From Neolewinella xylanilytica (GTDB lineage Bacteria > Bacteroidota > Bacteroidia > Chitinophagales > Saprospiraceae), in contig NZ_PTJC01000006.1 of the NCBI RefSeq assembly GCF_002934605.1, positions 806,001 to 870,000 of the forward strand: 64,000 nucleotides of DNA. Reading direction: 5' to 3'. Both the position numbers and the translations under genes were made by a program. Position 1 is the first letter of the stretch, and the number at the start of each line of letters is the position of its first letter. Below the pieces are notes generated by a model that worked only from the letters and a program-made list of their open reading frames with translations, was not told the origin of the DNA and did not search any database. Below are positions 1-64,000 of the stretch, one piece after another.

Positions 1-1126
1 GATCCGCGCCGAGGAGGGTGGGGTAGCCGAGCTGAACAGCGACACCGTCTCGATGAACGTGTGGGAGCCGCTTGGCGTGGTCGGGCAGATCATTCCCTGG
101 AATTTCCCGATCCTGATGGCCGCCTGGAAGATCGCGCCCGCCCTGGCCGCCGGCAACTGCATCGTGCTGAAGCCGGCCGAGCAGACGCCCGTGGGTATCC
201 TCGTCCTGATGGAGATGATCGAGGACATCCTTCCGGCCGGCGTACTCAATATTGTCAACGGCTTCGGTGTCGAGGCCGGTAAACCGCTGGCCAGTCACCC
301 GGATATCTGCAAAGTTGCCTTCACCGGGGAGACGACCACCGGTCAGCTGATCATGCAGTACGCCAGCAAGAACATCATTCCGGTTACTCTCGAGCTCGGC
401 GGTAAAAGCCCGAACGTATTCATGAAGAGCGTAATGGACGCCGACGACGAGTTCTTCGACAAGTGCCTGGAAGGCGCGGCGATGTTCGCGCTTAACCAAG
501 GAGAGGTCTGCACTTGTCCCAGCCGATTGCTGGTGCACGAAGACATCTACGACAAGTTCATGGAGCGGTTTATCCCGCGGGTGGAGGCTATTAAGATGGG
601 CCACCCCCTCGACCCCGGTACCATGATGGGCGCCCAGGCCAGTAACGACCAGTACGAGAAGATCCTGAAGTACATCAAGATCGGCAAGGAAGAGGGCTGC
701 GAGGTGCTGACCGGCGGCGAGGCAGCCTACGTCGACGGCCTCAGCGGCGGATACTACATCAAGCCGACGGTGCTGAAGGGCAACAATAAAATGCGCGTCT
801 TTCAGGAGGAGATCTTCGGACCGGTACTCTGCGTGACGACCTTCAAGGACGAGGCCGATGCCATCGAGATCGCCAACGACACGCTCTACGGACTCGGTGC
901 CGGTCTCTGGACCCGCGATATGCACGAAGCCTACACCGTAGCCCGCAAGATCAAGGCCGGCCGCGTTTGGGTGAACTGCTACCACGATTACCCCGCCCAC
1001 GCCCCCTTCGGCGGCTACAAGAAATCGGGTATCGGCCGCGAGAATCACAAGATGATGCTCGACCACTACCGCCAGACGAAGAACATGCTGATCAATTACA
1101 GCAAGTCTAAACTTGGCTTCTTTTAG
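1..1126 (+). CDS. Aldehyde dehydrogenase, AldB/ExaC type (5' end outside window)
   Basis: NAD(P)-dependent aldehyde dehydrogenase oxidising aldehydes, probably acetaldehyde or similar, to acids in the cytoplasm. The reading frame is open from base 2 with no start, so the gene begins outside the window; about 374 residues are visible out of the roughly 510 usual for the family. The Rossmann segment around PWNFP, the catalytic Glu in LELGGKSPN (codon 392-394) and the catalytic Cys in [11 protein letters not shown] (codon 509-511) are intact. The [11 protein letters not shown] form is characteristic of the AldB/ExaC acetaldehyde dehydrogenase group. The next gene encodes a DUF779 protein, a known neighbour of this subgroup, which strengthens the call. 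A strong terminator separates the two. The substrate is inferred, not shown. Confidence 0.93.
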
Positions 1127-1157
1127 GCCGCAGCCCGTTTGAAAACCGAATAATTCC

Positions 1158-1191
1158 TGGCCGGCCGGTACTGTACCGGCCGGCCATTTTT
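1158..1191 (+). terminator. Intrinsic terminator after the aldehyde dehydrogenase
   Basis: A perfect inverted repeat (arms 1158-1171 and 1173-1186, core GGCCGGCCGGTAC) is followed directly by five T (1187-1191). It lies 32 bp after the aldehyde dehydrogenase stop and 15 bp before the DUF779 start. It should therefore attenuate or end transcription between two genes that usually work together. Confidence 0.85.
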
Positions 1192-1205
1192 AACTTCCTA
1201 CGATT

Positions 1206-1547
1206 ATGCCACGAGTAGACATCACCGACCGCGCCCGTGCGGTCATCGATCAATTGAAAGCGACCCACGGGCCGCTAATGTTCCACCAAAGCGGCGGCTG
1301 TTGCGATGGCTCTTCCCCAATGTGTTTTCCCGAAGGAGAATTGATGGTCGACGATGACAACGATATCTTATTGGGTGAGGTCCAAGGCTGCAAGTTCTAC
1401 ATGTCCACCTTTCAGTACGAATACTGGAAGCATACCCATCTCACTCTCGACGTAACGGAAGGTAGAGGATCCAGCTTTTCGGCGGAGATCCCGCTGGGCG
1501 TGCGGTTCGTGATCGACTCGCGGCTGATGACGGAGGCGGACGGGTGA
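1206..1547 (+). CDS. DUF779 domain-containing protein
   Basis: A 113-residue cytoplasmic protein of the DUF779 family, whose members are typically encoded beside acetaldehyde dehydrogenases; the biochemical role is unknown. The hallmark cysteine-rich motif GGCCDGSSPMC is at residues 30-40 and a further Cys lies in VQGCKFYM near residue 60, so metal or thiol chemistry is plausible. It is codirectional with the upstream dehydrogenase and 79 bp behind it, with an intrinsic terminator in between. I see no clear TAnnTTTG box of its own. The stop codon is followed almost at once by the octameric TGAATNNN repeats that lead into the 73-bp tandem array. Confidence 0.9.
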   Translation: MPRVDITDRARAVIDQLKATHGPLMFHQSGGCCDGSSPMCFPEGELMVDDDNDILLGEVQGCKFYMSTFQYEYWKHTHLTLDVTEGRGSSFSAEIPLGVRFVIDSRLMTEADG

Positions 1548-1553
1548 AATTGT

Positions 1554-1910
1554 TGAATTAGTGAATTGGTGAATTAGTGAATGTGCGGCGGTTTGCCCCT
1601 CGCTTCGCTCGGGTTCGTGCAAGGGTTGAGTGACTGAATGCTTGAATTACTGAATAGGCGGCTACCTGCCCCTCGCTTCGCTCGGGTTCGTGCAAGGGTT
1701 GAATTAGTGAATTGTTGAATTAGTGAATAGGCGGGCACCTGTCCCTCGCTTCGCTCGGGTACGTGCAAGGGTTGAATGACTGAATGCTTGAATTACTGAA
1801 TAGGCGGCCACCTGCCCCTCGCTTCGCTCGGGTTCGTGCAAGGGCTGAATGACTGAATTCTTGAATTACTGAATAGGCGGCCACCTTGCCCCTCGCTTCG
1901 CTCGGGTTCG
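1554..1910. repeat. Tandem array A: five ~73-bp units with an octamer lead-in
   Basis: Five copies of a unit starting CCTCGCTTCGCTCGGG lie at 1598, 1671, 1744, 1817 and 1891, so the period is 73, 73, 73 and 74 bp. Each unit combines a GC-rich part with a 32-nt AT-rich part made of four TGAATNNN octamers. Four more octamers (1554-1585) join the array to the DUF779 stop codon. The units are contiguous with no unique spacers, so this is not a CRISPR array. Short reading frames through it (for example a PERSEG motif on the minus strand) are repeat artefacts. Confidence 0.9.
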
Positions 1911-1969
1911 TGAGGTAATTATGCAGAGCATTGCCTGGAATAGTGCGTTCTTACAAGAACTTGTTCGGA

Positions 1970-2391
1970 AGCCGTTCAGCGGTAAGTACGGCCGAGTGCT
2001 GCGGGCCAATTCAGTCATTCACTAATTCAGTCATTCACCCATTCCTCGAAAGCCGTTCAGCGGTAAGTACGGCGGAGTGCTGCGGGCCAATTCAGTCATT
2101 CACTAATTCAGCCTTCACCCATTCCTCGAAAGCCGTTCAGCGGTAAGTACGGCGGAGTGCTGCGGGCCAATTCAGTCATTCACTAATTCAGCCATTCATC
2201 CATTCCTGGGAAGCCGTTCAGCGGTAAGTACGGCGGAGCTCTGCGGGCCAATTCAGTCATTCACTAATTCAGCCTTCACCCATTCCTCAGAAGCCGTTCA
2301 GCGGTAAGTACGGCCGAGTGCTGCGGGCCAATTCAGTCATTCACTAATTCAGTCATTCACCAATTCAGTCATTCACCAATTCAGCCATTCA
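1970..2391. repeat. Tandem array B: five ~80-bp units with octamer tail
   Basis: Five copies of a unit beginning AGCCGTTCAGCGGTAAG lie at 1970, 2051, 2131, 2212 and 2292 (period 80-81 bp). The GC-rich part differs from array A, but the AT-rich part is the same kind of octamer ladder on the opposite strand: ATTCA-based on plus, TGAATNNN on minus. Eight consecutive octamers occupy 2328-2391 and run into the 3' end of the flavoprotein gene, supplying its TGA stop. Arrays A and B face each other across about 60 bp (1911-1969) in which I see no gene. Confidence 0.9.
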
Positions 2392-2860
2392 CCAACTGCA
2401 TTTCCACCCGCGACCCCCGGACCCAGGCGTGCCGCTCCGGGCCGTACGTCATGCCGAGGTAATCGGCCGATAAGCGGAAGGGCTCGTAAAATCCGGCGTT
2501 GACGTGTCGTTCGGCGGAACAGGAAAGGACCCCCATCTCCTTCCCCCTCAGCCGTCGGCCTAAGTCCTTGTGGTAGGTAAGCAAGTCCGTCAGCCGATCG
2601 AAGAAATCCTTGAGTAAGCCGCTCATGCTATACCAGTAGACGGGGCTGGCGAAGATGATCCGGTCGTAGATGATCAGGCGCTTGGCCATCGCGATGAAAT
2701 CGTCGTCTTCGGGGTAGTTATTGCCGTAATCGTAGGGAGCGATCCGGTAATCCAGTAGGTCTACCAGTTTTCCGCCGGTTTCGGCTTCCAGTTGCAGGGC
2801 GGCTTTGGCGGTATTGCCATCGCCACGGGCGCTGCCGAGGATAATTAAGGTCTTAGCCAT
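2381..2860 (-). CDS. Flavodoxin-fold NAD(P)H-dependent oxidoreductase
   Basis: A 159-residue single-domain flavodoxin-like protein of the NADPH-dependent FMN reductase group, probably a soluble FMN-binding quinone or flavin reductase. The phosphate-binding loop GSARGDGNT is at residues 9-17 and the flavin ring contact SPVYWYSMSG at 72-81. The start is the ATG at 2860, whose A is shared with the TGA stop of ileS (TGATG overlap), so the two genes should be translationally coupled. A TTG one codon upstream is possible but unnecessary. The C-terminal residues LVNG and the stop lie inside the octamer repeats of array B, so the last few residues may be recent additions. The substrate is unknown. 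Confidence 0.85.
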   Translation of the reverse strand: MAKTLIILGSARGDGNTAKAALQLEAETGGKLVDLLDYRIAPYDYGNNYPEDDDFIAMAKRLIIYDRIIFASPVYWYSMSGLLKDFFDRLTDLLTYHKDLGRRLRGKEMGVLSCSAERHVNAGFYEPFRLSADYLGMTYGPERHAWVRGSRVEMQLVNG

Positions 2861-5800
2861 CAATTTTGCGGTTGGGGCACGGCGGAAAGGGTCACTCGTG
2901 CCGTCTGGTCACCGGGGAGCTCCAGGGCTGGAGCGTCTAGGGTTTCGGCGAAGTTCAGCGAATCGGCCAGGGTTTCTTCCATCAGGTATGCCCGATAGGT
3001 GGTGATGGCTTCCCTGACCTCGGCGGTGGCTGCCACTCGAACGTCGATCCGGTCCGTGACGTCTAGGCCCGAATCCTTCCGTAGGTTTTGGATGCGACTT
3101 ACCAGTTCCCTGGCCAGTCCTTCCCGCACCAATTCCGGTGTCACGTTGACGTCGAGGGCTACGGTGAGCTCCCCGTCGGTGGCTACCTTCCAGCCGGGGA
3201 TGTCCTCGGTGAGGATATCCACTTCGCCGGTAGTGATGTCCACGGGTTCACCGTCGAGGTGCAGGGTGTAGCTACCCTGATGTTCCAGTTCGCCGATCTG
3301 CGCTTCGGTCATTTGCCCGATGGCGGCCGCGGCGGCCTTCATTTGCTTGCCCAGGCGCTTTCCAAGCACCTTAAAATTGGGTTTGATGGTCTTCTTCAGG
3401 AAGCCATCGTCGGTCAGGAACTCAACTTCCTTGATGTTGGTTTCCGACTGAATAATGGGGGTAACATCCGCTACCCGGCGGCGGAATTCGTCGCTCAGTG
3501 CCGGCACGAGAATCTTTTGCAGCGGCTGCCGTACCCGTAGTTTTTCCCGTTTCCGCAGGCTTAGTACCAGGGAAGATATCCGCTGGGCGTAGGCCATTCG
3601 TTGTTCCAGGTCCTCGTCGATCATCTCCTCCTTGGCGCCAGATAGAAAGGTTAGGTGGACGCTTTCGATGTCACCGGCGGGGGCGAGGTTGCGGTAGAGC
3701 CAGTCGGCGAAGAAGGGGGCCACCGGCGACATCAACTGAGACACCCGCGTCAGGCAGGTGAAGAGCGTTTGGTAGGCGGCGCGCTTGTCGGTGGTCATAT
3801 CGCCCCGCCAGAAACGGCGGCGGCTTTGACGCACGTACCAGTTGCTCAGCTCGTCGTTGACGAAACTTTCGATCGCCCGGCAGGCCGGCGTGGCATTGTA
3901 TTCGGCGAAGTGGCGGGTCACCTCCCCGGTCAGTGTATTCAGCCGGCTGAGTATCCAGCGGTCGATTTCCGCCAATTCGTTCGTGGCAATTGGCTCGTCA
4001 CCCACCGGATTGTAATCGTCGATATTAGCGTACAGCGCGAAGAAGCCGTAGGTATTATAGAGGGTCCCAAAGAAGCGCCGCTGCACCTCCTTGACGCCTT
4101 CCAGGTCGAATTTCAGGTTGTCCCAGGGGTCGCTGTTGCTGATCATGTACCAGCGCGTGGCGTCCGCGCCGTAGGTATCGATGGTGAGAAAGGGGTCCAC
4201 CGCATTGCCCAGTCGTTTGGACATTTTCTTTCCCTCCTTGTCGAGCACCAACCCGTTAGAGACCACGTTCTTGTACGCCACCGAGTCAAAAACCATCGTG
4301 GCAATGGCGTGCAGGGTATAGAACCAGCCCCGGGTTTGGTCCACGCCCTCGGCAATGAAGTCGGCGGGGTAGGAGCGGTCGAAAATGTCCTTGTTTGCAA
4401 AGGGGTAGTGCCACTGCGCGTACGGCATACTGCCCGAGTCGAACCAGACGTCGATCAGGTCCAGCTCCCGCCGCAGTTTCTTCCCGTTCTTCCACAGGAC
4501 GACCTCGTCGATGTAGGGACGGTGAAGATCTTCGGGGACGCTTTGGTCTAGCTGCAGTTCGCGATTGGCGATGGCGACCTGCTCCTCCAATTCGGCCAGG
4601 GAGCCGATGCAGATTTCCTCCGCCCCGTCCTCACTGCGCCAGATCGGCAGCGGAATACCCCAGTAACGACTGCGGCTGAGGTTCCAGTCCTGCAGGTTCT
4701 CCAGCCATTTACCGAAGCGGCCTTCGCCGGTGCTGGCCGGCTGCCAGTTGATCGTCCGGTTCAGTTCCTGCATCCGCTCCTTGACGGCGCTTGACTTAAT
4801 GAACCAACTGTCAAGAGGGTAGTACAGCACGGGCTTGTCCGTCCGCCAGCAGTGCGGGTAGCTGTGGTTATACTTGGCGACGTTGAAGGCCAGGCCACGC
4901 TTTTTCAGGTGGACGGCGATATCGACATTTACGTCGACGTAGTCCTCCTCATCCTTGTAATTCTTGACGTAGCGACCGGCGAAGGGACCGGCATCCGCCG
5001 TGAAGCGGCCGGTTTTGTCTACCAGGGTAAGCGATCCGATACCATTGGCCTTCCCCACTTGCATATCGTCCGCACCGAAACTGGGGGCGGTATGTACAAT
5101 ACCCGTACCCGCCTCGGTGGTGACGAAGTCGCCCGGAATGACGCGGAAAGCATCGCCGTCGTCCGGGGTAGCGCCGGGTAATAGCTGCTCGTACCGTAAA
5201 CCGATGAGTTCCGTGCCTTTGAAGGGCTCACTTTTCGCCAGGACCTTCGGTTGGTTGTTGCCATTAAACCACTTATCGATCAAGGCCTCCGCCAGAATGA
5301 CATCAATCTTGTCCTCCGTATAGGGATTGACCGTGGTCACCCGTACGTAATCGATGTTCGGGCCTACGGTGAGAGCGGTGTTGCTGGGTAGGGTCCAGGG
5401 GGTGGTGGTCCAGGCAATCAGATACAAGGGGTTAGGGTTGCCGTCCTTAGCCCCTTCACCCCTTAACCCCTCAGCCCCTTGAACCTTAAACATGGCTACC
5501 ACCGTGGTGTCCGTCACGTCCTGGTAGGCTCCGGGCATATTGAGCTCGTGGGAGCTAAGCCCCGTACCGGCGGCCGGGCTATAGGGTTGAATGGTGTACC
5601 CCTTATAGATCAGCCCCTTATCGTAGATCTGTTTCAGCAGCCACCAGACCGACTCCATATACTCCCGCTCGTAGGTGATGTACGGGTTATCGAGGTCGAC
5701 CCAGTAGCCCATCTTGCGGGTGATGTCGTCCCAACGGTCCTTGAAGCGCATCACGGTTTCCCGGCACGCTTTGTTGTAGTCGTCGACGCTGATTTTATCC

Positions 5801-6120
5801 CCGATGTCTTCTTTGGTGATGCCGAGCTCCGATTCCACCTTCAGTTCGATAGGAAGCCCGTGGGTATCCCATCCGCCCTTCCGTTCGACCCGCTTTCCCT
5901 GTAGCGTTTGAAACCGGCAGAACATATCCTTGATCGTCCGGGCCATGACATGGTGGATGCCGGGCTGCCCGTTCGCGCTGGGCGGACCTTCGTAAAAGAC
6001 GAAGGAGTTATCGGTGGGACGTTCCTCGATGCTGCGACGGAAAATATCGTTCTCCTCCCAGAAGGCGAGGATTTCCTTGTCGATGGCCGGTAAGTCCAGG
6101 TTCTTGAATTCCTTATACAT
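2860..6120 (-). CDS. ileS: Isoleucine--tRNA ligase
   Basis: Class I aminoacyl-tRNA synthetase charging tRNA-Ile in the cytoplasm, with an editing domain against valine. The protein starts MYKEFKNLDLPAIDKEIL, typical for Bacteroidota IleS. The HIGH-type motif is PGIHHV near residues 53-58 and the KMSKR loop lies near residue 632 (about 4214-4228). At about 1086 residues it is a normal length. I chose ATG 6120 because the upstream in-frame TTG at 6147 lies in the T-run of a terminator and would not be transcribed as part of a useful start. Upstream is an Ile-rich leader peptide and an attenuator (6146-6281). Downstream, a small flavoprotein gene overlaps by one base. Confidence 0.98.
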   Translation of the reverse strand: MYKEFKNLDLPAIDKEILAFWEENDIFRRSIEERPTDNSFVFYEGPPSANGQPGIHHVMARTIKDMFCRFQTLQGKRVERKGGWDTHGLPIELKVESELGITKEDIGDKISVDDYNKACRETVMRFKDRWDDITRKMGYWVDLDNPYITYEREYMESVWWLLKQIYDKGLIYKGYTIQPYSPAAGTGLSSHELNMPGAYQDVTDTTVVAMFKVQGAEGLRGEGAKDGNPNPLYLIAWTTTPWTLPSNTALTVGPNIDYVRVTTVNPYTEDKIDVILAEALIDKWFNGNNQPKVLAKSEPFKGTELIGLRYEQLLPGATPDDGDAFRVIPGDFVTTEAGTGIVHTAPSFGADDMQVGKANGIGSLTLVDKTGRFTADAGPFAGRYVKNYKDEEDYVDVNVDIAVHLKKRGLAFNVAKYNHSYPHCWRTDKPVLYYPLDSWFIKSSAVKERMQELNRTINWQPASTGEGRFGKWLENLQDWNLSRSRYWGIPLPIWRSEDGAEEICIGSLAELEEQVAIANRELQLDQSVPEDLHRPYIDEVVLWKNGKKLRRELDLIDVWFDSGSMPYAQWHYPFANKDIFDRSYPADFIAEGVDQTRGWFYTLHAIATMVFDSVAYKNVVSNGLVLDKEGKKMSKRLGNAVDPFLTIDTYGADATRWYMISNSDPWDNLKFDLEGVKEVQRRFFGTLYNTYGFFALYANIDDYNPVGDEPIATNELAEIDRWILSRLNTLTGEVTRHFAEYNATPACRAIESFVNDELSNWYVRQSRRRFWRGDMTTDKRAAYQTLFTCLTRVSQLMSPVAPFFADWLYRNLAPAGDIESVHLTFLSGAKEEMIDEDLEQRMAYAQRISSLVLSLRKREKLRVRQPLQKILVPALSDEFRRRVADVTPIIQSETNIKEVEFLTDDGFLKKTIKPNFKVLGKRLGKQMKAAAAAIGQMTEAQIGELEHQGSYTLHLDGEPVDITTGEVDILTEDIPGWKVATDGELTVALDVNVTPELVREGLARELVSRIQNLRKDSGLDVTDRIDVRVAATAEVREAITTYRAYLMEETLADSLNFAETLDAPALELPGDQTARVTLSAVPQPQN

Positions 6121-6145
6121 GCGGTAGACGGGACGTTGGGGATGC

Positions 6146-6186
6146 AAAAATAAAAAGCTCCGATCGGGCGAGTCCGTCGGAGCTTT
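6146..6186 (-). terminator. Attenuator terminator in the ileS leader
   Basis: On the minus strand, AAAGCTCCGA (6186-6177) pairs with TCGGAGCTTT (6163-6154). An inner CGG/CCG extends the stem, and the hairpin is followed by TTATTTTT (6153-6146). It sits between the leader peptide stop (6212) and the ileS start (6120). A competing pairing is available: GTCCG and AGCT around the leader stop (6219-6209) can pair with AGCT and CGGAC (6184-6172), which includes the 5' arm of the terminator. This is the geometry expected for ribosome-mediated attenuation. Folding was done by eye. Confidence 0.85.
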
Positions 6187-6211
6187 GAGTCGGGTTCGTA
6201 CAACAGCCAGC

Positions 6212-6268
6212 TTACGGACACAAGGTGCCGGAAATAATTATGGCGTCGCTAATTGAACCCGTTTTCAT
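6212..6268 (-). CDS. Isoleucine leader peptide of ileS
   Basis: An 18-codon open frame reading MKTGSISDAIIISGTLCP then TAA. Four of its 18 codons are Ile, including a run of three (ATA ATT ATT at 6241-6233), with ATA otherwise unexpected in a GC-rich genome. It starts 5 nt after a perfect TATCTTTG box (6281-6274), so its mRNA is probably leaderless. It is followed by an intrinsic terminator and then ileS. The inferred role is that stalling at the Ile codons when charged tRNA-Ile is scarce leaves the sequence around the stop codon free to form an antiterminator, so ileS is transcribed. Peptide-dependent attenuation is well known for biosynthetic operons; I infer it here from layout alone. Confidence 0.8.
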   Translation of the reverse strand: MKTGSISDAIIISGTLCP

Positions 6269-6273
6269 AAGTG

Positions 6274-6281
6274 CAAAGATA
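6274..6281 (-). promoter_or_regulatory. -7 box of the ileS leader promoter
   Basis: The minus strand reads TATCTTTG, an exact match to TAnnTTTG. The leader peptide ATG (6268) follows after 5 nt. I find no TTG at the usual 17-23 nt upstream, so the -33 element is weak or absent. Confidence 0.75.
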
Positions 6282-6360
6282 AGCTTTTGCCGCCAAGCGG
6301 TGAGGTGGCCCCTCAAAAGCGGGAGAAAATGCGGAATCTTGGGGGGGAGTAGAAAAAAAA

Positions 6361-6391
6361 TTGGCCGATTCCTTTACAGTAATTAAATTTA
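6361..6391 (+). promoter_or_regulatory. Candidate promoter of a short transcript
   Basis: TTG at 6361-6363 and TAAATTTA at 6384-6391 are spaced 20 nt apart, matching the Bacteroidota TTG-N17-23-TAnnTTTG layout except for the last base. It would start a transcript near 6398 that meets an intrinsic terminator at 6479-6503. Confidence 0.45.
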
Positions 6392-6397
6392 TTTTAC

Positions 6398-6503
6398 CTT
6401 AACGGGGCGTTAAACCGGTAGATAATGCTGCTGGTCTACGCAAGAATTAGTTTTCATTTGGTTTTTTGGGGTTATTGGGAGGCAACTTGTTGCCTCTTTT
6501 TTT
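6398..6503 (+). ncRNA. Candidate ~105-nt small RNA or leader RNA
   Basis: This stretch lies between a plausible promoter and a very clear terminator, and is followed about 160 bp later by an SDR gene that has its own operator region. An ATG at 6425 opens a frame rich in aromatic residues, but that frame runs through the terminator and into the SDR upstream region, so I do not call it a protein. It resembles no RNA family I can name. Either a free-standing small RNA or a terminated leader would fit. Confidence 0.3.
6479..6503 (+). terminator. Intrinsic terminator upstream of the SDR gene
   Basis: A perfect 8-bp stem GAGGCAAC / GTTGCCTC (6479-6486, 6489-6496) with a 2-nt centre is followed by seven T (6497-6503). 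It points along the plus strand, where no protein gene precedes it, so it ends the candidate short transcript. Confidence 0.8.
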
Positions 6504-6593
6504 ATGTCTGCTCGGAACGGTTGACCATAGCAGGCGAGCGATTCTCTCTTCCAGGAAAGTCTAATTATCGGAGGCCGAGAAACTTAATTGTGG

Positions 6594-6603
6594 AACGATC
6601 GTT
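6594..6603. promoter_or_regulatory. Operator-like palindrome 1 (AACGATCGTT)
   Basis: A perfect 10-bp palindrome, 60 bp before the SDR start. It shares the ACG-nn-CGT pattern with a second palindrome whose centre is 25 bp downstream. It is a plausible half of a TetR-type operator for the regulator at 7509. Confidence 0.45.
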
Positions 6604-6615
6604 TCCTTTTGAAAA

Positions 6616-6631
6616 TGTAACGAACGTTACA
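6616..6631. promoter_or_regulatory. Operator-like palindrome 2 (TGTAACGAACGTTACA)
   Basis: Seven-base perfect arms TGTAACG and CGTTACA around a 2-bp centre, 31 bp before the SDR start and just downstream of a TTTTG (6607-6611) that could be the -33 element. Size, symmetry and the adjacent TetR gene make it a good repressor-site candidate. Confidence 0.6.
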
Positions 6632-6662
6632 GAATTGTTTCACTCTTTTAATCTGGATCAAG

Positions 6663-7418
6663 ATGACAGACTTAACAGGAAAGATCGCGGTCGTAACCGG
6701 CGGGAATTCCGGAATTGGCTACGCTACGGCAGAACGACTGAAGGCGGACGGGGCGCGGGTGATCATTACCGGACGTTCCCCGGAGCGAGTGACGGAGGCC
6801 GCCGCAGCCCTCGACGTGGTTGGTTTGGTGGCCGATGTGAATTCGGTATCCGCGTTAGGCCGACTCGCCGATGAAGTAAAGGCGCTGGTGGGCAGCATCG
6901 ATATTCTTTTCATCAACGCCGGGGTATTTGAACCGGCCCCGCTGGGAAGCATCTCGGAGGACATGTTCGACCGGCAGATAGGCATCAACTTCAAAGGGGC
7001 GGTGTTCACCCTGGAAAAGTTCTTGCCCATTCTCAACGACGGCGCTTCGGTGGTGAATCTTTCCTCCATCAATGCCTACACCGGCATGGCGAATACGGCC
7101 ATCTATTCTGCTTCCAAAGCGGCGATGAATTCGTTCACCCGTACGGCGGCGACCGAGCTGGCCCCCCGCAAAATCCGGGTAAATGTCGTCAATCCTGGTC
7201 CGATCAAGACCGCCATTTTCGGTAAAAGCGGACTGTCGGAAACGGATCTGAACGGTTTTTCGGTGGCGATGGAGCAACGGGTTCCGCTCAAACGATTCGG
7301 CGAGCCGTCGGAAGTGGCGCATCTCGTTTCGTTTCTAGCGTCTTCGGAGGCTTCCTTCATTACCGGCGGGGAGTACAACATCGACGGAGGGCTTAATATC
7401 AATCCGCTAATGAACTAA
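6663..7418 (+). CDS. SDR family oxidoreductase
   Basis: A 251-residue classical short-chain dehydrogenase, an NAD(P)-dependent cytoplasmic enzyme of unknown substrate. The nucleotide-binding motif TGGNSGIG is at residues 12-19, the NAG motif near residue 80, and the catalytic set is Ser135, Tyr148 and Lys152 (YSASK). The C-terminal GGEYNIDGG segment is typical. It is followed by a codirectional TetR regulator that has its own promoter, and preceded by two related palindromes that look like operators. The likely arrangement is a small substrate-inducible module in which the TetR protein represses the SDR. SDR genes of this type next to TetR regulators are common and often act on xenobiotic or carbonyl compounds; that is family knowledge only. 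Confidence 0.9.
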   Translation: MTDLTGKIAVVTGGNSGIGYATAERLKADGARVIITGRSPERVTEAAAALDVVGLVADVNSVSALGRLADEVKALVGSIDILFINAGVFEPAPLGSISEDMFDRQIGINFKGAVFTLEKFLPILNDGASVVNLSSINAYTGMANTAIYSASKAAMNSFTRTAATELAPRKIRVNVVNPGPIKTAIFGKSGLSETDLNGFSVAMEQRVPLKRFGEPSEVAHLVSFLASSEASFITGGEYNIDGGLNINPLMN

Positions 7419-7457
7419 CCCCTCGCTCACCCCCACGGTATGAGAGTACCCCGGCAC

Positions 7458-7465
7458 TATCTTTG
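7458..7465 (+). promoter_or_regulatory. -7 box of the TetR gene
   Basis: TATCTTTG, an exact consensus match, 43 nt before the ATG at 7509. It rules out the upstream in-frame ATG at 7440 as the start, because that codon precedes the promoter. Confidence 0.7.
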
Positions 7466-7508
7466 CGGAAGTGACCGGGGCTTTCCCGTATTGCTACCCT
7501 TTCCCGTT

Positions 7509-8111
7509 ATGGCCCGTACCAAAGAATTCGATGAGGATACCGTGCTGGATAAAGCACGCGACCTGTTCTGGGAACGGGGTTACCACGCTACGTCGATCCA
7601 GGACCTCGAGGCTTACCTCGGGATAAGCCGTAGCAGCCTTTATCGATTTTTCGGTGGCAAGCGAGAGCTGTACGATCGGACGCTCGCCCGGTATCAGGAG
7701 GAGAATTTTCAGCTTCTCCGGCGGCAACTGGGGCATACCAAAAACCTGAAGGCGGATTTGACCAATCTACTGTTGGCGACGGCCCGCCAATACAGCCCCG
7801 ATTGTGCCGCCCTCGCCAAAGGTTGCTACCTCGTGAACGCTACGACCGAAATGGCCAATGCCTGTTCACGGGCCCTCGATTTCGTAGCCGATAATCGGGA
7901 ACGGTTCGTCGACATCGTGGTGGAGCTCCTCGCGGCGGCGCAGCGGCGGGGGGAACTGGACCCGCAGGCCGACCCGAAACCGCTGGCCAACTATTTATTC
8001 CTCTGCTACAATGGGTTGCAGGTAGTCGTACAAACCCGCGTCGATCGCAACGACTTGGTAGCTACGGTAACCCACATCGTGGATGCTTTGCCCTGGACCG
8101 ATCCGGCTTGA
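7509..8111 (+). CDS. TetR/AcrR family transcriptional regulator
   Basis: A 200-residue one-component repressor. The N-terminal helix-turn-helix is plain: the stretch from RDLFWERGYHATSIQDLEAY to LGISRSSLYRFFGGKRELY (about residues 15-57) matches the TetR_N pattern. The C-terminal ligand-binding region is divergent. The start is the ATG at 7509, placed behind a TATCTTTG box. It lies 90 bp after an SDR gene on the same strand, and two ACG-nn-CGT palindromes upstream of that SDR are its likely targets. The ligand is unknown. Confidence 0.9.
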   Translation: MARTKEFDEDTVLDKARDLFWERGYHATSIQDLEAYLGISRSSLYRFFGGKRELYDRTLARYQEENFQLLRRQLGHTKNLKADLTNLLLATARQYSPDCAALAKGCYLVNATTEMANACSRALDFVADNRERFVDIVVELLAAAQRRGELDPQADPKPLANYLFLCYNGLQVVVQTRVDRNDLVATVTHIVDALPWTDPA

Positions 8112-8183
8112 CGCCAAATCACCCGTCATCGCCACCGTTTTCGGTCGCCCAGCACCACGCTACAGTCGGCCTTGCGCCCCACT

Positions 8184-10631
8184 TCAATCTTTAACCACTA
8201 GCGTAGCCGCGGCTATCCTGATCTCTTCGTAGCTATACTGCTCGCCGAAGTGCTCGAATACCGGCCGTAATCCCTCTCCGCTATAATCAGCGAGAAAGGC
8301 GGTCAGCGGAGCCAGGCGTTCGGCCGGCACTACCTCCTCGGCCGCCAGTTCGCCCTTCTTGACCCAATGCAGCAAGTGGCTGTGGATCGTTCCAACGGTC
8401 AAGTCCCGGTCGCTAGCAATTTGGTCAACTGACGTTCCCGCGCGGAATGCCGCCAGCGTAATCTCCCGCGAAGACAAACCGGGGGTGGATATAGCATCCG
8501 CTTTCTCCGTCAACTCGAAACTACCGGAGTGGACTGACACGTCCTGTTCCTCCGCATAATCGCTGACCAACGCAAGGATTTCGTCTCCATACATTTCAAA
8601 CTTGCGCTTACCAATACCGGGAATCGCCTGCAGGGCATCGGCATCACCGGGTAGTATGCCCGCTATGGTGAGCAAGACCGCGTTGTGCAGAATGCGGTAG
8701 GCCGGAACGCCCAGCTCACTGGCCGTGTGGGTGCGCCATTCCACCAGCTGGGCATACAATTCGGGATGCGACACGGTATCCAAGGTCACGGTGGGTTTGG
8801 ACGGTGATTTTTTTCGCTCCTGCTGGAAGTCCAGTATAGCATCCGTGCGGGCCCGCAGGTAGCGATCCGGAGTGAATCCTTCGTCAAGGGACTGAAAGCA
8901 CCGCAGCTTGATGGCAAAATCCAACCCGCACGCTTTCATCCGCTCGGTGACGGCGTCGTACACCTTCCGGTTATCGGACATGAAGGACAACTGGCCGAGG
9001 TTCGCATACAATTCCTTAATCGCGGGCACCATGTATGCCCCCGCTTTTTTTAAGCGCGTACCTAGTTCCTCACTTTCACTGGGAAGATGGGTTGCCTGTT
9101 GGTAGGTCTTCAGTTGCAGTTGAAAACTCCGGCTGACCTGACCGATCTTAGCTTCGAGTGCTTCCCTGATCTGCCTGGCTTCTTCCAGGGCTTTTCCCTG
9201 TACGGCTTGTTCGTGCTCGAACAGCGTACGCTCCAACTGGGCAAGGTGGCGATCGGTTCCCGAAAAGTCGAAAAGCTCCCGCAGGCAATTGTACTGGTAA
9301 AGCCGGCGATCGGCCGCCAGGTCTTCCGCCGTGGGCGCCTGTTCTTCCGCCCGGGTGGAATAGTCGCTGACTACCCTGTCCGTTTTTACGCTGTTGCTGC
9401 CGATGCGACTGCGCAGAACGATCCCTTCGAAGGTCTTGCACCGGCTGAGAGCCACGTACACCTGGCCGTGGGCGAAGGCGGCGGCCGCGTCGATGATCAC
9501 CCGCTCGAACGTTAGGCCCTGGCTTTTGTGAATCGTGATTGCCCAGGCCAGCCGCAACGGGTGCTGGGTAAACGTACCGATCACCTCGTCGGTTACCTCC
9601 TTACTCTGTTTGTTGAGTTCGTACTTTCTGTTTTCCCACACGACGGGTAGCACGGCGATCGATTCCTCGGAGGGGCTGACTACCGTAATCCGCTCGCCCT
9701 CGATGGCGGTAATTCGGCCGATTTTGCCGTTATAATAGGCGTGGCCCGCCGTATCGTTCTTATTGAACATCACCTGCGCCCCGACGCGAAAAGCCTGCTT
9801 GGGGTCATTGGGGTACATGGACGCCGGGAACTGCCCCTCGATTTCCGCCTCGAAGTGGTGCAAGGGGGTGGAAAGGGTGCCGAGTTGTCGCTCGTTGATA
9901 GCGTTCGCCGTCCGGTTGTGGGAAGTCAGCGTGATGTATTCATCTTCCTTGCGCGGCTCGAACTCCGCTCCGCGGTATCGGCTATTCAGCAACGACAGCG
10001 TGGCTTCGTCCATCCGATCGTGGCGCACGCGGTTCAGCAGGTCGATGAAGTCGCCGTCCGATTGCCGGTATATGTGCTTTAACTGTATGGTTATGACGCC
10101 CGACCGGGCCAGTTCCCGACTACCGAAGAAATAAGGGGTCTCGTAATGGCGGCTCATCTCCACCCACTCATTGTCCCGCACCACCGGCGGTAACTGGTGG
10201 AGGTCGCCGATCATCAGGAGTTGTACACCGCCGAAAGGCCGCTTATCCGCCCGGTATTTGCTCAGTACGGCGCTCAGGGCATCCAGTACGTCGGCCCGCA
10301 CCATGCTGATCTCATCGATGACGAGGAGGTCCAACCCCCGAAGCACCTCCGCTTTTTCGCGACCGAGACGATGTGTGCGCAGCTCCGCCTGGAGGCGATC
10401 CGGGGAAAGCACGCCAAAGGGAAGCTGAAACTGGCTATGAATGGTGACGCCTTTAGCATTGATGGCGGCCACGCCCGTAGGGGCCACCACGACCTTGCGC
10501 TTCGGCACCATATCCCGGATTTTATGCAGAAAGGTCGTCTTTCCGGTACCCGCTTTACCGGTGAGAAAAATGTGGCGGTCGGTCTGGCTGACGTAACGGT
10601 GGGCGAGTTCCAGTTCGGGATTGGTAGACAT
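8184..10631 (-). CDS. PIF1-like helicase with HRDC and C-terminal HTH domains
   Basis: An 815-residue superfamily 1B DNA helicase. The Walker A motif GKAGTGKTT is at about residues 25-33, Walker B is VIDEIS, the SF1 signature GDLHQLPPV follows, and the late motif VYVALSRCK sits near residue 400. This is followed by a long linker, an HRDC domain (around ILPGDADALQAIPGIGKRKF) and a C-terminal helix-turn-helix of the RecQ/HTH_40 kind. PIF1/Dda-type enzymes unwind DNA 5' to 3' and resolve structured DNA; the HRDC and HTH add DNA binding. Downstream it converges on the TetR gene with a 72-bp gap. A near-perfect 42-bp palindrome lies 50 bp upstream of its ATG. Confidence 0.92.
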   Translation of the reverse strand: MSTNPELELAHRYVSQTDRHIFLTGKAGTGKTTFLHKIRDMVPKRKVVVAPTGVAAINAKGVTIHSQFQLPFGVLSPDRLQAELRTHRLGREKAEVLRGLDLLVIDEISMVRADVLDALSAVLSKYRADKRPFGGVQLLMIGDLHQLPPVVRDNEWVEMSRHYETPYFFGSRELARSGVITIQLKHIYRQSDGDFIDLLNRVRHDRMDEATLSLLNSRYRGAEFEPRKEDEYITLTSHNRTANAINERQLGTLSTPLHHFEAEIEGQFPASMYPNDPKQAFRVGAQVMFNKNDTAGHAYYNGKIGRITAIEGERITVVSPSEESIAVLPVVWENRKYELNKQSKEVTDEVIGTFTQHPLRLAWAITIHKSQGLTFERVIIDAAAAFAHGQVYVALSRCKTFEGIVLRSRIGSNSVKTDRVVSDYSTRAEEQAPTAEDLAADRRLYQYNCLRELFDFSGTDRHLAQLERTLFEHEQAVQGKALEEARQIREALEAKIGQVSRSFQLQLKTYQQATHLPSESEELGTRLKKAGAYMVPAIKELYANLGQLSFMSDNRKVYDAVTERMKACGLDFAIKLRCFQSLDEGFTPDRYLRARTDAILDFQQERKKSPSKPTVTLDTVSHPELYAQLVEWRTHTASELGVPAYRILHNAVLLTIAGILPGDADALQAIPGIGKRKFEMYGDEILALVSDYAEEQDVSVHSGSFELTEKADAISTPGLSSREITLAAFRAGTSVDQIASDRDLTVGTIHSHLLHWVKKGELAAEEVVPAERLAPLTAFLADYSGEGLRPVFEHFGEQYSYEEIRIAAATLVVKD

Positions 10632-10680
10632 GGTTAGCGAGTTGTGGACCGCAAGTAAGGGCGACGGAGCGCAGGTGTCC

Positions 10681-10722
10681 CGTTTTTAAGCGTATATATT
10701 CGAATATATTCGTTTAAAAACG
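10681..10722. repeat. 42-bp near-perfect palindrome
   Basis: Symmetric about the TTCGAA at 10699-10704, with 19 of 21 base pairs matching across the full 42 bp. The central 16 bp ATATATTCGAATATAT are perfect and the ends are CGTTTTTAA and TTAAAAACG. It lies between the 3' end of osmC (10782) and the start of the helicase (10631), both on the minus strand. It could be the osmC terminator or an operator for the helicase. No T-run follows on either strand beyond those in the arms. Confidence 0.8.
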
Positions 10723-10781
10723 TTTACAGATGAGTCATATACAATAAGCGGCGGCTATCCGAGGATCTCGGCCGTATCCGA

Positions 10782-11252
10782 CTACACGCTCGTTGTCGGG
10801 TAGTACATGATTCGGAAGTTGACGGAACTAGCCAGAAAGCATTTTTCCCCGGCCTCCCGGTGCAAGGCGTTGGCCGTTCCGATCTTTTCCGGGTCCGCGA
10901 TCTTCACCGTAGGGTGGAGGGCGACCCCCGTGAATTTCCCCGAACCATCATCCGCTTCGTGCATCGTTCCTTCGGCCCGGTCCTGATAGTCGAGCACGAC
11001 GATGCCGTTCACCGCCGCAAGGTGGAGGTACCAAAGCATGTGGCAGGAAGACAGGCTCGAAAGGAACAACTCCTCGGGATTATATTTTTCCCGGTCGCCC
11101 CGGAACAGCGGATCACTGGAGGCTTCGATAGGGTGGTTCTTGCCGTCGACTTCGATGCGGTGGTCTCTGGAATAAGCACGATAGTCCAGGGTGCCGCTGC
11201 CGCGGTTGCCGGTCCAGGTTACTTGGCTCTGATAACGGTGTGTTCTTTCCAT
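10782..11252 (-). CDS. OsmC family peroxiredoxin-like protein
   Basis: A 156-residue cytoplasmic protein of the OsmC/Ohr superfamily, which reduces organic hydroperoxides using two cysteines. Both expected cysteines are present: Cys70 in SLSSCHML and Cys138 in GEKCFLASS. The motif NPEELFLSSLSSCHM is characteristic. It is divergent from rsgA with a 91-bp shared upstream region. The next gene on the same strand is the helicase, 150 bp away across a large palindrome, so the two are probably separate units. Confidence 0.9.
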   Translation of the reverse strand: MERTHRYQSQVTWTGNRGSGTLDYRAYSRDHRIEVDGKNHPIEASSDPLFRGDREKYNPEELFLSSLSSCHMLWYLHLAAVNGIVVLDYQDRAEGTMHEADDGSGKFTGVALHPTVKIADPEKIGTANALHREAGEKCFLASSVNFRIMYYPTTSV

Positions 11253-11343
11253 CCTTCAAAATCGGAAAGCCCGGGCGAATCACCAAACGATCCGGCCCGA
11301 TCCCTGTATCTTGTCGCCGCGCCCGCCCATCCGCCGCATACTT

Positions 11344-12318
11344 ATGATCGAAGGCACTGTCATCAAATCTACCGGTAGCTGGTATAACGTACTACTGGAC
11401 GAACCCACTCCCGAGGGGGACAACACGTTGCGGTGTCGGGTGGCCGGGAAGTTCCGGCTCGACGATATGAACCTCACCAATCCCATCGCCGTGGGTGACC
11501 GCGTCACCGTGGAATTGGAGACCAACAACGATGAGGAAACCGGGGCCATTCGGGGCATCGCCGATCGCAGAAATTACGTGGTGCGCCAGAGTCCGCGCCG
11601 CAAACACGACCTTCACCTGATCGCCAGTAACGTGGACCAGGCGATCCTGATCACTACTATTGTCGACCCCGGTGTCAAATTGGGTTTCATCGACCGCTTT
11701 CTGCTGATGACCGAGCCCTTCGGTATCCCGACGACCATCGTCGTCAACAAAGCGGATCTGTACGGTGCGGAAGAAATGGAGACCTATGAAGTAATCCGCA
11801 CTATTTACGCGGACATCGGGTACCGCGTCCTGCTGGTCAGCGCGACCACGGGGCGGGGCATCGAGGAACTACGGGCTATGATGCACGGTAAACGCAACCT
11901 GCTGAGCGGACAAAGTGGGGTAGGGAAGTCTACCCTCGTGAATGCCGTCGAACCCGGTCTGGAGCTCCGCACCGGCGAACTCAGCGACTACACCGGAAAG
12001 GGGCAGCACACCACCACCTTCGCCGAGCTCTACCAGTTGAGCTTCGGGGGGGAGCTCATCGACACCCCCGGCATCAAAACCCTCGGCTTTAACTACCTCA
12101 AGCCCCAGGACGTCGCCCACAACTTCCGCGAGATTTTCGTCGTCAGCGAAGATTGCCGGTTTGGTGGTTCCTGCCTGCACCGTACCGAACCCGGCTGCGC
12201 CGTCAAGGAATCGGTCGAGGAAGGGGATGACCGTGTGACCGATCTACGTTACTATTCCTACCTCCAGATACTGGAAGAAGTTGAAGGACAGAATTACTGG
12301 GAAAGAAGGAAGGTGTAA
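11344..12318 (+). CDS. rsgA: Ribosome small subunit-dependent GTPase A
   Basis: A 324-residue circularly permuted GTPase that acts late in 30S subunit maturation. In order: an N-terminal OB fold (starting MIEGTVIKSTGSWYNVLL), G4 motif NKAD near residue 135, G1 motif GQSGVGKST near residue 189, G3 motif DTPG, and the C-terminal zinc knuckle CRFGGSCLHRTEPGC. The start is ATG 11344; a TTG at 11311 lies within a TATCTTGT promoter-like element and is unlikely. The stop codon overlaps the ATG of the following methyltransferase by one base (TAATG). Confidence 0.97.
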   Translation: MIEGTVIKSTGSWYNVLLDEPTPEGDNTLRCRVAGKFRLDDMNLTNPIAVGDRVTVELETNNDEETGAIRGIADRRNYVVRQSPRRKHDLHLIASNVDQAILITTIVDPGVKLGFIDRFLLMTEPFGIPTTIVVNKADLYGAEEMETYEVIRTIYADIGYRVLLVSATTGRGIEELRAMMHGKRNLLSGQSGVGKSTLVNAVEPGLELRTGELSDYTGKGQHTTTFAELYQLSFGGELIDTPGIKTLGFNYLKPQDVAHNFREIFVVSEDCRFGGSCLHRTEPGCAVKESVEEGDDRVTDLRYYSYLQILEEVEGQNYWERRKV

Positions 12319-13241
12319 TGACCAAGTGGATATTGAAGGCAGCGGTCCAAAAGACAATCTCCTTTTTGCCGGCGAAAGAACGCATCAACTTTTTCTTTCA
12401 GAAGCACGTCACCCGTGGCGTGAAGTTATCGGACCAACACCTGGAATATAAACTGGATGCCGCCCGCGACCATATCCGGTATTACGAAACTTACGGGGCC
12501 ATACCCAGAGACGTGACCACGGTACTGGAATTAGGTACGGGATGGTATCCCATTGTTCCGCTGATGCTGTTTCTCGCCGGATTCGACCGCATCGTGTCCA
12601 TCGATATCCGAAAGTGGACCAGTAAGGAGCGGCAGCTGGTGAGTATTGGACGCGTGCTGCATTACCTTGACGAAGGGCGTCTTGCCGCCTACCTGGATCG
12701 AATCGTACCGGAACGGGTACATACCCTGCGCGGCATCCTGGCTTCTCCCGAAGCGTTTTCCGAGGAAGCGATCAACGAGCTGATCCAGTTATCGCCCCGG
12801 ATCATGGACGCCACCGCCCTTGACTTTCCGGATCATTGCTTCGATTTTATCTGTTCCAACAATACCTTCGAGCACATTTATGAGCCGGTATTACGCAAGA
12901 TCCTGTTGGAATTTAAGCGCGTGCTGAAAGGGGACGGCGTGATGAGTCACTTCATTGACCTGTCCGACCATTTCGCACACCTCGATCACTCCATCACCAT
13001 CTATAACTTCCTGCGCTTCGACGCCTGGCAGTGGAGGCTGATCGACAACGACATTCAGCCCCAGAACCGGCTCCGCTGGCGTGACTACCGGAAGCTTTAC
13101 CATTCAATCGGTATGCCTATTCGGGAGGAAAGCTACTTAGCCGGAAACGTAGCTGCGGTACGCTCGGCCCGTCTCAGTGCCGAATATGCCGCGTATACTC
13201 CCGAAGAACTGGCCATCAGCCATGGCTTTCTGGTGAGCTAA
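12318..13241 (+). CDS. Class I SAM-dependent methyltransferase
   Basis: A 307-residue predicted methyltransferase of unknown target. The SAM-binding motif I is VLELGTGWYPIVPLML (about residues 57-72), with an acidic motif II region around IVSIDIRKW and the typical CSNNTFEHI segment near residue 178. It overlaps rsgA by one base, which suggests cotranslation with a ribosome assembly factor. The sequence, however, looks like generic methyltransferases from polysaccharide or small-molecule pathways, and the following gene is a membrane glycosyltransferase-like protein. I cannot assign the substrate. Confidence 0.85.
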   Translation: MTKWILKAAVQKTISFLPAKERINFFFQKHVTRGVKLSDQHLEYKLDAARDHIRYYETYGAIPRDVTTVLELGTGWYPIVPLMLFLAGFDRIVSIDIRKWTSKERQLVSIGRVLHYLDEGRLAAYLDRIVPERVHTLRGILASPEAFSEEAINELIQLSPRIMDATALDFPDHCFDFICSNNTFEHIYEPVLRKILLEFKRVLKGDGVMSHFIDLSDHFAHLDHSITIYNFLRFDAWQWRLIDNDIQPQNRLRWRDYRKLYHSIGMPIREESYLAGNVAAVRSARLSAEYAAYTPEELAISHGFLVS

Positions 13242-13638
13242 AAACGGTGCGGCCATTCGGTACCGGAAGGGTTGCTCCACCGCCCCCCCGGGAGTTCGAA
13301 TCCGAAGCTTTCAATGCCAGTCCGTCGGCCATTTGCCTCCTGCATTAGCTACCTTCGCGCCTCACCTAAAACGCTATGTTTTACCCCATCATGGCCAAGC
13401 GACCGTATCCCCCCCGATCCGTATGGCTTTCCGATAGTGCCACGGATTTTCGCCCGGGCGGGTCGGGATTTTCCCTTCTTCCTCGCTCGACAACGTCCTT
13501 CCGAAAGACCGCCATTTGGCCGCTGTCCGATTTTCGCGGATACGGACTTCCCGCAGCCGTCGCTTTCGTCCCCTGCAACGGAGTATTTCAATCCCGGCAC
13601 TAGCTTATATGCCTTCGAATCATGAACAGCCCTATCGA
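13242..13638. other. Gene-poor interval
   Basis: About 400 bp without a gene I can support. An ATG at 13376 opens a 75-codon frame, but overlapping frames of similar length exist and its protein is unlike anything I recognise. TACCTTCG at 13350-13357 resembles a -7 box, but the nearest TTTG is only 14 bp upstream of it. The region may hold the promoter of the following membrane protein; I see no terminator. Confidence 0.5.
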
Positions 13639-15132
13639 ATGAAATTTACCCTGCGTTCCGGACTTTGGATGGTGGCCGGCTTGAGCGTACTGCTCAGCCT
13701 AGCCCTGCACTGGAGCATTCTCGGTGCGGAGATACAGGGCCACCACAACTGGCGTCAGTCGTACACCATGTGGAACATATACAACTTCGCGTACCACGAC
13801 AACGACATTTTAAGTCCTCGCGACGGTCAGTGGAATGGCGGGTCCAACATCAACCGATTGGAGTTTCCGATCATGCAGTGGGGAATCGCACAAGTCGTTC
13901 GACGCTTCGGCCACGAAATATTGGTCTCCCGCCTGCTGGTTTGGGTTATCGGCCTGGTCGGTCTGCTGGGTTTCTATCGGTTACTGCGGGTCATGGGATT
14001 TGCTGCCTGGCTTGCCCTGGCGGGTACCGTATTCTTTCAGTTTTCCCCGGTCTTTTATTTCTACACGGTCAACGTTCAGCCCGATCTGCTGGCGCTGGCC
14101 GCGGGTATATGGTACCTGTATTTTGTCTTTGCCTACTTTCGGGGCGGGACAACCGCCCGCTTGATTGGTGCGGGACTGGCGTTAATGATCGCCACATTGG
14201 CGAAGTTGCCTTTCCTGATGCTTTCTATCGTCTCCATCGTCTATTTCGTTTCGAAACTGTTCGAGAAGGGACAGGAACGGAGGAAATTAATCGGTTTCGC
14301 CGGGGGGCAATTGCTGTTGATTCTGCCGGCCCTGGCCTGGTATGCTTGGGTAATGCCAACCTGGAATAGCAGCCCGGCGCTCTACGGCATTTTCGGCAAC
14401 GAAAACACGCCGGAAGAGAATCTCCGCATCCTCCGACACTTTTATCAGCATTACATAACCTACGACCTGTTATCCCCGGCGGTATGGGTATTTTTCCTGC
14501 TGGGCGTTTTCGTACCGGCCCGTCCCCGCGTATCGGTATCGTATACGCGTTACGTTTGGGCGCTGGCCCTGATGACCATAGTCTACGTTATTCTGCAGTG
14601 GAATACGATTACGTACGTACACGACTATTACCTGCTGCCTCTCCTGCCTTGGATGTACATCGTGGTCTGCGCGGGCGCCGGGCGACTTGTCGAGTGGGGA
14701 GCGGCCCGGGGTCTGGTCAAGATGGGGTACACCCTGTTAGCTAGCGCACTGGTTGGCAGCCCCATTGCGGCGTATACCTTACGGCAGGAGTACTGGGAGG
14801 AGTCACGGAGCTACCATTACGATGAGTTCCGGGATATCTTTGCCTACCAGGAGGAACTGCAGGCAGCGGTTGATGACGACGCCCGGGTAATCGTAGCCAA
14901 TGACAATTCCGGTACGATCTTTACCTGGCTGATTCGAAAACAAGCATACGTGTTCGCAGGGGATAACTTACGTCCCCATTGGATCAAGGATATAATCGAT
15001 ACCCACCGACCTACCCACCTGTATTCGAATACCAGGGTTGTAGACGAAAATCCGGAAGCGGCGCCTTATCTGGATAGTCTGGTTCTCAGCCGCGGGAATA
15101 TTCGGGTATACCGCCTGGCGGATCCGGAATAG
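13639..15132 (+). CDS. GT-C type membrane glycosyltransferase-like protein
   Basis: A roughly 497-residue polytopic membrane protein with about ten hydrophobic segments, resembling the ArnT/PMT-like GT-C superfamily that transfers sugars from lipid-linked donors in the inner membrane. The first loop after TM1 carries HHNWRQSYT, a common feature of this group in Bacteroidota, and later LEFPIMQW. A soluble C-terminal portion follows the last membrane segment, from about LRQEYWEESRSYHYDEF on. Start alternatives are ATG 13609 and ATG 13639; I prefer 13639 because the membrane helix begins just after it. The acceptor and sugar are unknown. It converges with the NhaC gene at a 12-bp gap. Confidence 0.75.
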   Translation: MKFTLRSGLWMVAGLSVLLSLALHWSILGAEIQGHHNWRQSYTMWNIYNFAYHDNDILSPRDGQWNGGSNINRLEFPIMQWGIAQVVRRFGHEILVSRLLVWVIGLVGLLGFYRLLRVMGFAAWLALAGTVFFQFSPVFYFYTVNVQPDLLALAAGIWYLYFVFAYFRGGTTARLIGAGLALMIATLAKLPFLMLSIVSIVYFVSKLFEKGQERRKLIGFAGGQLLLILPALAWYAWVMPTWNSSPALYGIFGNENTPEENLRILRHFYQHYITYDLLSPAVWVFFLLGVFVPARPRVSVSYTRYVWALALMTIVYVILQWNTITYVHDYYLLPLLPWMYIVVCAGAGRLVEWGAARGLVKMGYTLLASALVGSPIAAYTLRQEYWEESRSYHYDEFRDIFAYQEELQAAVDDDARVIVANDNSGTIFTWLIRKQAYVFAGDNLRPHWIKDIIDTHRPTHLYSNTRVVDENPEAAPYLDSLVLSRGNIRVYRLADPE

Positions 15133-15144
15133 CGCCCCCGGGCA

Positions 15145-17094
15145 TCAGTCATCCATTTCCATGGTGCGCCCGACAATCTTTACGACGAAGTAAAGCAGTA
15201 CGAGCCCCCCCGCCATCAGGGAAAGACACACCAGCCAGCCACCGCCCAGGACCGTCGACAGGAATCCGGCGGTCATGGCCACCGCGCCGACTGTCAGGGC
15301 ATACGGAAGCTGGGTGCGCACGTGGTCGATGTGGTGGCAATCGGAAGCCAGGCTGGAGAGGATGGTCGTATCCGAGATCGGCGAGCAGTGATCGCCGAGC
15401 ACACTGGCGGCCAGCACGGTGCTGATTACGTTGTAGAGTAAGCCGGCCGCATCGGGTTCCGCCCAGCCGGACAGCATGGCCACCGTCCAGGTGAGGGGAA
15501 TGGCGATAGGGTAGAGGATCGCCATGGTACTCCAGCTGGACCCCGTAGAAAAACTAATCAGTGCCGCCAGCACGAAGATGACGGGCTGCAAAAGGTAAGG
15601 ATTGAGCGCATCGCCCAACAATTCGACCAGAAAGGTGGCCGTATGCAGTTCTTCCGTCGTCAGGGCCAGCGCCCAGGCGAGGGTGAGGATCATCACCGCC
15701 GAGAACATGGCTTTGAATCCCGCCGTGAGGGCGCCGATGGTTTGCGCGATGTTCATGATGCGCTGACCAACGGTGAGGACCAGGGCAACCACCACGCCGC
15801 TCATGCTCGCCCACAACAGGGCCACGTAGCTGTCAGCGGCGCCGATCGTCAGGCCCAATTTGGCGAAGAAGCCACCCTCCAGCGCACCCCACACGGCGCC
15901 CCAGTCACTCGAGGCCGGCGGATTCTCCAGCCCGCCAGCCAGGGAGTTCAAGCCGGTATCGAACAGGCCTACGATCGTCATCACCACTACCGTCAGTACG
16001 GGAATGACGGCGTTGCGGGCCCGGAGGGGAGCGCCCGGTATGGGGTCCAGGTCTTCCTGGTCGTCCACCGCGTCGGTTTCCAGGGCGGTAGCCTTCAGGA
16101 CGCCGGTGGTACGGGCGCGGGTTTCGGCGGTCAGCATCGGGCCGAAGTCGCGGCGCTGATAGATCAGGTAGAGGATGAACGCCAACGTGAAAATGGGGTA
16201 GTAGCTGTACTTGAGCGATTCGATGAAGACGGCATAGGGCGTCGTATTGGCGAAGTGCTCTACCTGCTCGATCCCGTCGCCGATGTAGCCCAGCTCCGCA
16301 CCGATCCAGGTGGTAATAAAGGCGACGGAAGCTACCGGTGCCGCCGTGGAATCGACGATGTAGGCCAGTTTCTCCCGGCTGATGCGGAATCGGTCGGTGA
16401 CCGAGCGCATCGTATTGCCCACGATAAGGGTATTGGCGTAATCATCGAAGAAGATGGCCACGCCGAGGAGCCAGGTGACAAACTGCCCCCGCCTGGGGTT
16501 GGTAGCGTATTTCGTCATCCGGTTCACCACCCCGGCCATGCCCCCGTTGCGGGAGATGATGGCCACCATGCCCCCGATCAGCAGGCTGAAGACAATGACC
16601 GACAGGTGGCCGGCGTCGTTCAGGGAATTGATGAGGTAGGTGTCGACGGTATCCAGCAAGGCTTTGATCACGCCCAGAAAGGCTTCGAACCGCAATCCTC
16701 CGGCGATAAAGGCCCCCACCCAGATGCCCGCAAACAGGGAGATGATGACCTCCTTGAATAGGAGCGCCAGGCCGATCGCAATCAGCGGGGGAAGGATAGA
16801 CAGCCACAGGGGAATGCGACGCAACCGGTCCGGCCCACTTCCGTCGGCCAGATGGTACAGCTCCGTATGGTCTTCCATACGCAGTAGCTGGACGCCGGAT
16901 TCCACCGGGATCAGCCAGCCATCGTCAACGGCAGTTGCCAGCACGGCTTCCCCGTTCAGTTCGAACGTTGCTCCTGCGTCCGCGCCCTGAATAAAAAGCC
17001 CTTCCTCGGTAGCCGTTACCCGCGGTTGCGCCCCTATACCGGACCAACTACACAGCAAAAAGGCGAACAAAAGCGTAAGTCTGGGGAGGGGCAT
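15145..17094 (-). CDS. NhaC family Na+/H+ antiporter with exported N-terminal domain
   Basis: A 649-residue protein combining a signal sequence (MPLPRLTLLFAFLLCSWSGIGAQ), a periplasmic region of about 90 residues, and a large NhaC-type transporter of at least ten membrane segments. Family motifs visible include GIWVGAFIAGG, FFDDYANTL and LGDHCSPISDTTILSS. The function is exchange of sodium for protons, or possibly of amino acids as in some NhaC relatives, at the inner membrane. The N-terminal extension beginning RVTATEEGLFIQGADAG is unusual for bacterial NhaC but seen in Bacteroidota. ATG 17094 was chosen because the signal peptide starts there; the longer upstream frame has no sensible N-terminus. 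Confidence 0.88.
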   Translation of the reverse strand: MPLPRLTLLFAFLLCSWSGIGAQPRVTATEEGLFIQGADAGATFELNGEAVLATAVDDGWLIPVESGVQLLRMEDHTELYHLADGSGPDRLRRIPLWLSILPPLIAIGLALLFKEVIISLFAGIWVGAFIAGGLRFEAFLGVIKALLDTVDTYLINSLNDAGHLSVIVFSLLIGGMVAIISRNGGMAGVVNRMTKYATNPRRGQFVTWLLGVAIFFDDYANTLIVGNTMRSVTDRFRISREKLAYIVDSTAAPVASVAFITTWIGAELGYIGDGIEQVEHFANTTPYAVFIESLKYSYYPIFTLAFILYLIYQRRDFGPMLTAETRARTTGVLKATALETDAVDDQEDLDPIPGAPLRARNAVIPVLTVVVMTIVGLFDTGLNSLAGGLENPPASSDWGAVWGALEGGFFAKLGLTIGAADSYVALLWASMSGVVVALVLTVGQRIMNIAQTIGALTAGFKAMFSAVMILTLAWALALTTEELHTATFLVELLGDALNPYLLQPVIFVLAALISFSTGSSWSTMAILYPIAIPLTWTVAMLSGWAEPDAAGLLYNVISTVLAASVLGDHCSPISDTTILSSLASDCHHIDHVRTQLPYALTVGAVAMTAGFLSTVLGGGWLVCLSLMAGGLVLLYFVVKIVGRTMEMDD

Positions 17095-17212
17095 ATGGGA
17101 GGCTTGGGCCGCCAATATACGGCAGGGCATTGCTTGGCGAAAAACCGCCGATCCGCCCGGAGCAGACAAACAATCCCGGGGTGGGAATGTACCTTGGGTA
17201 AGCCGATTCCCT

Positions 17213-19456
17213 ATGTGCCGACCGTCCTTCCTATTTGCCCTCCTGCTGCCCCTCGTCGTAGCCGCCCAGTTTGAGATGACCCCCGCCTATCCGGTCGTCA
17301 CCGACGCCGCCGGCCGGGAGTTGCCCCTGGCCTGGCTGGGCGGACTGAACGCTCCCCAGTTCATGCGCACCGACCTGGACGGCGACGGGCAGGCGGACCT
17401 GTATATTTTCGATCGGGCGGGCGATGCCCAGATCGCCCTGCGCGGAAATGGAAACGGCAGCTACGCGCTCGCACCGGAACTGCTGGCCGGTTTTCCCGCG
17501 GAGCTGACCCACTGGGTACTGCTGCGCGACTACGACGGCGACGGCATCGACGACCTCTTCGCTTACTCCGCCGCCTCCGGTGGCTTTCGCGTGCACCGGG
17601 GATTCCGGGCGGCGGGCGGCCTGTTATCCTTCCCCGTCGATCCGACCTACGCCGGCCTGCGGTACCCTTTTAACAACGGCACCATACCCATTTTCGTTAC
17701 CCCCATCGACTATCCCGCCGTGGATGACCTGGACGGCGACGGCGACCTCGATATCCTCACCTTCAGCGTCGGGGGCGGCTACGTGGAGTACTACCGGAAC
17801 TATAGCTTTGAGCGGGGTTTCGGCACCGACACCCTGCTCTACGAGCTGGAAAGCGAATGCTGGGGGGGCTTTTATGAGAGCGGACGCACCCCGGCCCTCG
17901 ATCTCGCTGCCGTTGCCGGGGCTTGTTTCGCAAAGTCTTTGTCGGAGGAAACGCGGGTAGGGCGCCGGCACGCAGGTTCCACGGTTCTGACCCTCGATGT
18001 CGACGGGAACGGGTTGAAGGACGTGATGCTCGGCGACGTTTCCTTCGAATACCTGGTGCTAGGCCTCAACAAGGGCACCCGCCAAACGGCCTGGATCAGT
18101 AGCCAGGATACGACTTGGCCGACACCGGGGGTGACCGCCAATATCCCGTTCTTTCCCGGAGCTTACCACCTCGACGTAGACGACGACGGTAATCGCGACA
18201 TCCTGGCCTCTCCCAGCCAGACCCTCAACGCCGAAGACATCAACGTGGGCTGGTACTACCGCAACGTCGGTACGAACGCTGCTCCTTCCTTTGCCCTTCA
18301 GGACAGCCAGTTCCTCGTTCGCGACGCGATCGACTTCGGAACAGGCGGTTTGCCGGCCGGCTTCGACTACGATGCCGATGGTCGGACCGACCTGGTAGTC
18401 GGCAATACCGAAAACTTCGGACGCAGCGGGATTTTTGACAGCCGCCTGCGCCTGTATCGCAACACGGTCGGTGCCGCGGGGGAGCCGGCTTTCACCTTGG
18501 TGGAGGAGGACTACCTGGAGCTCAGCCGTTTCCAGAATAGTTCGTCGGCGTTTGCCCCGGCCTTTGGCGATCTCGATGGGGACGGCGACGTCGACGCCGT
18601 CATCGGCGAGCGGTCCGGCCGGCTCATCTATTACGAAAACCTGGCCGGCCCCGGCCGGCCAGCGGAATTCGCCGAACCGGTCTTCGGGTACATGGGCATC
18701 GACGCTGGTCAGTTGTCCAAGCCCGACATCGCCGATCTCGACCGTGACGGTCGCAACGACCTCGTTGTCGGGGGGTTCGACGGCCGGATCCGCTTCTACC
18801 GCAACGTCGGGGAACCGGGTGCCCCCCGCTTCGACCCCGACGAAGCCGCTCCCGGCAACCTGCTGCAGCTCGGCGGCATCAACACGAATAAGCCGGGCCT
18901 GAGCAGCGGACATCCCACCCCCCGGGTCATCACCTACGACGATCGTTTTCTAATCGTGACCGGTAATCGGTCCGGCACCCTGGAGGCCTACTCGTTTGCC
19001 GAATATACCCAACCCTTCGTCGCGCTGGGAGACACGGTGGCCGGCATCGACCTGGGGGGCTATTCCGCACCGGCTACCGCGGATTTCAACAACGACGGTC
19101 AGCTCGAACTGGTAGTGGGCAATGAGCGGGGCGGCGTGACCTACTTCCGCACCGACCTGGCGGCCGAAGCGCCCACGGGGGTCTTCAGTCCGCCACTTTC
19201 CTTACTGGATTTCGGCGTATTCCCGAATCCAAGCGGGGGGCTAGTCACCCTCTCGGACCTCCCCGGATCGGTGGCGCAGCGCATCGAGGTGTACGGCAGC
19301 CAGGGGCAACTCGTGCGGACGGTCGACGCGGCCGGGCAGGGGGTTCGGGAGCTCGATCTAACCGATCTGCCGGCCGGTTTATACCTTATTGAAGTCCGCA
19401 CGCCAGCGGCACGGGGGGCGCGCAAAATTTCGCTCCTCGACGGGGCCGTCCGGTAA
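17213..19456 (+). CDS. VCBS/FG-GAP repeat protein with type IX sorting domain
   Basis: A 747-residue secreted protein. It has a signal peptide (MCRPSFLFALLLPLVVAAQ), then multiple FG-GAP/VCBS beta-propeller repeats with calcium-binding DxDGDGxxD motifs (for example DLDGDGQADL, DYDGDGIDDL, DLDGDGDLDIL). It ends in a C-terminal domain (VFPNPSGG to KISLLDG) that directs export through the type IX secretion system and surface anchoring. Such proteins are usually adhesin-like or scaffold proteins; no enzymatic domain is visible. The start is ATG 17213, directly before the signal peptide. It is divergent from the NhaC gene. Confidence 0.9.
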   Translation: MCRPSFLFALLLPLVVAAQFEMTPAYPVVTDAAGRELPLAWLGGLNAPQFMRTDLDGDGQADLYIFDRAGDAQIALRGNGNGSYALAPELLAGFPAELTHWVLLRDYDGDGIDDLFAYSAASGGFRVHRGFRAAGGLLSFPVDPTYAGLRYPFNNGTIPIFVTPIDYPAVDDLDGDGDLDILTFSVGGGYVEYYRNYSFERGFGTDTLLYELESECWGGFYESGRTPALDLAAVAGACFAKSLSEETRVGRRHAGSTVLTLDVDGNGLKDVMLGDVSFEYLVLGLNKGTRQTAWISSQDTTWPTPGVTANIPFFPGAYHLDVDDDGNRDILASPSQTLNAEDINVGWYYRNVGTNAAPSFALQDSQFLVRDAIDFGTGGLPAGFDYDADGRTDLVVGNTENFGRSGIFDSRLRLYRNTVGAAGEPAFTLVEEDYLELSRFQNSSSAFAPAFGDLDGDGDVDAVIGERSGRLIYYENLAGPGRPAEFAEPVFGYMGIDAGQLSKPDIADLDRDGRNDLVVGGFDGRIRFYRNVGEPGAPRFDPDEAAPGNLLQLGGINTNKPGLSSGHPTPRVITYDDRFLIVTGNRSGTLEAYSFAEYTQPFVALGDTVAGIDLGGYSAPATADFNNDGQLELVVGNERGGVTYFRTDLAAEAPTGVFSPPLSLLDFGVFPNPSGGLVTLSDLPGSVAQRIEVYGSQGQLVRTVDAAGQGVRELDLTDLPAGLYLIEVRTPAARGARKISLLDGAVR

Positions 19457-19498
19457 CGGATCGCCGGCGACCGAACCTGAAGGGGTTCCTAACGATTG

Positions 19499-19999
19499 AT
19501 GAGTACTATGCACGAGCCAGATAAGCCCATTCTCACCGAGCGGCAGCGCGAGGTACCCCAGTTGCGCTGGGTTGATACCTTCAGCCGCGTTCTCGACTCT
19601 AAATTTCGCATTCCGGGTACGGGGGTTCGCTTCGGACTCGACTTTATCCTGGGCCTGGTGCCCGGAGCGGGGGATATTCTGTCGCTCGGGTTGTCCGGTA
19701 CGCTCATCGCCACGATGGCCCGGCACGGTGCGAGTCCGCGATTAGTAGCCCGAATGCTGGTGAACGTAGTACTCGATGCCCTGGTCGGATCGATTCCCAT
19801 TCTCGGCAACATCTTCGATCTGGTTTACAAGGCCAACTACCGCAATGCCGAACTGATGCGGGAGTACTACGAGGAGGGTAAGCACCGCGGAAGCGTTTGG
19901 CCGGTGGTCGTCGCCGTGATCGTGTCGATCCTCGTACTGATGGTCGTCCTGATCTGGGTGATCATCGAGCTTTTCGAATGGCTCCTCAGCTTTTTTTGA
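19499..19999 (+). CDS. DUF4112 domain-containing membrane protein
   Basis: A 166-residue protein of the DUF4112 family. Features: a central conserved block (LDSKFRIPGTGVRFGLDFILGL, then VPGAGDILS), the segment LVGSIPILGNIFDLVYKANYRN, and a strong C-terminal membrane helix (VVVAVIVSILVLMVVLIWVI). The function is unknown. The start is ATG 19499 rather than the preceding TTG. Its last 14 bases overlap the 3' end of cmk on the opposite strand. Confidence 0.85.
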   Translation: MSTMHEPDKPILTERQREVPQLRWVDTFSRVLDSKFRIPGTGVRFGLDFILGLVPGAGDILSLGLSGTLIATMARHGASPRLVARMLVNVVLDALVGSIPILGNIFDLVYKANYRNAELMREYYEEGKHRGSVWPVVVAVIVSILVLMVVLIWVIIELFEWLLSFF

Positions 20000-20660
20000 T
20001 CCGGTTTACCAGCTCCACGCCGTGCTCGATAAGTTCTTCGAGGCCGAGGTGGGTATTGTCCAACAGGATGGCGTCGTCGGCCTGCCGTAGGGGGCTGTCC
20101 GCCCGGTGGCTGTCGATATAATCGCGCTCCCGCAGGTTTTCGGCCACCTCCTCCCGGCTTACTTCCCGTCCGGCCGATAGTAACTCGCTGAGGCGGCGAT
20201 CGGTACGGGTTTCCTGGTCGGCGGTGACGAACAGCTTGAGGTCGGCATCGGGAAAGACCACGGTGCCGATGTCCCGCCCGTCCAGAATCACGCCGCCGTT
20301 CTCGCCCATTTTGCGCTGTTGCTGTACCATCGCCCGCCGCACCTCGGAGCGGGTAGCCACCGGGGAGACCATCTGGCTGACGGCCAGCCCGCGAATCTGG
20401 TGTTCAACATCTTCTCCGTTGAGGAGCACGTGATTGTCTTCGGGCCGGAAGTCAATGTGAATATGCGGGACCGCGGTGCGTATGGCCTCGTCGTCGCCCG
20501 GGTCGATACCGTGGCGCTGAAAATAAAGGGTGACGGCGCGGTACATGGCCCCGGTGTCGATGTAGCTGTACCCCAGGCGGCGGGCGAGCGCTCGGGCGAG
20601 CGTTGATTTTCCGCAGGCGCTGTAGCCGTCGATGGCGATCGTGTATTTGTCTTTCCCCAA
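19986..20660 (-). CDS. cmk: (d)CMP kinase
   Basis: Cytidylate kinase phosphorylating CMP and dCMP in pyrimidine nucleotide synthesis. The P-loop GYSACGKST lies directly after the N-terminal strand KYTIAID, and the CMP-binding segment DTGAMYRA and the DGRDIGT motif follow. From a TTG at 20660 the protein is 224 residues, the usual length. An ATG at 20735 is in frame, but it lies inside a strong 38-bp hairpin and would add about 25 atypical residues, so I prefer the TTG. The gene converges on DUF4112 with a 14-bp overlap and follows the DUF2795 gene. Confidence 0.93.
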   Translation of the reverse strand: MGKDKYTIAIDGYSACGKSTLARALARRLGYSYIDTGAMYRAVTLYFQRHGIDPGDDEAIRTAVPHIHIDFRPEDNHVLLNGEDVEHQIRGLAVSQMVSPVATRSEVRRAMVQQQRKMGENGGVILDGRDIGTVVFPDADLKLFVTADQETRTDRRLSELLSAGREVSREEVAENLRERDYIDSHRADSPLRQADDAILLDNTHLGLEELIEHGVELVNRIKKS

Positions 20661-20708
20661 GGGACTGAATTTTGCCAATTTCGGTAAGAAAACCGAGGGG
20701 CATATTAC

Positions 20709-20746
20709 GGAGAAAGCCGATAACCCGCGGGTCATCGGCTTTCTCC
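20709..20746. terminator. 38-bp hairpin between DUF2795 and cmk
   Basis: An inverted repeat of 18 pairs with a single mismatch (arms GGAGAAAGCCGAT / ATCGGCTTTCTCC plus ACCC/GGGT). It follows the DUF2795 gene, so it probably ends that transcript, although no long T-run follows. It contains the ATG at 20735 that could otherwise be read as the cmk start. Confidence 0.6.
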
Positions 20747-20767
20747 GGCCACTAGGGCGGGGGAATT

Positions 20768-20989
20768 TTAGTATTCGTCTTCGTTGAAGAGGAAGTCGTC
20801 CTTCCGCGGGTAATCGGGCCAAATGTCGTCGATGGCCTCGTAGCTTTCGCCTTCGTCTTCCATGGCCTGCAGGTTTTCGATCACCTCCAGGGGGCTGCCG
20901 GAACGGATGGCGTAGTCAATCAGCTCGTCGCGGGTGGCGGGCCAGGGGGCGTCCTCCAGGTGAGAAGCAAGTTCGAGGGTCCAATACAT
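20768..20989 (-). CDS. DUF2795 domain-containing small acidic protein
   Basis: A 73-residue, strongly acidic cytoplasmic protein starting MYWTLELASHLEDAPWPAT and ending FLFNEDEY. This is the DUF2795 form that is highly conserved in Bacteroidota; the function is unknown. It has a promoter with a TACATTTG box about 66 nt upstream and is followed by a strong hairpin, so it is probably a single-gene transcript. Confidence 0.88.
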   Translation of the reverse strand: MYWTLELASHLEDAPWPATRDELIDYAIRSGSPLEVIENLQAMEDEGESYEAIDDIWPDYPRKDDFLFNEDEY

Positions 20990-21055
20990 ACTAACTGTTC
21001 TTTAAATACCTATCAAAGCCTCCAGGCTACAATTTGTTTCGGCTCGTTCTGGCCG

Positions 21056-21063
21056 CAAATGTA
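21056..21063 (-). promoter_or_regulatory. -7 box of the DUF2795 gene
   Basis: The minus strand reads TACATTTG, an exact TAnnTTTG match, leaving a 5' UTR of about 60 nt. Confidence 0.65.
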
Positions 21064-21124
21064 ACATTTCGCGTTCACTGAGCCGGAAAATTTCTCCAGG
21101 GAGGGGTGGGGCGTTGGAAATCAA

Positions 21125-22321
21125 TCAGTTGTAGGTTCCGATAACGGTGAAACTTTTGTCTTCGTAGCCTGGAGGAACCTGGCCGACCCGGCTGCTGTTG
21201 CGGGGGCCGGTGGGGTCGCAGAAGAGGTACCGTTGTCCTTTGTAGTTGAACGAGTCGCCCGGGATGTCCGTGCCAACGGCCACGGTAAGGTGGTCGTCGT
21301 AGGCAATGACGGCCATGGGCAGGTCCAGCAAATCCCGCACCAGGGCGAAGAAGAGGGCGGAACGGTCCTCGCAGTCGCTGTAGCTGTAGCCGAAGAGCTC
21401 TTCCGGAACCATGGGCTTCGAGCGACCGAAGTATTCGTTGTCTTCTTTATAGGCGAAGGCCGAGCGGGTGAAGCTGGTCAGCAGCTCCAATTTTTGCTGG
21501 GTATCCATTCCCTGCATGAACGTTTCCAGCTGGGGTAGCAGGCTCGCGGAGAGCGTAGGGGAGAGGGGCGTATCGAGGTAGCAGTATTCGTGGATGAAGG
21601 GGTAATCGGTCATGATGTCTACCATCGTCTTGTCGAAGGTGACGTCGATTTTTTGGGGTACGCCGTGGTAGTTGAATTCGAGTGATTTGTCGGTCGGTTG
21701 TTCGGCCAACTGGGGCCACTGCTTCAACTGGAAGCCGAAACTTTTTCCCCGGGGGTTGGGGTGTTCGTTGTAGATGTAGAGCCGTTGCCGTCCCTTGCAA
21801 TCGCCGGCAAGGCAGCTGATGTTGGCGTAGGTTCTTCCGTTAGACTGGATGATGGGAACCTCGAAGAGATCCTCCGTCGTGTAGACGTTCACGAAGAGCT
21901 TGTCGCCGCGGAAGGTGAGGCGGGCATCGAAACCGGAATCGATCAGGAGCTTGTAGAGCGTAATATTCTGCACCAGCGGCGACTGTCCGCCGTAAATCGA
22001 ATGCAGCGTCCGGCGGGCGAGCTTGAAGAAAAGAAAATCGTTGAGTTGGTACTGCCCCTTTGCTGCCAGCAGGTGGTTCAGCAGCACCTGGGTGGGGCGC
22101 TTTTCCAGTTGGTTATAGGTATGCCGGATGGAGACGTTGCTCAGGGTGGCGGGTTCGTCCACGAGCATGGCGGGGTCGAAGGTCACCGCGACGGGTTGGG
22201 CGTAAAAGGGGAGCGAAAAGCGTTGGTAATTGACTGGGTTGCCCAGGTTAGTGAGGTTGGTATTCGCAAAGGCCATCAAGCATAAAGCCAGAAGCGTGAG
22301 CCGTGCGACAACGATTTTCAT
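21125..22321 (-). CDS. Exported transglutaminase-like protein
   Basis: A 398-residue exported protein with a signal peptide (MKIVVARLTLLALCLMAFA) and a C-terminal papain-like transglutaminase fold. The catalytic Cys is in SYSDCEDRSALFF, the His in YDDHLTVAVG and the Asp in LFCDPTG, all in the expected order. Upstream is about 200 residues of conserved but undefined sequence. Such proteins may be periplasmic proteases or protein cross-linkers; the substrate is unknown. ATG 22321 starts the signal peptide; an in-frame TTG five codons earlier is less likely. Confidence 0.8.
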   Translation of the reverse strand: MKIVVARLTLLALCLMAFANTNLTNLGNPVNYQRFSLPFYAQPVAVTFDPAMLVDEPATLSNVSIRHTYNQLEKRPTQVLLNHLLAAKGQYQLNDFLFFKLARRTLHSIYGGQSPLVQNITLYKLLIDSGFDARLTFRGDKLFVNVYTTEDLFEVPIIQSNGRTYANISCLAGDCKGRQRLYIYNEHPNPRGKSFGFQLKQWPQLAEQPTDKSLEFNYHGVPQKIDVTFDKTMVDIMTDYPFIHEYCYLDTPLSPTLSASLLPQLETFMQGMDTQQKLELLTSFTRSAFAYKEDNEYFGRSKPMVPEELFGYSYSDCEDRSALFFALVRDLLDLPMAVIAYDDHLTVAVGTDIPGDSFNYKGQRYLFCDPTGPRNSSRVGQVPPGYEDKSFTVIGTYN

Positions 22322-22387
22322 GAGGTTTGTTTTCAAGATTCCGGGGATGTAAGCGGCGAGTGAACACCAGGCTGACCTGATACGTAC

Positions 22388-22458
22388 TATACGCTTGGTG
22401 CCGCCAAAAAGTATAGCGATTCACCCGGAATTAGGAATTTTTTAATGGTAAAATTCCT
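22388..22458. other. Two hairpin-forming repeats downstream of the ABC-F gene
   Basis: AGGAATTTT (22433-22441) pairs with AAAATTCCT (22450-22458). CTATAC...GTATAG with an inner TTGG/CCAA forms a second imperfect stem in about 22388-22416. Both lie between the ABC-F stop and the transglutaminase-like gene, on the transcribed minus strand. They may end the ABC-F message, but neither is followed by a good T-run. Confidence 0.4.
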
Positions 22459-22522
22459 GCCCACGAAATAATTGCCGGAAAGCTTACACAGGATTGACTT
22501 TCGTTACCCCATGCCTATGGGG

Positions 22523-24463
22523 TTATTCCCCCAAATCGAGGCTGGCCGCTTCCCATTCTTCCATGACGGTTTCCAGTTCCGTCTGCTTTTCCTTTAGCCG
22601 GGTCGCGGTCTTCTCTACCCGGTCGGAATCATCGTAAAAGTCGGGGTCGGACATCTCCAGGTGGATTTTCTCGATCTCCTTTTCAAGCCGCTCGATTCGG
22701 CGCTCCGCCGTACTCACTTCCTTTTGCAACGCGCGCCGCTCCTCGTTACTCAGGTTGCGCCGGGGCGCGGGTGCGGGGTTGACCGGTGCCGAAGTGCCGT
22801 TTGGCGACGCCCCGTTTTGCTTCGGTTTCTCCAGCTCGACGCTCCGCATATCCTGCAACTGCCGCTTCTCGAGAAAGGCATTCACGTCACCGAGGTGTTC
22901 GTAGAGTTGGTGGTCGCGAAACTCGATGGTGCGGGTGGTGAGGCCCGCCAGGAATTCCCGGTCGTGGCTGACCACCAGCAGCGTACCGTCGTAGTCCATC
23001 AGGGCCTGCTTGAGCATGTCCTTGCTGGCCATATCCAGGTGGTTGGTCGGTTCGTCCAGCACGAGCAGGTTGAAGGGCCGGAGGAGCATGCAGGCGAGGG
23101 CCAGTCGGGCCCGCTCGCCGCCGGAGAGTACCATGACTTTCTTGTCCTGGTCCTCTCCGCTGAACAGGAAGGCACCCAGGATACCCCTTAGCCGAGTCCG
23201 CATTTCGGGGGGGCTCGACTCCTCCATGGTTTCCAGCAGGGTTTTGTTGCCGTCCAGGGCATCACTCTGGTTCTGGGCGTAGTAACCAACGCTGACGTTG
23301 TGCCCCAGCGTGATCTCGCCGGCGGTGGCCGGGATTTTACCGATGAGAATCTTCGCTAGGGTCGTCTTTCCCTGTCCGTTCTGCCCGACAAAGGCTACCC
23401 GGTCGCCGCGATCCACCTTCAGGTCAACGCCGCGCAGCACGTTCAGCTTGCCGTAGGTCTTGGTGACGTTCTTGGCCAGTAGGGTGATGGCGCCCGAACG
23501 CGGTGCCGGGGGGAAGCGGAGGTTCATCACCGCGGTGTTGGTCTCGTCGAGCTCGATGCGTTCGATCTTATCGAGTTGCTTCTGCATCGACTGGGCCATC
23601 TTCGTTTTGGTGGCCTTGGCCATGAAGCGGTTGATGGTCCGCTCCTTGTCGGCGATTACCTTCTGTTGGTTAAGGTAGGCAGCCTCGGCTTTTTCGCGGC
23701 GTTCGGCCTGGAGCTCCACGTACTTGCTGTAGCCTGCTTTATAATCGTACACCTTGCCGAGCTCGATTTCGAGGGTCCGGTTGGTTACGTTGTCAAGAAA
23801 CTGCCGGTCGTGACTGATGGTGATTACCGCGCCGGAATAGCTGCTGAGCCAGTTTTCCAACCAGATGATCGACTCGATGTCGAGGTGGTTGGTCGGTTCG
23901 TCCAGCATCAGGTAGTCGGGCCGCTGGAGGAGCATTTTGGCCAGTTCGATGCGCATCTGCCAGCCGCCGGAGAATTCGGTGGTCTGGCGGTTGAAGTCTT
24001 TCTGGGAGAAGCCCAGCCCTTTGAGCACCCGCTCGGCTTCGGCTTCCATGGTGATGCCGCCGACGAGGGCGAATTTCTCGGTGAGGTGGGTGAATTCCTC
24101 CAGCATTTCGGAGTAGGAATCGGAGGTATAGTCGGTACGGACCTCCATTTCCTTATTCAGTGCTTCCAGCCGGTCTTCCATCTCCTGGATGTGGGCGAAG
24201 GCGGTGAGGGTTTCTTCCATGACGGTGTTGCCGGAGGGCAGGTCCATCTCCTGGTGCAGAAAACCGAGGGTGGAACCGGTTTCCCGCTGCACCTTGCCCT
24301 CGTCGGAGTTAACGTCTCCCGCGATGATTTTCAGCATGGTGGACTTACCGGCGCCGTTGCGCCCTACGAGGCCGACCTTGTCGCGGGTGCCGATGGAAAA
24401 CGTCACGCGGTCGAAGAGGACGCGGTCGCCGTATTGTTGATAGATGCCGGTGGCGGTAAGCAT
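22523..24463 (-). CDS. ABC-F family ATPase (translation factor type)
   Basis: A 646-residue soluble tandem ATPase without membrane segments, of the class that binds the ribosomal E site or protects against antibiotics. The first nucleotide-binding domain has Walker A GRNGAGKST and signature FSGGWQMRIEL; the second has GQNGQGKTT and LSGGERARLAL. Both have LDEPTNHLD. An arginine- and lysine-rich linker (about residues 240-310) sits between them. A charged coiled-coil C-terminal domain (from SNEERRALQKE) is like that of Uup or YheS members. ATG 24463 gives the canonical start MLTATGIYQQYGD. The exact subfamily is uncertain. Confidence 0.93.
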   Translation of the reverse strand: MLTATGIYQQYGDRVLFDRVTFSIGTRDKVGLVGRNGAGKSTMLKIIAGDVNSDEGKVQRETGSTLGFLHQEMDLPSGNTVMEETLTAFAHIQEMEDRLEALNKEMEVRTDYTSDSYSEMLEEFTHLTEKFALVGGITMEAEAERVLKGLGFSQKDFNRQTTEFSGGWQMRIELAKMLLQRPDYLMLDEPTNHLDIESIIWLENWLSSYSGAVITISHDRQFLDNVTNRTLEIELGKVYDYKAGYSKYVELQAERREKAEAAYLNQQKVIADKERTINRFMAKATKTKMAQSMQKQLDKIERIELDETNTAVMNLRFPPAPRSGAITLLAKNVTKTYGKLNVLRGVDLKVDRGDRVAFVGQNGQGKTTLAKILIGKIPATAGEITLGHNVSVGYYAQNQSDALDGNKTLLETMEESSPPEMRTRLRGILGAFLFSGEDQDKKVMVLSGGERARLALACMLLRPFNLLVLDEPTNHLDMASKDMLKQALMDYDGTLLVVSHDREFLAGLTTRTIEFRDHQLYEHLGDVNAFLEKRQLQDMRSVELEKPKQNGASPNGTSAPVNPAPAPRRNLSNEERRALQKEVSTAERRIERLEKEIEKIHLEMSDPDFYDDSDRVEKTATRLKEKQTELETVMEEWEAASLDLGE

Positions 24464-24547
24464 TCGGTTGGGGGTATATGTAAGACTAAAGGACCGGTTT
24501 CGCCGGAAACTGCAGGACGGTTGGGGCGCTGAATCGGAATTCCGCCG

Positions 24548-24555
24548 CAAAGGTA
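24548..24555 (-). promoter_or_regulatory. -7 box of the ABC-F gene
   Basis: The minus strand reads TACCTTTG, about 85 nt before the ATG at 24463. The adjacent CGAAATGACGT (24556-24566) recurs upstream of tesB. Confidence 0.65.
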
Positions 24556-24646
24556 CGAAATGACGTAGTCCTTTGCCTGAGTCCGTGGGCTAAACCTCTT
24601 GTAATCCAGCCGTTAGCTCACATCGCGCAGCGGCAACTCCCTAGTA

Positions 24647-25504
24647 TCACCCTTTCTCCCGCAGCAAACCCTCCTGCACCACGCTAGCCACCAGCTTACC
24701 CTCCAGGTTAAAGATGTTGCCCCGGGTGAATCCCCGCGCTCCGCTGGCACTCGGACTGTCCATACTATACAAAAGCCACTCGTCCGTGCGGAAGGGGCGG
24801 TGAAACCACATGGCGTGGTCCAGGCTGGCCATCTGCAGGTTGCGGTAATCGGTGGCGCGGCCGTGGGGTAGGAGCGCCGTAGTGAGCAGGTTGTAATCGC
24901 TGGCGTAGGACAAGACAAGTGCCTGTTGGCGCCGGTCATCGGGCATGTCGCCCTTGGTGCGCAGCCAGACGTTGCGGGTCGGAGCGTACTTCTCCCGGTC
25001 GAAGGGATTGAGGAATTCGACGGGGCGGAACTCCAGGGGACGTTCGATACTCAGGATCTTCCGAATGTTGCCGGGCAACTGATCTCCGAATTGCTTGGCC
25101 ATTCCCTCGTAACTAACCAGTTCGTCGGGTTGGAGCACTTCCGGCATATCGACCTGGTGGTCGAAGCCCTGTTGATCGAGTTGGAAGCTGGCCGTCAGGT
25201 GAAAGATGGCCTGCCCGTTCTGGATGGCCTTCACCGCCCGGGTGGTGAAGCTGCCACCGTCGCGGATCCGGTCGACCTCGAAAACGATGGGAATGTCCAA
25301 ATCCCCCGGTAGTACGAAGTAACCGTGGAGACTGTGCACCTGCCGCTCCTCCGGCACGGTCTGCATCGCCGCGGCGAGCGCCTGCGCCAGTACCTGTCCG
25401 CCAAAGACCCGGGCGCTGCCGACGCTACGACTTTCTCCCCGGAAGAGGTTGACTTCGAGACGTTCGAGGTCGAGCAGGCTGAGCAGTTCGGAGATTTGTT
25501 TCAT
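24647..25504 (-). CDS. tesB: Acyl-CoA thioesterase II
   Basis: A 285-residue double hot-dog thioesterase that hydrolyses medium and long acyl-CoAs. It starts MKQISELLSLLDLERLEVN and contains the TesB hallmarks RVFGGQVLAQALAAA and HSLHGYFVLPGD in the first half. The second half has SYASDYNLLTTALLPHG, SLDHAMWFH and the C-terminal RGNIFNLEGKLVASVVQEGL. The active-site Asp is expected in the SLDHAMWF region. The ATG at 25504 follows a TACCTTTG box by only 4 nt, so the message is probably leaderless. It is followed downstream by the separate ABC-F unit. Confidence 0.95.
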   Translation of the reverse strand: MKQISELLSLLDLERLEVNLFRGESRSVGSARVFGGQVLAQALAAAMQTVPEERQVHSLHGYFVLPGDLDIPIVFEVDRIRDGGSFTTRAVKAIQNGQAIFHLTASFQLDQQGFDHQVDMPEVLQPDELVSYEGMAKQFGDQLPGNIRKILSIERPLEFRPVEFLNPFDREKYAPTRNVWLRTKGDMPDDRRQQALVLSYASDYNLLTTALLPHGRATDYRNLQMASLDHAMWFHRPFRTDEWLLYSMDSPSASGARGFTRGNIFNLEGKLVASVVQEGLLREKG

Positions 25505-25508
25505 GGGG

Positions 25509-25516
25509 CAAAGGTA
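25509..25516 (-). promoter_or_regulatory. -7 box of tesB, immediately before the start codon
   Basis: The minus strand reads TACCTTTG, then CCCC, then ATG. The 4-nt gap places the expected transcription start at or near the A of the ATG. Confidence 0.7.
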
Positions 25517-25748
25517 AAGGAAACGCCGCGCCATGCACCGAAATGACGTCCAATAGTAAGGCGAATCGGCAGGCTCCAAGCTACCTCTCCCCACTTTTCC
25601 CGCATTCGGGGAGTTAGCACGGGAAGCCACCGCTTTGGGTGTTGATGAGCGCTCTCCCTACCGGATGGCTGGTCACCTGCGCTCCGCCGCCCGGCTTGCA
25701 CTCCGCGACGCCTTACCTACCCAGGCTCGATAGCCGTGTACTACTCCT

Positions 25749-26552
25749 TTACTCCGGGGCGGTGTAGCGCGCTCCCGCTACTAACCGCATGGAGTCCCGT
25801 TCCGTGGTGCGAAAGACGGTGGGAAGAAAAATCCGTTCGCCGACGCGCTGCTGGTAGACGGCAAAGTGAAGGTGGGGCCCGGTGCTGTAGCCGGTATTAC
25901 CGCTGTACCCGAGCAGGTCGCCCGTAGCTACCGGGGCGCCCAAGGCGACGGCTACTCCGTTCTTCCGCAGGTGGACGTACTCGGCGATCGTTCCGTCGGC
26001 GTGGAGGATGCGAACGAGGTTGCTGAACTGGGAACAGACCGGATCCGGACAGCCGGAGTCGTTGGAAGCGACCGCTTCAATCACGGTGCCGGACCGCGCG
26101 GCCAGCACCGGTGTGCCCTCCGGCATGTCGAAGTCCAAGGCTGCTTTTGCCCGATGGGAGAAGCTCCCGTCGTATCCCTGCAGCACCCGCCGGGCTACCG
26201 GACCGGAGAAGGGGAGGGCGTACACGTATGCGGTATCGTAGGGCTGGCGGTTAATAGTCCCGGTTTGGGAAGTGTAGGAATACCGGAACCCGTAGCCGTC
26301 CCGGTTATTCACCCGGACAAGCCGATGAACGATGCGGGTTGATCGGGGAGCCAACACCACGGTGTCCCGTTCGCCCTCGACCCGCAGGTTGTCCAATTGC
26401 CATTCAAACACCAGGGAGATCGGAAGGTAGCCGGGGTTCGTTACTTCGATGTGGTAGCCGTCCTTGACGTCGATCCGTCTCACGGTGGGTTTTTGGGCGA
26501 GGACGCAGGAGCCATGAACGCACAGGAACAGCAGGCAAATTCGGAAAATCAT
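25749..26552 (-). CDS. Exported M23 family metallopeptidase
   Basis: A 267-residue secreted or periplasmic zinc peptidase, probably cutting peptidoglycan cross-bridges or acting in its remodelling. It has a signal peptide (MIFRICLLFLCVHGSCVLA), about 100 residues of undefined beta-rich sequence, then an M23 domain with SHRAKAALDFDMPEGTPV (zinc His and Asp), YVHL and the closing GPHLHF (catalytic and zinc His). All expected zinc ligands are visible, so it should be active. ATG 26552 was preferred to a GTG three codons earlier. Confidence 0.92.
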   Translation of the reverse strand: MIFRICLLFLCVHGSCVLAQKPTVRRIDVKDGYHIEVTNPGYLPISLVFEWQLDNLRVEGERDTVVLAPRSTRIVHRLVRVNNRDGYGFRYSYTSQTGTINRQPYDTAYVYALPFSGPVARRVLQGYDGSFSHRAKAALDFDMPEGTPVLAARSGTVIEAVASNDSGCPDPVCSQFSNLVRILHADGTIAEYVHLRKNGVAVALGAPVATGDLLGYSGNTGYSTGPHLHFAVYQQRVGERIFLPTVFRTTERDSMRLVAGARYTAPE

Positions 26553-26586
26553 TCGTTGCACGCGGGGGGATGACTAGTGGCTGATC

Positions 26587-26594
26587 CAAAGATA
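26587..26594 (-). promoter_or_regulatory. -7 box of the M23 peptidase gene
   Basis: The minus strand reads TATCTTTG, 34 nt before the ATG at 26552. Confidence 0.7.
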
Positions 26595-26736
26595 AGCTTT
26601 GGGAGTGCCGGCCGATGGGGCTAGTGAACCCAACGGTCCTTCATTTCCTTACTACCGTTGCTCCCGCGCTCCGCCGCCATCCTTTTGTCAGGGCGGACTG
26701 TTAGCAAGACAACTATATTAGCCAAAATTCAAGATC

Positions 26737-27930
26737 ATGCCCGAACATCACCACCCCCCCGTCTACATCGTCGCCGCCGTCCGCACGCCCATCGGTTCCT
26801 TCGGCGGAGCGTTGGCGTCCCTTTCTGCTACCCAGTTGGGCAGTGCCGCGATCCGGGGAGCCCTGGAGCGGGCCGGTGTCTCGCCCGACAAAGTCCAGGA
26901 AGTATTCATGGGCAACGTGGTGAGTGCTAACCTGGGGCAAGCTCCCGCCCGCCAGGCTGCCCTCGGCGCCGGTGTTCCCAATACGGTGCCCTGTACGACG
27001 GTCAATAAAGTGTGCAGCAGCGGTATGAAAGCCGTGATGTTCGGCGCCCAGACCATCATGCTGGGCCACCACGACGTGGTCGTCGCCGGGGGGATGGAAA
27101 GCATGTCCAATATTCCCTATTACGTCGCCGATGCCCGGTGGGGGGCCAAGTTCGGTGACCGCAAGCTCATTGACGGCCTCACCAAGGACGGCCTCACCGA
27201 CGCGTACGATCAAAACGCCATGGGCACTTGCGCCGACGCCACGGCTAAGAAGTACGGCTTCACCCGCGAGGAGCAGGACGAATACGCCACCAATTCTTAC
27301 AAGCGCAGCGCCGAGGCGACCAGCAACGGCACCTTTAAGCGGGAGATCGTGCCCGTAAACGTGCCCCAACGCCGCGGTGACGATCTGATTATCGATGAAG
27401 ACGAGGAATACAAGAAGGTGAAATTCGAAAAGATGGCCAGTCTGCGGCCCGCTTTCTCCAAAGATGGCACGGTGACCGCCGCCAATGCCAGTACGATCAA
27501 CGACGGCGCCGCCGCGCTGGTGCTGGTGAGCCAAAAAGCACTGGATGAACTCGGCCTGAAGCCGCTAGCCAAGATCATCTCCTTCGCGGATGCCGCCCAT
27601 GAGCCGCAGTGGTTCACCACCGCCCCGACCAAGGCCGCTCCTTTGGCCGCGGAGCGCGCCGGGCTTACGATGGAAGACATGGACTATCTCGAGGTAAACG
27701 AAGCCTTTTCCGTAGTGCCCATGGCCTTCGCGAAAGAGCTCGGCCTCCCGGGCGACAACATGAACGTCCACGGTGGGGGCGTCTCGCTGGGCCACCCGCT
27801 GGGTACTTCCGGTGCGCGCATCCTCGTCACGCTGATCAACGTGCTGCACGCGCGGGAGGGGAAGTATGGCTTGGCTACGCTTTGTAATGGTGGGGGTGGG
27901 GCATCGGCTGTGGTGGTGGAGGCTTTGTAG
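26737..27930 (+). CDS. Acetyl-CoA C-acyltransferase (thiolase)
   Basis: A 397-residue type II thiolase that joins or cleaves acyl-CoAs in fatty acid or ketogenic amino acid metabolism. The nucleophilic Cys93 is in NKVCSSGMK, His353 in GGGVSLGHPLG and Cys383 in LCNGGGG, all in standard positions. The NEAFSVV segment is present. Length and ends are normal. Whether it is degradative or acetoacetyl-CoA-forming cannot be told from sequence. The gene ends 3 bp before the left inverted repeat of the GxxExxY cassette. Confidence 0.96.
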   Translation: MPEHHHPPVYIVAAVRTPIGSFGGALASLSATQLGSAAIRGALERAGVSPDKVQEVFMGNVVSANLGQAPARQAALGAGVPNTVPCTTVNKVCSSGMKAVMFGAQTIMLGHHDVVVAGGMESMSNIPYYVADARWGAKFGDRKLIDGLTKDGLTDAYDQNAMGTCADATAKKYGFTREEQDEYATNSYKRSAEATSNGTFKREIVPVNVPQRRGDDLIIDEDEEYKKVKFEKMASLRPAFSKDGTVTAANASTINDGAAALVLVSQKALDELGLKPLAKIISFADAAHEPQWFTTAPTKAAPLAAERAGLTMEDMDYLEVNEAFSVVPMAFAKELGLPGDNMNVHGGGVSLGHPLGTSGARILVTLINVLHAREGKYGLATLCNGGGGASAVVVEAL

Positions 27931-27984
27931 GAGGTAAACACAGAGGTGCCACGGAGTTTAAAGCACAGAGGTGCCGCAGAGGGG

Positions 27985-28014
27985 TTGTTTTTTTCTAAAT
28001 AAAAACTACATTTA
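27985..28014 (+). promoter_or_regulatory. Promoter of the GxxExxY gene
   Basis: TTG at 27985-27987 and TACATTTA at 28007-28014 are 19 nt apart, a good Bacteroidota promoter. It begins 4 bp inside the left inverted repeat, so the cassette carries its own transcription signal. Confidence 0.65.
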
Positions 28015-28036
28015 GTTTTAACTTAGAGAAAAAACA

Positions 28037-28411
28037 ATGAAACCTTTGAACAAAATCACCTACGACATACGTGGGGCTGCCTTCCGGGTGCATACAGAAC
28101 TTGGACCCGGACTGCTGGAATCGGCTTACGAAGCATGTCTGATTCATGAACTTCAGCAAATGGGATATTCCGTAGAGAGACAGAAGGGATTACCCTTAAG
28201 ATATAAAGATGTTGATCTTCAGATAGGCTATCGCATGGACATGCTGGTGGCTGGAAAAGTAGTAGTCGAGTTAAAGGCAGTCCGTGAGCTAACACCAATA
28301 GATACTGCGCAAATCCTGACGTACATGCGACTGAGCGGAGTCAGGCTAGGACTATTATTGGACTTCAACGTGTTCCGAATGAAAGATGGGATCAAGCGCT
28401 TCATCGTATAA
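28037..28411 (+). CDS. GxxExxY protein (PD-(D/E)XK nuclease-like)
   Basis: A 124-residue protein of the GxxExxY family, named after the motif seen here as Gly25, Glu28, Tyr31 in GPGLLESAYE. A nuclease-like core follows: Asp68 in YRMDMLVAG and Glu78-Leu-Lys80 in VVVELKAV, matching the D-X9-ExK spacing of PD-(D/E)XK enzymes. The family's function is not established. The gene is AT-richer than its neighbours, has its own promoter and is bracketed by long inverted repeats, all signs of horizontal spread. It is complete and appears intact. Confidence 0.9.
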   Translation: MKPLNKITYDIRGAAFRVHTELGPGLLESAYEACLIHELQQMGYSVERQKGLPLRYKDVDLQIGYRMDMLVAGKVVVELKAVRELTPIDTAQILTYMRLSGVRLGLLLDFNVFRMKDGIKRFIV

Positions 28412-28592
28412 CCGGTGCGCTCCCATCAGGGTACTATTAGCGTTGCTTTACTTGGAGCTAAGCAAAAATCCAAAGCGCTAAAAGTATCTCTGTGGCACCT
28501 CTGTGCTTCCCACTGTGGCACCTCCGTGTTTACAGTCTTTGAGCGCAGCGAAAAGCCAGCACCTTGCCTACCCACCACCTTAGCGCTTCTTC

Positions 28593-29207
28593 TTAGCTCT
28601 GTGGTGAACCTTGCTGCTCCCCCGCTGAAGGCAGCTCCTCCAACACCACCGGATCATAATCAAAACTATTCTCCGGCACCAACCCCTGCACCCCGTCAAA
28701 GTGGCGGTAAATAAAGTCGAAGTCCGCGCGCACGTCGCCGGTGGGGTAGAAGGGCTTCGAAAATTCGATCACCCTGTTCCCGAAATCAAATTTGGCGAAA
28801 ACCATGGGCACCTTCGCTTCCCGGGCGATCCAGTAGAAACCGGTTTTGAAGCGGTCGACTTTCTTCCGGGTACCCTCCATGGCGATGCACAGGTAAAATT
28901 CCTCTCGCTCGGCGAAAATTTTGGCTACTGCCTGCACAAAATTGGAGCGTTTCTCCCGCACGACGGGCACGCCGCCCATAAATTTCATCGCCCAACCCGC
29001 CGGCCCCTTGAATAAACTGGATTTAGCCACGAACTGGATGTAGCGTCCCGCCGCCGCCCGGGCGTAGATGCCGTAGGGGAAATCCCGGTTGCTGGTGTGC
29101 GGACCGGTCGGAACCACGCACTTCTTTGGCCAATTGCCGTGGTTGTGGTCGACAAAGCGCATGCCGTTCAGGCGGAACATGAAACGGGCCAGCCAGGCGG
29201 GCATCAT
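28593..29207 (-). CDS. 1-acylglycerol-3-phosphate acyltransferase-like protein
   Basis: A 204-residue PlsC-type acyltransferase, probably acting on glycerolipids at the inner membrane. The catalytic HX4D motif is GPHTSNRDFP with His37 and Asp42; the phosphate-binding motif EGTR is at residues 111-114 in AMEGTRKKVDRF. It is somewhat shorter than typical PlsC (about 240 residues) and lacks a strong N-terminal membrane helix. Two consecutive ATG codons (29207 and 29204) could each start it. The asparaginase-like gene lies 15 bp upstream on the same strand, so the two may be cotranscribed. Confidence 0.85.
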   Translation of the reverse strand: MMPAWLARFMFRLNGMRFVDHNHGNWPKKCVVPTGPHTSNRDFPYGIYARAAAGRYIQFVAKSSLFKGPAGWAMKFMGGVPVVREKRSNFVQAVAKIFAEREEFYLCIAMEGTRKKVDRFKTGFYWIAREAKVPMVFAKFDFGNRVIEFSKPFYPTGDVRADFDFIYRHFDGVQGLVPENSFDYDPVVLEELPSAGEQQGSPQS

Positions 29208-29222
29208 AGGATCGACGTTCGG

Positions 29223-29711
29223 TTAAACAGCTTCAAAAAATCCGGTCGCGCGGTTCTTCCGTACGCCATCCCAGGTGAAGTATCGCCCGTTCATGACGAT
29301 GTACACTCCGGCGGGTAGCGACTGTACGAAAGCCAAGGCGCTGCCCAAGTTAAAGAATCCGTCGGAAGAACTACCGAAGGCGTAGGGAATCATGGCCCCG
29401 GTAATGACGATGGTCTTGCCGCGGATATCGGCCTTGGCCAGGTGCTTGGCGGTATCCGTCATGGTGTCGGTCCCGTGGGTGATCAAAATCTGGTCGGTCT
29501 CGGCGGCGCGGCAGTTGTTGGCGATGTTCTCCCGGTCCTGCGGACCGATCTCCAGGCTGTCGACCATCATAAGCGTCCGGATGCTGACGTCGAGGGTCGA
29601 GCGACCGACTTCCAGCATCTTGGGCAGGCTGCTGTCGCGGAAGAAAAGCTTGCCGGTTACGAAGTCGTATTCTTTATCGAAGGTGCCGCCGGTAACGAAG
29701 ATCTGGATCAA
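29223..29711 (-). CDS. Single-domain asparaginase-like protein
   Basis: A 162-residue protein matching only the N-terminal half of type I/II asparaginases. The first catalytic Thr lies in FVTGGTFDK (residues 6-13), and the second catalytic Thr-Asp pair in THGTDTM (residues 78-84). The C-terminal domain, about 150 residues in normal enzymes, is missing, and the next gene starts 15 bp later, so this is a natural short form rather than a frameshift. Short asparaginase-domain proteins of this kind recur in Bacteroidota; activity is unproven. No ATG is available, so the start is a TTG at 29711, supported by a TACTTTTG box 20 nt upstream. Confidence 0.82.
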   Translation of the reverse strand: MIQIFVTGGTFDKEYDFVTGKLFFRDSSLPKMLEVGRSTLDVSIRTLMMVDSLEIGPQDRENIANNCRAAETDQILITHGTDTMTDTAKHLAKADIRGKTIVITGAMIPYAFGSSSDGFFNLGSALAFVQSLPAGVYIVMNGRYFTWDGVRKNRATGFFEAV

Positions 29712-29731
29712 GGTATAGAGTTATATACTCG

Positions 29732-29739
29732 CAAAAGTA
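29732..29739 (-). promoter_or_regulatory. -7 box of the asparaginase-like gene
   Basis: The minus strand reads TACTTTTG, a full consensus match, 20 nt before the TTG start. It lies in the short region shared with the divergent zinc-ribbon gene. Confidence 0.6.
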
Positions 29740-29753
29740 TCAATTCCGCTTCC

Positions 29754-29939
29754 ATGACCTCGCTATTCAAGGATTATATCTGGCCGGAAAAATGTCCGCG
29801 CTGCCGCCGCAAAATGCGTTTGCTCGACAGGGTACACCGGCTGACGCTCTCACTTGCCTGGGTAGTGAGCCTGACCCGGGGAAAGGCCATCGATACCTCG
29901 GCGCGGCCCATCAACAAATGCGATTTCTGCCACCGGTAG
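29754..29939 (+). CDS. Putative small zinc-ribbon protein
   Basis: A 61-residue protein beginning MTSLFKDYIWPEKCPRCRRK and ending INKCDFCHR. Two CxxC pairs (CPRC and CDFC) about 44 residues apart fit a zinc ribbon, and the protein is basic, so nucleic acid binding is possible. It is divergent from the asparaginase-like gene, with only 42 bp between starts. I do not recognise a family. Support comes from the paired cysteines and from its occupying a stretch with no other gene. Confidence 0.55.
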   Translation: MTSLFKDYIWPEKCPRCRRKMRLLDRVHRLTLSLAWVVSLTRGKAIDTSARPINKCDFCHR

Positions 29940-29961
29940 GCTGGCTGGATACCGCTGCGCT

Positions 29962-31239
29962 TTAGGTCTTCCGCTTTTTCTTCTTCGCCGCGGGAAACAG
30001 GATGTTATTGAGAATCAGCCGATAGCCCGGGCTGTTGGGGTGCAGGCTGAGGTCCGTCTCCGGGTCGTTGACGAGGTGGCGGTAATCGGCCGGATCGTGG
30101 CCACCGTAAAAGGTAAAGAAGCCCTCTCCGAACTGGCCGTGGATATAACGGGCTTCGCTGGCGGGTTTGTTTTCGCCGAGCACCAGGACGCTGCTCTTGA
30201 TGTGCTGGTTGCGGAACGCGGTGGTCTGTCCCATGAATCCCTTGACGGTACGTACGTGGTTTTGGGTCAGCATGGTCGGTACCGGGTCCCACTTGGCACT
30301 GAAGTCGAAAAGGGTGAAGTAGTCCTGCTCCGGTGTGACCGGCCGCGGATTATGATCGATGGAACTGAATTCGTATTCCAGGGGGTTACGCTCCAACTGG
30401 AAATTTTCGAAGGCGAAGGTTTTGCTGAAGTCCAACTTTTCCTGGGCCTGGGGATCAATGCCGTCACCGTCGTAGTATTGGGCATTAATGTCCACTCCGT
30501 CGGCGGCCAGGGCAATGTCGTAGCTATCCGTAGCCGAGCACATGGCGAACATGAAACCTCCGCCGCCGACGTACTCCCGTACCTTTTTTACGACGCCGAG
30601 CTTTAGCTGACTCACCTTTTCGTAACCGTTAGCGGCCGCCAACTCTTCCTGGTAAGCCACCTGCCGCCGGTACCAGGGGGCCGTATGAAAGCTGCGGTAA
30701 AAGCGTCCGAACTGCCCGGTGAAGTCTTCGTGGTGCAGGTGCAGCCAGTCGTATTCTGCCAGCTCGTCGTTGAGGACTTCCGTGTCGTAAATGGTTTCGT
30801 AGGGAATTTCGGCGTAGGTAAGTACCAAGGTAACTGCATCGTCCCAGGGCTGGACCTCGGTGCCCTCGCGAAAGTTATAATCGGGGGTGTAGACGGCGAT
30901 CTTCGGTGCCTTTTCGAGCTTCATCGCGTCCATGTTGCGTTCCGGGTCGGCGATCTCCTCGAGGATGCCATTGAAGCGGGTATCGGGGATCACTTCGTAT
31001 TTCACGCCCCGCGTCAGACACTCCCGCTCGAAGGCCCGGCTGTGCTGAAAGGCGAAGCTGCCGCCCCGGTAATTGAGCAGCCACCAGGCTTCGATGTCGT
31101 TGTTCAGTACCCAAAAAGTAATACCGTACGCTTTCAGGTGATCCGTCTGGGTCTCGTCCATCGGGATCAGAATGGTGGAAGCCCGGGCCACGGTGGCCAA
31201 CACGACAAAGAGCAGAAGGAGGGGGAGTTTGCGGTACAT
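29962..31239 (-). CDS. Conserved exported protein (often named asparagine synthetase B)
   Basis: A 425-residue secreted protein with a signal peptide (MYRKLPLLLLFVVLATVARA) and a lysine-rich tail (KKKKRKT). It opens STILIPMDETQTDHLKAYGI, a start I know from Bacteroidota proteins that are auto-named asparagine synthetase B. I see none of that enzyme's signatures: no N-terminal Cys glutaminase and no SGGLDS ATP motif. The product name is therefore probably wrong. Conserved blocks include EAWWLLNYRGGSF, FMFAMCSATDS and FFTFYGGHDPADYRH, the last ones suggesting a ThuA/glutaminase-like fold. The function is unknown. Confidence 0.8.
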   Translation of the reverse strand: MYRKLPLLLLFVVLATVARASTILIPMDETQTDHLKAYGITFWVLNNDIEAWWLLNYRGGSFAFQHSRAFERECLTRGVKYEVIPDTRFNGILEEIADPERNMDAMKLEKAPKIAVYTPDYNFREGTEVQPWDDAVTLVLTYAEIPYETIYDTEVLNDELAEYDWLHLHHEDFTGQFGRFYRSFHTAPWYRRQVAYQEELAAANGYEKVSQLKLGVVKKVREYVGGGGFMFAMCSATDSYDIALAADGVDINAQYYDGDGIDPQAQEKLDFSKTFAFENFQLERNPLEYEFSSIDHNPRPVTPEQDYFTLFDFSAKWDPVPTMLTQNHVRTVKGFMGQTTAFRNQHIKSSVLVLGENKPASEARYIHGQFGEGFFTFYGGHDPADYRHLVNDPETDLSLHPNSPGYRLILNNILFPAAKKKKRKT

Positions 31240-31399
31240 ACGGAAAGCTTTCAACCCAATAAACGAATGCCGGCCGGATTAGGTGTAAGCGGAGTACCCG
31301 GATGTCCGACAGGGTGCATACCAAAACAATTGTCCGGTTCCGAAAGATACCGCACCTGCGGTCCCCCGCACAAGCGATGCCCGCCCACGTTACCACACT

Positions 31400-32098
31400 A
31401 TGCAAACAACCTTTTCCGTGACATCGGTCTCTTCGGAGCCGCTCGCGCAACTACCGGGAGACTGGACCACCAACGATTTTCGCCAGATCCTAGCCCTCAC
31501 GGATTACGGTGAGGTGGGCGACCTTTCCGATAAGGAAATCGGTGAAATGGCCTACCTCTCCCTCGCCGACCTACCCAAATCGGAGGCCGCCGAACTCCTC
31601 ATTTCGTACGTATTTCCGGAGGGGAGCCTCACCGCCGGACAGATCAAGAACAGCAGCCACGAGATAGATACCGAACGGCTGTGGGAGGAATACCCTGAGC
31701 CGCGTCACCACCGTAATTTTTACCGGGTAGGTAGCCTCCTCTACGCCGCCTATAACGGGGGGCATCCGAAGCCGGACGGACGCCGTTTGGTAGTCAACGT
31801 GACCACCACGAAAGCCGGAGCCCCGCTGCTCGCGGATCCCGACCCCGCACTGGTGCTACGCCTGCTGGCACCGGCAATGGATGCGCACGCGCTACTCCAC
31901 CGGCTGTACGAAGACGAACTGAAAGGCGATGCTTTCCCCTCGGCCCCCTATCTCCTGTACCGCATTACCTCCCGGCAAACCGCCGAGAACAGTTTCGAAC
32001 TTACGATCGACAGCACCGATTACTGGCTGGCTGATTACCGACCCGCCGGCACCTACGAAGTTACCGCAGCGCCGGACGGGGTTGCCGCCGAATCCTAA
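31400..32098 (+). CDS. Hypothetical protein
   Basis: A 232-residue soluble protein that I do not recognise. It is acidic, has no signal peptide or membrane helix, and starts at an ATG after a 160-bp divergent region. Visible features are an N-terminal helical segment (DFRQILALTDYGEVGDLSDKE) and a C-terminal part ending ADYRPAGTYEVTAAPDG. Codon use looks like that of the neighbours, so it is probably a genuine native gene. It is followed by dcd about 110 bp later under a separate promoter. Confidence 0.75.
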   Translation: MQTTFSVTSVSSEPLAQLPGDWTTNDFRQILALTDYGEVGDLSDKEIGEMAYLSLADLPKSEAAELLISYVFPEGSLTAGQIKNSSHEIDTERLWEEYPEPRHHRNFYRVGSLLYAAYNGGHPKPDGRRLVVNVTTTKAGAPLLADPDPALVLRLLAPAMDAHALLHRLYEDELKGDAFPSAPYLLYRITSRQTAENSFELTIDSTDYWLADYRPAGTYEVTAAPDGVAAES

Positions 32099-32194
32099 TC
32101 GTGCGAAGGGTCTCGATTCCCTGCCATCGATCGCGGTGGACAGCTCCGGATTCTAGTCACGTAGCTGGTGCGGGCGGGCAAGGCCGGCAAATAG

Positions 32195-32202
32195 TACCTT
32201 TG
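32195..32202 (+). promoter_or_regulatory. -7 box of dcd, immediately before the start codon
   Basis: TACCTTTG is followed 5 nt later by the ATG at 32208, implying a leaderless or nearly leaderless transcript. Confidence 0.7.
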
Positions 32203-32207
32203 CGGGC

Positions 32208-32744
32208 ATGATTTGGAGTGACAAAAAGATTCTTGCCGCCATGGAGCGCGGAGAGATCGTGATCAAACCCTTCGACCGGTCTAACCTGGGAACCAACAGC
32301 TATGACGTTCACCTGGGAAAATACCTGGCCCGCTATAAAGACCACATCCTCGATGCCCGCCAACACAATCAGATCGAGGAAATGACCATCGGGCCGGAGG
32401 GCTTCGTCCTCCATCCCAACACTCTCTACCTGGGCGTGACCCTGGAATACACCGAAACCCACAGCAGCGTTCCCTTCCTGGAGGGGAAGAGCAGCGTGGG
32501 GCGCCTGGGCATTGACATCCACGCCACGGCCGGTAAGGGAGACGTCGGCTTCTGCAATCACTGGACCCTGGAGATCAGCTGTACCCACCCGGTACGGGTG
32601 TACGCCGGAATGCCGATCGGCCAACTCATTTACTTTGGCGTAGACGGCGATATCGAGAATTACTACAACAAGAAGCCAAACGCTAAATACAACCAGGTAA
32701 GCGACCGGCCGATGGAATCGATGATGTGGAAGAACGCCTTCTAA
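32208..32744 (+). CDS. dcd: dCTP deaminase
   Basis: A 178-residue trimeric enzyme that deaminates dCTP to dUTP for dTMP synthesis. It starts MIWSDKKILAAMERGEIVI and contains the Dcd core GKSSVGRLGIDIHATAGKGD followed by VGFCNHWTLEIS, with the catalytic Glu in that last part, and the C-terminal QLIYF strand. Length is normal. It is transcribed from a consensus box 5 nt before the ATG and is followed by prmC, whose start lies within or just behind its 3' end, so the two are an operon. Confidence 0.95.
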   Translation: MIWSDKKILAAMERGEIVIKPFDRSNLGTNSYDVHLGKYLARYKDHILDARQHNQIEEMTIGPEGFVLHPNTLYLGVTLEYTETHSSVPFLEGKSSVGRLGIDIHATAGKGDVGFCNHWTLEISCTHPVRVYAGMPIGQLIYFGVDGDIENYYNKKPNAKYNQVSDRPMESMMWKNAF

Positions 32745-33610
32745 CGCAGCCCGCCAACGTACTACCCGTGCGCACCGACGATCTTAGCAAACATTTTGTC
32801 CGCGAACTGCGGACGGCACTGGGGGCCGGAGAGGCCGCCTCGGTCACCCGACTGGTAATGGAAGACGTGTTCGGTCACCGGCAGGGCAACCGGCCCCGGA
32901 TGCTTACCCCCGACGAGGAATTGCTAGCCTGGATAACGCTGAACCGGCTTCACGGTGGCGAGCCCGTGCAGTACGTGACCGGCATTGCCGACTTTTACGG
33001 TTTGCAGTTGAAGGTCACCCCCGCCGTGCTCATCCCCCGCCCGGAGACGGAGGAACTCGTGGAATGGATCCTGGAAGATCATCCGGGCGGTACCAACCGG
33101 AGGGCCGTCGACCTGGGTACCGGATCGGGCTGTATTCCGCTCGCTCTCCAGGATCGCCGGCCGGAGTGGCAGTGCGAGGGCGTCGATGTTAGCCAGGAAG
33201 CGCTGGCGGTTGCCCGTGAAAACGGGAAGATGCTCTGTTCCACTGTCGTGTTCCACGAAGCGGATGTACTCCAGGATTGCCACCTTGACGAGGGGGCGTA
33301 CGACGTCATCGTCAGCAACCCTCCGTATATCCCCCCTTCCGAACGGGAACAAATGGGGGAGTCGGTGCTCGTACACGAGCCGGAGCTGGCGCTCTTCGTA
33401 CCGGAAGACGATCCCCTGGTATTTTACCGCCGCGTCGGCGAAATAGGCCTGAGCGCCCTTAGCCCCGGCGGCTACGTGTACGTCGAAACGAACGAGTTCA
33501 ACAGCAATGAGGTCATGCGTACCTTCCGCGAGCTGGGCTACCAACTGGTAGAGCGGCGCAAGGACCTCCAGGGGAAGTGGCGCATGGTCCGCACCCGGCT
33601 GGAGGCATAA
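32726..33610 (+). CDS. prmC: Peptide chain release factor N5-glutamine methyltransferase
   Basis: Methylates the Gln of the GGQ motif in release factors RF1 and RF2. The SAM-binding motif is VDLGTGSGCIPLAL, and the catalytic NPPY is in DVIVSNPPYIPP, both diagnostic. The N-terminal helical domain and the IPRPETEELVEW segment are present. The start could be GTG 32726, overlapping dcd by 19 bp (294 residues), or GTG 32768 (280 residues); both lengths are normal. It converges on the SWIM gene across a long-looped inverted repeat. Confidence 0.95.
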   Translation: MEERLLTQPANVLPVRTDDLSKHFVRELRTALGAGEAASVTRLVMEDVFGHRQGNRPRMLTPDEELLAWITLNRLHGGEPVQYVTGIADFYGLQLKVTPAVLIPRPETEELVEWILEDHPGGTNRRAVDLGTGSGCIPLALQDRRPEWQCEGVDVSQEALAVARENGKMLCSTVVFHEADVLQDCHLDEGAYDVIVSNPPYIPPSEREQMGESVLVHEPELALFVPEDDPLVFYRRVGEIGLSALSPGGYVYVETNEFNSNEVMRTFRELGYQLVERRKDLQGKWRMVRTRLEA

Positions 33611-33686
33611 GAGCTTGTTTGGATTCTCCTCACCGGTCTGCAAATGGCCTCATTTTCGACCAGGTTCGGAAAACCCAAACGAGCTC
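33611..33686. terminator. Inverted repeat between convergent prmC and SWIM genes
   Basis: GAGCTTGTTTGG (33611-33622) and CCAAACGAGCTC (33675-33686) pair with one mismatch across a 52-nt loop. Placed exactly between two convergent stop codons, it may be a bidirectional terminator, although the loop is long and T-runs are short. Confidence 0.4.
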
Positions 33687-34969
33687 TAAATCTCCGCTTG
33701 CTCGGCGTCGACCAGCCCCAGTTCGGTAAGCAGGCTGAGGGGGCGTAGCCGGTAGCCGTCGAATTCGGCGAAGATTGTCATCGGTCGCCCCCCGGATACC
33801 GCCAGCAACCGGTAAAAGCCCCCGTAATCTGGGTGAACGCGCAGGGCGCCACCCGCCGAGTCGACCAGCAGCAGCTGCTGCCCCTTTTTGATGGGGCGAA
33901 CGTCGTCGAGGTAGACCGGATACTGCTGCAGCCAGGGATTTACGCCGAGCGCCCTCCGGTAATTGCCCAGCATGTCGGAGAAGCCGGCGTAGCCCTTCAG
34001 CCCGTCGTACGGTCGCCCGCCCGGCCGGGGTTCCGGGAAGATGCCCCGCTGCGGATAGCTGCCGGGATAGTAGTGGATAGCCCCGTTAAAAGAAGCCGAC
34101 AATGGCCAGGACTGCTCGAAGGGAGCCCGGCCGAAAACGTAGTCGAGCAAAAGAGCATACCGTTTGCTCCGCTCCCCCCGCACCCACACCCTGCGGTACC
34201 GTAGCCGGTCTTCTTCCCCCTGCACGGTCCCCAGCACGAGCCAGTGATCAGATTTTCCGGTCCGTTGGAGAAGCTCATCCCGCCGGGTGGTGATCCCCGC
34301 TGCCTGGTAGAGCTCATCCCGCCGATCGGGGGTGAACTCATCCCGAATGTGCCACGCGCGCACGAAAAGGTAAAGATCGCCGAGGGTGCGGGCGATGGTT
34401 TCTTCGGCCGCCTCTTCCGGTTGGTCGGCCAGTCGCCGCACCCGCCCCGCCAGTGCGGGCAGTTTGGCATCGGTGAGCCGGGTAGCCATCGCGAGCCAGG
34501 TATCCGCCCCCTGGGCCTGGGTGTCGGCAATACCCCGCCGGGCGATGTCCAACAACCGCAGTTCCAACTCGTCGATGCCTTCGCTCATCAAGGCGATGCG
34601 CGCCGCCAGGCGATCGTCGGCCATGCTTTCGTTCTTCACCTCCCTGACCGGGCGGAGGGCGCGGTGCTGTACTGACCGCACCCAGTCGGGGGGCTGCCCC
34701 ACGGTGAATCGGTCAGCATTGTTCTTTAGCAGGAAAACCAGGGCCAGTCCGTGGGCGCAGGGTCGGGCGCGGGCGCGGCAGCTACAGTGAAATTTTCCCT
34801 CCACTACCTGGACGGCGGATTCGATAGCCCGGCGGCCGTTGTAGTCGAATTCTCCCCAGAGCCAGTTGCCGTCGCCACCCAGCAGCCGCCAGCGGCGGCT
34901 GTAGAAGAGCCGCCGACCCGCCTCGAGGGTCTTGGCGTCGGGCGATAATTCGAGTAGGTGATCGGTCAT
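33686..34969 (-). CDS. SWIM zinc finger protein
   Basis: A 427-residue protein with an N-terminal SWIM zinc finger: Cys62 and Cys64 then Cys71 and His73 in HCSCRARARPCAHG, the CxCx(n)CxH pattern. SWIM domains bind DNA or proteins. The rest is soluble and mostly helical, with conserved patches such as YPGSYPQRGIFPEPRPGGRP. In other bacteria such proteins sit beside SNF2 helicases or AAA/VWA modules, but none is present here. ATG 34969 was chosen over a long arginine-poor N-terminal extension. Confidence 0.85.
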   Translation of the reverse strand: MTDHLLELSPDAKTLEAGRRLFYSRRWRLLGGDGNWLWGEFDYNGRRAIESAVQVVEGKFHCSCRARARPCAHGLALVFLLKNNADRFTVGQPPDWVRSVQHRALRPVREVKNESMADDRLAARIALMSEGIDELELRLLDIARRGIADTQAQGADTWLAMATRLTDAKLPALAGRVRRLADQPEEAAEETIARTLGDLYLFVRAWHIRDEFTPDRRDELYQAAGITTRRDELLQRTGKSDHWLVLGTVQGEEDRLRYRRVWVRGERSKRYALLLDYVFGRAPFEQSWPLSASFNGAIHYYPGSYPQRGIFPEPRPGGRPYDGLKGYAGFSDMLGNYRRALGVNPWLQQYPVYLDDVRPIKKGQQLLLVDSAGGALRVHPDYGGFYRLLAVSGGRPMTIFAEFDGYRLRPLSLLTELGLVDAEQAEI

Positions 34970-35004
34970 ACGGGTGCGGACAAGATAGACCGTAGCGCAA
35001 AAAG

Positions 35005-35033
35005 GGCGCCCGGAACCTGACGGACCGGGCGCC
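35005..35033 (-). terminator. Perfect hairpin with T-run upstream of the SWIM gene
   Basis: Nine-base perfect arms GGCGCCCGG / CCGGGCGCC. On the minus strand the hairpin is followed by C then five T (35003-34999). It lies 36 bp upstream of the SWIM ATG, near the 5' end of that transcript, and may regulate it or block read-through from upstream. Confidence 0.55.
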
Positions 35034-35232
35034 GCCGCAAAATACAAAGCATCAGTGCTATCAAAGGAGTGGCCCGGAATACCCGGCCGGTGAATGCTTT
35101 TCGTGTTTATTCCTTCCCTCGGGCATCCGTTACCTGGTTCTCCTGGAATTTTCTGGCAACCCGGGGCCGGTCTCCGCCGTTTTCTTGCCAGGTGTCTGTA
35201 AAGAACCCTATCTTGTTGCTAACGATTGCCCT

Positions 35233-35436
35233 ATGGATGCTCCTCAATCCGAACTCTTTAAGCGTATGCCCCGCGACGTCAAGCGGGCCGCTCTCCGGGC
35301 GGCCATCGCCGGTCAGCGGCCGGAATCGGGCCTGGAAGATACCTTCGAGTTCGAGGGCAAACGCTACCGGGTAGTAGCGGTTTCCGAACGGGATGCTACG
35401 TCTACAGCGCCGGACTCGGATTCCACCTACCACTAA
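35233..35436 (+). CDS. Small hypothetical protein
   Basis: A 67-residue soluble protein starting MDAPQSELFKRMPRDVKRAA. It has an N-terminal helical region and a short beta segment (DTFEFEGKRYRVVAVSE). No family is recognised. It is followed 3 bp later by a membrane protein gene and then a lipoprotein gene that overlaps, so the three form an operon. A TATCTTGT element lies just upstream. Confidence 0.7.
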   Translation: MDAPQSELFKRMPRDVKRAALRAAIAGQRPESGLEDTFEFEGKRYRVVAVSERDATSTAPDSDSTYH

Positions 35437-35439
35437 GCG

Positions 35440-36216
35440 ATGGGGCTGGCCTTTGGCGCGCTATTATTGGCCACCATCCTGCTTCCCGGTATCCTGTTTC
35501 GGTATGCCTACCTGCGTAGCGATTCGCTGCGTAAAACCGTAGACTTCAGCCTGCTTAGCGAAGCCGTTTTCGTACTCATTCCCACCCTCATCCTGCACGC
35601 TTTCGGTTGGGGACTGGCGCGGCTCGTTGGTCCCGCCCTGAACCTCGTGCCCGACCTCGGCGTGTTCTACCGCTTGATCACCGGACAACTCCTTACCGAC
35701 GCCGGGCTGCTGCGGCTCGAACGCGGCTTGATTCCTTTCATTCTTTACATTCTGTTGTTGGGTGCCGTCGCGGGATGGCTCGGGACTTTAGTTCAGCGGT
35801 GGGTACTGCGGAATGCCTGGGACGATCACTTTAAATTGCTGCGCATCTTTAATGACTGGGACAAATACTTCACCGGCCACAGCGTGTCCGGTGACCCCCG
35901 CCGTAGCTTCGATTACGTCCAGGTGGATGTCGTGGTCCAAAGTGGAGAAGGTGATATACTGTATACCGGCGCCCTTGCGAATTACAGCCTGAACCAGGAA
36001 CAGGGTATCGACCGCATTTTCATGGAAGTGGTCTACCGCCGGCGCCTCAGCGACGATCTCCGGCTCTCGGAAACCGCACTGGCCGACCTGCCTCCCGCCA
36101 ACCGGGAAGAAGATCCCCGATATTATAATATGCCAGGGGATTACCTGGTTATCCCCTTCGGGCAGATTCGGAACCTGAATATTTCCTACAAGAAATTCGA
36201 AACCCAAGCTGAATGA
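35440..36216 (+). CDS. Membrane protein of unknown function
   Basis: A 258-residue protein with about three to four N-terminal membrane segments (FGALLLATILLPGILF, FVLIPTLILHAFGWGLA, LIPFILYILLLGAVAGWLG) and a soluble C-terminal part from about residue 130 (WDDHFKLLRIFNDWDKYF). I do not recognise the family with confidence. It is the middle gene of a three-gene set: 3 bp after the small protein gene and overlapping the next gene by 4 bp (ATGA), which implies coupled translation. Confidence 0.78.
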   Translation: MGLAFGALLLATILLPGILFRYAYLRSDSLRKTVDFSLLSEAVFVLIPTLILHAFGWGLARLVGPALNLVPDLGVFYRLITGQLLTDAGLLRLERGLIPFILYILLLGAVAGWLGTLVQRWVLRNAWDDHFKLLRIFNDWDKYFTGHSVSGDPRRSFDYVQVDVVVQSGEGDILYTGALANYSLNQEQGIDRIFMEVVYRRRLSDDLRLSETALADLPPANREEDPRYYNMPGDYLVIPFGQIRNLNISYKKFETQAE

Positions 36217-37064
36217 ACGCTACCCTTCGCCTAGGTTACCACTTTTTCCTTTCCCTGCTTTTGCTCAGTTCCTGTAGTTCCGAAAAGACTACCGACGATC
36301 ACCCGGTGAAGACCGTTACCCTGACCCGTGACAGTCTCTCCATCACGGTGGAACCCGGCATGGGCGGCCGCCTCGTCAGCCTTACCTACGGTGGCCGGGA
36401 AATGCTGCCAACCCAGCGCGACAGCAGCGGCTATACCTATGGAAGCACCGCCTGGCCCGCTCCGCAGTCGGAATGGAACTGGCCACCCCCGGCCGCCATC
36501 GACCGCGAGGCCTACACCGTACAGGAAGTCGATGCACACTCCCTTTTACTGATCAGCCGGGAGGATCCGGAAACGGGGCTCGTCCTGCAAAAGCGTTACC
36601 GCCTCGGGCCCGATTCCGACGTGGGCCTGACCTACTGGATCACCAACCACGGGGATACGACCCGTTCCGTGGCCGCCTGGGAAGTCACCCGCCTGCCGTA
36701 CGGTGGGGCATTTTGGTTTTACAGCGATTCCCTCCGCGTCGAGCGGGGAGCGGGAACTACCGTGCAAAGCCGGGATAGCTTGCGGCGCATCACCGTCGAC
36801 GACCGCCATACCGGCAAGATCAAGGTGTTCGCCGACCTCGATTCCGTTCCCGTCTCCTACACCAACGATGGCTTGGTACTCGAGAAGCACACGGTCGTGA
36901 CGGACTTTTACCGGGTCGCTCCCGGCCAGGCACCCCTGGAAATCTATCTGGACCCGGCGGCGGGCTTCGTTGAGTTCGAACTGCACGGAGACTACCGGAA
37001 ACTGGGGTACGGAGAGACCAGTACCCTGCGAACCAAGTGGGTGATCCGGAGAGCGGAGGAGTAG
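36213..37064 (+). CDS. Lipoprotein, DUF4380/aldose-epimerase-like fold
   Basis: A 283-residue lipoprotein: the signal peptide ends in a lipobox LLLLSSC, with the lipidated Cys near residue 21. The mature part has the beta-sandwich pattern of galactose mutarotase-like proteins (VEPGMGGRLVSLTYGGREMLPT at the start, and later PLEIYLDPAAGFVEFELHG). It is probably a carbohydrate-binding or epimerase-like protein at the outer membrane or in the periplasm; the active-site His and Glu of true epimerases are not obvious. It overlaps the upstream membrane protein gene by 4 bp. Confidence 0.75.
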   Translation: MNATLRLGYHFFLSLLLLSSCSSEKTTDDHPVKTVTLTRDSLSITVEPGMGGRLVSLTYGGREMLPTQRDSSGYTYGSTAWPAPQSEWNWPPPAAIDREAYTVQEVDAHSLLLISREDPETGLVLQKRYRLGPDSDVGLTYWITNHGDTTRSVAAWEVTRLPYGGAFWFYSDSLRVERGAGTTVQSRDSLRRITVDDRHTGKIKVFADLDSVPVSYTNDGLVLEKHTVVTDFYRVAPGQAPLEIYLDPAAGFVEFELHGDYRKLGYGETSTLRTKWVIRRAEE

Positions 37065-37096
37065 GCACGATCGCCTACCGCCGATACGCCTACTGA

Positions 37097-38845
37097 CTAA
37101 CTTTCTACCCTTTGTAAAAAGCGCCAGTCCGTGCGGTAGGGGAAAACGTCCATGATCTCTCCGGCGAGGAGCCGCCGTTTCACGTCGTTCCAGAAGTCCG
37201 CGTCGAAGATTTCTCCGTGTTGCGCCCGCAGGTAGTCCAGTTGGGCGCCGGCGCGCAGGAGAAATGCCGGAAACTCTTCCGGGAAGATATCCTTCGGGCC
37301 GACGTAATACCAGGGCTGGCTGGCCATCTCGTCTTCGGGAGTTCTCGGTTGGGGGATGTGGCGGAAGTTGCATTCCGTTACCAGTTCGATCTCGTCGTAG
37401 TCGTAGAAGACTACCCGATTCACGCGGGTGACGCCGAAATTCTTCATCAGCAGGTCACCGGGAAAGATATTGGCCGCCGCCAGTTGCTTGATCGCTCGCC
37501 CGTAGTCCCGGAGGGCTTTCTGGGCCATGACCTCATCCGCTCGCTGCAAAAAGATATTGAGCGGCGTCATCTCCTTCTCGACGTACACGTGGGAGATCAT
37601 CACGCAGTCATCGAGGACCTCCACCTTTGAGGGGGCCGCCCTGCGCAGCTCCTGTAGGCAATCGTCCGAAAACCGGTCTAAGGGCAGCGATAGTTTTTCG
37701 AACAGGTAACTATCCGCCATGCGACCGACACGGTCGTGCCGTTTTACCAGGTCGTACTTTTCCTTTACCGTCTCGGCGGTAACCTGCTTGGGCGGAGCGA
37801 ACCGGTCGCGGATCAGTTTGAAAACCATATTCAGCCGGGGACTGGTAAATACGTACATCACCATACCCGCGATCCCCGGCGCGGTGACGAAGCGCTCGTC
37901 CGGGTCGTTCGCGGTATGCTTGAAGTGGCGCAGCAATTCGCGGTAGAACACCGTCTTTCCGTGCTTTTCGAAGCCGATAGCGTTGTATAATTCGCTGACC
38001 CGCTTGCTCGGCATGAAGGTCTGCAGAAAATCGACCATGTCGCTGGGCACGCTAATGTCGGCCAGGAAGTAGGAGCGATGGTAACTGAATATGGACACCA
38101 CCTGGTCGGCTTCGAGCAGGAGGGCATCGATCAGGATACCCCGGCCGGTCGGGTGGAGCAGGGGTAGGATCCATGGATAAATTCGATCGCCGTCCAGCAG
38201 CCGGCCCACGATGTAGGCGGATTTGTTCCGGTAGAAAACCGACGTCAGCACTTCCAGCCGGCTGGCGGCCGCGGCAGGGTGGGACGACCACCGTTCGGCC
38301 ACCAAACGAATGTCTCGGGTACGGTTTTCCCACTCTACGGTAAAGGGGAAATGATCCAGTACTTCCCGGATCACCTCGCCGATCGGTCGGTCGTTCAGGT
38401 CGTAGTCGTAGCTGATGGACGTCAGGCCCCGGTACTCCCGGTAGCTTCCGGTACGGACCACAAACATTACTTCCGGATGGGCGCCGATCCCGTGGGTGTG
38501 CCGGTAAACGGAGTTGAAGAAGGTCTCCGCGATGTTACGGGTGTTGAAGTGGTCGATTTCCTCGGAATACGCGTCGCGAACCTGCCGCCAAAAGTCGTCG
38601 TCGGGATGGGAAGTTTCCAGCATCCGCTTCAGCCGTTCGGTGGTTTTGGCAACTTCCTGGCGGTAGAGCGAGATCCGGCTCACCGCGTCGGCCTGCGTAC
38701 CGTGCCAGTCCCGCTGTTCGAACCGTAGCCGGGCCCGTTTGGTGATCAACTTGAACCGGTAATAGTAGTCCATGTAGCCCATCAGGATACGGTGGGCCGC
38801 TTCGTAGTGGAGTAGGGCGGGGAACGCAGGAGCAACGGACTTCAT
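37097..38845 (-). CDS. aceK: Isocitrate dehydrogenase kinase/phosphatase
   Basis: A 582-residue bifunctional enzyme that switches isocitrate dehydrogenase on and off and so controls flux between the TCA cycle and the glyoxylate bypass. The ATP-binding region TAPGIAGMVMYVFTSPRLN and the catalytic segment MKNFGVTRVNRVVFYDYDEI match enteric AceK closely, as does PQPRTPEDEMASQPWYYVG. In enterics aceK lies behind aceB and aceA; here no glyoxylate genes are adjacent. The start is ATG 38845. Family assignment is firm from length and motifs. Confidence 0.95.
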   Translation of the reverse strand: MKSVAPAFPALLHYEAAHRILMGYMDYYYRFKLITKRARLRFEQRDWHGTQADAVSRISLYRQEVAKTTERLKRMLETSHPDDDFWRQVRDAYSEEIDHFNTRNIAETFFNSVYRHTHGIGAHPEVMFVVRTGSYREYRGLTSISYDYDLNDRPIGEVIREVLDHFPFTVEWENRTRDIRLVAERWSSHPAAAASRLEVLTSVFYRNKSAYIVGRLLDGDRIYPWILPLLHPTGRGILIDALLLEADQVVSIFSYHRSYFLADISVPSDMVDFLQTFMPSKRVSELYNAIGFEKHGKTVFYRELLRHFKHTANDPDERFVTAPGIAGMVMYVFTSPRLNMVFKLIRDRFAPPKQVTAETVKEKYDLVKRHDRVGRMADSYLFEKLSLPLDRFSDDCLQELRRAAPSKVEVLDDCVMISHVYVEKEMTPLNIFLQRADEVMAQKALRDYGRAIKQLAAANIFPGDLLMKNFGVTRVNRVVFYDYDEIELVTECNFRHIPQPRTPEDEMASQPWYYVGPKDIFPEEFPAFLLRAGAQLDYLRAQHGEIFDADFWNDVKRRLLAGEIMDVFPYRTDWRFLQRVES

Positions 38846-38880
38846 CAAGCCCAAAGTAAGCTTCCGACCCCGAATCCCGG

Positions 38881-39711
38881 TCAGCGGGCGGCATAGTCCT
38901 CCACGTATTCGATCATCTTTTTCCGATTTTCCTCGTGAAACGACGCCATCACGCGGGGAAAGCGATAGCGTCGAAAGAGGGCGTCCAGGTCGAAGGCCGC
39001 TTCCCCCCGCACGGCAGCTTCCAGCGCGTCCAGGTAGTGCCGGGCGTCGTAGAGGCGCCTGCCCATCTGCTGCCGGCTATCGGTATGGTCTCCGTGGCCC
39101 GAGATAAGTAGCCGGATATCCTCCCCGTGGAGAAGCTCATCCAGCGTATCCAGCGTCCGCCGGTACCGCGCCACCGAATCGTAGACGTAGGGAAATTCGA
39201 CGTCGCAAAGGTAGTCGCCTACGATGAGGAGGCCCCGGTCTTGGTTAAGGGCGATCAGTCCGTCGTCGTTGTGTCCGGGAGCCTGGTAAAATGCATAGGT
39301 ATCCTGACCCAGGCGGGTTGTCCAGACCCGTTTGTCTACCACCAGGTCGACGGTGGGGTAGCTGATGGGGTAGTCCCGTTCGATGTAGTACTGATCGTCA
39401 AAGCCGTGGATTTCACTTAAGATGTCCTCCCGCTTCGGCTGGTTCCGCAGCGCTTGCGAAGCGATCACGGTGAAGTCCGGGAAGCGACCGTACCCGATGA
39501 TGTGGTCGTAATCCGAATGGGTGAACAACAAGTAGCAGGCCCGGTCGCCTTTCCGCCGGTCGACCGCCGCCCGGATGCGCTCGATTTCTTCCGGTAACCA
39601 GTTGGGATCGACTAGCAACAGGTAGTCCGTCCCCACCACCAACGTGGTCACCGTGCGAAACAGGGCGCTCTCGAAAATAATCAGATCCGGGCTGTCGAGT
39701 TGTCGTTTCAT
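38881..39711 (-). CDS. Metallo-beta-lactamase fold hydrolase
   Basis: A 276-residue MBL-fold protein. The metal motif is THSDYDH (residues 64-70), where the second His of the usual HxHxDH is replaced by Asp67. Further ligands lie in GHNDDG, GDYLCD and SGHGDHTDS. A metal hydrolase activity is likely but the substrate is unknown. It lies 35 bp upstream of aceK on the same strand, so the two are probably cotranscribed, with the MBL gene first. The start is ATG 39711. Confidence 0.85.
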   Translation of the reverse strand: MKRQLDSPDLIIFESALFRTVTTLVVGTDYLLLVDPNWLPEEIERIRAAVDRRKGDRACYLLFTHSDYDHIIGYGRFPDFTVIASQALRNQPKREDILSEIHGFDDQYYIERDYPISYPTVDLVVDKRVWTTRLGQDTYAFYQAPGHNDDGLIALNQDRGLLIVGDYLCDVEFPYVYDSVARYRRTLDTLDELLHGEDIRLLISGHGDHTDSRQQMGRRLYDARHYLDALEAAVRGEAAFDLDALFRRYRFPRVMASFHEENRKKMIEYVEDYAAR

Positions 39712-39744
39712 GTTGTTACGGATTAAGGCAGACGCTGGCCGTAC

Positions 39745-39773
39745 CCGCGCCGTTCCCTGGTGGGTCGGCGCGG
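39745..39773. other. Inverted repeat after the fucose-type cluster
   Basis: Perfect 8-bp arms CCGCGCCG (39745-39752) and CGGCGCGG (39766-39773) with a 13-nt loop. It lies between the mutarotase 3' end and the MBL gene start, in the position of a terminator, but has no T-run. Confidence 0.4.
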
Positions 39774-39876
39774 CCGGTATGTACCGGATACCCGGGCGCC
39801 TCCGCTGAGCATGCGCGTGATACCGGCTGCGGAGCCGGACAATTGGTGGCTTACCGAAGGGGGGACACCGGATACC

Positions 39877-40218
39877 TTATTGGTCGCGCAGGTCGAATAG
39901 TTTGTTCATGGGTACCCACTTGATACCGGCAGCGGAGAAGGGAAGCCGTTGTTGGAAGCGGTCCATTAGCGTCTCCCACTGTTGAATGGTATCGCTAGCC
40001 TGATTAAGCGCTGCGTGCCGCTCGGCGGTATAGGTCCCGTCGGTTTCCATCACCATCATCAGTCGGTTGCCTGTCCGGTAAATTTCCATTTGTACGATGC
40101 CCGCCGCGCGAATCCCCTCGGTCACTTCCGGCCAGCAGTGCCCGGCCGCGTGGTACGCCTCGTATTCGGCGATCAGGTCTGGATCGTTTTTGAGGTCACA
40201 GAGCAAGTAATGAATCAT
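39877..40218 (-). CDS. L-fucose/L-rhamnose mutarotase family protein
   Basis: A 113-residue protein of the RhaM/FucM-like mutarotase family that interconverts sugar anomers. It starts MIHYLLCDLKNDPDLIAEYE and shows the conserved EYEAYHAAGHCWPEV, with the active-site His and Trp, plus MEIYRTGNRLMMVMETD. It starts 11 bp after the fucP stop on the same strand, the last gene of a sugar catabolic set. The choice of fucose over rhamnose rests on the neighbouring FucP permease. Confidence 0.85.
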   Translation of the reverse strand: MIHYLLCDLKNDPDLIAEYEAYHAAGHCWPEVTEGIRAAGIVQMEIYRTGNRLMMVMETDGTYTAERHAALNQASDTIQQWETLMDRFQQRLPFSAAGIKWVPMNKLFDLRDQ

Positions 40219-40228
40219 GAGGGGGAAT

Positions 40229-41569
40229 TTAGGGCCGGGGTGGTGCACCGACTACGGGCGCATCGTTCTCCTGCCAACGCGAAAACACGAGCCATCCGTA
40301 GATACCGACGGCCAGGAAACACAGTAGGGGGAGGATGAAGCTAAAATTCACCTCGGGGACGCCTAACAGCCGCGCGTCGGTGTATCCGTCGCCGCCAATG
40401 TCCAGGATGAGCCCCTGCAGGGTCGGCATCAACGCGCCGCCTACGATGGCCATCACCAAAAAAGCCGCTCCGAATTTGGCGTCTTCTCCCTGACCCTCCA
40501 GGGCGATACCGTAAATCGTCGGGAACATCACCGACATGAAAAAGCTGATGCCCACCAGCGCATAAAGCCCCCAACTTCCTACCAAAAAGATGGTGAGTAA
40601 GCACATCACCGAGGCGCCGACCGCGAAGTACAACAGCAACTGCCCCCCGCTGACGAACTTCAGTAAGTAGGTGCCGATCCACCGTCCGATCAGGAAGATG
40701 ACGAGGGCGGAAATCCCGAAGGGCACGGCATCCGCATTGGAAATACCGATGGATTCCGCATACTGGTAGATATAGGTCCAGCACATGATCTGCGCCCCGA
40801 CGTAAAAGGTCTGTGCCCCGACGCCCCCGGCGAAGCGGGGTTGCCGCCACAACCGGCGAATGGCCGCGCGGATACCCAGATTCCCGCTGGTCTCCGCTTT
40901 TTCCGGCATATTCACGGCCAGGAACAAAACCAGCATGGCAATGACCACCACCCCCAGTAGCACGTAGGGATCGCGAATTACTTGTAAATCCGCTACCCGG
41001 ATAGTCGCCTGCTCGGCCGGAGGTAACGCGGCGTACGCCTCCACGCCGAGTTCCTCTACCTGGAGGCGGGAAAGGATGAACTGCTTGGCTACGATCAGGC
41101 CGCCCAGGGCACCGATGGGGTTGAACGCCTGCGCCAGGTTCAGGCGGCGCGTGGCGGTTTCCTCCGATCCGAGCGACATGATATAGGGACTCGCGGTGGT
41201 CTCGAGAAAGGCCAAGCCAAAGGTGAGGATATACAGCGAGAGGAGGAAAAAGCCGTAGCTCTCCCACCGCGCGGCGGGGTAGAATAATAAGGCTCCCATA
41301 GCGTAAAGGCCCAGACCCAGGACAATGCTTTTCTTGTAGGAATACTTTTTGGCGAAGATGGCGGCCGGTAGCGCCATGGTGAAGTAGCCGAAGTAAAAAG
41401 CGAACTGGACCCAGGAGGCCCGAAAGTTATCCAACTCCAGTACCTTCTTGAAGGCCGAAACCATGGGGTTGGTAATATCGTTGGCAAAACCCCAGAGGGC
41501 GAAAAGGGAAGTGACGATGATGAAGGGCAGCAGGACGGACCGGCTGACGACGGGTGCTTGATCGGACAT
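40229..41569 (-). CDS. fucP: L-fucose:H+ symporter (FucP family MFS permease)
   Basis: A 446-residue MFS transporter with twelve predicted membrane helices. It starts MSDQAPVVSRSVLLPFIIVT and contains FALWGFANDITNPMV, the N-terminal signature of FucP. The TM4 to TM5 region carries FLETTASPYIMSLGSEE. It imports a sugar, probably L-fucose, with protons. The SDR gene stop lies 5 bp upstream of its ATG, and the mutarotase follows 11 bp downstream, so all are one operon. Substrate specificity is inferred from family and context. Confidence 0.9.
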   Translation of the reverse strand: MSDQAPVVSRSVLLPFIIVTSLFALWGFANDITNPMVSAFKKVLELDNFRASWVQFAFYFGYFTMALPAAIFAKKYSYKKSIVLGLGLYAMGALLFYPAARWESYGFFLLSLYILTFGLAFLETTASPYIMSLGSEETATRRLNLAQAFNPIGALGGLIVAKQFILSRLQVEELGVEAYAALPPAEQATIRVADLQVIRDPYVLLGVVVIAMLVLFLAVNMPEKAETSGNLGIRAAIRRLWRQPRFAGGVGAQTFYVGAQIMCWTYIYQYAESIGISNADAVPFGISALVIFLIGRWIGTYLLKFVSGGQLLLYFAVGASVMCLLTIFLVGSWGLYALVGISFFMSVMFPTIYGIALEGQGEDAKFGAAFLVMAIVGGALMPTLQGLILDIGGDGYTDARLLGVPEVNFSFILPLLCFLAVGIYGWLVFSRWQENDAPVVGAPPRP

Positions 41570-41574
41570 AATGC

Positions 41575-42372
41575 TTAGTGTACTTGGGGTAGGAGAGCCC
41601 GATCCAGGTGGACGTACCCCCCATCCACGTATACGTACTGCCCGGTAGTATGGGAGGCGAGATCGGAAATCAGGAAGAGGGCCGTATTCGCGATTTCTTC
41701 CGGCGTGGTCATTCGCTGGCCGAGCGGGATTTTTTCGTTGATGGACCGAAGTTTTGCATCGCCGTTCTCCAAGCCGTCGATCCAGGTCCGGTAAGCGGGG
41801 GTATAGCACTCGGCAATGATGATGGCATTGCACCGCATGTTAAACGGAACGAAATCAACCGCCCATTCCCGCGTTAGGGCCAGTACGCCCCCCTTACTGG
41901 CCGCGTAGCCGGAGGTACCTCCCTGTCCGGTGAGGGCCACTTTCGATCCGATGTTGAGTACGTTGCCGCCGCTCTTTTTCAGATGGGGGAGACAATACTT
42001 GGTCAGGCACCAGTAACTGACGAGGTTCACGCGCAGACTTTGGAGGAAGGCTTCCATCGATCCCTCCAGGCTCACTCCGTCGTTAATTCCTACGTTGTTG
42101 ATCAGGACGTCGATACGGCCGTACTTCTCCCCAATTTGTTCCACCGCCGCTTCAATCTGGTCCGGATCGGTCACGTCCGTGCGCACGAAGAGCGCATCGA
42201 TTCCCTGGCGATCTAGTGCTTCGGCGTAGGTATTTCCCCGGTCGCTGCGGTCTAAAATGACGGGAAGGGCGCCTTCGGCGGCGATGCGGCGGAGCATAAC
42301 CTCTCCGATACTGCCGCTTTCGCCCGCGGCGCCGGCGATCACTACTACTTTTCCCGCGAGATTGGTTTCCAT
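41575..42372 (-). CDS. SDR family dehydrogenase, probably sugar-specific
   Basis: A 265-residue short-chain dehydrogenase in the sugar cluster. It likely oxidises L-fucose or a related sugar to the lactone as the first catabolic step; this is inferred from context. The coenzyme motif is GAAGESGSIG rather than the usual TGxxxGIG, an insertion worth noting. NNVG (near residue 92) and the catalytic YAASK are intact. It is followed 5 bp later by fucP. The 190-bp region upstream separates it from the zinc dehydrogenase and holds a GGCAC-tcc-GTGCC inverted repeat. Confidence 0.85.
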   Translation of the reverse strand: METNLAGKVVVIAGAAGESGSIGEVMLRRIAAEGALPVILDRSDRGNTYAEALDRQGIDALFVRTDVTDPDQIEAAVEQIGEKYGRIDVLINNVGINDGVSLEGSMEAFLQSLRVNLVSYWCLTKYCLPHLKKSGGNVLNIGSKVALTGQGGTSGYAASKGGVLALTREWAVDFVPFNMRCNAIIIAECYTPAYRTWIDGLENGDAKLRSINEKIPLGQRMTTPEEIANTALFLISDLASHTTGQYVYVDGGYVHLDRALLPQVH

Positions 42373-42389
42373 ATTACGCTATTGCTTGG

Positions 42390-42402
42390 GGCACGGAGTG
42401 CC
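42390..42402. promoter_or_regulatory. Inverted repeat upstream of the SDR-fucP operon
   Basis: GGCAC-gga-GTGCC lies 18-30 bp upstream of the SDR ATG. It may be an operator. The minus-strand TGGCAC resembles a sigma-54 -24 element, but the GC expected at -12 is two bases too close, so I do not call it a sigma-54 promoter. Confidence 0.35.
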
Positions 42403-42562
42403 ACTTCTCGACACCTTAGCCAATCGCCATCAATGTACTTACAAAATGGTTTTCCGGCCGCGAAAGCCCCGCCCGCCGCTTTGCAGGCAAGCTATGGGGC
42501 GGTACCCGGTGCAGCTAGGAAATACAATCGATGTCCCCGTACAACAGCAGAGTAGCGGCTGG

Positions 42563-43585
42563 CTAGGGGATGGTCCAGTCTACCATAGCCTTGATCACCC
42601 CGTTTTGGGGCTGCAACCAGCTTTCGAAGTGACCGATCATCTCTTCGAATGGGACGCTGTGGGTAATGTACTTTCCCGTCGGAAATTGACCGCTCTCCAA
42701 AAAGGCCCGGACGCTTTCGAAATCCTCCCGGGTAGCGTTGCGGCTGCAGAGCAGGGTAGATTCCTTAGCGTGAATTTCCGGGTGGTTGAAGCTAAGCTCC
42801 CCCTTGCTCAGTCCAACCAGAACGTACCGGCCACCGTGGGCCATGTAGCGTACACCGGATTCTAGGGCCTGCTTATTGCCGGTAGCATCGAAGACGACGG
42901 TGGCCAGATCGCCGTTCGTCAGTTGCGCTACTTGAGCTGCGGCCTGTTCGTCTACGAGGACGGTATCCTGAATACCTAGGGCTTTTCGGACGAAAGCAAG
43001 CCGGCCCGCGTCGGTATCGAGGGCAATCACCCGACATCCGATAGCGGATGCCTGTGCTAGGATGCCGATCCCAATGGGGCCGCAACCGACCACTACGACC
43101 GTATCGTCTAATTCAGTTCGTGCCCGACGGAGCGCGTGCGCGCCAATCGCCAGCGGCTCTACGATCGCCACTTCTTCGTGACTGAGCTGGCCCGCGGGAA
43201 GGAGCAGGTCGCTTCTGACCGAGATTTCCTGCTGCATGCCCCCGTCGACGTGGACGCCCAGGACGGCCATTTGGCGACAGCAGTTTGTCTTTCCCGCCCT
43301 GCACGCAATACAGTTTCCGCAGAAAATGTAGGGCATAACGATCACCCGGTCACCCGGCGCCAGACCGCCTGACTCGGAACCGATGGAAAGAATTTCGGCG
43401 GATAATTCGTGCCCGAGAATGCGGGGGTAGGTAAAAAAGGCCTGGTTACCCTGGAAGGCGTGCAGGTCCGTACCGCAAATGCCAACCCGATGGATGCGGA
43501 GCAGCGCTTCGCCGGGCCCGGGAGTCGGAGCGGATGAGGCCTCCAATTCAAATGTGCCGGGCTCGCGGCAGACGATACGTTTCAT
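42563..43585 (-). CDS. Zinc-binding alcohol dehydrogenase family protein
   Basis: A 340-residue medium-chain dehydrogenase. The catalytic zinc site has Cys37 in GICGTDLHAF and His-Glu in ILGHELSAEI. The structural zinc cysteines are in CGNCIACRAGKTNCC, and the NAD fold has VVVVGCGPIGIGIL. Such enzymes oxidise polyols or sugars. It starts at ATG 43585, 79 bp after the sigma-54 activator gene, with a TACCTTTC box at 43604-43611. It is the first enzyme gene after the regulator, followed after 190 bp by SDR, fucP and mutarotase. Confidence 0.9.
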   Translation of the reverse strand: MKRIVCREPGTFELEASSAPTPGPGEALLRIHRVGICGTDLHAFQGNQAFFTYPRILGHELSAEILSIGSESGGLAPGDRVIVMPYIFCGNCIACRAGKTNCCRQMAVLGVHVDGGMQQEISVRSDLLLPAGQLSHEEVAIVEPLAIGAHALRRARTELDDTVVVVGCGPIGIGILAQASAIGCRVIALDTDAGRLAFVRKALGIQDTVLVDEQAAAQVAQLTNGDLATVVFDATGNKQALESGVRYMAHGGRYVLVGLSKGELSFNHPEIHAKESTLLCSRNATREDFESVRAFLESGQFPTGKYITHSVPFEEMIGHFESWLQPQNGVIKAMVDWTIP

Positions 43586-43664
43586 CAAACGGAATTTACG
43601 GGGGAAAGGTACAATCGGATGAGCCGATGGGGAAAACGACGGCCCCAAAGCGGTGGGGATGGGA

Positions 43665-46232
43665 TCAGGTGGTGAATTTATTCCGATTGATGCCCAGCTT
43701 ATTCATTTTGGACATTAGCGTCCGGCCATTCAAATCCAGCAGTTCGGCGGCTCCCCCGGGGCCGGTCACCTTACCGTTCGTTCGCTTGAGCGCCTCGATA
43801 ATGTACTGTCGCTGCATCAATTCGAAGGGAACGATCTTGTCGCTCCGAAACGACGTTTTTTCGTCGGTGCGGTCCGTACGGCGCAGTGCCCGCAGACTCG
43901 CCGTGAGGTTGAGGGTAGACGACTGCGTGGTGATTACCGCCCGTTCTACCAGGTTGATCAGCTCCCGGACGTTACCGGGAAATTCGTAGCTCTCCAGCTC
44001 CTTGATGTCGTTCGGGTTGATGTGGGTGATGTTCCGTCCCATTCGGTCGGAGTACACCTTGGCGAAGTGCTTGACGAGTACCGGAATATCTTCGGGGCGC
44101 TCCCGTAGGGGTAGGTTATGGATGGGAAACACGTTCAGTCGGTAGAAGAGGTCTTCCCGAAAGGTGCCATCGCCGATCATCTGCTCCAGGTTCCGGTTGG
44201 TAGCCGCCACTACGCGTACGTCGACGTGGATCACATCCGTGGAGCCGATGCGTTGTATCTCTCCTTCCTGGAGTACGCGCAGTAGCTTGGCCTGCATATC
44301 TAGGGGAAGCTCGCCGATTTCGTCCAGAAAGATCGTGCCGCCATTGGCCAGTTCGAATTTCCCCTTTTTCTGGGCGAACGCACCCGTAAAAGCGCCGCGC
44401 TCGTGTCCGAATAGCTCGCTTTCGATCAGGTTCTCCGGTAGGGCGGCGCAGTTGACGCTCACCAGAGGCTTGCGCCCCCGACTGCTGAATTTATGGATGG
44501 ACTGGGCCAGTAGTTCCTTGCCGGTTCCCGTTTCCCCGGTCACGAGTACGGTGGCATCCGTATCAGCAACCTGGGCGATCTGCCCGAGTATTTTCTGATA
44601 CTTTTTGGATACCGTAATGATGGCCCCGCCCGTGTTTACCTGCTCGATCTGCTCCCGCAGTGTCTCATTCTCACTCTGCAGCTGTTTGGTCAGCTCATCC
44701 ACCCTGCGCTTTGTCTTCTGCAGTTTACGGCGGTTGTTTTGCTCGAGGGTTACGTCCCGGCAGATCAGGCAAAGGAATCGTTGGTTTCCGGCTTCTACCT
44801 GCGCGAATCGAATCTGTAATGTCCGGTCGTCTCCGCTCACCGTACTAAAAATGTATTCGGTCGCGCTCCGGTACCGGCCGTCGATCTTCTCCTGGCGGAT
44901 CTCGGCCAAGGACGGCACCGGCAGTTCGGGCATCAACTCCTCGATCGGCATGCCTTCGATGTCACGGCTGGTCTTCCTGCTTAGTTTTCGCCGGGCCGCC
45001 TCATTTAGGAGGACGACTTCTTTCCGGGTGTCCAGCCAAATAACCCATTCCTGAAGCGAGTCCAGGGTGGAGGTGTACAGCTGAATATCTTCGCCGTAGT
45101 GAACCGTATCGCTGAGATCCTGCGCGACAAAGACCATGTATTCTTCTTGGCCGTCACCGTAGTAGTTCAGTCGGGCCTGTACCGGGACGGAGGATCCATC
45201 CTGCCGCAAGAGCTGGGTCGCGTACTCGAAATAACGTTCCTCCTTCAGCTTGGAATAGAGCGCACTGATCTCTTCCGAATCCGCGCGAGTGGAAAGGTTA
45301 GAAGCGGGAACGTGCAGGAGGTCGCCGCGGGAATACCCTACGAGTTCGGCGCCCCGGTCATTGAGGTACACGATTTTCCTGTCCGAATAGCTGATAATGT
45401 AAACGGCTTCCAATTGCTGGTCCAGCGCGCGCCGATATAATGCATCGTCCAAAGTCCGTTCCGAAACCGCGCCCATGGCGGTATCCGCCCGGGTGAGCGT
45501 ACCGTATACCTTGTACACCTCGAGCTCGTTTTCTACCGACCGGGCCCGGATGACGTATTCGGTGGGACCGGTCTGCTCGTCTGTAGATTTAGCCCGAAGC
45601 TGTAGGGTGGCTTCCTCGAAAGCCTTGGTCTTTTTTAGCTTTTTGAAGACGGGCCGTATCCGATCGTAATCACCGACCAGTTGCTCCTGGAGCAAGCCCA
45701 GCATCTCTTCGGCCGGGTAGAACGCCCGATCGATGGGCAGGCCGATCCACTGCCTGATTTGGGCTGACACGTAAACTTGCTTGCTCGTAAAGTTAACTTC
45801 CCAACTTCCGATTTTAGCGTCCTCCTGTACGGCTTCCAGCAAATCGGCATCGCGCTTCCCCGCCTCGGTTGCCGCAAAAACAATGAGGCAGAGCTCCGGG
45901 TCGATGCTATAAATGTCAAAGGCCGCCCGACCCCGTACGCTGAATAGCTTACCATCCCGATTGACGAACTCGGTGTCAAAGTGCTCGCTACCGTTGTCCG
46001 TGAGCCGGTTCCAGAACTTTTTCCACCCCAGGATACTGAAGTGGGGGTTGATCTCGAAATAACTGGCGCGCTGCAGGGCATTGGAAGAATACCCCAGCAA
46101 CTTGGCGGCGATTTCGTTGCCATAGTACACGCGGCCCGAAATGTCTACCCACAGTACACCCTCAGATACCAGGTTGAAGGCATCCTGGTGCATTTGTAAC
46201 AGTGCGTCAACGGGTGGTGCTTGCTCGGTCAC
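43665..46232 (-). CDS. Sigma-54-dependent activator with PAS sensor domains
   Basis: An 855-residue regulator. The N-terminal half contains about three PAS domains (around residues 15-125, 265-385 and 395-510), then a coiled-coil (RRKLQKTKRRVDELTKQL) and an AAA+ domain. That domain has GETGTGKE, the sigma-54 contact GAFTGA, and the R-finger region VRVVAATNR. A C-terminal Fis-type HTH follows (GPGGAAELLDLNGRTLMSKM). The intact GAFTGA implies it activates RpoN promoters. It starts at GTG 46232. Its position directly before the sugar genes suggests local control; the signal sensed is unknown. Confidence 0.93.
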   Translation of the reverse strand: MTEQAPPVDALLQMHQDAFNLVSEGVLWVDISGRVYYGNEIAAKLLGYSSNALQRASYFEINPHFSILGWKKFWNRLTDNGSEHFDTEFVNRDGKLFSVRGRAAFDIYSIDPELCLIVFAATEAGKRDADLLEAVQEDAKIGSWEVNFTSKQVYVSAQIRQWIGLPIDRAFYPAEEMLGLLQEQLVGDYDRIRPVFKKLKKTKAFEEATLQLRAKSTDEQTGPTEYVIRARSVENELEVYKVYGTLTRADTAMGAVSERTLDDALYRRALDQQLEAVYIISYSDRKIVYLNDRGAELVGYSRGDLLHVPASNLSTRADSEEISALYSKLKEERYFEYATQLLRQDGSSVPVQARLNYYGDGQEEYMVFVAQDLSDTVHYGEDIQLYTSTLDSLQEWVIWLDTRKEVVLLNEAARRKLSRKTSRDIEGMPIEELMPELPVPSLAEIRQEKIDGRYRSATEYIFSTVSGDDRTLQIRFAQVEAGNQRFLCLICRDVTLEQNNRRKLQKTKRRVDELTKQLQSENETLREQIEQVNTGGAIITVSKKYQKILGQIAQVADTDATVLVTGETGTGKELLAQSIHKFSSRGRKPLVSVNCAALPENLIESELFGHERGAFTGAFAQKKGKFELANGGTIFLDEIGELPLDMQAKLLRVLQEGEIQRIGSTDVIHVDVRVVAATNRNLEQMIGDGTFREDLFYRLNVFPIHNLPLRERPEDIPVLVKHFAKVYSDRMGRNITHINPNDIKELESYEFPGNVRELINLVERAVITTQSSTLNLTASLRALRRTDRTDEKTSFRSDKIVPFELMQRQYIIEALKRTNGKVTGPGGAAELLDLNGRTLMSKMNKLGINRNKFTT

Positions 46233-46284
46233 GGAGAGTGGAAAGGCTTAAATAGGGTTTGCGTCTCGTGAAGATAAGGAATCC

Positions 46285-46324
46285 TAAAATCAAAACGGCC
46301 CCCAGGCAATTGCGTGGGGGCCGT
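46285..46324 (-). terminator. Intrinsic terminator of ftsH
   Basis: Perfect 10-bp arms ACGGCCCCCA / TGGGGGCCGT (46295-46304 and 46315-46324) with a palindromic loop. On the minus strand the hairpin is followed by TTTTGATTTT. It lies 28 bp after the ftsH stop. Confidence 0.9.
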
Positions 46325-46352
46325 CAGGGTCCGAAAGGGGCGGCGGCCCGGG

Positions 46353-48344
46353 TTACGGCATAACCTTGCCGTTGTTATTGGGATCGTGGGAGTTGTCGAT
46401 TACGCCGGCCCATTCTTGGGCGCCTTCCTCGGCATCGGCGGGGCGGGGGCCGATCAAATCCTCCAGGTCTTTACGGCTGAGCACCTCTTTCTCAAGCAGG
46501 GCTTCCGCCAGTTTTTGCATCTCCTCCCGCTTGTCGATGAGCAACTGCTTGGCACGTTCGTACTGACCCTGGAGCAATTCCCGTACCTGATCGTCGATCA
46601 GCGTGGCGGTGTCGTCCGAATAGGGCCGCTGGTAGCTGTCCCGGGACATGCCGTAGAAGCTAACCTGACCCACGTCGAAGTTCATCCCGTAGACCGTAAC
46701 CATGTCGTAGGCCATCTTCGTCACCTTGTCAAGGTCGTTCTGGGCCCCGGTGCTGATTTCATCGAAGACTACTTCTTCGGCCGCACGGCCACCGAAGGTC
46801 ATACACATCATATCGAGCATCTGCCCCGTACGGGTGATGTACTGCTCCTTGGGAAGGTACTGAGCATAACCGAGAGCGGCAACGCCGCGGGGTACGATGG
46901 TAACTTTCACGAGCGGCATGGCGTGTTTCAGGAACCACCCACAGATGGCGTGCCCGGCTTCGTGGTAGGCAATGATCTTCTTCTCCTCCGGATTGATAAG
47001 TTTGTTCTTCTTCTCCAGTCCGCCGATTACTTTATCCAGCGCGTAGTTGAAGTCATCCAAACCGATGCTATCCTGATTGCGACGGGCGGCGATCAGGGCT
47101 GCCTCATTACAGATGTTGGCGATCTCGGCACCGGCAAAGCCAGGGGTCATTTCCGAAAGGACCAGTGCGTTTACGGTATCGTTCGTCTTGATCGTTTTAA
47201 GGTGCACCTTGAAGATGGCTTCCCGCCCCTGTAGGTCAGGGCGATCGATGCTAATCTGGCGATCGAAGCGACCGGGCCGCAGTAGGGCCGAGTCCAAGAC
47301 GTCCGGGCGGTTAGTAGCCGCCATCAGGATAACGCCCTTGTCGGTACTGAAGCCGTCCATTTCGACCAGCAGCTGGTTCAACGTATTCTCGCGCTCGTCG
47401 TTGCCGCCCTGCATGTTGGCACGGCCACGGGCACGGCCGATGGCATCGATCTCGTCGATGAAGATGATGCAGGGGGCTTTTTCCCGTGCCTGCTTGAAGA
47501 GGTCACGGACGCGGGATGCACCAACGCCCACGAACATTTCCACGAAGTCCGATCCACTCATGGTGAAGAAGGGCACGCCCGCTTCGCCGGCAACCGCTTT
47601 GGCGAGCAAGGTTTTACCGGTACCGGGAGGGCCGACGAGGAGAACCCCTTTCGGGATTTTACCACCCAGGGCGGTGTATTTCTTGGGGTTCTTCAGGAAA
47701 TCCACGACTTCCATCACCTCTTCTTTCGCCTCGTCCAGGCCGGCGACGTCCGCGAAAGTAATGTTGACCTTACTGTTCTGGTCGAAGAGGGTAGCTTTGG
47801 ATTTGCCAATGTTGAAGATCTGGCCGCCGGGGCCACCACCACCGCTACCGAGGCGACGCATCAGGATGATCCAGATGAAGGCGATAACCGCCAGAGGGAG
47901 CAACCATTGCAGCGCCGTGCCCAGGTAATCAGCCCGGTTTTCGGAGTTCACCTGCACCCGGTCGGAAAACGGAATGTCCTCCTCTTCGTAAGCGCGGTCA
48001 ACGAAACGGGTGAAAGAACTCGGGTCTACCACTTCCAGGAAGTAGTCGTACCGGCTCCCGCCCATGCCTTCAGGGGCGGAATCTTCGTAGCGGGGCAACG
48101 ATTTCTTGTCTTCCTTAAGGTAGATTTCGGCCCGTTCGCCATTGACCAGCGTAATCGCGCTGACGGCATCGTCCTTGATCATCTCGTTGAGGCGGTCGAG
48201 CTGAATCTGACTGGAGGCGCCGGTGCCCCAGTTAGTGAGCACCAGGGCCAGCAACACTACCGACATGATCGCGTAAATCCAGTAACTCTGGAATTTCGGT
48301 CCGCCGTTGCCCTCGGACTTATTATTCTGATTGTTTGTGCTCAT
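46353..48344 (-). CDS. ftsH: ATP-dependent zinc metalloprotease FtsH
   Basis: A 663-residue hexameric membrane protease that degrades misfolded membrane and regulatory proteins. Two membrane segments (around residues 21-39 and 140-162) flank a periplasmic region. The AAA domain has GPPGTGKT and [11 protein letters not shown]. The zinc site is HEAGH in [13 protein letters not shown]. Start and end match the family. It is the second gene after rsfS on the same strand, about 65 bp downstream, and ends in a strong terminator; the pair rsfS-ftsH is common in Bacteroidota. Confidence 0.98.
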
Positions 48345-48409
48345 ATCTTATGGCTAACGTGCGGCGGCCGGATTCGTTGGGTGACCGTACACTTTTTGGG
48401 GTTGGCCCT

Positions 48410-48757
48410 TTACAGGGTCTCAAATTCTGTCGCTACGGCGTCGCTCCACAGATCCTCGATCTGGTAGAAGGCGCGGGTCTCCGGGTAGAACACGTGGATC
48501 ACCGTGTCAAAGTAGTCCAGGCACACCCAGTTGGATGGCCGGCTTCCCGTGGTGTTTTTGGTGAACTCTCCCATCTCGGATTTCATGCGTCGTTGGATGT
48601 TCTCCGCGATCGCCCGCACCTGGGTGCTGGATTCTCCCGAGCAGATGAAGAAAAATTCCGCCGGGCGGTCGTCCAGCCTTCGCAAGTCCAGCCGGATGAT
48701 GTTTTTACCTTTGATGTCCCGGATACTATCCAGGATGACGTCGAGCCGCTGCTCCAT
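48410..48757 (-). CDS. rsfS: Ribosome silencing factor RsfS
   Basis: A 115-residue Iojap-family protein that binds uL14 and keeps the 50S subunit from joining the 30S when nutrients are low. Core motifs: LDLRRLDDRPAEFFFICSG, SSTQVRAIAENIQ and WVCLDYFDTVIHVF. The start is ATG 48757; a TTG at 48802 lies within the promoter's TAGATTTG box and cannot be the start. It is divergent from birA, and ftsH follows. Confidence 0.95.
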   Translation of the reverse strand: MEQRLDVILDSIRDIKGKNIIRLDLRRLDDRPAEFFFICSGESSTQVRAIAENIQRRMKSEMGEFTKNTTGSRPSNWVCLDYFDTVIHVFYPETRAFYQIEDLWSDAVATEFETL

Positions 48758-48799
48758 CTTCGGAGCGATCTTGTGGCGTACGGATTCAGTAGATGTATT

Positions 48800-48807
48800 C
48801 AAATCTA
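48800..48807 (-). promoter_or_regulatory. -7 box of rsfS
   Basis: The minus strand reads TAGATTTG, 42 nt before the ATG at 48757. It overlaps the upstream region of the divergent birA gene. Confidence 0.65.
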
Positions 48808-48819
48808 GAATTTAGCACA

Positions 48820-49653
48820 ATGAAGGTAGCAAATACCGTTCCGAAAACCGGACCGCTACCGCTGAGAAGTTGCAAAACAAACAATTTGCTTACTCCTAAA
48901 GTTGCCCGCCGTTTTGCTCGGTTAGGCTCTACCAACGCCGCCCTCCTGGATTCCCTGCAACGCGACGAGCAGCTGCCGGCGGGTACGGTATACATTACTG
49001 ACGACCAGACGGCTGGCAAAGGGCAAGGGACGAATCGCTGGCACAGCAGTCCGGCTGCCAATTTGACGTTTAGTTTGCTCCTTCGGCCTGACCGGCTGGC
49101 GGTGAATCGGATCTTTTCCCTGACGCAGCTGACCTCGCTGGCCGTCCTCGATGGACTCCTCCGCTACCTGCCCGACCTGGAATCCCACGATCCCCGCATC
49201 AAGTGGCCGAATGATTTGTACGCCGGCGGTCGAAAAATCGGCGGAATCCTTATTCAAAATGGCCTGCGGGGAGACCGCGTCCAGTGGTCCGTAGTAGGCG
49301 TGGGTATAAACGTCAACGAACGGGCGTTTCCACCGGAGCTGCGACAATCGGCCACCAGCTTGCGGTTGCTCCTCGGACGCGACATCGATAAAGCCGCCCT
49401 TCTCGACGCTATTTTCGAAGCGTTTTCCCGTAGGAACCGGTTGCTCGAGTCGGGTGATGTCGATGCCCTGAATACGGCCTACCACCGTTGGCTCTATCGC
49501 CGGGAAGAGCGCGTCGATTTTCTGCGCCTTGACGATGGCCGACGCTTCAACGCCCGCGTACGGGGGGTAGACACCCTCGGTCGGCTGGAATTAACGATGG
49601 AGCAGGATAGGGTAGAACGTTTCGAGCTGCGCACCTTGCGGTGGCTACACTGA
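48820..49653 (+). CDS. birA: Biotin--[acetyl-CoA-carboxylase] ligase
   Basis: A 277-residue biotin protein ligase that attaches biotin to the carboxyl carrier protein. It lacks the N-terminal HTH of enteric BirA, so it is a class I ligase without repressor function. Catalytic features: GSTNAALLDSL, the biotin loop DDQTAGKGQGTNRW, and KWPNDLYAGGRKIGGILIQN. A C-terminal SH3-like domain follows. I chose ATG 48820 over ATG 48793, because the earlier codon lies in the rsfS promoter zone. The gene converges on the S9 peptidase gene with a 5-bp gap. Confidence 0.93.
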   Translation: MKVANTVPKTGPLPLRSCKTNNLLTPKVARRFARLGSTNAALLDSLQRDEQLPAGTVYITDDQTAGKGQGTNRWHSSPAANLTFSLLLRPDRLAVNRIFSLTQLTSLAVLDGLLRYLPDLESHDPRIKWPNDLYAGGRKIGGILIQNGLRGDRVQWSVVGVGINVNERAFPPELRQSATSLRLLLGRDIDKAALLDAIFEAFSRRNRLLESGDVDALNTAYHRWLYRREERVDFLRLDDGRRFNARVRGVDTLGRLELTMEQDRVERFELRTLRWLH

Positions 49654-49658
49654 GGCGA

Positions 49659-52400
49659 TTATTCGCCCATGAGTTCCAGGTTTTGCTCGATGCCCCGCTG
49701 TAAGGGACTTACGCCCTCCTTCATCCACCTAGGCAGCGGCGCATCCAGTAGGTAATAATCGAAAAACTGGGCCATCCGGGTCTGAAAATCAGCCCGGTTA
49801 GGGGGCTTTACCGGCCAGTGGGGTTCTCCGCGGTAGTTGAGCATCCAGGCGGGTTTGCCGAGTCTGCGCAAGGCCGTAAACCACTCGATACCCTGGTACC
49901 ACGGCACGGCGCTGTCCTCGTCGTTGTGAAGGATCAGGATCGGCGTATTGATCTTATCGGTGAAGAACAGCGGGGAGTTTTCAATGTACCGCAGTGGGTA
50001 TTCCCAGATCGTACCGCCGATCCGGCTCTGGGTGCGCTCGTACTGAAATTGCCGACTGCGGCCGCTTCCCCAGCGAATACCCCCGTAAGCCGAGAACATG
50101 TTTACCACCGGCGCACCGGATTCGATGGCGGCGAACAGGTCGGTTTTGGTAGCCAGGTAAGCGGCCTGGTAGCCACCCCAGCTGTGGCCCTGCATCCCGA
50201 TGCGTTCCTTGTCGATAAACCCATCCTGCAGCAGGCTGCCGATCCCGCTCATCACGCAGGCGTAGGCGCTTTCGCCCGGGTAGCCTTCGCGGTAGATGAC
50301 GTCGGGGTTGAAAATGACGTATCCCCGGCTAGCGTAGTGGGGGTAGTTGATCGAGGAGCGCCCCGGCTGCGGCGTGCGGTGCCGGTAGAGCCCCTCACTG
50401 CTCCGTTCGTAGAAGTTGACCAACATCGGGTACTGCTTGGTGCTGTCGAAACCGGCGGGCTTCACCAGTAGGCCGCGCAGGGGGCGGCCTTCGTGGTCGA
50501 TCCACTTGTATTCCTCGATGGTTCCCCAGTCGAAGTTTTGCTGCTGTGGGTTTGCCTGCGAAATCGCTTCGCCTACCTCACCGAGTCGGTCCGTGACGCG
50601 CAAATCCGGAAACTCCGTATAGCTTTCCCGGGTGTACAGGTAGCGCTCGGCCTGGCGCGCCTTGCTAAAGTTGTCGAAAACGTAGGGGCCCACTTCCAGT
50701 TGGTCTACCACTCCGTCCGATTGCAGGATAGCGTACCCCCCATAGTAGTCTTCATCCCGCTGGAAGGAGAGCAGCATCGGCATGTCCACTGCTTCGGCTT
50801 CGGGATCGAGATCGTAGTAGCGGTAGCTGATGCCCCGCTCCCGGCCCTCGGTCAGACGCTCGGCCGTACCGCCCCGGGGGTCTATTTCCCATAGGTCGTA
50901 GCGGTCGTAGACGATCAGCGAGCGGTCGTTTTCCGTCCAGCCGGCCGTGCCGTAGGGGGAAGGATCCATCGGGCGGTCGTTGAGCTCGTCATAGAAGATT
51001 CCGAGTTCGTTGCTGGTCAGGTCGCGGATCTGCTGGTCCCGGACATCGTACACCCGGTACAGGGTGTCGACCGGATTGTACCAAGTGACGTAGTTGCCGG
51101 TCGGCGACCACTCGAAGTAACCGGGTTCGCCTTCCACGATCGGGGTGCTATTCCCGGTTTTCAGATCGAAGATCCACAGGTCGCGTCCCCCGGGTCCGCC
51201 GGTCCACATCGTTTCCTTGGCATAGGGGCTTTCGTTGTAGAGCAGTACGTGACTTCCCTTACCGTCGTCGGGCAGGATGGCCTCCGGCATGTCCGGATTG
51301 GCGATCTGCATGAAAACGTCCTTCCCGGTCCGGTAGGCCGCCAGGTAGGTGAAGGTGCGGTCCTGTTCCAGGTTGTTGTTCTGGCGGGTGTAGAGAATCG
51401 GGTCTTCCGTTGTCCAAACCTCTACGTCGGCCAGCTCCGTGGCGATATCGTTGCTGTCGAGCTCCGGTCTGCGGGGGGTGGTACCGAAGAAAATGTAGGA
51501 TCCGTCCTCGTTGAAGGTGGGGCGCCGGTCGTCGCTGATCCGAAAACCGCTGGGCAGCCAGCTCATGTCGCGACCGGTGACGATGTAGGCCGAATCGCTG
51601 CCTTCCGACCAGTAGTGAAGCAGGTAGGGCGGCTGGGTTTCCGTCTCGTCCGCCTCGCTGCTCAGAAAGGTCACGTGGTTGCCGTCGAAGCTCAGGTTCA
51701 GGCCGCTGTAGTGCGGTAGCCCGGAGCTGAGCGTCTGCCATTCCAGGTCGGCGGGGTCGATGCGCAGGATGCTGTTCGACCAGGTGCTGTCCTTCTTGGC
51801 TCGCTGCGCCACGACGATCGGGCGGTCCCGCGCCAGACGGAAGTCGGTCACTCCCTCCAGGTAAAAACTGTCGGCATTGCTGAACCGGCGTACCACCAGC
51901 CGGTGGGCGTCCTCGTCCAGCCCCTTCGCCAGGCTGTCCGGTACGAGGGTGCCCGTCGTGTAGGCGAATAGTTCCGGCGAACGCTCGCTGGTCTTTACCT
52001 GGTAAACTTCCGGGTACAGGTCGGCCGACTGGGTAGTGAGGTTCCACACCAGCAGGGTGTCCATGGCCTTGAGTTCTTTGGCCCGCTCCGCTCGTTTGTA
52101 GTGCAGCACCGTATCTCGCGAGGGCTTGAGGGTGCCCAGGAGATAGTTGCCGTCGTAGCTGAATCGCGCGTCGTGCAGTCGGGGGAAGGTTTGTTCCTGC
52201 CCGTCCGTGACCCGGCGTAGGATGGCGGTCGGGTCGCCTACGTCCGGTACGAGGCTGTAGAGGAGGTGGCTTCCGTCGGCGTTCAGTTGTTCACCCTCGA
52301 TCGTTTTCCAGGCTTGCATGTCCGCTACTGAAATGGCTTTTTGCGCCGGGGCGCGGGAGCAAAGCAAGGCGAGTAAACACAGAAGTAGGGTAGGGCGCAT
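49659..52400 (-). CDS. Exported S9 family (prolyl oligopeptidase) peptidase
   Basis: A 913-residue secreted or periplasmic serine peptidase with a signal peptide (MRPTLLLCLLALLCSRAPAQ). It has a long beta-propeller region and a C-terminal alpha/beta hydrolase domain. The nucleophile Ser is in GHSWGG, the Asp in HNDEDSAVPW and the His in GEPHWP, completing the triad. The length is greater than classic DPP-IV (about 700) but typical of Bacteroidota S9 enzymes. It probably processes dipeptides or oligopeptides outside the cytoplasm. A TATCTTTA-like box lies 18 nt upstream (52419-52426). Confidence 0.93.
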   Translation of the reverse strand: MRPTLLLCLLALLCSRAPAQKAISVADMQAWKTIEGEQLNADGSHLLYSLVPDVGDPTAILRRVTDGQEQTFPRLHDARFSYDGNYLLGTLKPSRDTVLHYKRAERAKELKAMDTLLVWNLTTQSADLYPEVYQVKTSERSPELFAYTTGTLVPDSLAKGLDEDAHRLVVRRFSNADSFYLEGVTDFRLARDRPIVVAQRAKKDSTWSNSILRIDPADLEWQTLSSGLPHYSGLNLSFDGNHVTFLSSEADETETQPPYLLHYWSEGSDSAYIVTGRDMSWLPSGFRISDDRRPTFNEDGSYIFFGTTPRRPELDSNDIATELADVEVWTTEDPILYTRQNNNLEQDRTFTYLAAYRTGKDVFMQIANPDMPEAILPDDGKGSHVLLYNESPYAKETMWTGGPGGRDLWIFDLKTGNSTPIVEGEPGYFEWSPTGNYVTWYNPVDTLYRVYDVRDQQIRDLTSNELGIFYDELNDRPMDPSPYGTAGWTENDRSLIVYDRYDLWEIDPRGGTAERLTEGRERGISYRYYDLDPEAEAVDMPMLLSFQRDEDYYGGYAILQSDGVVDQLEVGPYVFDNFSKARQAERYLYTRESYTEFPDLRVTDRLGEVGEAISQANPQQQNFDWGTIEEYKWIDHEGRPLRGLLVKPAGFDSTKQYPMLVNFYERSSEGLYRHRTPQPGRSSINYPHYASRGYVIFNPDVIYREGYPGESAYACVMSGIGSLLQDGFIDKERIGMQGHSWGGYQAAYLATKTDLFAAIESGAPVVNMFSAYGGIRWGSGRSRQFQYERTQSRIGGTIWEYPLRYIENSPLFFTDKINTPILILHNDEDSAVPWYQGIEWFTALRRLGKPAWMLNYRGEPHWPVKPPNRADFQTRMAQFFDYYLLDAPLPRWMKEGVSPLQRGIEQNLELMGE

Positions 52401-52473
52401 CGGTAATTTCTTGGTCCGTAAAGATAACCAGAGATCGTGGATCCTTTTCCCGCCCCGTACCGCCGCTACCGTT

Positions 52474-52481
52474 TACCTTTA
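52474..52481 (+). promoter_or_regulatory. -7 box of the FGGY kinase gene, immediately before the start codon
   Basis: TACCTTTA is followed by CCCC and the ATG at 52486, a 4-nt gap, the same layout as tesB. Confidence 0.6.
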
Positions 52482-52485
52482 CCCC

Positions 52486-53832
52486 ATGCCGACCGACAAT
52501 ATTTACCTGGGTCTGGATCTGGGAACCACCTCCGCGAAAGTTTGTGCCTTTGATGCGGCAGGCAAGATGGTGGACGAACGCTCCGGCGGTTACGAACTCC
52601 ACTACCCCGAGGCGGGCGCCGCGGTACAGGATCCCCACGAAATCATCTCCGTCGCGGAAAAACTGCTAACGGAACTGCTGGAGGCCCTGCCCCGGACACC
52701 CGCCGGAATGGGCATCAGCTGCCCGATGCACGGTGTTCTCCTGCTGGACGACCAGGGCGATCCAATCGGGCCCATCCTCACCTGGGCCGACATCCGCGCC
52801 CAAGCGGTGATGGACCGTTTTCCCAAAAGCCTTCAGGACGAACTGCGGCACCGGACCGGTACGCCCGTCCACCCCATGTCGCCCCTCGTGAAGCTCCGGT
52901 GGCTCGCCGATGACCGCCCCGCGTTTCTGGAGCGCGCTACCTACCTCAGTGATCTTAAGTCCTATTTAGTCGATCGGTGGACCACCGCCGGGAAGGTCAT
53001 CGACGAACAGTTAGCCAGTGCCACCGGCCTGTTAAACCTGGCGGAACGCGACTGGGACGACGAGGCTCTCCGCTTAGCGGGGAATGGCCAGCCGCTTAAT
53101 TTGCAGCTACCGACGGTAGTCCCCGCACGGACCCGGCTGGAGTGGCGACCGGAGGTAGCCGAACGCCTGGGCGTAGCGGATCTTCCCCTTTACATCGGGG
53201 GCTCGGACGGCTGCCTGGCGAATCTGGGCAGCGGTCTGTTGGAACCCGGAAAAGTTTCCCTCACCATCGGAACCAGTGGTGCCGTCCGCGTCACCCACCG
53301 CGGCCTGAATGCCGGTGTCGACCACCAATTGTTTAATTACCTCCTCTTCGACGATTATTCCGTCCTGGGAGGAGCCACGAACAACGGGGGGAAGGTGATG
53401 GAATGGCTGTATGACCTGCTGAAGGGCCATTTTGATAGCATTGGTGACATGATCGCGTCCGCCGCTACCGCACCGGACACGGACCTCCGCTTCAGCCCTT
53501 ACCTGAACGGAGAACGGGCGCCCATCTGGGATGCGCTGGCTACGGCCGCTTTCACCCACCTTCGCGGAAATCACAAGGCGCGGGACCTGGCGCGGGCCGT
53601 CTTGGTGGGGGTGACTGATAACATCATCGAAATCCTGCGGCAAGTAGAAGCCGCCACCTGCCCGGTCGACATCATCTACGCCAGTGGTGGCTTCACCCGT
53701 TCGCCCGAGTGGGTAGCGTTGCTGGCCCGGCGGAGCGGATGCACGGTAGAAATAGCCCATACGCCCCAGGCCAGTGCTTATGGAGCCGCCCTGGTCGCCA
53801 AACGTAGCGAATCGGTTAACGCATCAGGATGA
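52486..53832 (+). CDS. FGGY family carbohydrate kinase, gluconokinase-like
   Basis: A 448-residue sugar kinase. The N-terminal phosphate loop is LGLDLGTTSAKVCAFD, the substrate region ITCPMHG-like (SCPMHGVLLLDD) followed by TWADIRAQ, and the segment GTPVHPMSPLVKL resembles gluconokinases of the FGGY type. Adenosine-binding GGATNNGG and YASGGFTRSP are present. The closest known function is gluconokinase, but xylulokinase-like specificity cannot be excluded. The gene has a leaderless-type promoter. Its last 17 bases overlap the 3' end of the UbiA-like gene on the opposite strand. Confidence 0.85.
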   Translation: MPTDNIYLGLDLGTTSAKVCAFDAAGKMVDERSGGYELHYPEAGAAVQDPHEIISVAEKLLTELLEALPRTPAGMGISCPMHGVLLLDDQGDPIGPILTWADIRAQAVMDRFPKSLQDELRHRTGTPVHPMSPLVKLRWLADDRPAFLERATYLSDLKSYLVDRWTTAGKVIDEQLASATGLLNLAERDWDDEALRLAGNGQPLNLQLPTVVPARTRLEWRPEVAERLGVADLPLYIGGSDGCLANLGSGLLEPGKVSLTIGTSGAVRVTHRGLNAGVDHQLFNYLLFDDYSVLGGATNNGGKVMEWLYDLLKGHFDSIGDMIASAATAPDTDLRFSPYLNGERAPIWDALATAAFTHLRGNHKARDLARAVLVGVTDNIIEILRQVEAATCPVDIIYASGGFTRSPEWVALLARRSGCTVEIAHTPQASAYGAALVAKRSESVNASG

Positions 53833-54619
53833 GCGGAGGTAGCAGGAGCAAGCCGTTAACCGCAACGGCGTAGTAATCTTCCCCGCGATCCGGTCCCGTA
53901 AAGGCACCTACCCCGATGCCGATGCCGTAGGCGATGGCAAGCCGGCGTCCGATGGGAGCAGGATAAACCATAAGGGAGACCAGCGCGCACAGTAGCAGGA
54001 GTCCGAGGGCAAGCCGCCGATTGAGTCGGGGGTGATTGGCGGCTAGGGTTTTTACGCCCTGGCGCCGATCCAGCGCTACGTCGCGCGTATCGAATAACAA
54101 GGCTACGGAGAGCGTGAAGCAGAACCGCAGCAGGGTTTCCGCACTCAAGTGATCGGGAAGAATGGGGAACACCTGGGTCATCAGCGTCCAGGCGAAGGCC
54201 ACCCATACCCCCTTCAGGTAGGGAAAGTCGCGCAGCCGGGGCCCCCCGGGGTACAAGGGGATCAGGTAAAAGTACGTAAACGGAACGGCGAAAACCACCG
54301 GCCAGAATCGAGATAGCGGAAGGTACCACACGGCCGTAAGCGCCAGCAGCAACCCGCCGCAGCCCACGATGAGGGAAGCTTCCGGGTGGGAGGCCACTAC
54401 GCGGTAGCGCCGCCCGTCCGGTTGTCCGCCCGCTCGCTGGAAGCTCAATAGTCGGTGTAGGGTATACACCCCCAGCGTGGCCGCGAAGACGAAATAGTGT
54501 GCGGCGTGGACGGTCCGGTCGCCGGTGTCCAAGTAGGTGGATTGCCAGCAGAGGGCCGCGGCCGCCAGCGCAATCCATACGTGGCCGTAAAAGAGCCAAT
54601 TCAATACCGGATTGCGCAT
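53816..54619 (-). CDS. UbiA-like membrane protein
   Basis: A 267-residue membrane protein with about eight hydrophobic segments. The motif DTRDVALDRRQGVKTLA matches the second Asp-rich motif of UbiA prenyltransferases (DxxDxxxD). The first motif is not canonical: the corresponding region reads YTLHRL, so it may be a divergent or non-prenylating member. Such proteins are common in Bacteroidota as hypothetical UbiA relatives. Fourteen bp separate it from the M42 peptidase gene upstream on the same strand, so they may be cotranscribed. Confidence 0.75.
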   Translation of the reverse strand: MRNPVLNWLFYGHVWIALAAAALCWQSTYLDTGDRTVHAAHYFVFAATLGVYTLHRLLSFQRAGGQPDGRRYRVVASHPEASLIVGCGGLLLALTAVWYLPLSRFWPVVFAVPFTYFYLIPLYPGGPRLRDFPYLKGVWVAFAWTLMTQVFPILPDHLSAETLLRFCFTLSVALLFDTRDVALDRRQGVKTLAANHPRLNRRLALGLLLLCALVSLMVYPAPIGRRLAIAYGIGIGVGAFTGPDRGEDYYAVAVNGLLLLPPLILMR

Positions 54620-54632
54620 AGGGCCGGGTTTG

Positions 54633-55718
54633 CTACACGTCGAAGTAATTGAAGCTCATGCCGTCTTCGATCTTGGTCAGGCTGTGGAGGATGAGTTCGA
54701 TAACGCCTTCGACGTCGCTCTTGGCGGCCATTTCGACCGTGGTGTGCATGTACTTCAGGGGGAGACTGATGAGGGCCGACGCCACGCCGCCGTTGGAATA
54801 GGCAAAGGCATCGGTATCCGTGCCGGTAGCCCGGCTGCTGGCTTCGCGCTGGAAGTCGATCTCGTTCTCCTGGGCTGCCTCGATGATCAGCTTGAGTAGC
54901 TTGTTGTGTACGGCCGGGGCAGTGGTTACGCTGGGTCCCTTGCCGCTTTTCACGTCGCCGACTTTCTTTTTGTCCAGCATCGGGGTATTCGTGTCGTGGG
55001 TCACGTCGGTCACGATGGCTACCTGGGGCTTGATGCGGTCGGTGATCATCTGTGCGCCCCGTAGTCCCACCTCTTCCTGGACCGCGTTGACGATGTAAAG
55101 GGAGTAGGGCAGTTCGATCTTACGCTCGCGCAGCAGGCGGGCCACCTGTGCGATGCAGAACCCCCCCATGCGGTTGTCCAGGGCCCGACCGCAGTAGTAG
55201 CGGTCGTTGATGATCTCCAGTTCGTCGGGGTAAGTAATGACGCTACCTACGTGCACGCCCATTTCCAGTACCTCTTCTTTGTCCTTGGCGCCGATATCGA
55301 TGAAGATGTTCTCGATCTTGGGGGCCAGCTTGCTGTCTTCCCCGCGGCGGGTGTGAATGGCCGGCCAGCCGAAGACGCCGCGAACGATGCCTTTGTCGCC
55401 GTGGATGTTCACCCGTTTGGATGGGGCGATCATGTGATCGCTACCGCCGTTGCGCACCACGTACAGGAATCCGCTGTCGGTAATGTAGTGGACGAACCAG
55501 CTGATCTCGTCGGCGTGGCCCTCGATCACCACGCGGTAGTCCTTACCCGGATTGATTACGCCATAGGCCGTACCGTACGTATCCAGCGCGATCTCATCCA
55601 CGAAGGGGCGGATGTATTCGATCCACAGTTTTTGGCCGGCGCTCTCAAAACCCGTAGGGGAGGCGTTGTTCAAGTAGTGATGTAAAAAGGTTTCTGCGGG
55701 TTGGTTTAAGATAGACAT
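54633..55718 (-). CDS. M42 family metallopeptidase
   Basis: A 361-residue cytosolic aminopeptidase of the M42 (TET/glutamyl aminopeptidase) family. Metal ligands: His in EGHADEISW, Asp in ALDNRMGGF, the catalytic Glu pair in AVQEEVGLRGAQ, Asp in DVTHD and the closing His in KYMHTTVEM. Length is standard. The start is ATG 55718. It lies 36 bp downstream of pyrE on the same strand. Confidence 0.95.
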   Translation of the reverse strand: MSILNQPAETFLHHYLNNASPTGFESAGQKLWIEYIRPFVDEIALDTYGTAYGVINPGKDYRVVIEGHADEISWFVHYITDSGFLYVVRNGGSDHMIAPSKRVNIHGDKGIVRGVFGWPAIHTRRGEDSKLAPKIENIFIDIGAKDKEEVLEMGVHVGSVITYPDELEIINDRYYCGRALDNRMGGFCIAQVARLLRERKIELPYSLYIVNAVQEEVGLRGAQMITDRIKPQVAIVTDVTHDTNTPMLDKKKVGDVKSGKGPSVTTAPAVHNKLLKLIIEAAQENEIDFQREASSRATGTDTDAFAYSNGGVASALISLPLKYMHTTVEMAAKSDVEGVIELILHSLTKIEDGMSFNYFDV

Positions 55719-55754
55719 CTAGGTTGTTCAAAGTGGTAAAATGGTGTAGAGCGG

Positions 55755-56399
55755 CTAGGCCTGCGAGGTAAACTGCTCGCTCCAGGCGCGGGGATCTTGC
55801 CGCCAGTCGGCAAGGGCATTGGCTTCCGCCCCGGAAATGGCTCCGGAAGAAGTGGCTTCCTCCAGTAAACTTTCGTAATTGCTCACGGTCTTCAGCGGAA
55901 CCTGCGCGAGCTGGAAAGCGCGCTCCGCGGAAGGGAATTGGTAGGTGAAAATAGCGACGGTACCGGCGATCTCCGCCCCGGCCTGCCGGAGTGCTTCCAC
56001 GGCCTTCAGGCAGCTGCCGCCCGTGGAGATCAGGTCTTCGACGACGAGGTAACGCTTGCCGGGCTCCAGGCGGCCTTCGATCCGGTTCCGCCGACCGTGC
56101 TCCTTGTTCGAACTGCGAACGTACACGAAGGGCAGCCCCATCCGGTCGGCAAGCAAGGCACCGTGCGGAATGCCCGCCGTGGCTACCCCGGCAATTCCCT
56201 CCACGGAAGACATGTCACCTGCGGCCTCGCCCAGGGCTTCGATGATCTCCCGCCGGATATCCGGGTAGGAGAGCAGCACCCGGTTGTCGCAGTAAATGGG
56301 GGAACGCAACCCGCTGGCCCAGGTAAAGGGATCCTGGGGTTGTAGCTTTACCGCTCCGACCGCAAGCAGTTGACGGGCAATTCGACGGGGAGTGTCCAT
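55755..56399 (-). CDS. pyrE: Orotate phosphoribosyltransferase
   Basis: A 214-residue enzyme making OMP from orotate and PRPP in pyrimidine synthesis. The PRPP-binding motif is YLVVEDLISTGGSCLKAV, the flexible loop contains RSSNKEHGRRNRIEG, and the N-terminal PFTWASGLRSPIYCDNR matches family members. ATG 56399 is preceded by TACATTTG at 56424-56417. The promoter overlaps the start of the divergent NUDIX gene. Confidence 0.97.
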   Translation of the reverse strand: MDTPRRIARQLLAVGAVKLQPQDPFTWASGLRSPIYCDNRVLLSYPDIRREIIEALGEAAGDMSSVEGIAGVATAGIPHGALLADRMGLPFVYVRSSNKEHGRRNRIEGRLEPGKRYLVVEDLISTGGSCLKAVEALRQAGAEIAGTVAIFTYQFPSAERAFQLAQVPLKTVSNYESLLEEATSSGAISGAEANALADWRQDPRAWSEQFTSQA

Positions 56400-56416
56400 A
56401 GTTTGTAAATTTCGCG

Positions 56417-56424
56417 CAAATGTA
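56417..56424 (-). promoter_or_regulatory. -7 box of pyrE, overlapping the NUDIX start codon
   Basis: The minus strand reads TACATTTG. The NUDIX ATG (56420-56422) lies inside this box, and the plus strand has a TAAATTTC box at 56406-56413 that could serve the NUDIX gene 6 nt upstream of its ATG. The two promoters are therefore interlocked. Confidence 0.6.
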
Positions 56425-57055
56425 CGTAATCTATATCAACGACCGCCCCCTGACCCTCCGGGAACGCTCGTCTCCCGGCCCGTACGGGGATGCCTCCCCC
56501 GACACCCATCTGATCGCCCGCTACACCGGGAAAAAAAAGAGCCTGCTCAATTACGTCGACACCCTCGAGAAGAGTAGCCAGAAGATCACCTCCATCGAAC
56601 TGACCACCGATGACCTGGACGCACTCTGGGCTGATTTTCGCGCCCACTACCGCTGGATCGAGGCCGCCGGCGGGGTAGTTACCAACGAGGATAACGGGAA
56701 GCAACTCTTCATCTTTCGCCGGGGCTACTGGGACCTGCCGAAGGGAAAGCTCGACGAAGGAGAAGACCGGCCCACCGCCGCCCTTCGGGAAGTAGCGGAG
56801 GAAACGGGGCTGCAACAAATCGAGCTCGGGCAGGCCCTGCCGACGACCTACCATACCTACCGCGGCAAAAAGAACCGAATCCTCAAGCCCACCTACTGGT
56901 ACCGCATGACCACCCGCCAGGAAGCGTTGGTACCCGAAACCGGAGAAGACATCCTGCGGGCCGAATGGCGCGACGTCCGGGAGGTGCTCGGCAGCGGGGA
57001 ACCCCTGTACGAAAACCTGCGATCCCTACTTAACCGGTACGCCGTCGGGCGTTAA
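56420..57055 (+). CDS. NUDIX hydrolase
   Basis: A 211-residue protein with a C-terminal NUDIX domain; the box GKLDEGEDRPTAALREVAEE continuing TGL matches Gx5Ex7REUxEExGU. The N-terminal 70 residues (MYVIYINDRPLTLRE onward) form a separate small domain typical of a Bacteroidota NUDIX subgroup. It probably hydrolyses a nucleoside diphosphate derivative; the substrate is unknown. The start is ATG 56420, with a box 6 nt upstream, so the message is nearly leaderless. Confidence 0.9.
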   Translation: MYVIYINDRPLTLRERSSPGPYGDASPDTHLIARYTGKKKSLLNYVDTLEKSSQKITSIELTTDDLDALWADFRAHYRWIEAAGGVVTNEDNGKQLFIFRRGYWDLPKGKLDEGEDRPTAALREVAEETGLQQIELGQALPTTYHTYRGKKNRILKPTYWYRMTTRQEALVPETGEDILRAEWRDVREVLGSGEPLYENLRSLLNRYAVGR

Positions 57056-57069
57056 CCGGCAGCCTTTTC

Positions 57070-57077
57070 TATATTTG
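57070..57077 (+). promoter_or_regulatory. -7 box of adk
   Basis: TATATTTG, 23 nt before the adk ATG at 57101. It is likely the promoter for the adk-obgE pair. Confidence 0.65.
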
Positions 57078-57100
57078 CCGCCCCACTCACGATCGCCACT

Positions 57101-57688
57101 ATGTACAACCTCATTTTATTCGGCCCTCCGGGTTCTGGCAAGGGAACCCAAGCCAGCCTGTTGGTGGACAAATACGACTTTCTCCACATCAGTACGGGTG
57201 ACATGTTCCGCGAGGAGCTCAGCCGGAACACGCCCCTCGGACAGGAAGCCCGCTCCTACATGGATGCCGGCCACCTGGTGCCGGATGAGGTCACGATCGC
57301 GATGTTGCGCAAACGCGTCGATCAGCACCCCGACGTCACCGGCATCATCTTCGACGGTTTTCCCCGCACCGATCCACAGGCGGCCGAACTGAACGAACTC
57401 ATGCAGGGGCGCAGCAGCCAGATCAATGCGCTGATCCTGCTGGACGTCGACGCCGATACCATCGTCGAACGTATCCTGGGCCGCGGCGCCACCAGCGGCC
57501 GCGCCGACGACCTGAAGGAAGACGTGATCCGCACCCGCTACGAGAATTTCGTAAACTATACCTCGCCCGTATTCGACTTTTACCAAAACTTAGGTCTCGC
57601 GCACCGGGTGGACGGTACGCTCACGCCCGAAGAAGTATCGCGGGAAATCGATAGCATCATCGGACGGGAGATGCCCGCCGGTCAGTAA
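57101..57688 (+). CDS. adk: Adenylate kinase
   Basis: A 195-residue short-form adenylate kinase interconverting AMP, ATP and ADP. P-loop FGPPGSGKGTQ is at residues 6-16, the AMP-binding motif DMFREELSRNTPLG follows, the central DGFPRT is intact, and the LID is the short type without zinc. Length is normal. obgE starts 36 bp downstream. Confidence 0.97.
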   Translation: MYNLILFGPPGSGKGTQASLLVDKYDFLHISTGDMFREELSRNTPLGQEARSYMDAGHLVPDEVTIAMLRKRVDQHPDVTGIIFDGFPRTDPQAAELNELMQGRSSQINALILLDVDADTIVERILGRGATSGRADDLKEDVIRTRYENFVNYTSPVFDFYQNLGLAHRVDGTLTPEEVSREIDSIIGREMPAGQ

Positions 57689-57724
57689 CGCACACCACGG
57701 CCAAGTAGCCGTTGGTACCTCTGT

Positions 57725-58762
57725 ATGGCAAAGGCAAATTTCGTTGATTACGTAAAGATCAATCTGACTTCCGGAGACGGTGGGCCCGGATCCCGGCATT
57801 TTTACCGGGCGAAGGGGATCCCCAAGGGAGGACCGGACGGGGGGGACGGCGGACGGGGCGGACACATCATTCTGCGTGGCAACCGTAATCTCTGGACGCT
57901 CCTGCAGTTCAAATACAAAAAACACATCCGGGCGGAGCACGGCGAGCGGGGCAGCGAGAATAACAAAAGCGGCGCCAGCGGTAGCGACGTCGTTCTGGAG
58001 GTACCGCTGGGCACCATCGCCCGCGACGCGGAAACCAACGAGCTCCTGGTCGAAGTCACCGACCACGGGGAAGAATACGTCCTACTGGAAGGCGGTCGGG
58101 GCGGGCAGGGAAACTCCCACTTCAAGTCGAGTACCAACCAAAGTCCCGACTACGCCCAACCCGGCGAGCCCGGCACGGAAGGTTGGTACATCCTCGAACT
58201 GAAGGTACTGGCCGATGTGGGATTGGTCGGACTGCCCAACGTCGGTAAATCGACCCTGCTCTCCGTCGTCAGCGCCGCCAAACCGGAAATTGCCAATTAC
58301 GAATTCACCACCCTCGTACCCAATCTCGGCATGGTGCAGTACCGCGACGGAAAGTCGTTCGCGATGGCCGACATCCCGGGGATCATCGAAGGTGCCCACG
58401 AAGGGAAAGGCCTCGGCCACCGTTTCCTGCGCCACATCGAAAGGAACGCGACCCTGTTGTTCTGCATCCCCGCGGATGCCGACGACATCAAAGGGCAGTA
58501 CCGCATCCTCCTGAACGAACTGGAACGCTATAATCCCGAACTGCTCGATAAACCCCGCCTGTTGGCCCTCACCCGCGCGGATATGGTCGATGAGGAACTA
58601 AAGCGGATGCGTGCGGGGGAGATCCCGAACGATTTGCCGAGCATCTACATATCGGCCGTAACGGGAGAGGGGATGACGGCCCTTAAGGATACGCTCTACC
58701 AGCTCATCATCACCCGGCGGGAAGACTACGAGGGTCGGCAGCTGGCGATGGAGGAGGAATAA
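57725..58762 (+). CDS. obgE: GTPase Obg
   Basis: A 345-residue GTPase required for 50S assembly and stress responses. It starts with the glycine-rich Obg fold ([20 protein letters not shown], then [19 protein letters not shown]). The G domain has G1 [10 protein letters not shown]3 DIPGI and G4 TRAD. It ends without the OCT domain of Firmicutes. TACCTCTG lies 1 nt before the ATG and may be a weak internal promoter, but it is probably cotranscribed with adk. It converges on the SPOR-like gene with a 7-bp gap. Confidence 0.97.
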
Positions 58763-58769
58763 GATTCCC

Positions 58770-60089
58770 TCACATGAACCGGTCGAGATCCGCCACGAGA
58801 ACGTTACGGAGGGCGGCCGTGGACAGGTCGCGGGCCTCCATGGGGCTCATGCCGCGTTGCTGGTACATTGCCTCCAGCCGCGCCTGCGATTGGTAGTAGG
58901 CTACCCGCAGCGCGCTCAGCAGCCGGGCGTGCAGGGGATCCTCTGTAGCCCAGTCGTTTAGGTTGTTCCAGACGGTAGTCTCCCAGCTGCGTGCTTCGGA
59001 GGAAGCCGCGGCGGAGAGCTTGCCATCGGCAGCGAAGAGCTCCGTACGCTCCTTCGCCAGCTCTCCCTCCCGGTCGAGGTTTGCCATTCCGGCTGACATA
59101 TCCGCGGCGATCGCGGAAAGTACCCGCATCTCCGGCCAGGCGGTGGGGCTGGTGGAGGCCGCCGCCGCCGGTTCCATTCCGGCGAGGAGGCGGTAGTTTT
59201 TCAGTTCTTCCAGCTCACTCCAGGCCGTTTCGAAGGCTTGCTGGGTTCCCGGTCCGTAATACCCGTCGATACTGCCTTCGTAGAAGCCTTTCTCCTTGAG
59301 TACCCGCTGGAGCTCCGCGGCCGAATGCCGCTTCGTGGCCACGTCGATCTCCGGCAGGCTGGGAAGGGTTGTCGGTACGGGCTGGATGTCCGCCGCGACC
59401 GTTTCCACCATGGTGGTTTCCTCGGTCGTGGCGGCGGCCGTCGAATCCGGCGCGGATGGTGTGGGCGGCGGCGGCGCGGGTGCAGCGATTTCCCCGGATG
59501 GGGTGGACCGATCCGGAGACCGGCTCAAGTCAATCGGGATCAATGGCTTTTTGATCCCGGTTTCAAACAGCCGAACCGGGATCAGACTCCCTTCCCGGAT
59601 GGATCGGGTGAAGGCGTCGGCGTACCCCGACGCACGGATATCCGCTAACGCCCCGTTGGCCGCGCTAGCGTCATCGTAGGGACCGACCACGACCTTCGCG
59701 ACGCCGTCGGTCGCTTCCACGAACAGGTTGCCGGCACGCTCCAGTTCGGGCCAGTCGAAGCCACGGCCCCGACCGCGCAGGGCTATCTGAATGTACGTAT
59801 CCGATTCGGTACCGGCTACCGGCAGGGCGAAAGGAGCGGCATTGCGGAACCCCCGCCCCTGCAGGTTGTCGGTCACTTCCGCGGCGCGCTCCTCGGTGGA
59901 ATAGTTGCCGATGTAAACGTCGGTGAGCTGGCCGTCCATGGGGACGCCGTAGACAAAACCCAGTTCGCGAAGCTCCGCGAAATCCTCGGCCCTAACGTCC
60001 TGAAAAGTGCCGATACGGACGTTGTAAAGATCCTGGGCGGAAAGGCTTGCCACTACGGCTAGTAGCAGTAGGGTCAGTAGTCTGGTCAT
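58770..60089 (-). CDS. Exported SPOR-like and peptidoglycan-binding domain protein
   Basis: A 439-residue exported protein: signal peptide MTRLLTLLLLAVVASLSA, then two SPOR-like repeats (around LYNVRIGTFQDVRAEDFAEL and YIQIALRGRGRGFDWPEL). A proline-rich, low-complexity stretch follows (PAPPPPTPSAPDSTAAA). Then comes a peptidoglycan-binding type 1 domain (LQRVLKEKGFYEGSIDGYYG), and a helical C-terminal region. It probably attaches to the cell wall and may act in division or wall maintenance. The promoter is TACCTTTG at 60163-60156. Confidence 0.85.
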   Translation of the reverse strand: MTRLLTLLLLAVVASLSAQDLYNVRIGTFQDVRAEDFAELRELGFVYGVPMDGQLTDVYIGNYSTEERAAEVTDNLQGRGFRNAAPFALPVAGTESDTYIQIALRGRGRGFDWPELERAGNLFVEATDGVAKVVVGPYDDASAANGALADIRASGYADAFTRSIREGSLIPVRLFETGIKKPLIPIDLSRSPDRSTPSGEIAAPAPPPPTPSAPDSTAAATTEETTMVETVAADIQPVPTTLPSLPEIDVATKRHSAAELQRVLKEKGFYEGSIDGYYGPGTQQAFETAWSELEELKNYRLLAGMEPAAAASTSPTAWPEMRVLSAIAADMSAGMANLDREGELAKERTELFAADGKLSAAASSEARSWETTVWNNLNDWATEDPLHARLLSALRVAYYQSQARLEAMYQQRGMSPMEARDLSTAALRNVLVADLDRFM

Positions 60090-60155
60090 CGGTTGGTTGT
60101 TGTATCAGTAGGGTACGCTGCGACGGCGACCTGGCGGGCCGCGATAATCTTCGGG

Positions 60156-60163
60156 CAAAGGTA
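60156..60163 (-). promoter_or_regulatory. -7 box of the SPOR-like gene
   Basis: The minus strand reads TACCTTTG, 66 nt before the ATG at 60089. Confidence 0.65.
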
Positions 60164-60331
60164 CGGGTTCGGTAGGCATCCGGCTTGCCGCGGAGGGTGC
60201 CCTTAAGAATTTATTGTGTTTTGGCTTTTGGTAAGCATGGCTTGCTACCGCCACGCCGGTCCACTCATATACCCCGGAGCTCGTGCAACTTTCTGCCTCC
60301 AAAATCGTATTTTTACCACGATCCCCAGCCA

Positions 60332-61780
60332 ATGGTCCAGGCGATTAAGCCGGGGGCGATGACCGGTATGAATAGAAAGAGCAACGACCAGCGCGAAAAG
60401 GCGCTGATGGCCCTGGTGGCCAGGTACGAAAGAGGAGCTCTCAATGGGGAAGGCATCTTTCTCTCCGAGGAAGAATTTGAAGAGCTGCTGATGCATTATT
60501 TCGGCAAACATGACTACGACCAAACCCTCGAAGTCGCCGATCAAGCCATTACACAACACAACTACACGCCCGATTTTTATAAGTGGAAAGCCCTGATCCA
60601 CAAGATCAACTTGGAAGAGGACGATGCGATGTCCACCCTGGAGCAACTGAATATTTACGCCCCCAACGATGAGGAGGTGATGATGCTCCGACTGGAAATT
60701 TTCGTTCACTTTGAGCACCACGAGGAAGCCCGGGCCGCCCTGGACCAGCTCTACAACGTAGTGGACGAGGACGAAAAGCTGAGCCTGCTGGCCTTCTTCG
60801 ACGGCTTGCTATGCATGCAGGAAAACCGGTTCCGCGAAAGCTTCGAAGCCCTGTCGGAGGCCATTCGGCTTGACCCCTACCAGGAACCCGCCTACGACGA
60901 ACTGCTAAACGCCCCGGAACTTTCCGCCTTCCGCAAAGAGATCGGGGAAGTGCTGCAGCGGCAGACCGAAAGCGACCCGTTCAATGACCTTTCCTGGTTC
61001 TATTTCGGACTCTGGCACGATGACGGGGGCGACGACCTTGCCGCCCTGGATGCCTTTGCCAACGCCCGCTCCCTCAATGAGTCGCGGAGTTCTTACGACC
61101 TCGAGTACGCGGATAAGCTGTTCGATCTGGAAATGTATGAGCCGGCCCTCCAGGCCTACAATGCCTATTTCGAGTCGGACGAAGCCGAAGAAAGCTACGA
61201 GACTTGCATGCGTATCGGTCGTAGCTACCAGATGCTCGACCAAATCGCCGAAGCGAAACGAGCCTACTTCCGTGCCGTGGAACTGGATCCCCAGATGTAC
61301 GATATCTTCCAGTACATCGCGGAATGCTGCGTAGCCGAGGAAAAATGGGGCGTGGCAGCCTACAATTACGGCCGCGCGGTGGAACTGCCGAATCATACCG
61401 CCGATTGTTGGTTGGGCCTTGCCCTTTGCAGCTCGGCTACCAATGCGCCCCTGGAAGCCGAACAGGCATTTCTCAAGGCCATTGAAATGGACGAGCAGTT
61501 TAGCGATGCCTACGTGTCTTACGCCCTGTTCCTCGTCGAGCACGGGCGGGAGATGGATGCCATCCAGATGCTCGAAGACGTAGGCGATTCCTTCGACGAT
61601 GCGGCCCTTGCTTTTGGTACGGTAGCTATCCTAATGTTGTGTGGCCGCCGTCAACAGGCGCTGGCTGCCCTCCACGATGCGCTGAGCGCCTACTACGAAG
61701 ATTACGATCTGCTCTTCAACTGGCACCCCGAGCTGGCGAATGACGAAGAGGTGCAGGCCTTACTGCAACTTCATAAGTAG
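60332..61780 (+). CDS. Tetratricopeptide repeat protein
   Basis: A 482-residue soluble protein composed almost wholly of TPR helices, with recognisable repeats such as SFEALSEAIRLDPYQEPAYD and AKRAYFRAVELDPQMYDIF. The protein is acidic and has no signal peptide, so it is a cytoplasmic scaffold of unknown partner. The start is ATG 60332, with a TATTTTTA box at 60308-60315; later ATGs at 60359 and 60368 are possible. Its 3' end overlaps the TrmH gene on the other strand by 21 bp. Confidence 0.88.
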   Translation: MVQAIKPGAMTGMNRKSNDQREKALMALVARYERGALNGEGIFLSEEEFEELLMHYFGKHDYDQTLEVADQAITQHNYTPDFYKWKALIHKINLEEDDAMSTLEQLNIYAPNDEEVMMLRLEIFVHFEHHEEARAALDQLYNVVDEDEKLSLLAFFDGLLCMQENRFRESFEALSEAIRLDPYQEPAYDELLNAPELSAFRKEIGEVLQRQTESDPFNDLSWFYFGLWHDDGGDDLAALDAFANARSLNESRSSYDLEYADKLFDLEMYEPALQAYNAYFESDEAEESYETCMRIGRSYQMLDQIAEAKRAYFRAVELDPQMYDIFQYIAECCVAEEKWGVAAYNYGRAVELPNHTADCWLGLALCSSATNAPLEAEQAFLKAIEMDEQFSDAYVSYALFLVEHGREMDAIQMLEDVGDSFDDAALAFGTVAILMLCGRRQQALAALHDALSAYYEDYDLLFNWHPELANDEEVQALLQLHK

Positions 61781-62206
61781 TACGTACACCGCCGCCCCCA
61801 GCGCAACGGATACGTTCATCGACGTATTCTGTCCGTGCATGGGCAAGTGAACCGACGCGTGGCTTAGCGCCAGTAAGTTGGCCGGGATTCCTGCGGATTC
61901 ATTTCCTGCGATTAGTAGGATATTCCCGGTGGGAACCGGGTAGGTGAAGAGAGACGCGCTGGTGTCCGTTAGCTCAAGCGCCAGGACATAGCTCCCCCGC
62001 GCGCGTTCCGATTCTACGTAGGCAACGGCGTCAGGGACTTCCCGGTAGGATACCGATCGCACCGTCGAACGGGCCGTTTTTGCAATTTTTGGATTCGGGG
62101 GGGCGGGAGTGGAGCCGGCCAGTACGATGCCGGCCAAACCGGCGGCATCCGCTAGGCGAAAGGCGGACCCGACGTTCCGGGGGTCGACCCAGTCCGGCAG
62201 CAACAA
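61760..62206 (-). CDS. TrmH/SpoU family RNA 2'-O-methyltransferase
   Basis: A SPOUT methyltransferase of the TrmH group, modifying ribose in tRNA or rRNA. The knotted SAM-binding motifs are DPRNVGSAFRLADAAG, LLIAGNESAGIP and the closing NTSMNVSVALGAA. With a TTG start at 62206 it has 148 residues, which lacks the usual N-terminal segment. The frame continues upstream as IRQLAHHEVPRSGHQYPIWL, which matches the normal start of Bacteroidota relatives, but there the expected Met is ATC (62263-62261). The true start is thus uncertain. It overlaps the TPR gene by 21 bp. Confidence 0.85.
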   Translation of the reverse strand: MLLPDWVDPRNVGSAFRLADAAGLAGIVLAGSTPAPPNPKIAKTARSTVRSVSYREVPDAVAYVESERARGSYVLALELTDTSASLFTYPVPTGNILLIAGNESAGIPANLLALSHASVHLPMHGQNTSMNVSVALGAAVYVLLMKLQ

Positions 62207-62270
62207 CCAGATGGGATATTGATGGCCGGACCGAGGAACTTCGTGGTGCGCTAGCTGTCGGATGTGGGAG

Positions 62271-62735
62271 CTATTGGAAACTGATCAGGTCGATATCGAA
62301 GATCAGGGCTGAATTGGCGCAGAGGTTGGCCGCCTGATTAGCACCATACCCTCGATTGGCCGGAACGAAAAGCCGAATACTGCCTCCCGCGCCGATCTGC
62401 GGAATGCCGATTCGCCACCCCTCGATCAATTCATCCAGGATGAAGGTGACCGGAGTTCCCGAAGTCTGGTCGAACGTATCCCGCTCGGTGGTCGTGCCAA
62501 CGTAGTTGACGGTAATGGCGCTGGACAGGGTGGGGCGCGACGTCGTGTCGCCCGGCTCGTCGATGATGTAGTACACGCCCTGCTCCGTTTCTATTAGGTT
62601 TTGGAGATCAGCTGAATTGCTAATGATGTACTCGTCGATGTCCTGATCGCTTCCAATACAGTCGTCCTCACTACAGCCAACCAAGATAAATGCGCCGCCC
62701 ACGAAGGCGAGCCAAAGGAATAGCCTCAACATCAT
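62271..62735 (-). CDS. FKBP-type peptidyl-prolyl isomerase lipoprotein
   Basis: A 154-residue lipoprotein with lipobox ILVGC and a following acidic stretch. The C-terminal FKBP domain shows ITVNYVG, WRIGIPQIGAGGSIRLFVPA and RGYG, expected for an active isomerase assisting periplasmic or outer membrane protein folding. ATG 62735 and 62732 are both possible starts. A TACCTTTA box is at 62760-62753. It is followed closely by the TrmH gene, likely in one transcript. Confidence 0.9.
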   Translation of the reverse strand: MMLRLFLWLAFVGGAFILVGCSEDDCIGSDQDIDEYIISNSADLQNLIETEQGVYYIIDEPGDTTSRPTLSSAITVNYVGTTTERDTFDQTSGTPVTFILDELIEGWRIGIPQIGAGGSIRLFVPANRGYGANQAANLCANSALIFDIDLISFQ

Positions 62736-62752
62736 TTAACTAGATTTATCGG

Positions 62753-62760
62753 TAAAGGTA
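62753..62760 (-). promoter_or_regulatory. -7 box of the FKBP gene
   Basis: The minus strand reads TACCTTTA, 17 nt before the ATG at 62735. Confidence 0.6.
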
Positions 62761-62958
62761 AGCCGATCGCGGGGAAACGCTTTCCTGGTCGATTGTGAAT
62801 GGGAGTAACAATACGGGCTAACACCCTGTGCTGAGCTAATTCGCCAGGCTGACTTTGAAGTAGATTCACTTTTTTTTCACAATCATGAACACCTCTTTCA
62901 AGTGTGGGTTAAATGGATAACGAACTAAGCGTATAAGATAAGGTGAGTGTATGTAAGC

Positions 62959-62991
62959 GGTCCGTCGGTTTTCCGGCGGGCCTTTTTTTTT
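62959..62991 (+). terminator. Intrinsic terminator with no recognised upstream gene
   Basis: GGTCCGTCGG and CCGGCGGGCC (62959-62968 and 62973-62982) pair fully, counting two G-T pairs, around a TTTT loop, and nine T follow (62983-62991). It points along the plus strand, although both flanking genes (FKBP and guaB) are on the minus strand. An unannotated plus-strand transcript must be ended here, or it is a bidirectional terminator for guaB. I found no clear promoter for it between 62761 and 62958. Confidence 0.75.
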
Positions 62992-63008
62992 CCCGCACCT
63001 GCCGGCGG

Positions 63009-64000
63009 TTACCGGCGGCTGTAGTTCGGCGCTTCTTTCGTGATGGTAATGTTATGGGGGTGGCTCTCCATAATGCCGGCTCCGGTAATGCGCACGAACT
63101 GCGCCCGCTGCAGGTCGGTGATGGTAGCCGCTCCACAGTATCCCATCCCGGCCCGTAATCCACCGAGGTACTGGTTGACCACCTCCGCCAGGCTGCCCTT
63201 GTAGGGAATGCGGCCTTCAATGCCCTCTGGCACCAGCTTTTTTACGTCATCTTCCACGTCCTGAAAGTAGCGGTCCTTGCTGCCTTTATTCATAGCTCCG
63301 AGTGATCCCATTCCGCGGTAGACCTTGAATTTTCGGCCGTCGTAGAGGATCGTTTCGCCTGGGCTCTCGTCTACGCCCGCGAAGAGGCTGCCGGCCATGA
63401 TGGTCGATGCTCCCGCAGCGAGTGCCTTCACGATGTCGCCGGAGTACCGGATTCCGCCGTCTCCGATTACGGGAATATCCGTACCCTTCAGGGCTTCGGC
63501 GGCGTTAGCGATCGCCGAAAGTTGGGGTACGCCGACGCCCGCCACGATACGGGTCGTGCAAATGGAGCCGGGCCCCACGCCCACCTTCACTCCGTCTGCG
63601 CCTGCTTCGGCGAGGGCAAGTGCCGCCTCGCCCGTGGCCACGTTCCCGCCGATGATCTGCAACTCGGGGAAGGTGTGGCGTACCTTCCGCACCGCCTGCA
63701 GAACGCCCTGGCTGTGACCGTGGGCGGTGTCGATGGTGATCACGTCCACGTTCACGTCTACCAGTGCCTGGACCCGTTCGAGCATGTCGGCCGTCACGCC
63801 GATGGCGCCGCCAACGACTAGCCGTCCGTAAGAATCTTTACAGGCATTAGGGTAATTCTGGACCTTGAGGATGTCCTTATAGGTGATCAGGCCGACCAGT
63901 TTACCCTCGTCATCGACCACCGGAAGTTTTTCAATTTTGTACCCCTGTAGAATCTGCTTGGCCTGCTCCAGCGTGGTACCGACCGGTGCCGTAATGAGAT
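63009..64000 (-). CDS. guaB: IMP dehydrogenase (5' end outside window)
   Basis: Catalyses the NAD-dependent oxidation of IMP to XMP, the first step of GTP synthesis. About 330 C-terminal residues are visible. The frame is open to the window edge, covering the end of a CBS domain ([20 protein letters not shown]). The catalytic Cys lies in [15 protein letters not shown] (codon 63560-63558), and the flap and the closing [20 protein letters not shown] are present. The gene starts outside the window. It is followed downstream by a strong plus-strand terminator. Confidence 0.98.

Follow-up and report, generated by a model that had tools for sequence, protein, structure and literature searches.

Leader-peptide attenuators have been reported or predicted at the aminoacyl-tRNA synthetase genes pheST, trpS and leuS (PMC1262725), and leader peptides have been predicted for hisS paralogs in bacilli (PMC2965389). 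The isoleucyl-tRNA synthetase gene ileS is described under T-boxes (PMC1262725). In the Bacteroidota, a phylum without Shine-Dalgarno sequences, leader-peptide attenuation has been inferred for amino-acid operons of Flavobacterium psychrophilum (PMC9723704). The locus analysed here lies upstream of ileS on the minus strand of the window, as the whole stretch of 64,000 nt of Neolewinella xylanilytica DNA will be called. It resembles pheST of gamma-proteobacteria and leuS and trpS of Streptomyces in that a cognate leader ORF, a terminator and an antiterminator precede a synthetase gene, but those systems concern other amino acids and other phyla (PMC1262725). The His leaders of bacilli are similar in that a predicted leader peptide replaces a T-box before the synthetase gene hisS, although their amino acid is His and not Ile and their phylum is Firmicutes (PMC2965389). 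F. psychrophilum belongs to the Bacteroidota and offers the same -7 box and clues to leader-peptide attenuation at biosynthesis operons, whereas its synthetase genes appear only with structured 5' UTRs and ileS is not named in the main text of that source (PMC9723704). The Rfam family Bacteroid-trp (RF01692) is likewise a candidate RNA of Bacteroidetes (PMC2864571). It was not among the matches in the window. Bacteroid-trp is a Trp leader. No report of an ileS leader peptide was found in the literature searched, which was searched by titles and had most subscription journals outside it. The class of mechanism is already known, and the target gene and the lineage look new. The original prediction of an Ile leader at ileS as a new way of sensing charged tRNA-Ile can thus be kept for its gene and lineage but not for its principle, since leader-peptide attenuation at synthetase genes is established (PMC1262725; PMC2965389).

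The prediction had placed upstream of ileS, in minus-strand order, a box, an 18-codon ORF, an intrinsic terminator and the ATG of ileS, and all of these elements are present in the sequence. The features are as follows, with coordinates in the window.

6274..6281, minus strand: P1 box TATCTTTG, putative sigma-A -7 box of the attenuated promoter, read from the sequence 5 nt before the leader ATG.
6268..6269, minus strand: predicted transcription start, giving a 5' leader of 1 nt or none, from the box position in F. psychrophilum (PMC9723704).
6212..6268, minus strand: leader peptide ORF MKTGSISDAIIISGTLCP, ATG to TAA, an Ile-cluster ORF conserved upstream of ileS.
6241..6249, minus strand: strand 1 of the P1 helix, reaching from the codons that precede the Ile run into that run, pairing with 6200-6209 (fold and duplex energies).
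6200..6209, minus strand: strand 2 of the P1 helix, right after the leader stop codon (fold and duplex energies).
6214..6219, minus strand: antiterminator 5' strand GTCCGT, which overlaps the stop codon at the 3' end of the leader ORF; all 14 aligned genus sequences have it unchanged.
6172..6177, minus strand: antiterminator 3' strand ACGGAC, within the 5' arm and loop of the terminator (pairing in genus and family).
6154..6186, minus strand: intrinsic terminator hairpin with a T-rich run after it, missed by a simple consensus scan and picked up by a folding-based scan (-18.7 kcal/mol); its helix covaries in the family.
6145..6152, minus strand: P2 box TATTTTTG, a putative second -7 box that overlaps the T run of the terminator, 24 nt before the ileS ATG.
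2860..6120, minus strand: ileS, isoleucyl-tRNA synthetase of 1086 aa (Pfam PF00133 over cut-off; NCBIfam TIGR00392).

The four Ile codons of the leader are ATT, ATA, ATT and ATT at codons 6, 10, 11 and 12, the last three being consecutive, as had been stated. Pairing of the leader-stop region with the 5' arm of the terminator was also seen, as complementarity of GTCCGT with ACGGAC and, in addition, of AGCT (6209-6212) with AGCT (6181-6184). The fold of 6143-6268 reached -45.4 kcal/mol (z -4.5), and none of 200 shuffles was as strong. The identity of the downstream gene is supported by 1012 bits with the TIGR00392 equivalog model against a cut-off of 621, and its nearest named relatives are ileS genes of Neolewinella, with 81 and 84% protein identity (the genome has 5.4 Mb). 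A start of ileS at TTG 6147, given by the mechanical ORF call, was rejected; relatives align from ATG 6120, and the TTG lies within the T run. Beyond the leader, the next gene (6663-7418) lies on the strand opposite to ileS, and the divergent intergenic region carries, at 6477-6498 on the plus strand, a terminator-like hairpin GGGAGGCAACTTGTTGCCTC with a T run. Mupirocin is an inhibitor of IleRS. With the exception models MupA and MupB, whose cut-offs are 1900, the IleS of the window also reached 801-803 bits, and its sensitivity to mupirocin is uncertain because these scores are high though far below the cut-offs.

The arrangement is very probably a ribosome-mediated leader-peptide transcription attenuator that tunes ileS to the supply of charged tRNA-Ile, a reading supported by the anatomy of the region (conserved ORF, terminator and covarying antiterminator). 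The classical constituents of an attenuator were found: a short ORF in which codons for the pathway's amino acid are clustered, both in presence and in specificity; an intrinsic terminator between ORF and gene; and a mutually exclusive antiterminator whose 5' strand a ribosome positioned on the stop codon would cover. RNA polymerase would start at P1 and a ribosome would follow it on the short ORF. With ample Ile-tRNA, the ribosome would reach the stop codon and cover GTCCGT, so that the terminator would form and transcription would end before ileS. Under a shortage of Ile-tRNA, the ribosome would stall on the Ile codons and leave the end of the leader free to pair with the 5' arm of the terminator before the 3' arm is made, which would allow readthrough into ileS. 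In an untranslated leader, the region of the Ile codons would pair with the segment after the stop codon and termination would be favoured. Finally, P2, located just past the terminator, would probably give ileS transcription that bypasses the switch. Stalling, readthrough, the activity of both promoters and leaderless translation are parts of this scheme that we infer.

Taken alone, the leader of the window, with four Ile in eight codons, is unexceptional, and the conservation of the arrangement was followed in the ileS upstream regions of 130 genomes of the same family. These came from 195 family genomes with an ileS match (some matches may be paralogs); L010, with 21 nt upstream, was left out, and the other 129 regions were each 300 nt or longer. 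ATG ORFs of 8-45 codons with at least four, five or six Ile in any eight codons were detected in 61, 48 and 33 of the 129 regions, respectively, against 10, 1 and 0 on the reverse strand and a mean of 4.9, 0.3 and 0.0 (maximum 9, 1 and 0) in 20 repeats of dinucleotide shuffling. The cluster was specific for Ile: at five or more in eight, other amino acids gave 2 ORFs for Ser, 1 for Lys and 3 for Leu, and at six or more no amino acid besides Ile appeared in these 129 regions. Some of the 61 ORFs at the lowest threshold look accidental. An Ile-clustered ORF (at least three Ile in eight codons) followed by a terminator was present in 59 of 129 regions, the distance from stop codon to stem being 17-36 nt in 57 of them; seven further regions had a terminator without such an ORF, and by the scan used 70 regions had no paired leader and terminator. 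A frequent core of the leaders is IIISIII (for example MKTFQHIIISIIITSLPCNLR), and one genus member, G378, has a leader with only three Ile (MKPLFFIYGSIIRLAPCP) and a terminator, with no clear box. The conservation of the Ile ORF and the terminator upstream of ileS in relatives, proposed as a check of the idea, therefore held in part of the family. The observation is confirmed as real and far above chance, and the case for the window is strong because relatives carry the leader and not through its own leader alone, which scores only 4/8.

The Ile codon ATA occurs in the leaders of 14 of 14 model-matching genus genomes, although in ileS itself (first 3000 nt, four genus loci) it accounts for 0-2 of 51-57 Ile codons. 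Over 15 leader loci, its share was 20% of leader Ile codons versus 9.1% in ileS. The ATA of the leader may be a regulatory rare codon or may be kept by RNA pairing, two effects that are not separable here. Because codons and RNA pairing overlap, part of the conservation of the leader could be structural.

The competing RNA structures were evaluated in an alignment (A1) of 55 regions from 37 genera, obtained from the 59 paired regions after dropping L120, L155, L202 and L213 as weak. The terminator helix was paired in 97.7% of cells, with a covariation of 0.396 versus 0.203 in shuffles and 81 cells changed on both sides versus 22.0. In the family, the antiterminator forms between the end of the leader, commonly CAATCTG, and CAGATTG in the 5' arm and loop of the terminator. 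It was paired in 80.6% of cells versus 69.7 in shuffles, its covariation was 0.321 versus 0.167 and 50 cells were changed on both sides versus 17.5, and none of 500 shuffles reached any of these three values. Two weaker measures were less decisive, since 44 of 500 shuffles were as high for pairs changed on both sides and 7 of 500 for further pair types. When the register was slid, pairing of the antiterminator was at most 39.1%. Within the genus, all 14 sequences keep five of the six pairs of the GTCCGT/ACGGAC helix, and 13 of them keep the outermost pair as well. In agreement with the claim of mutually exclusive structures, both the terminator and the competing antiterminator covary in the 55 selected regions. 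Duplex energies gave the same picture across the 55 loci: cognate antiterminator duplexes averaged -14.11 versus -10.69 for permuted ones (z -9.8), and cognate P1 helix duplexes -9.00 versus -6.33 (z -10.4), with 0 of 5000 permutations reaching the value in either case. This signal lies in the averages, the own strand being the best or tied partner at 8 of 55 loci for the antiterminator and at 4 of 55 for the P1 helix. The support for the P1 helix consists of the duplex energies; its MAFFT columns were out of register in A1 and the column counts were dropped. At the level of sequence, the ORF, its Ile specificity and conservation, the covariation of terminator and antiterminator and both boxes are in evidence.

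Folding of the 55 regions under an assumed ribosome geometry (ribosome stalled at the second Ile codon of the cluster, RNA made up to the terminator loop, ribosome edge taken as 13 nt, no shuffle control) gave a pattern consistent with such a switch. In the stalled state, before synthesis of the 3' arm, an antiterminator of at least five pairs was part of the minimum-energy fold in 50 of 55 regions. In the stop-codon state, the terminator was formed in 55 of 55, and the 5' strand of the antiterminator fell inside the assumed footprint of the ribosome at the stop codon in 54 of 55. Once the RNA of the stalled state was complete, the terminator was more stable at equilibrium in 50 of 55 regions, and antitermination must therefore be kinetic, that is, a race.

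With respect to promoters, 31 of 55 regions had a P1 box at most 45 nt from the leader ATG (shuffle mean 1.5, maximum 6). Fifteen genus genomes are listed, and in all 14 that are model-positive the box precedes the leader-frame ATG by 4-5 nt. In F. psychrophilum the -7 box occupies -12 to -5, and 5.5% of mRNAs are leaderless (PMC9723704). A box in that position with a spacing of 4-5 nt places the start at the ATG or one base before it, and the leader ORF of the genus is therefore predicted to be leaderless. Extension of this property to the whole family was discarded, the spacing being 4-8 nt in 11 of the 31 boxed regions and 10-32 nt in the other 20. In 39 of 55 regions a second box, TAnnTTTG, follows the terminator and precedes ileS (shuffle mean 4.2, maximum 10); the count is 34 of 55 when the box is required to be fully beyond the T run, and 9 of 14 among the genus genomes. 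Among the 70 regions outside the paired set, which include L013 and L152 with Ile-rich ORFs and no terminator by the filter, a box was found at most 120 nt from ileS in 52 (shuffle mean 5.1). P2 is thus probably the basal, unattenuated promoter of ileS, in front of which an attenuated P1 would have been placed. The original prediction had counted ileS transcription starting downstream of 6146 as evidence against attenuation; such a start does not speak against it, since the probable P2 follows the terminator. P2 may carry much of ileS transcription, in which case the effect of attenuation would be smaller.

The frequency of P2 boxes, with and without leaders, makes P2 look like the ordinary ileS promoter and leads to the alternative that best survives: the terminated unit from P1 would act mainly as an insulator or as a stand-alone small RNA or peptide, P2 would drive ileS and there would be little readthrough from P1. 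The genome G383, where Uma2 and DUF433/DUF5615 genes separate attenuator copies from ileS, points in the same direction. This alternative is nevertheless improbable, as the Ile specificity of the leader matches the downstream gene, a conserved antiterminator would be useless in an insulator and the window genome has one match to model R1 below E 0.01, at ileS (E 6.8e-5; next match 0.48). An even smaller probability attaches to sensing of tRNA by a T-box-like element or another riboswitch beside an incidental ORF. Several Actinobacteria have a predicted T-box ahead of ileS, and most synthetase genes of Firmicutes are under T-box control (PMC1262725), but no T-box was matched at E <= 5 in window positions 5500-7000 or at E <= 1 in 15 relatives, no Rfam family reached its gathering threshold in the window or in these relatives, and the Ile codons belong to what is conserved. 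In the 15 relatives, His_leader, Thr_leader and Phe_leader scored at best 33.1, 32.7 and 26.8 bits, their cut-offs being 49, 55 and 55, and none of the three was among the window matches. A chance ORF beside the ordinary terminator of an upstream transcript can be practically dismissed: four Ile in 18 codons is not extreme, with shuffles averaging 4.9 of 129 regions at four or more in eight, but the family-wide ORF, terminator, duplex-energy and covariation statistics contradict it, and with gene 6663-7418 on the other strand no upstream transcript needing a terminator was seen.

The Ile leader-peptide attenuator of ileS has a restricted distribution. When 80 named ileS loci were scanned (up to 600 nt upstream), nine were flagged; six of them are convincing (L036, L037, L045, L046, L050 and L054), all from Saprospirales, and L055, L063 and L094 had only three Ile in eight codons. 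Three of the convincing loci, L036, L045 and L046, come from the cultured strains Neolewinella aquimaris DSM 105137, N. litorea HSMS-39 and Flavilitoribacter nigricans DSM 23189. No convincing case was obtained from L060-L115 (56 loci, mostly of other orders and a few with short upstream regions), among which L063 and L094 were flagged. L056 has an Ile leader and no terminator by the filter. A phylum-wide scan with the model matched 13 of 395 genomes at E <= 5e-4. Two of these are the window genome and G006, both at ileS, nine belong to other orders of the class and one to another class; six of those ten, plus G279 of the same order, had no IIISI-type leader. Several weak matches outside the family are terminator-like hairpins, and matches were counted only if ORF and gene fitted. 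The original scope, Bacteroidota, was therefore too wide: the leader holds, patchily, for Saprospirales, and convincing cases were found nowhere else. On an IleS tree of 50 rows chosen from the 110 loci L006-L115, 21 of them leader-bearing, the leader required 11 changes, versus a mean of 16.3 in shuffles, one of 500 being as low as 11. For this count, L010 was scored as lacking the leader only since no more than 21 nt of contig precede ileS there (the model does match at the end of another contig of this genome, G015), and L013 and L056 were scored as leader-bearing, with no terminator there passing the T-run filter. A single origin of the leader was rejected, as the pattern on the tree is clustered but patchy, so it would reflect repeated loss, transfer or both. 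In a separate case, L259 (G383, contig 86, 29296-30240; ileS at 30897), two copies of an IIISI-type leader with terminator are present, the first followed by a Uma2 gene and the second by DUF433 and DUF5615 genes before ileS.

Leaders of related composition were found at other genes. The remaining four of those ten matches from other orders or another class of Bacteroidota (L285, L286, L290 and L293) have IIISI-type leaders, rich in Ile or in Ile and Val, and a terminator ahead of a branched-chain aminotransferase gene, all four genes with Aminotran_4 and the three tested over the cut-off of the ilvE equivalog. These ilvE leaders have a core, (N or H)IIISI, similar to that of the ileS leaders and followed by a terminator, but they precede a biosynthesis gene and in three of four the cluster contains Val codons. 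The ilvE leaders and the ileS module possibly share an origin. The window genome itself carries a Trp leader, MQMTNTNWWWLNRTPE (NWWWLN; L274, 713-763), before a trpE-like gene whose best NCBIfam model is trpE, below cut-off, and a His leader, MILSVHHHHIVFSRPVGER (VHHHHI; L276), before hisG. A GC-rich hairpin follows each leader, seen by folding at hisG and by eye at trpE, and at the hisG leader no terminator passed the T-run filter. Attenuation of trp in this genome seems to follow the same pattern. In L276, tRNA-Phe(gaa) (2277-2350, minus strand) abuts the His leader ATG at 2276 with no gap, and processing of the tRNA could leave a leaderless His leader mRNA. In the same genome, with start codons taken mechanically, no leader was recognised in the roughly 420-450 nt that precede pheS, leuS, ilvD, the two remaining PF00133 genes and the four PF01063 genes. 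In other families of the order, a Trp leader (HWWWHS) occurs before a trpE-like gene (L256) and a Val/Ile leader (VVSIIIVI) before ilvD (L260).

A more speculative proposal, which is doubtful as it stands, is that Neolewinella has a compressed switch, with a leaderless ORF and a U-run that doubles as the -7 box of P2, and that this switch shares its origin with the ilv leaders through a change from Val to Ile. If true, polymerase reading through from P1 would cross P2, coupling attenuated and basal transcription at one spot, and the ribosome would load on the leader without any 5' leader.

In conclusion, the cell can probably make more IleRS when charged tRNA-Ile runs short, as far as the arrangement of the locus indicates. 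The presence of P2 raises the question of how much of the expression of an essential synthetase is left open to attenuation. Where ileS of Actinobacteria is under a T-box (PMC1262725), this lineage would rely on a leader peptide. The attenuator would give the Bacteroidota a sensor of charged tRNA-Ile at a synthetase gene that is defined and open to testing, and attenuation with a leaderless leader ORF may have a natural model in Neolewinella.
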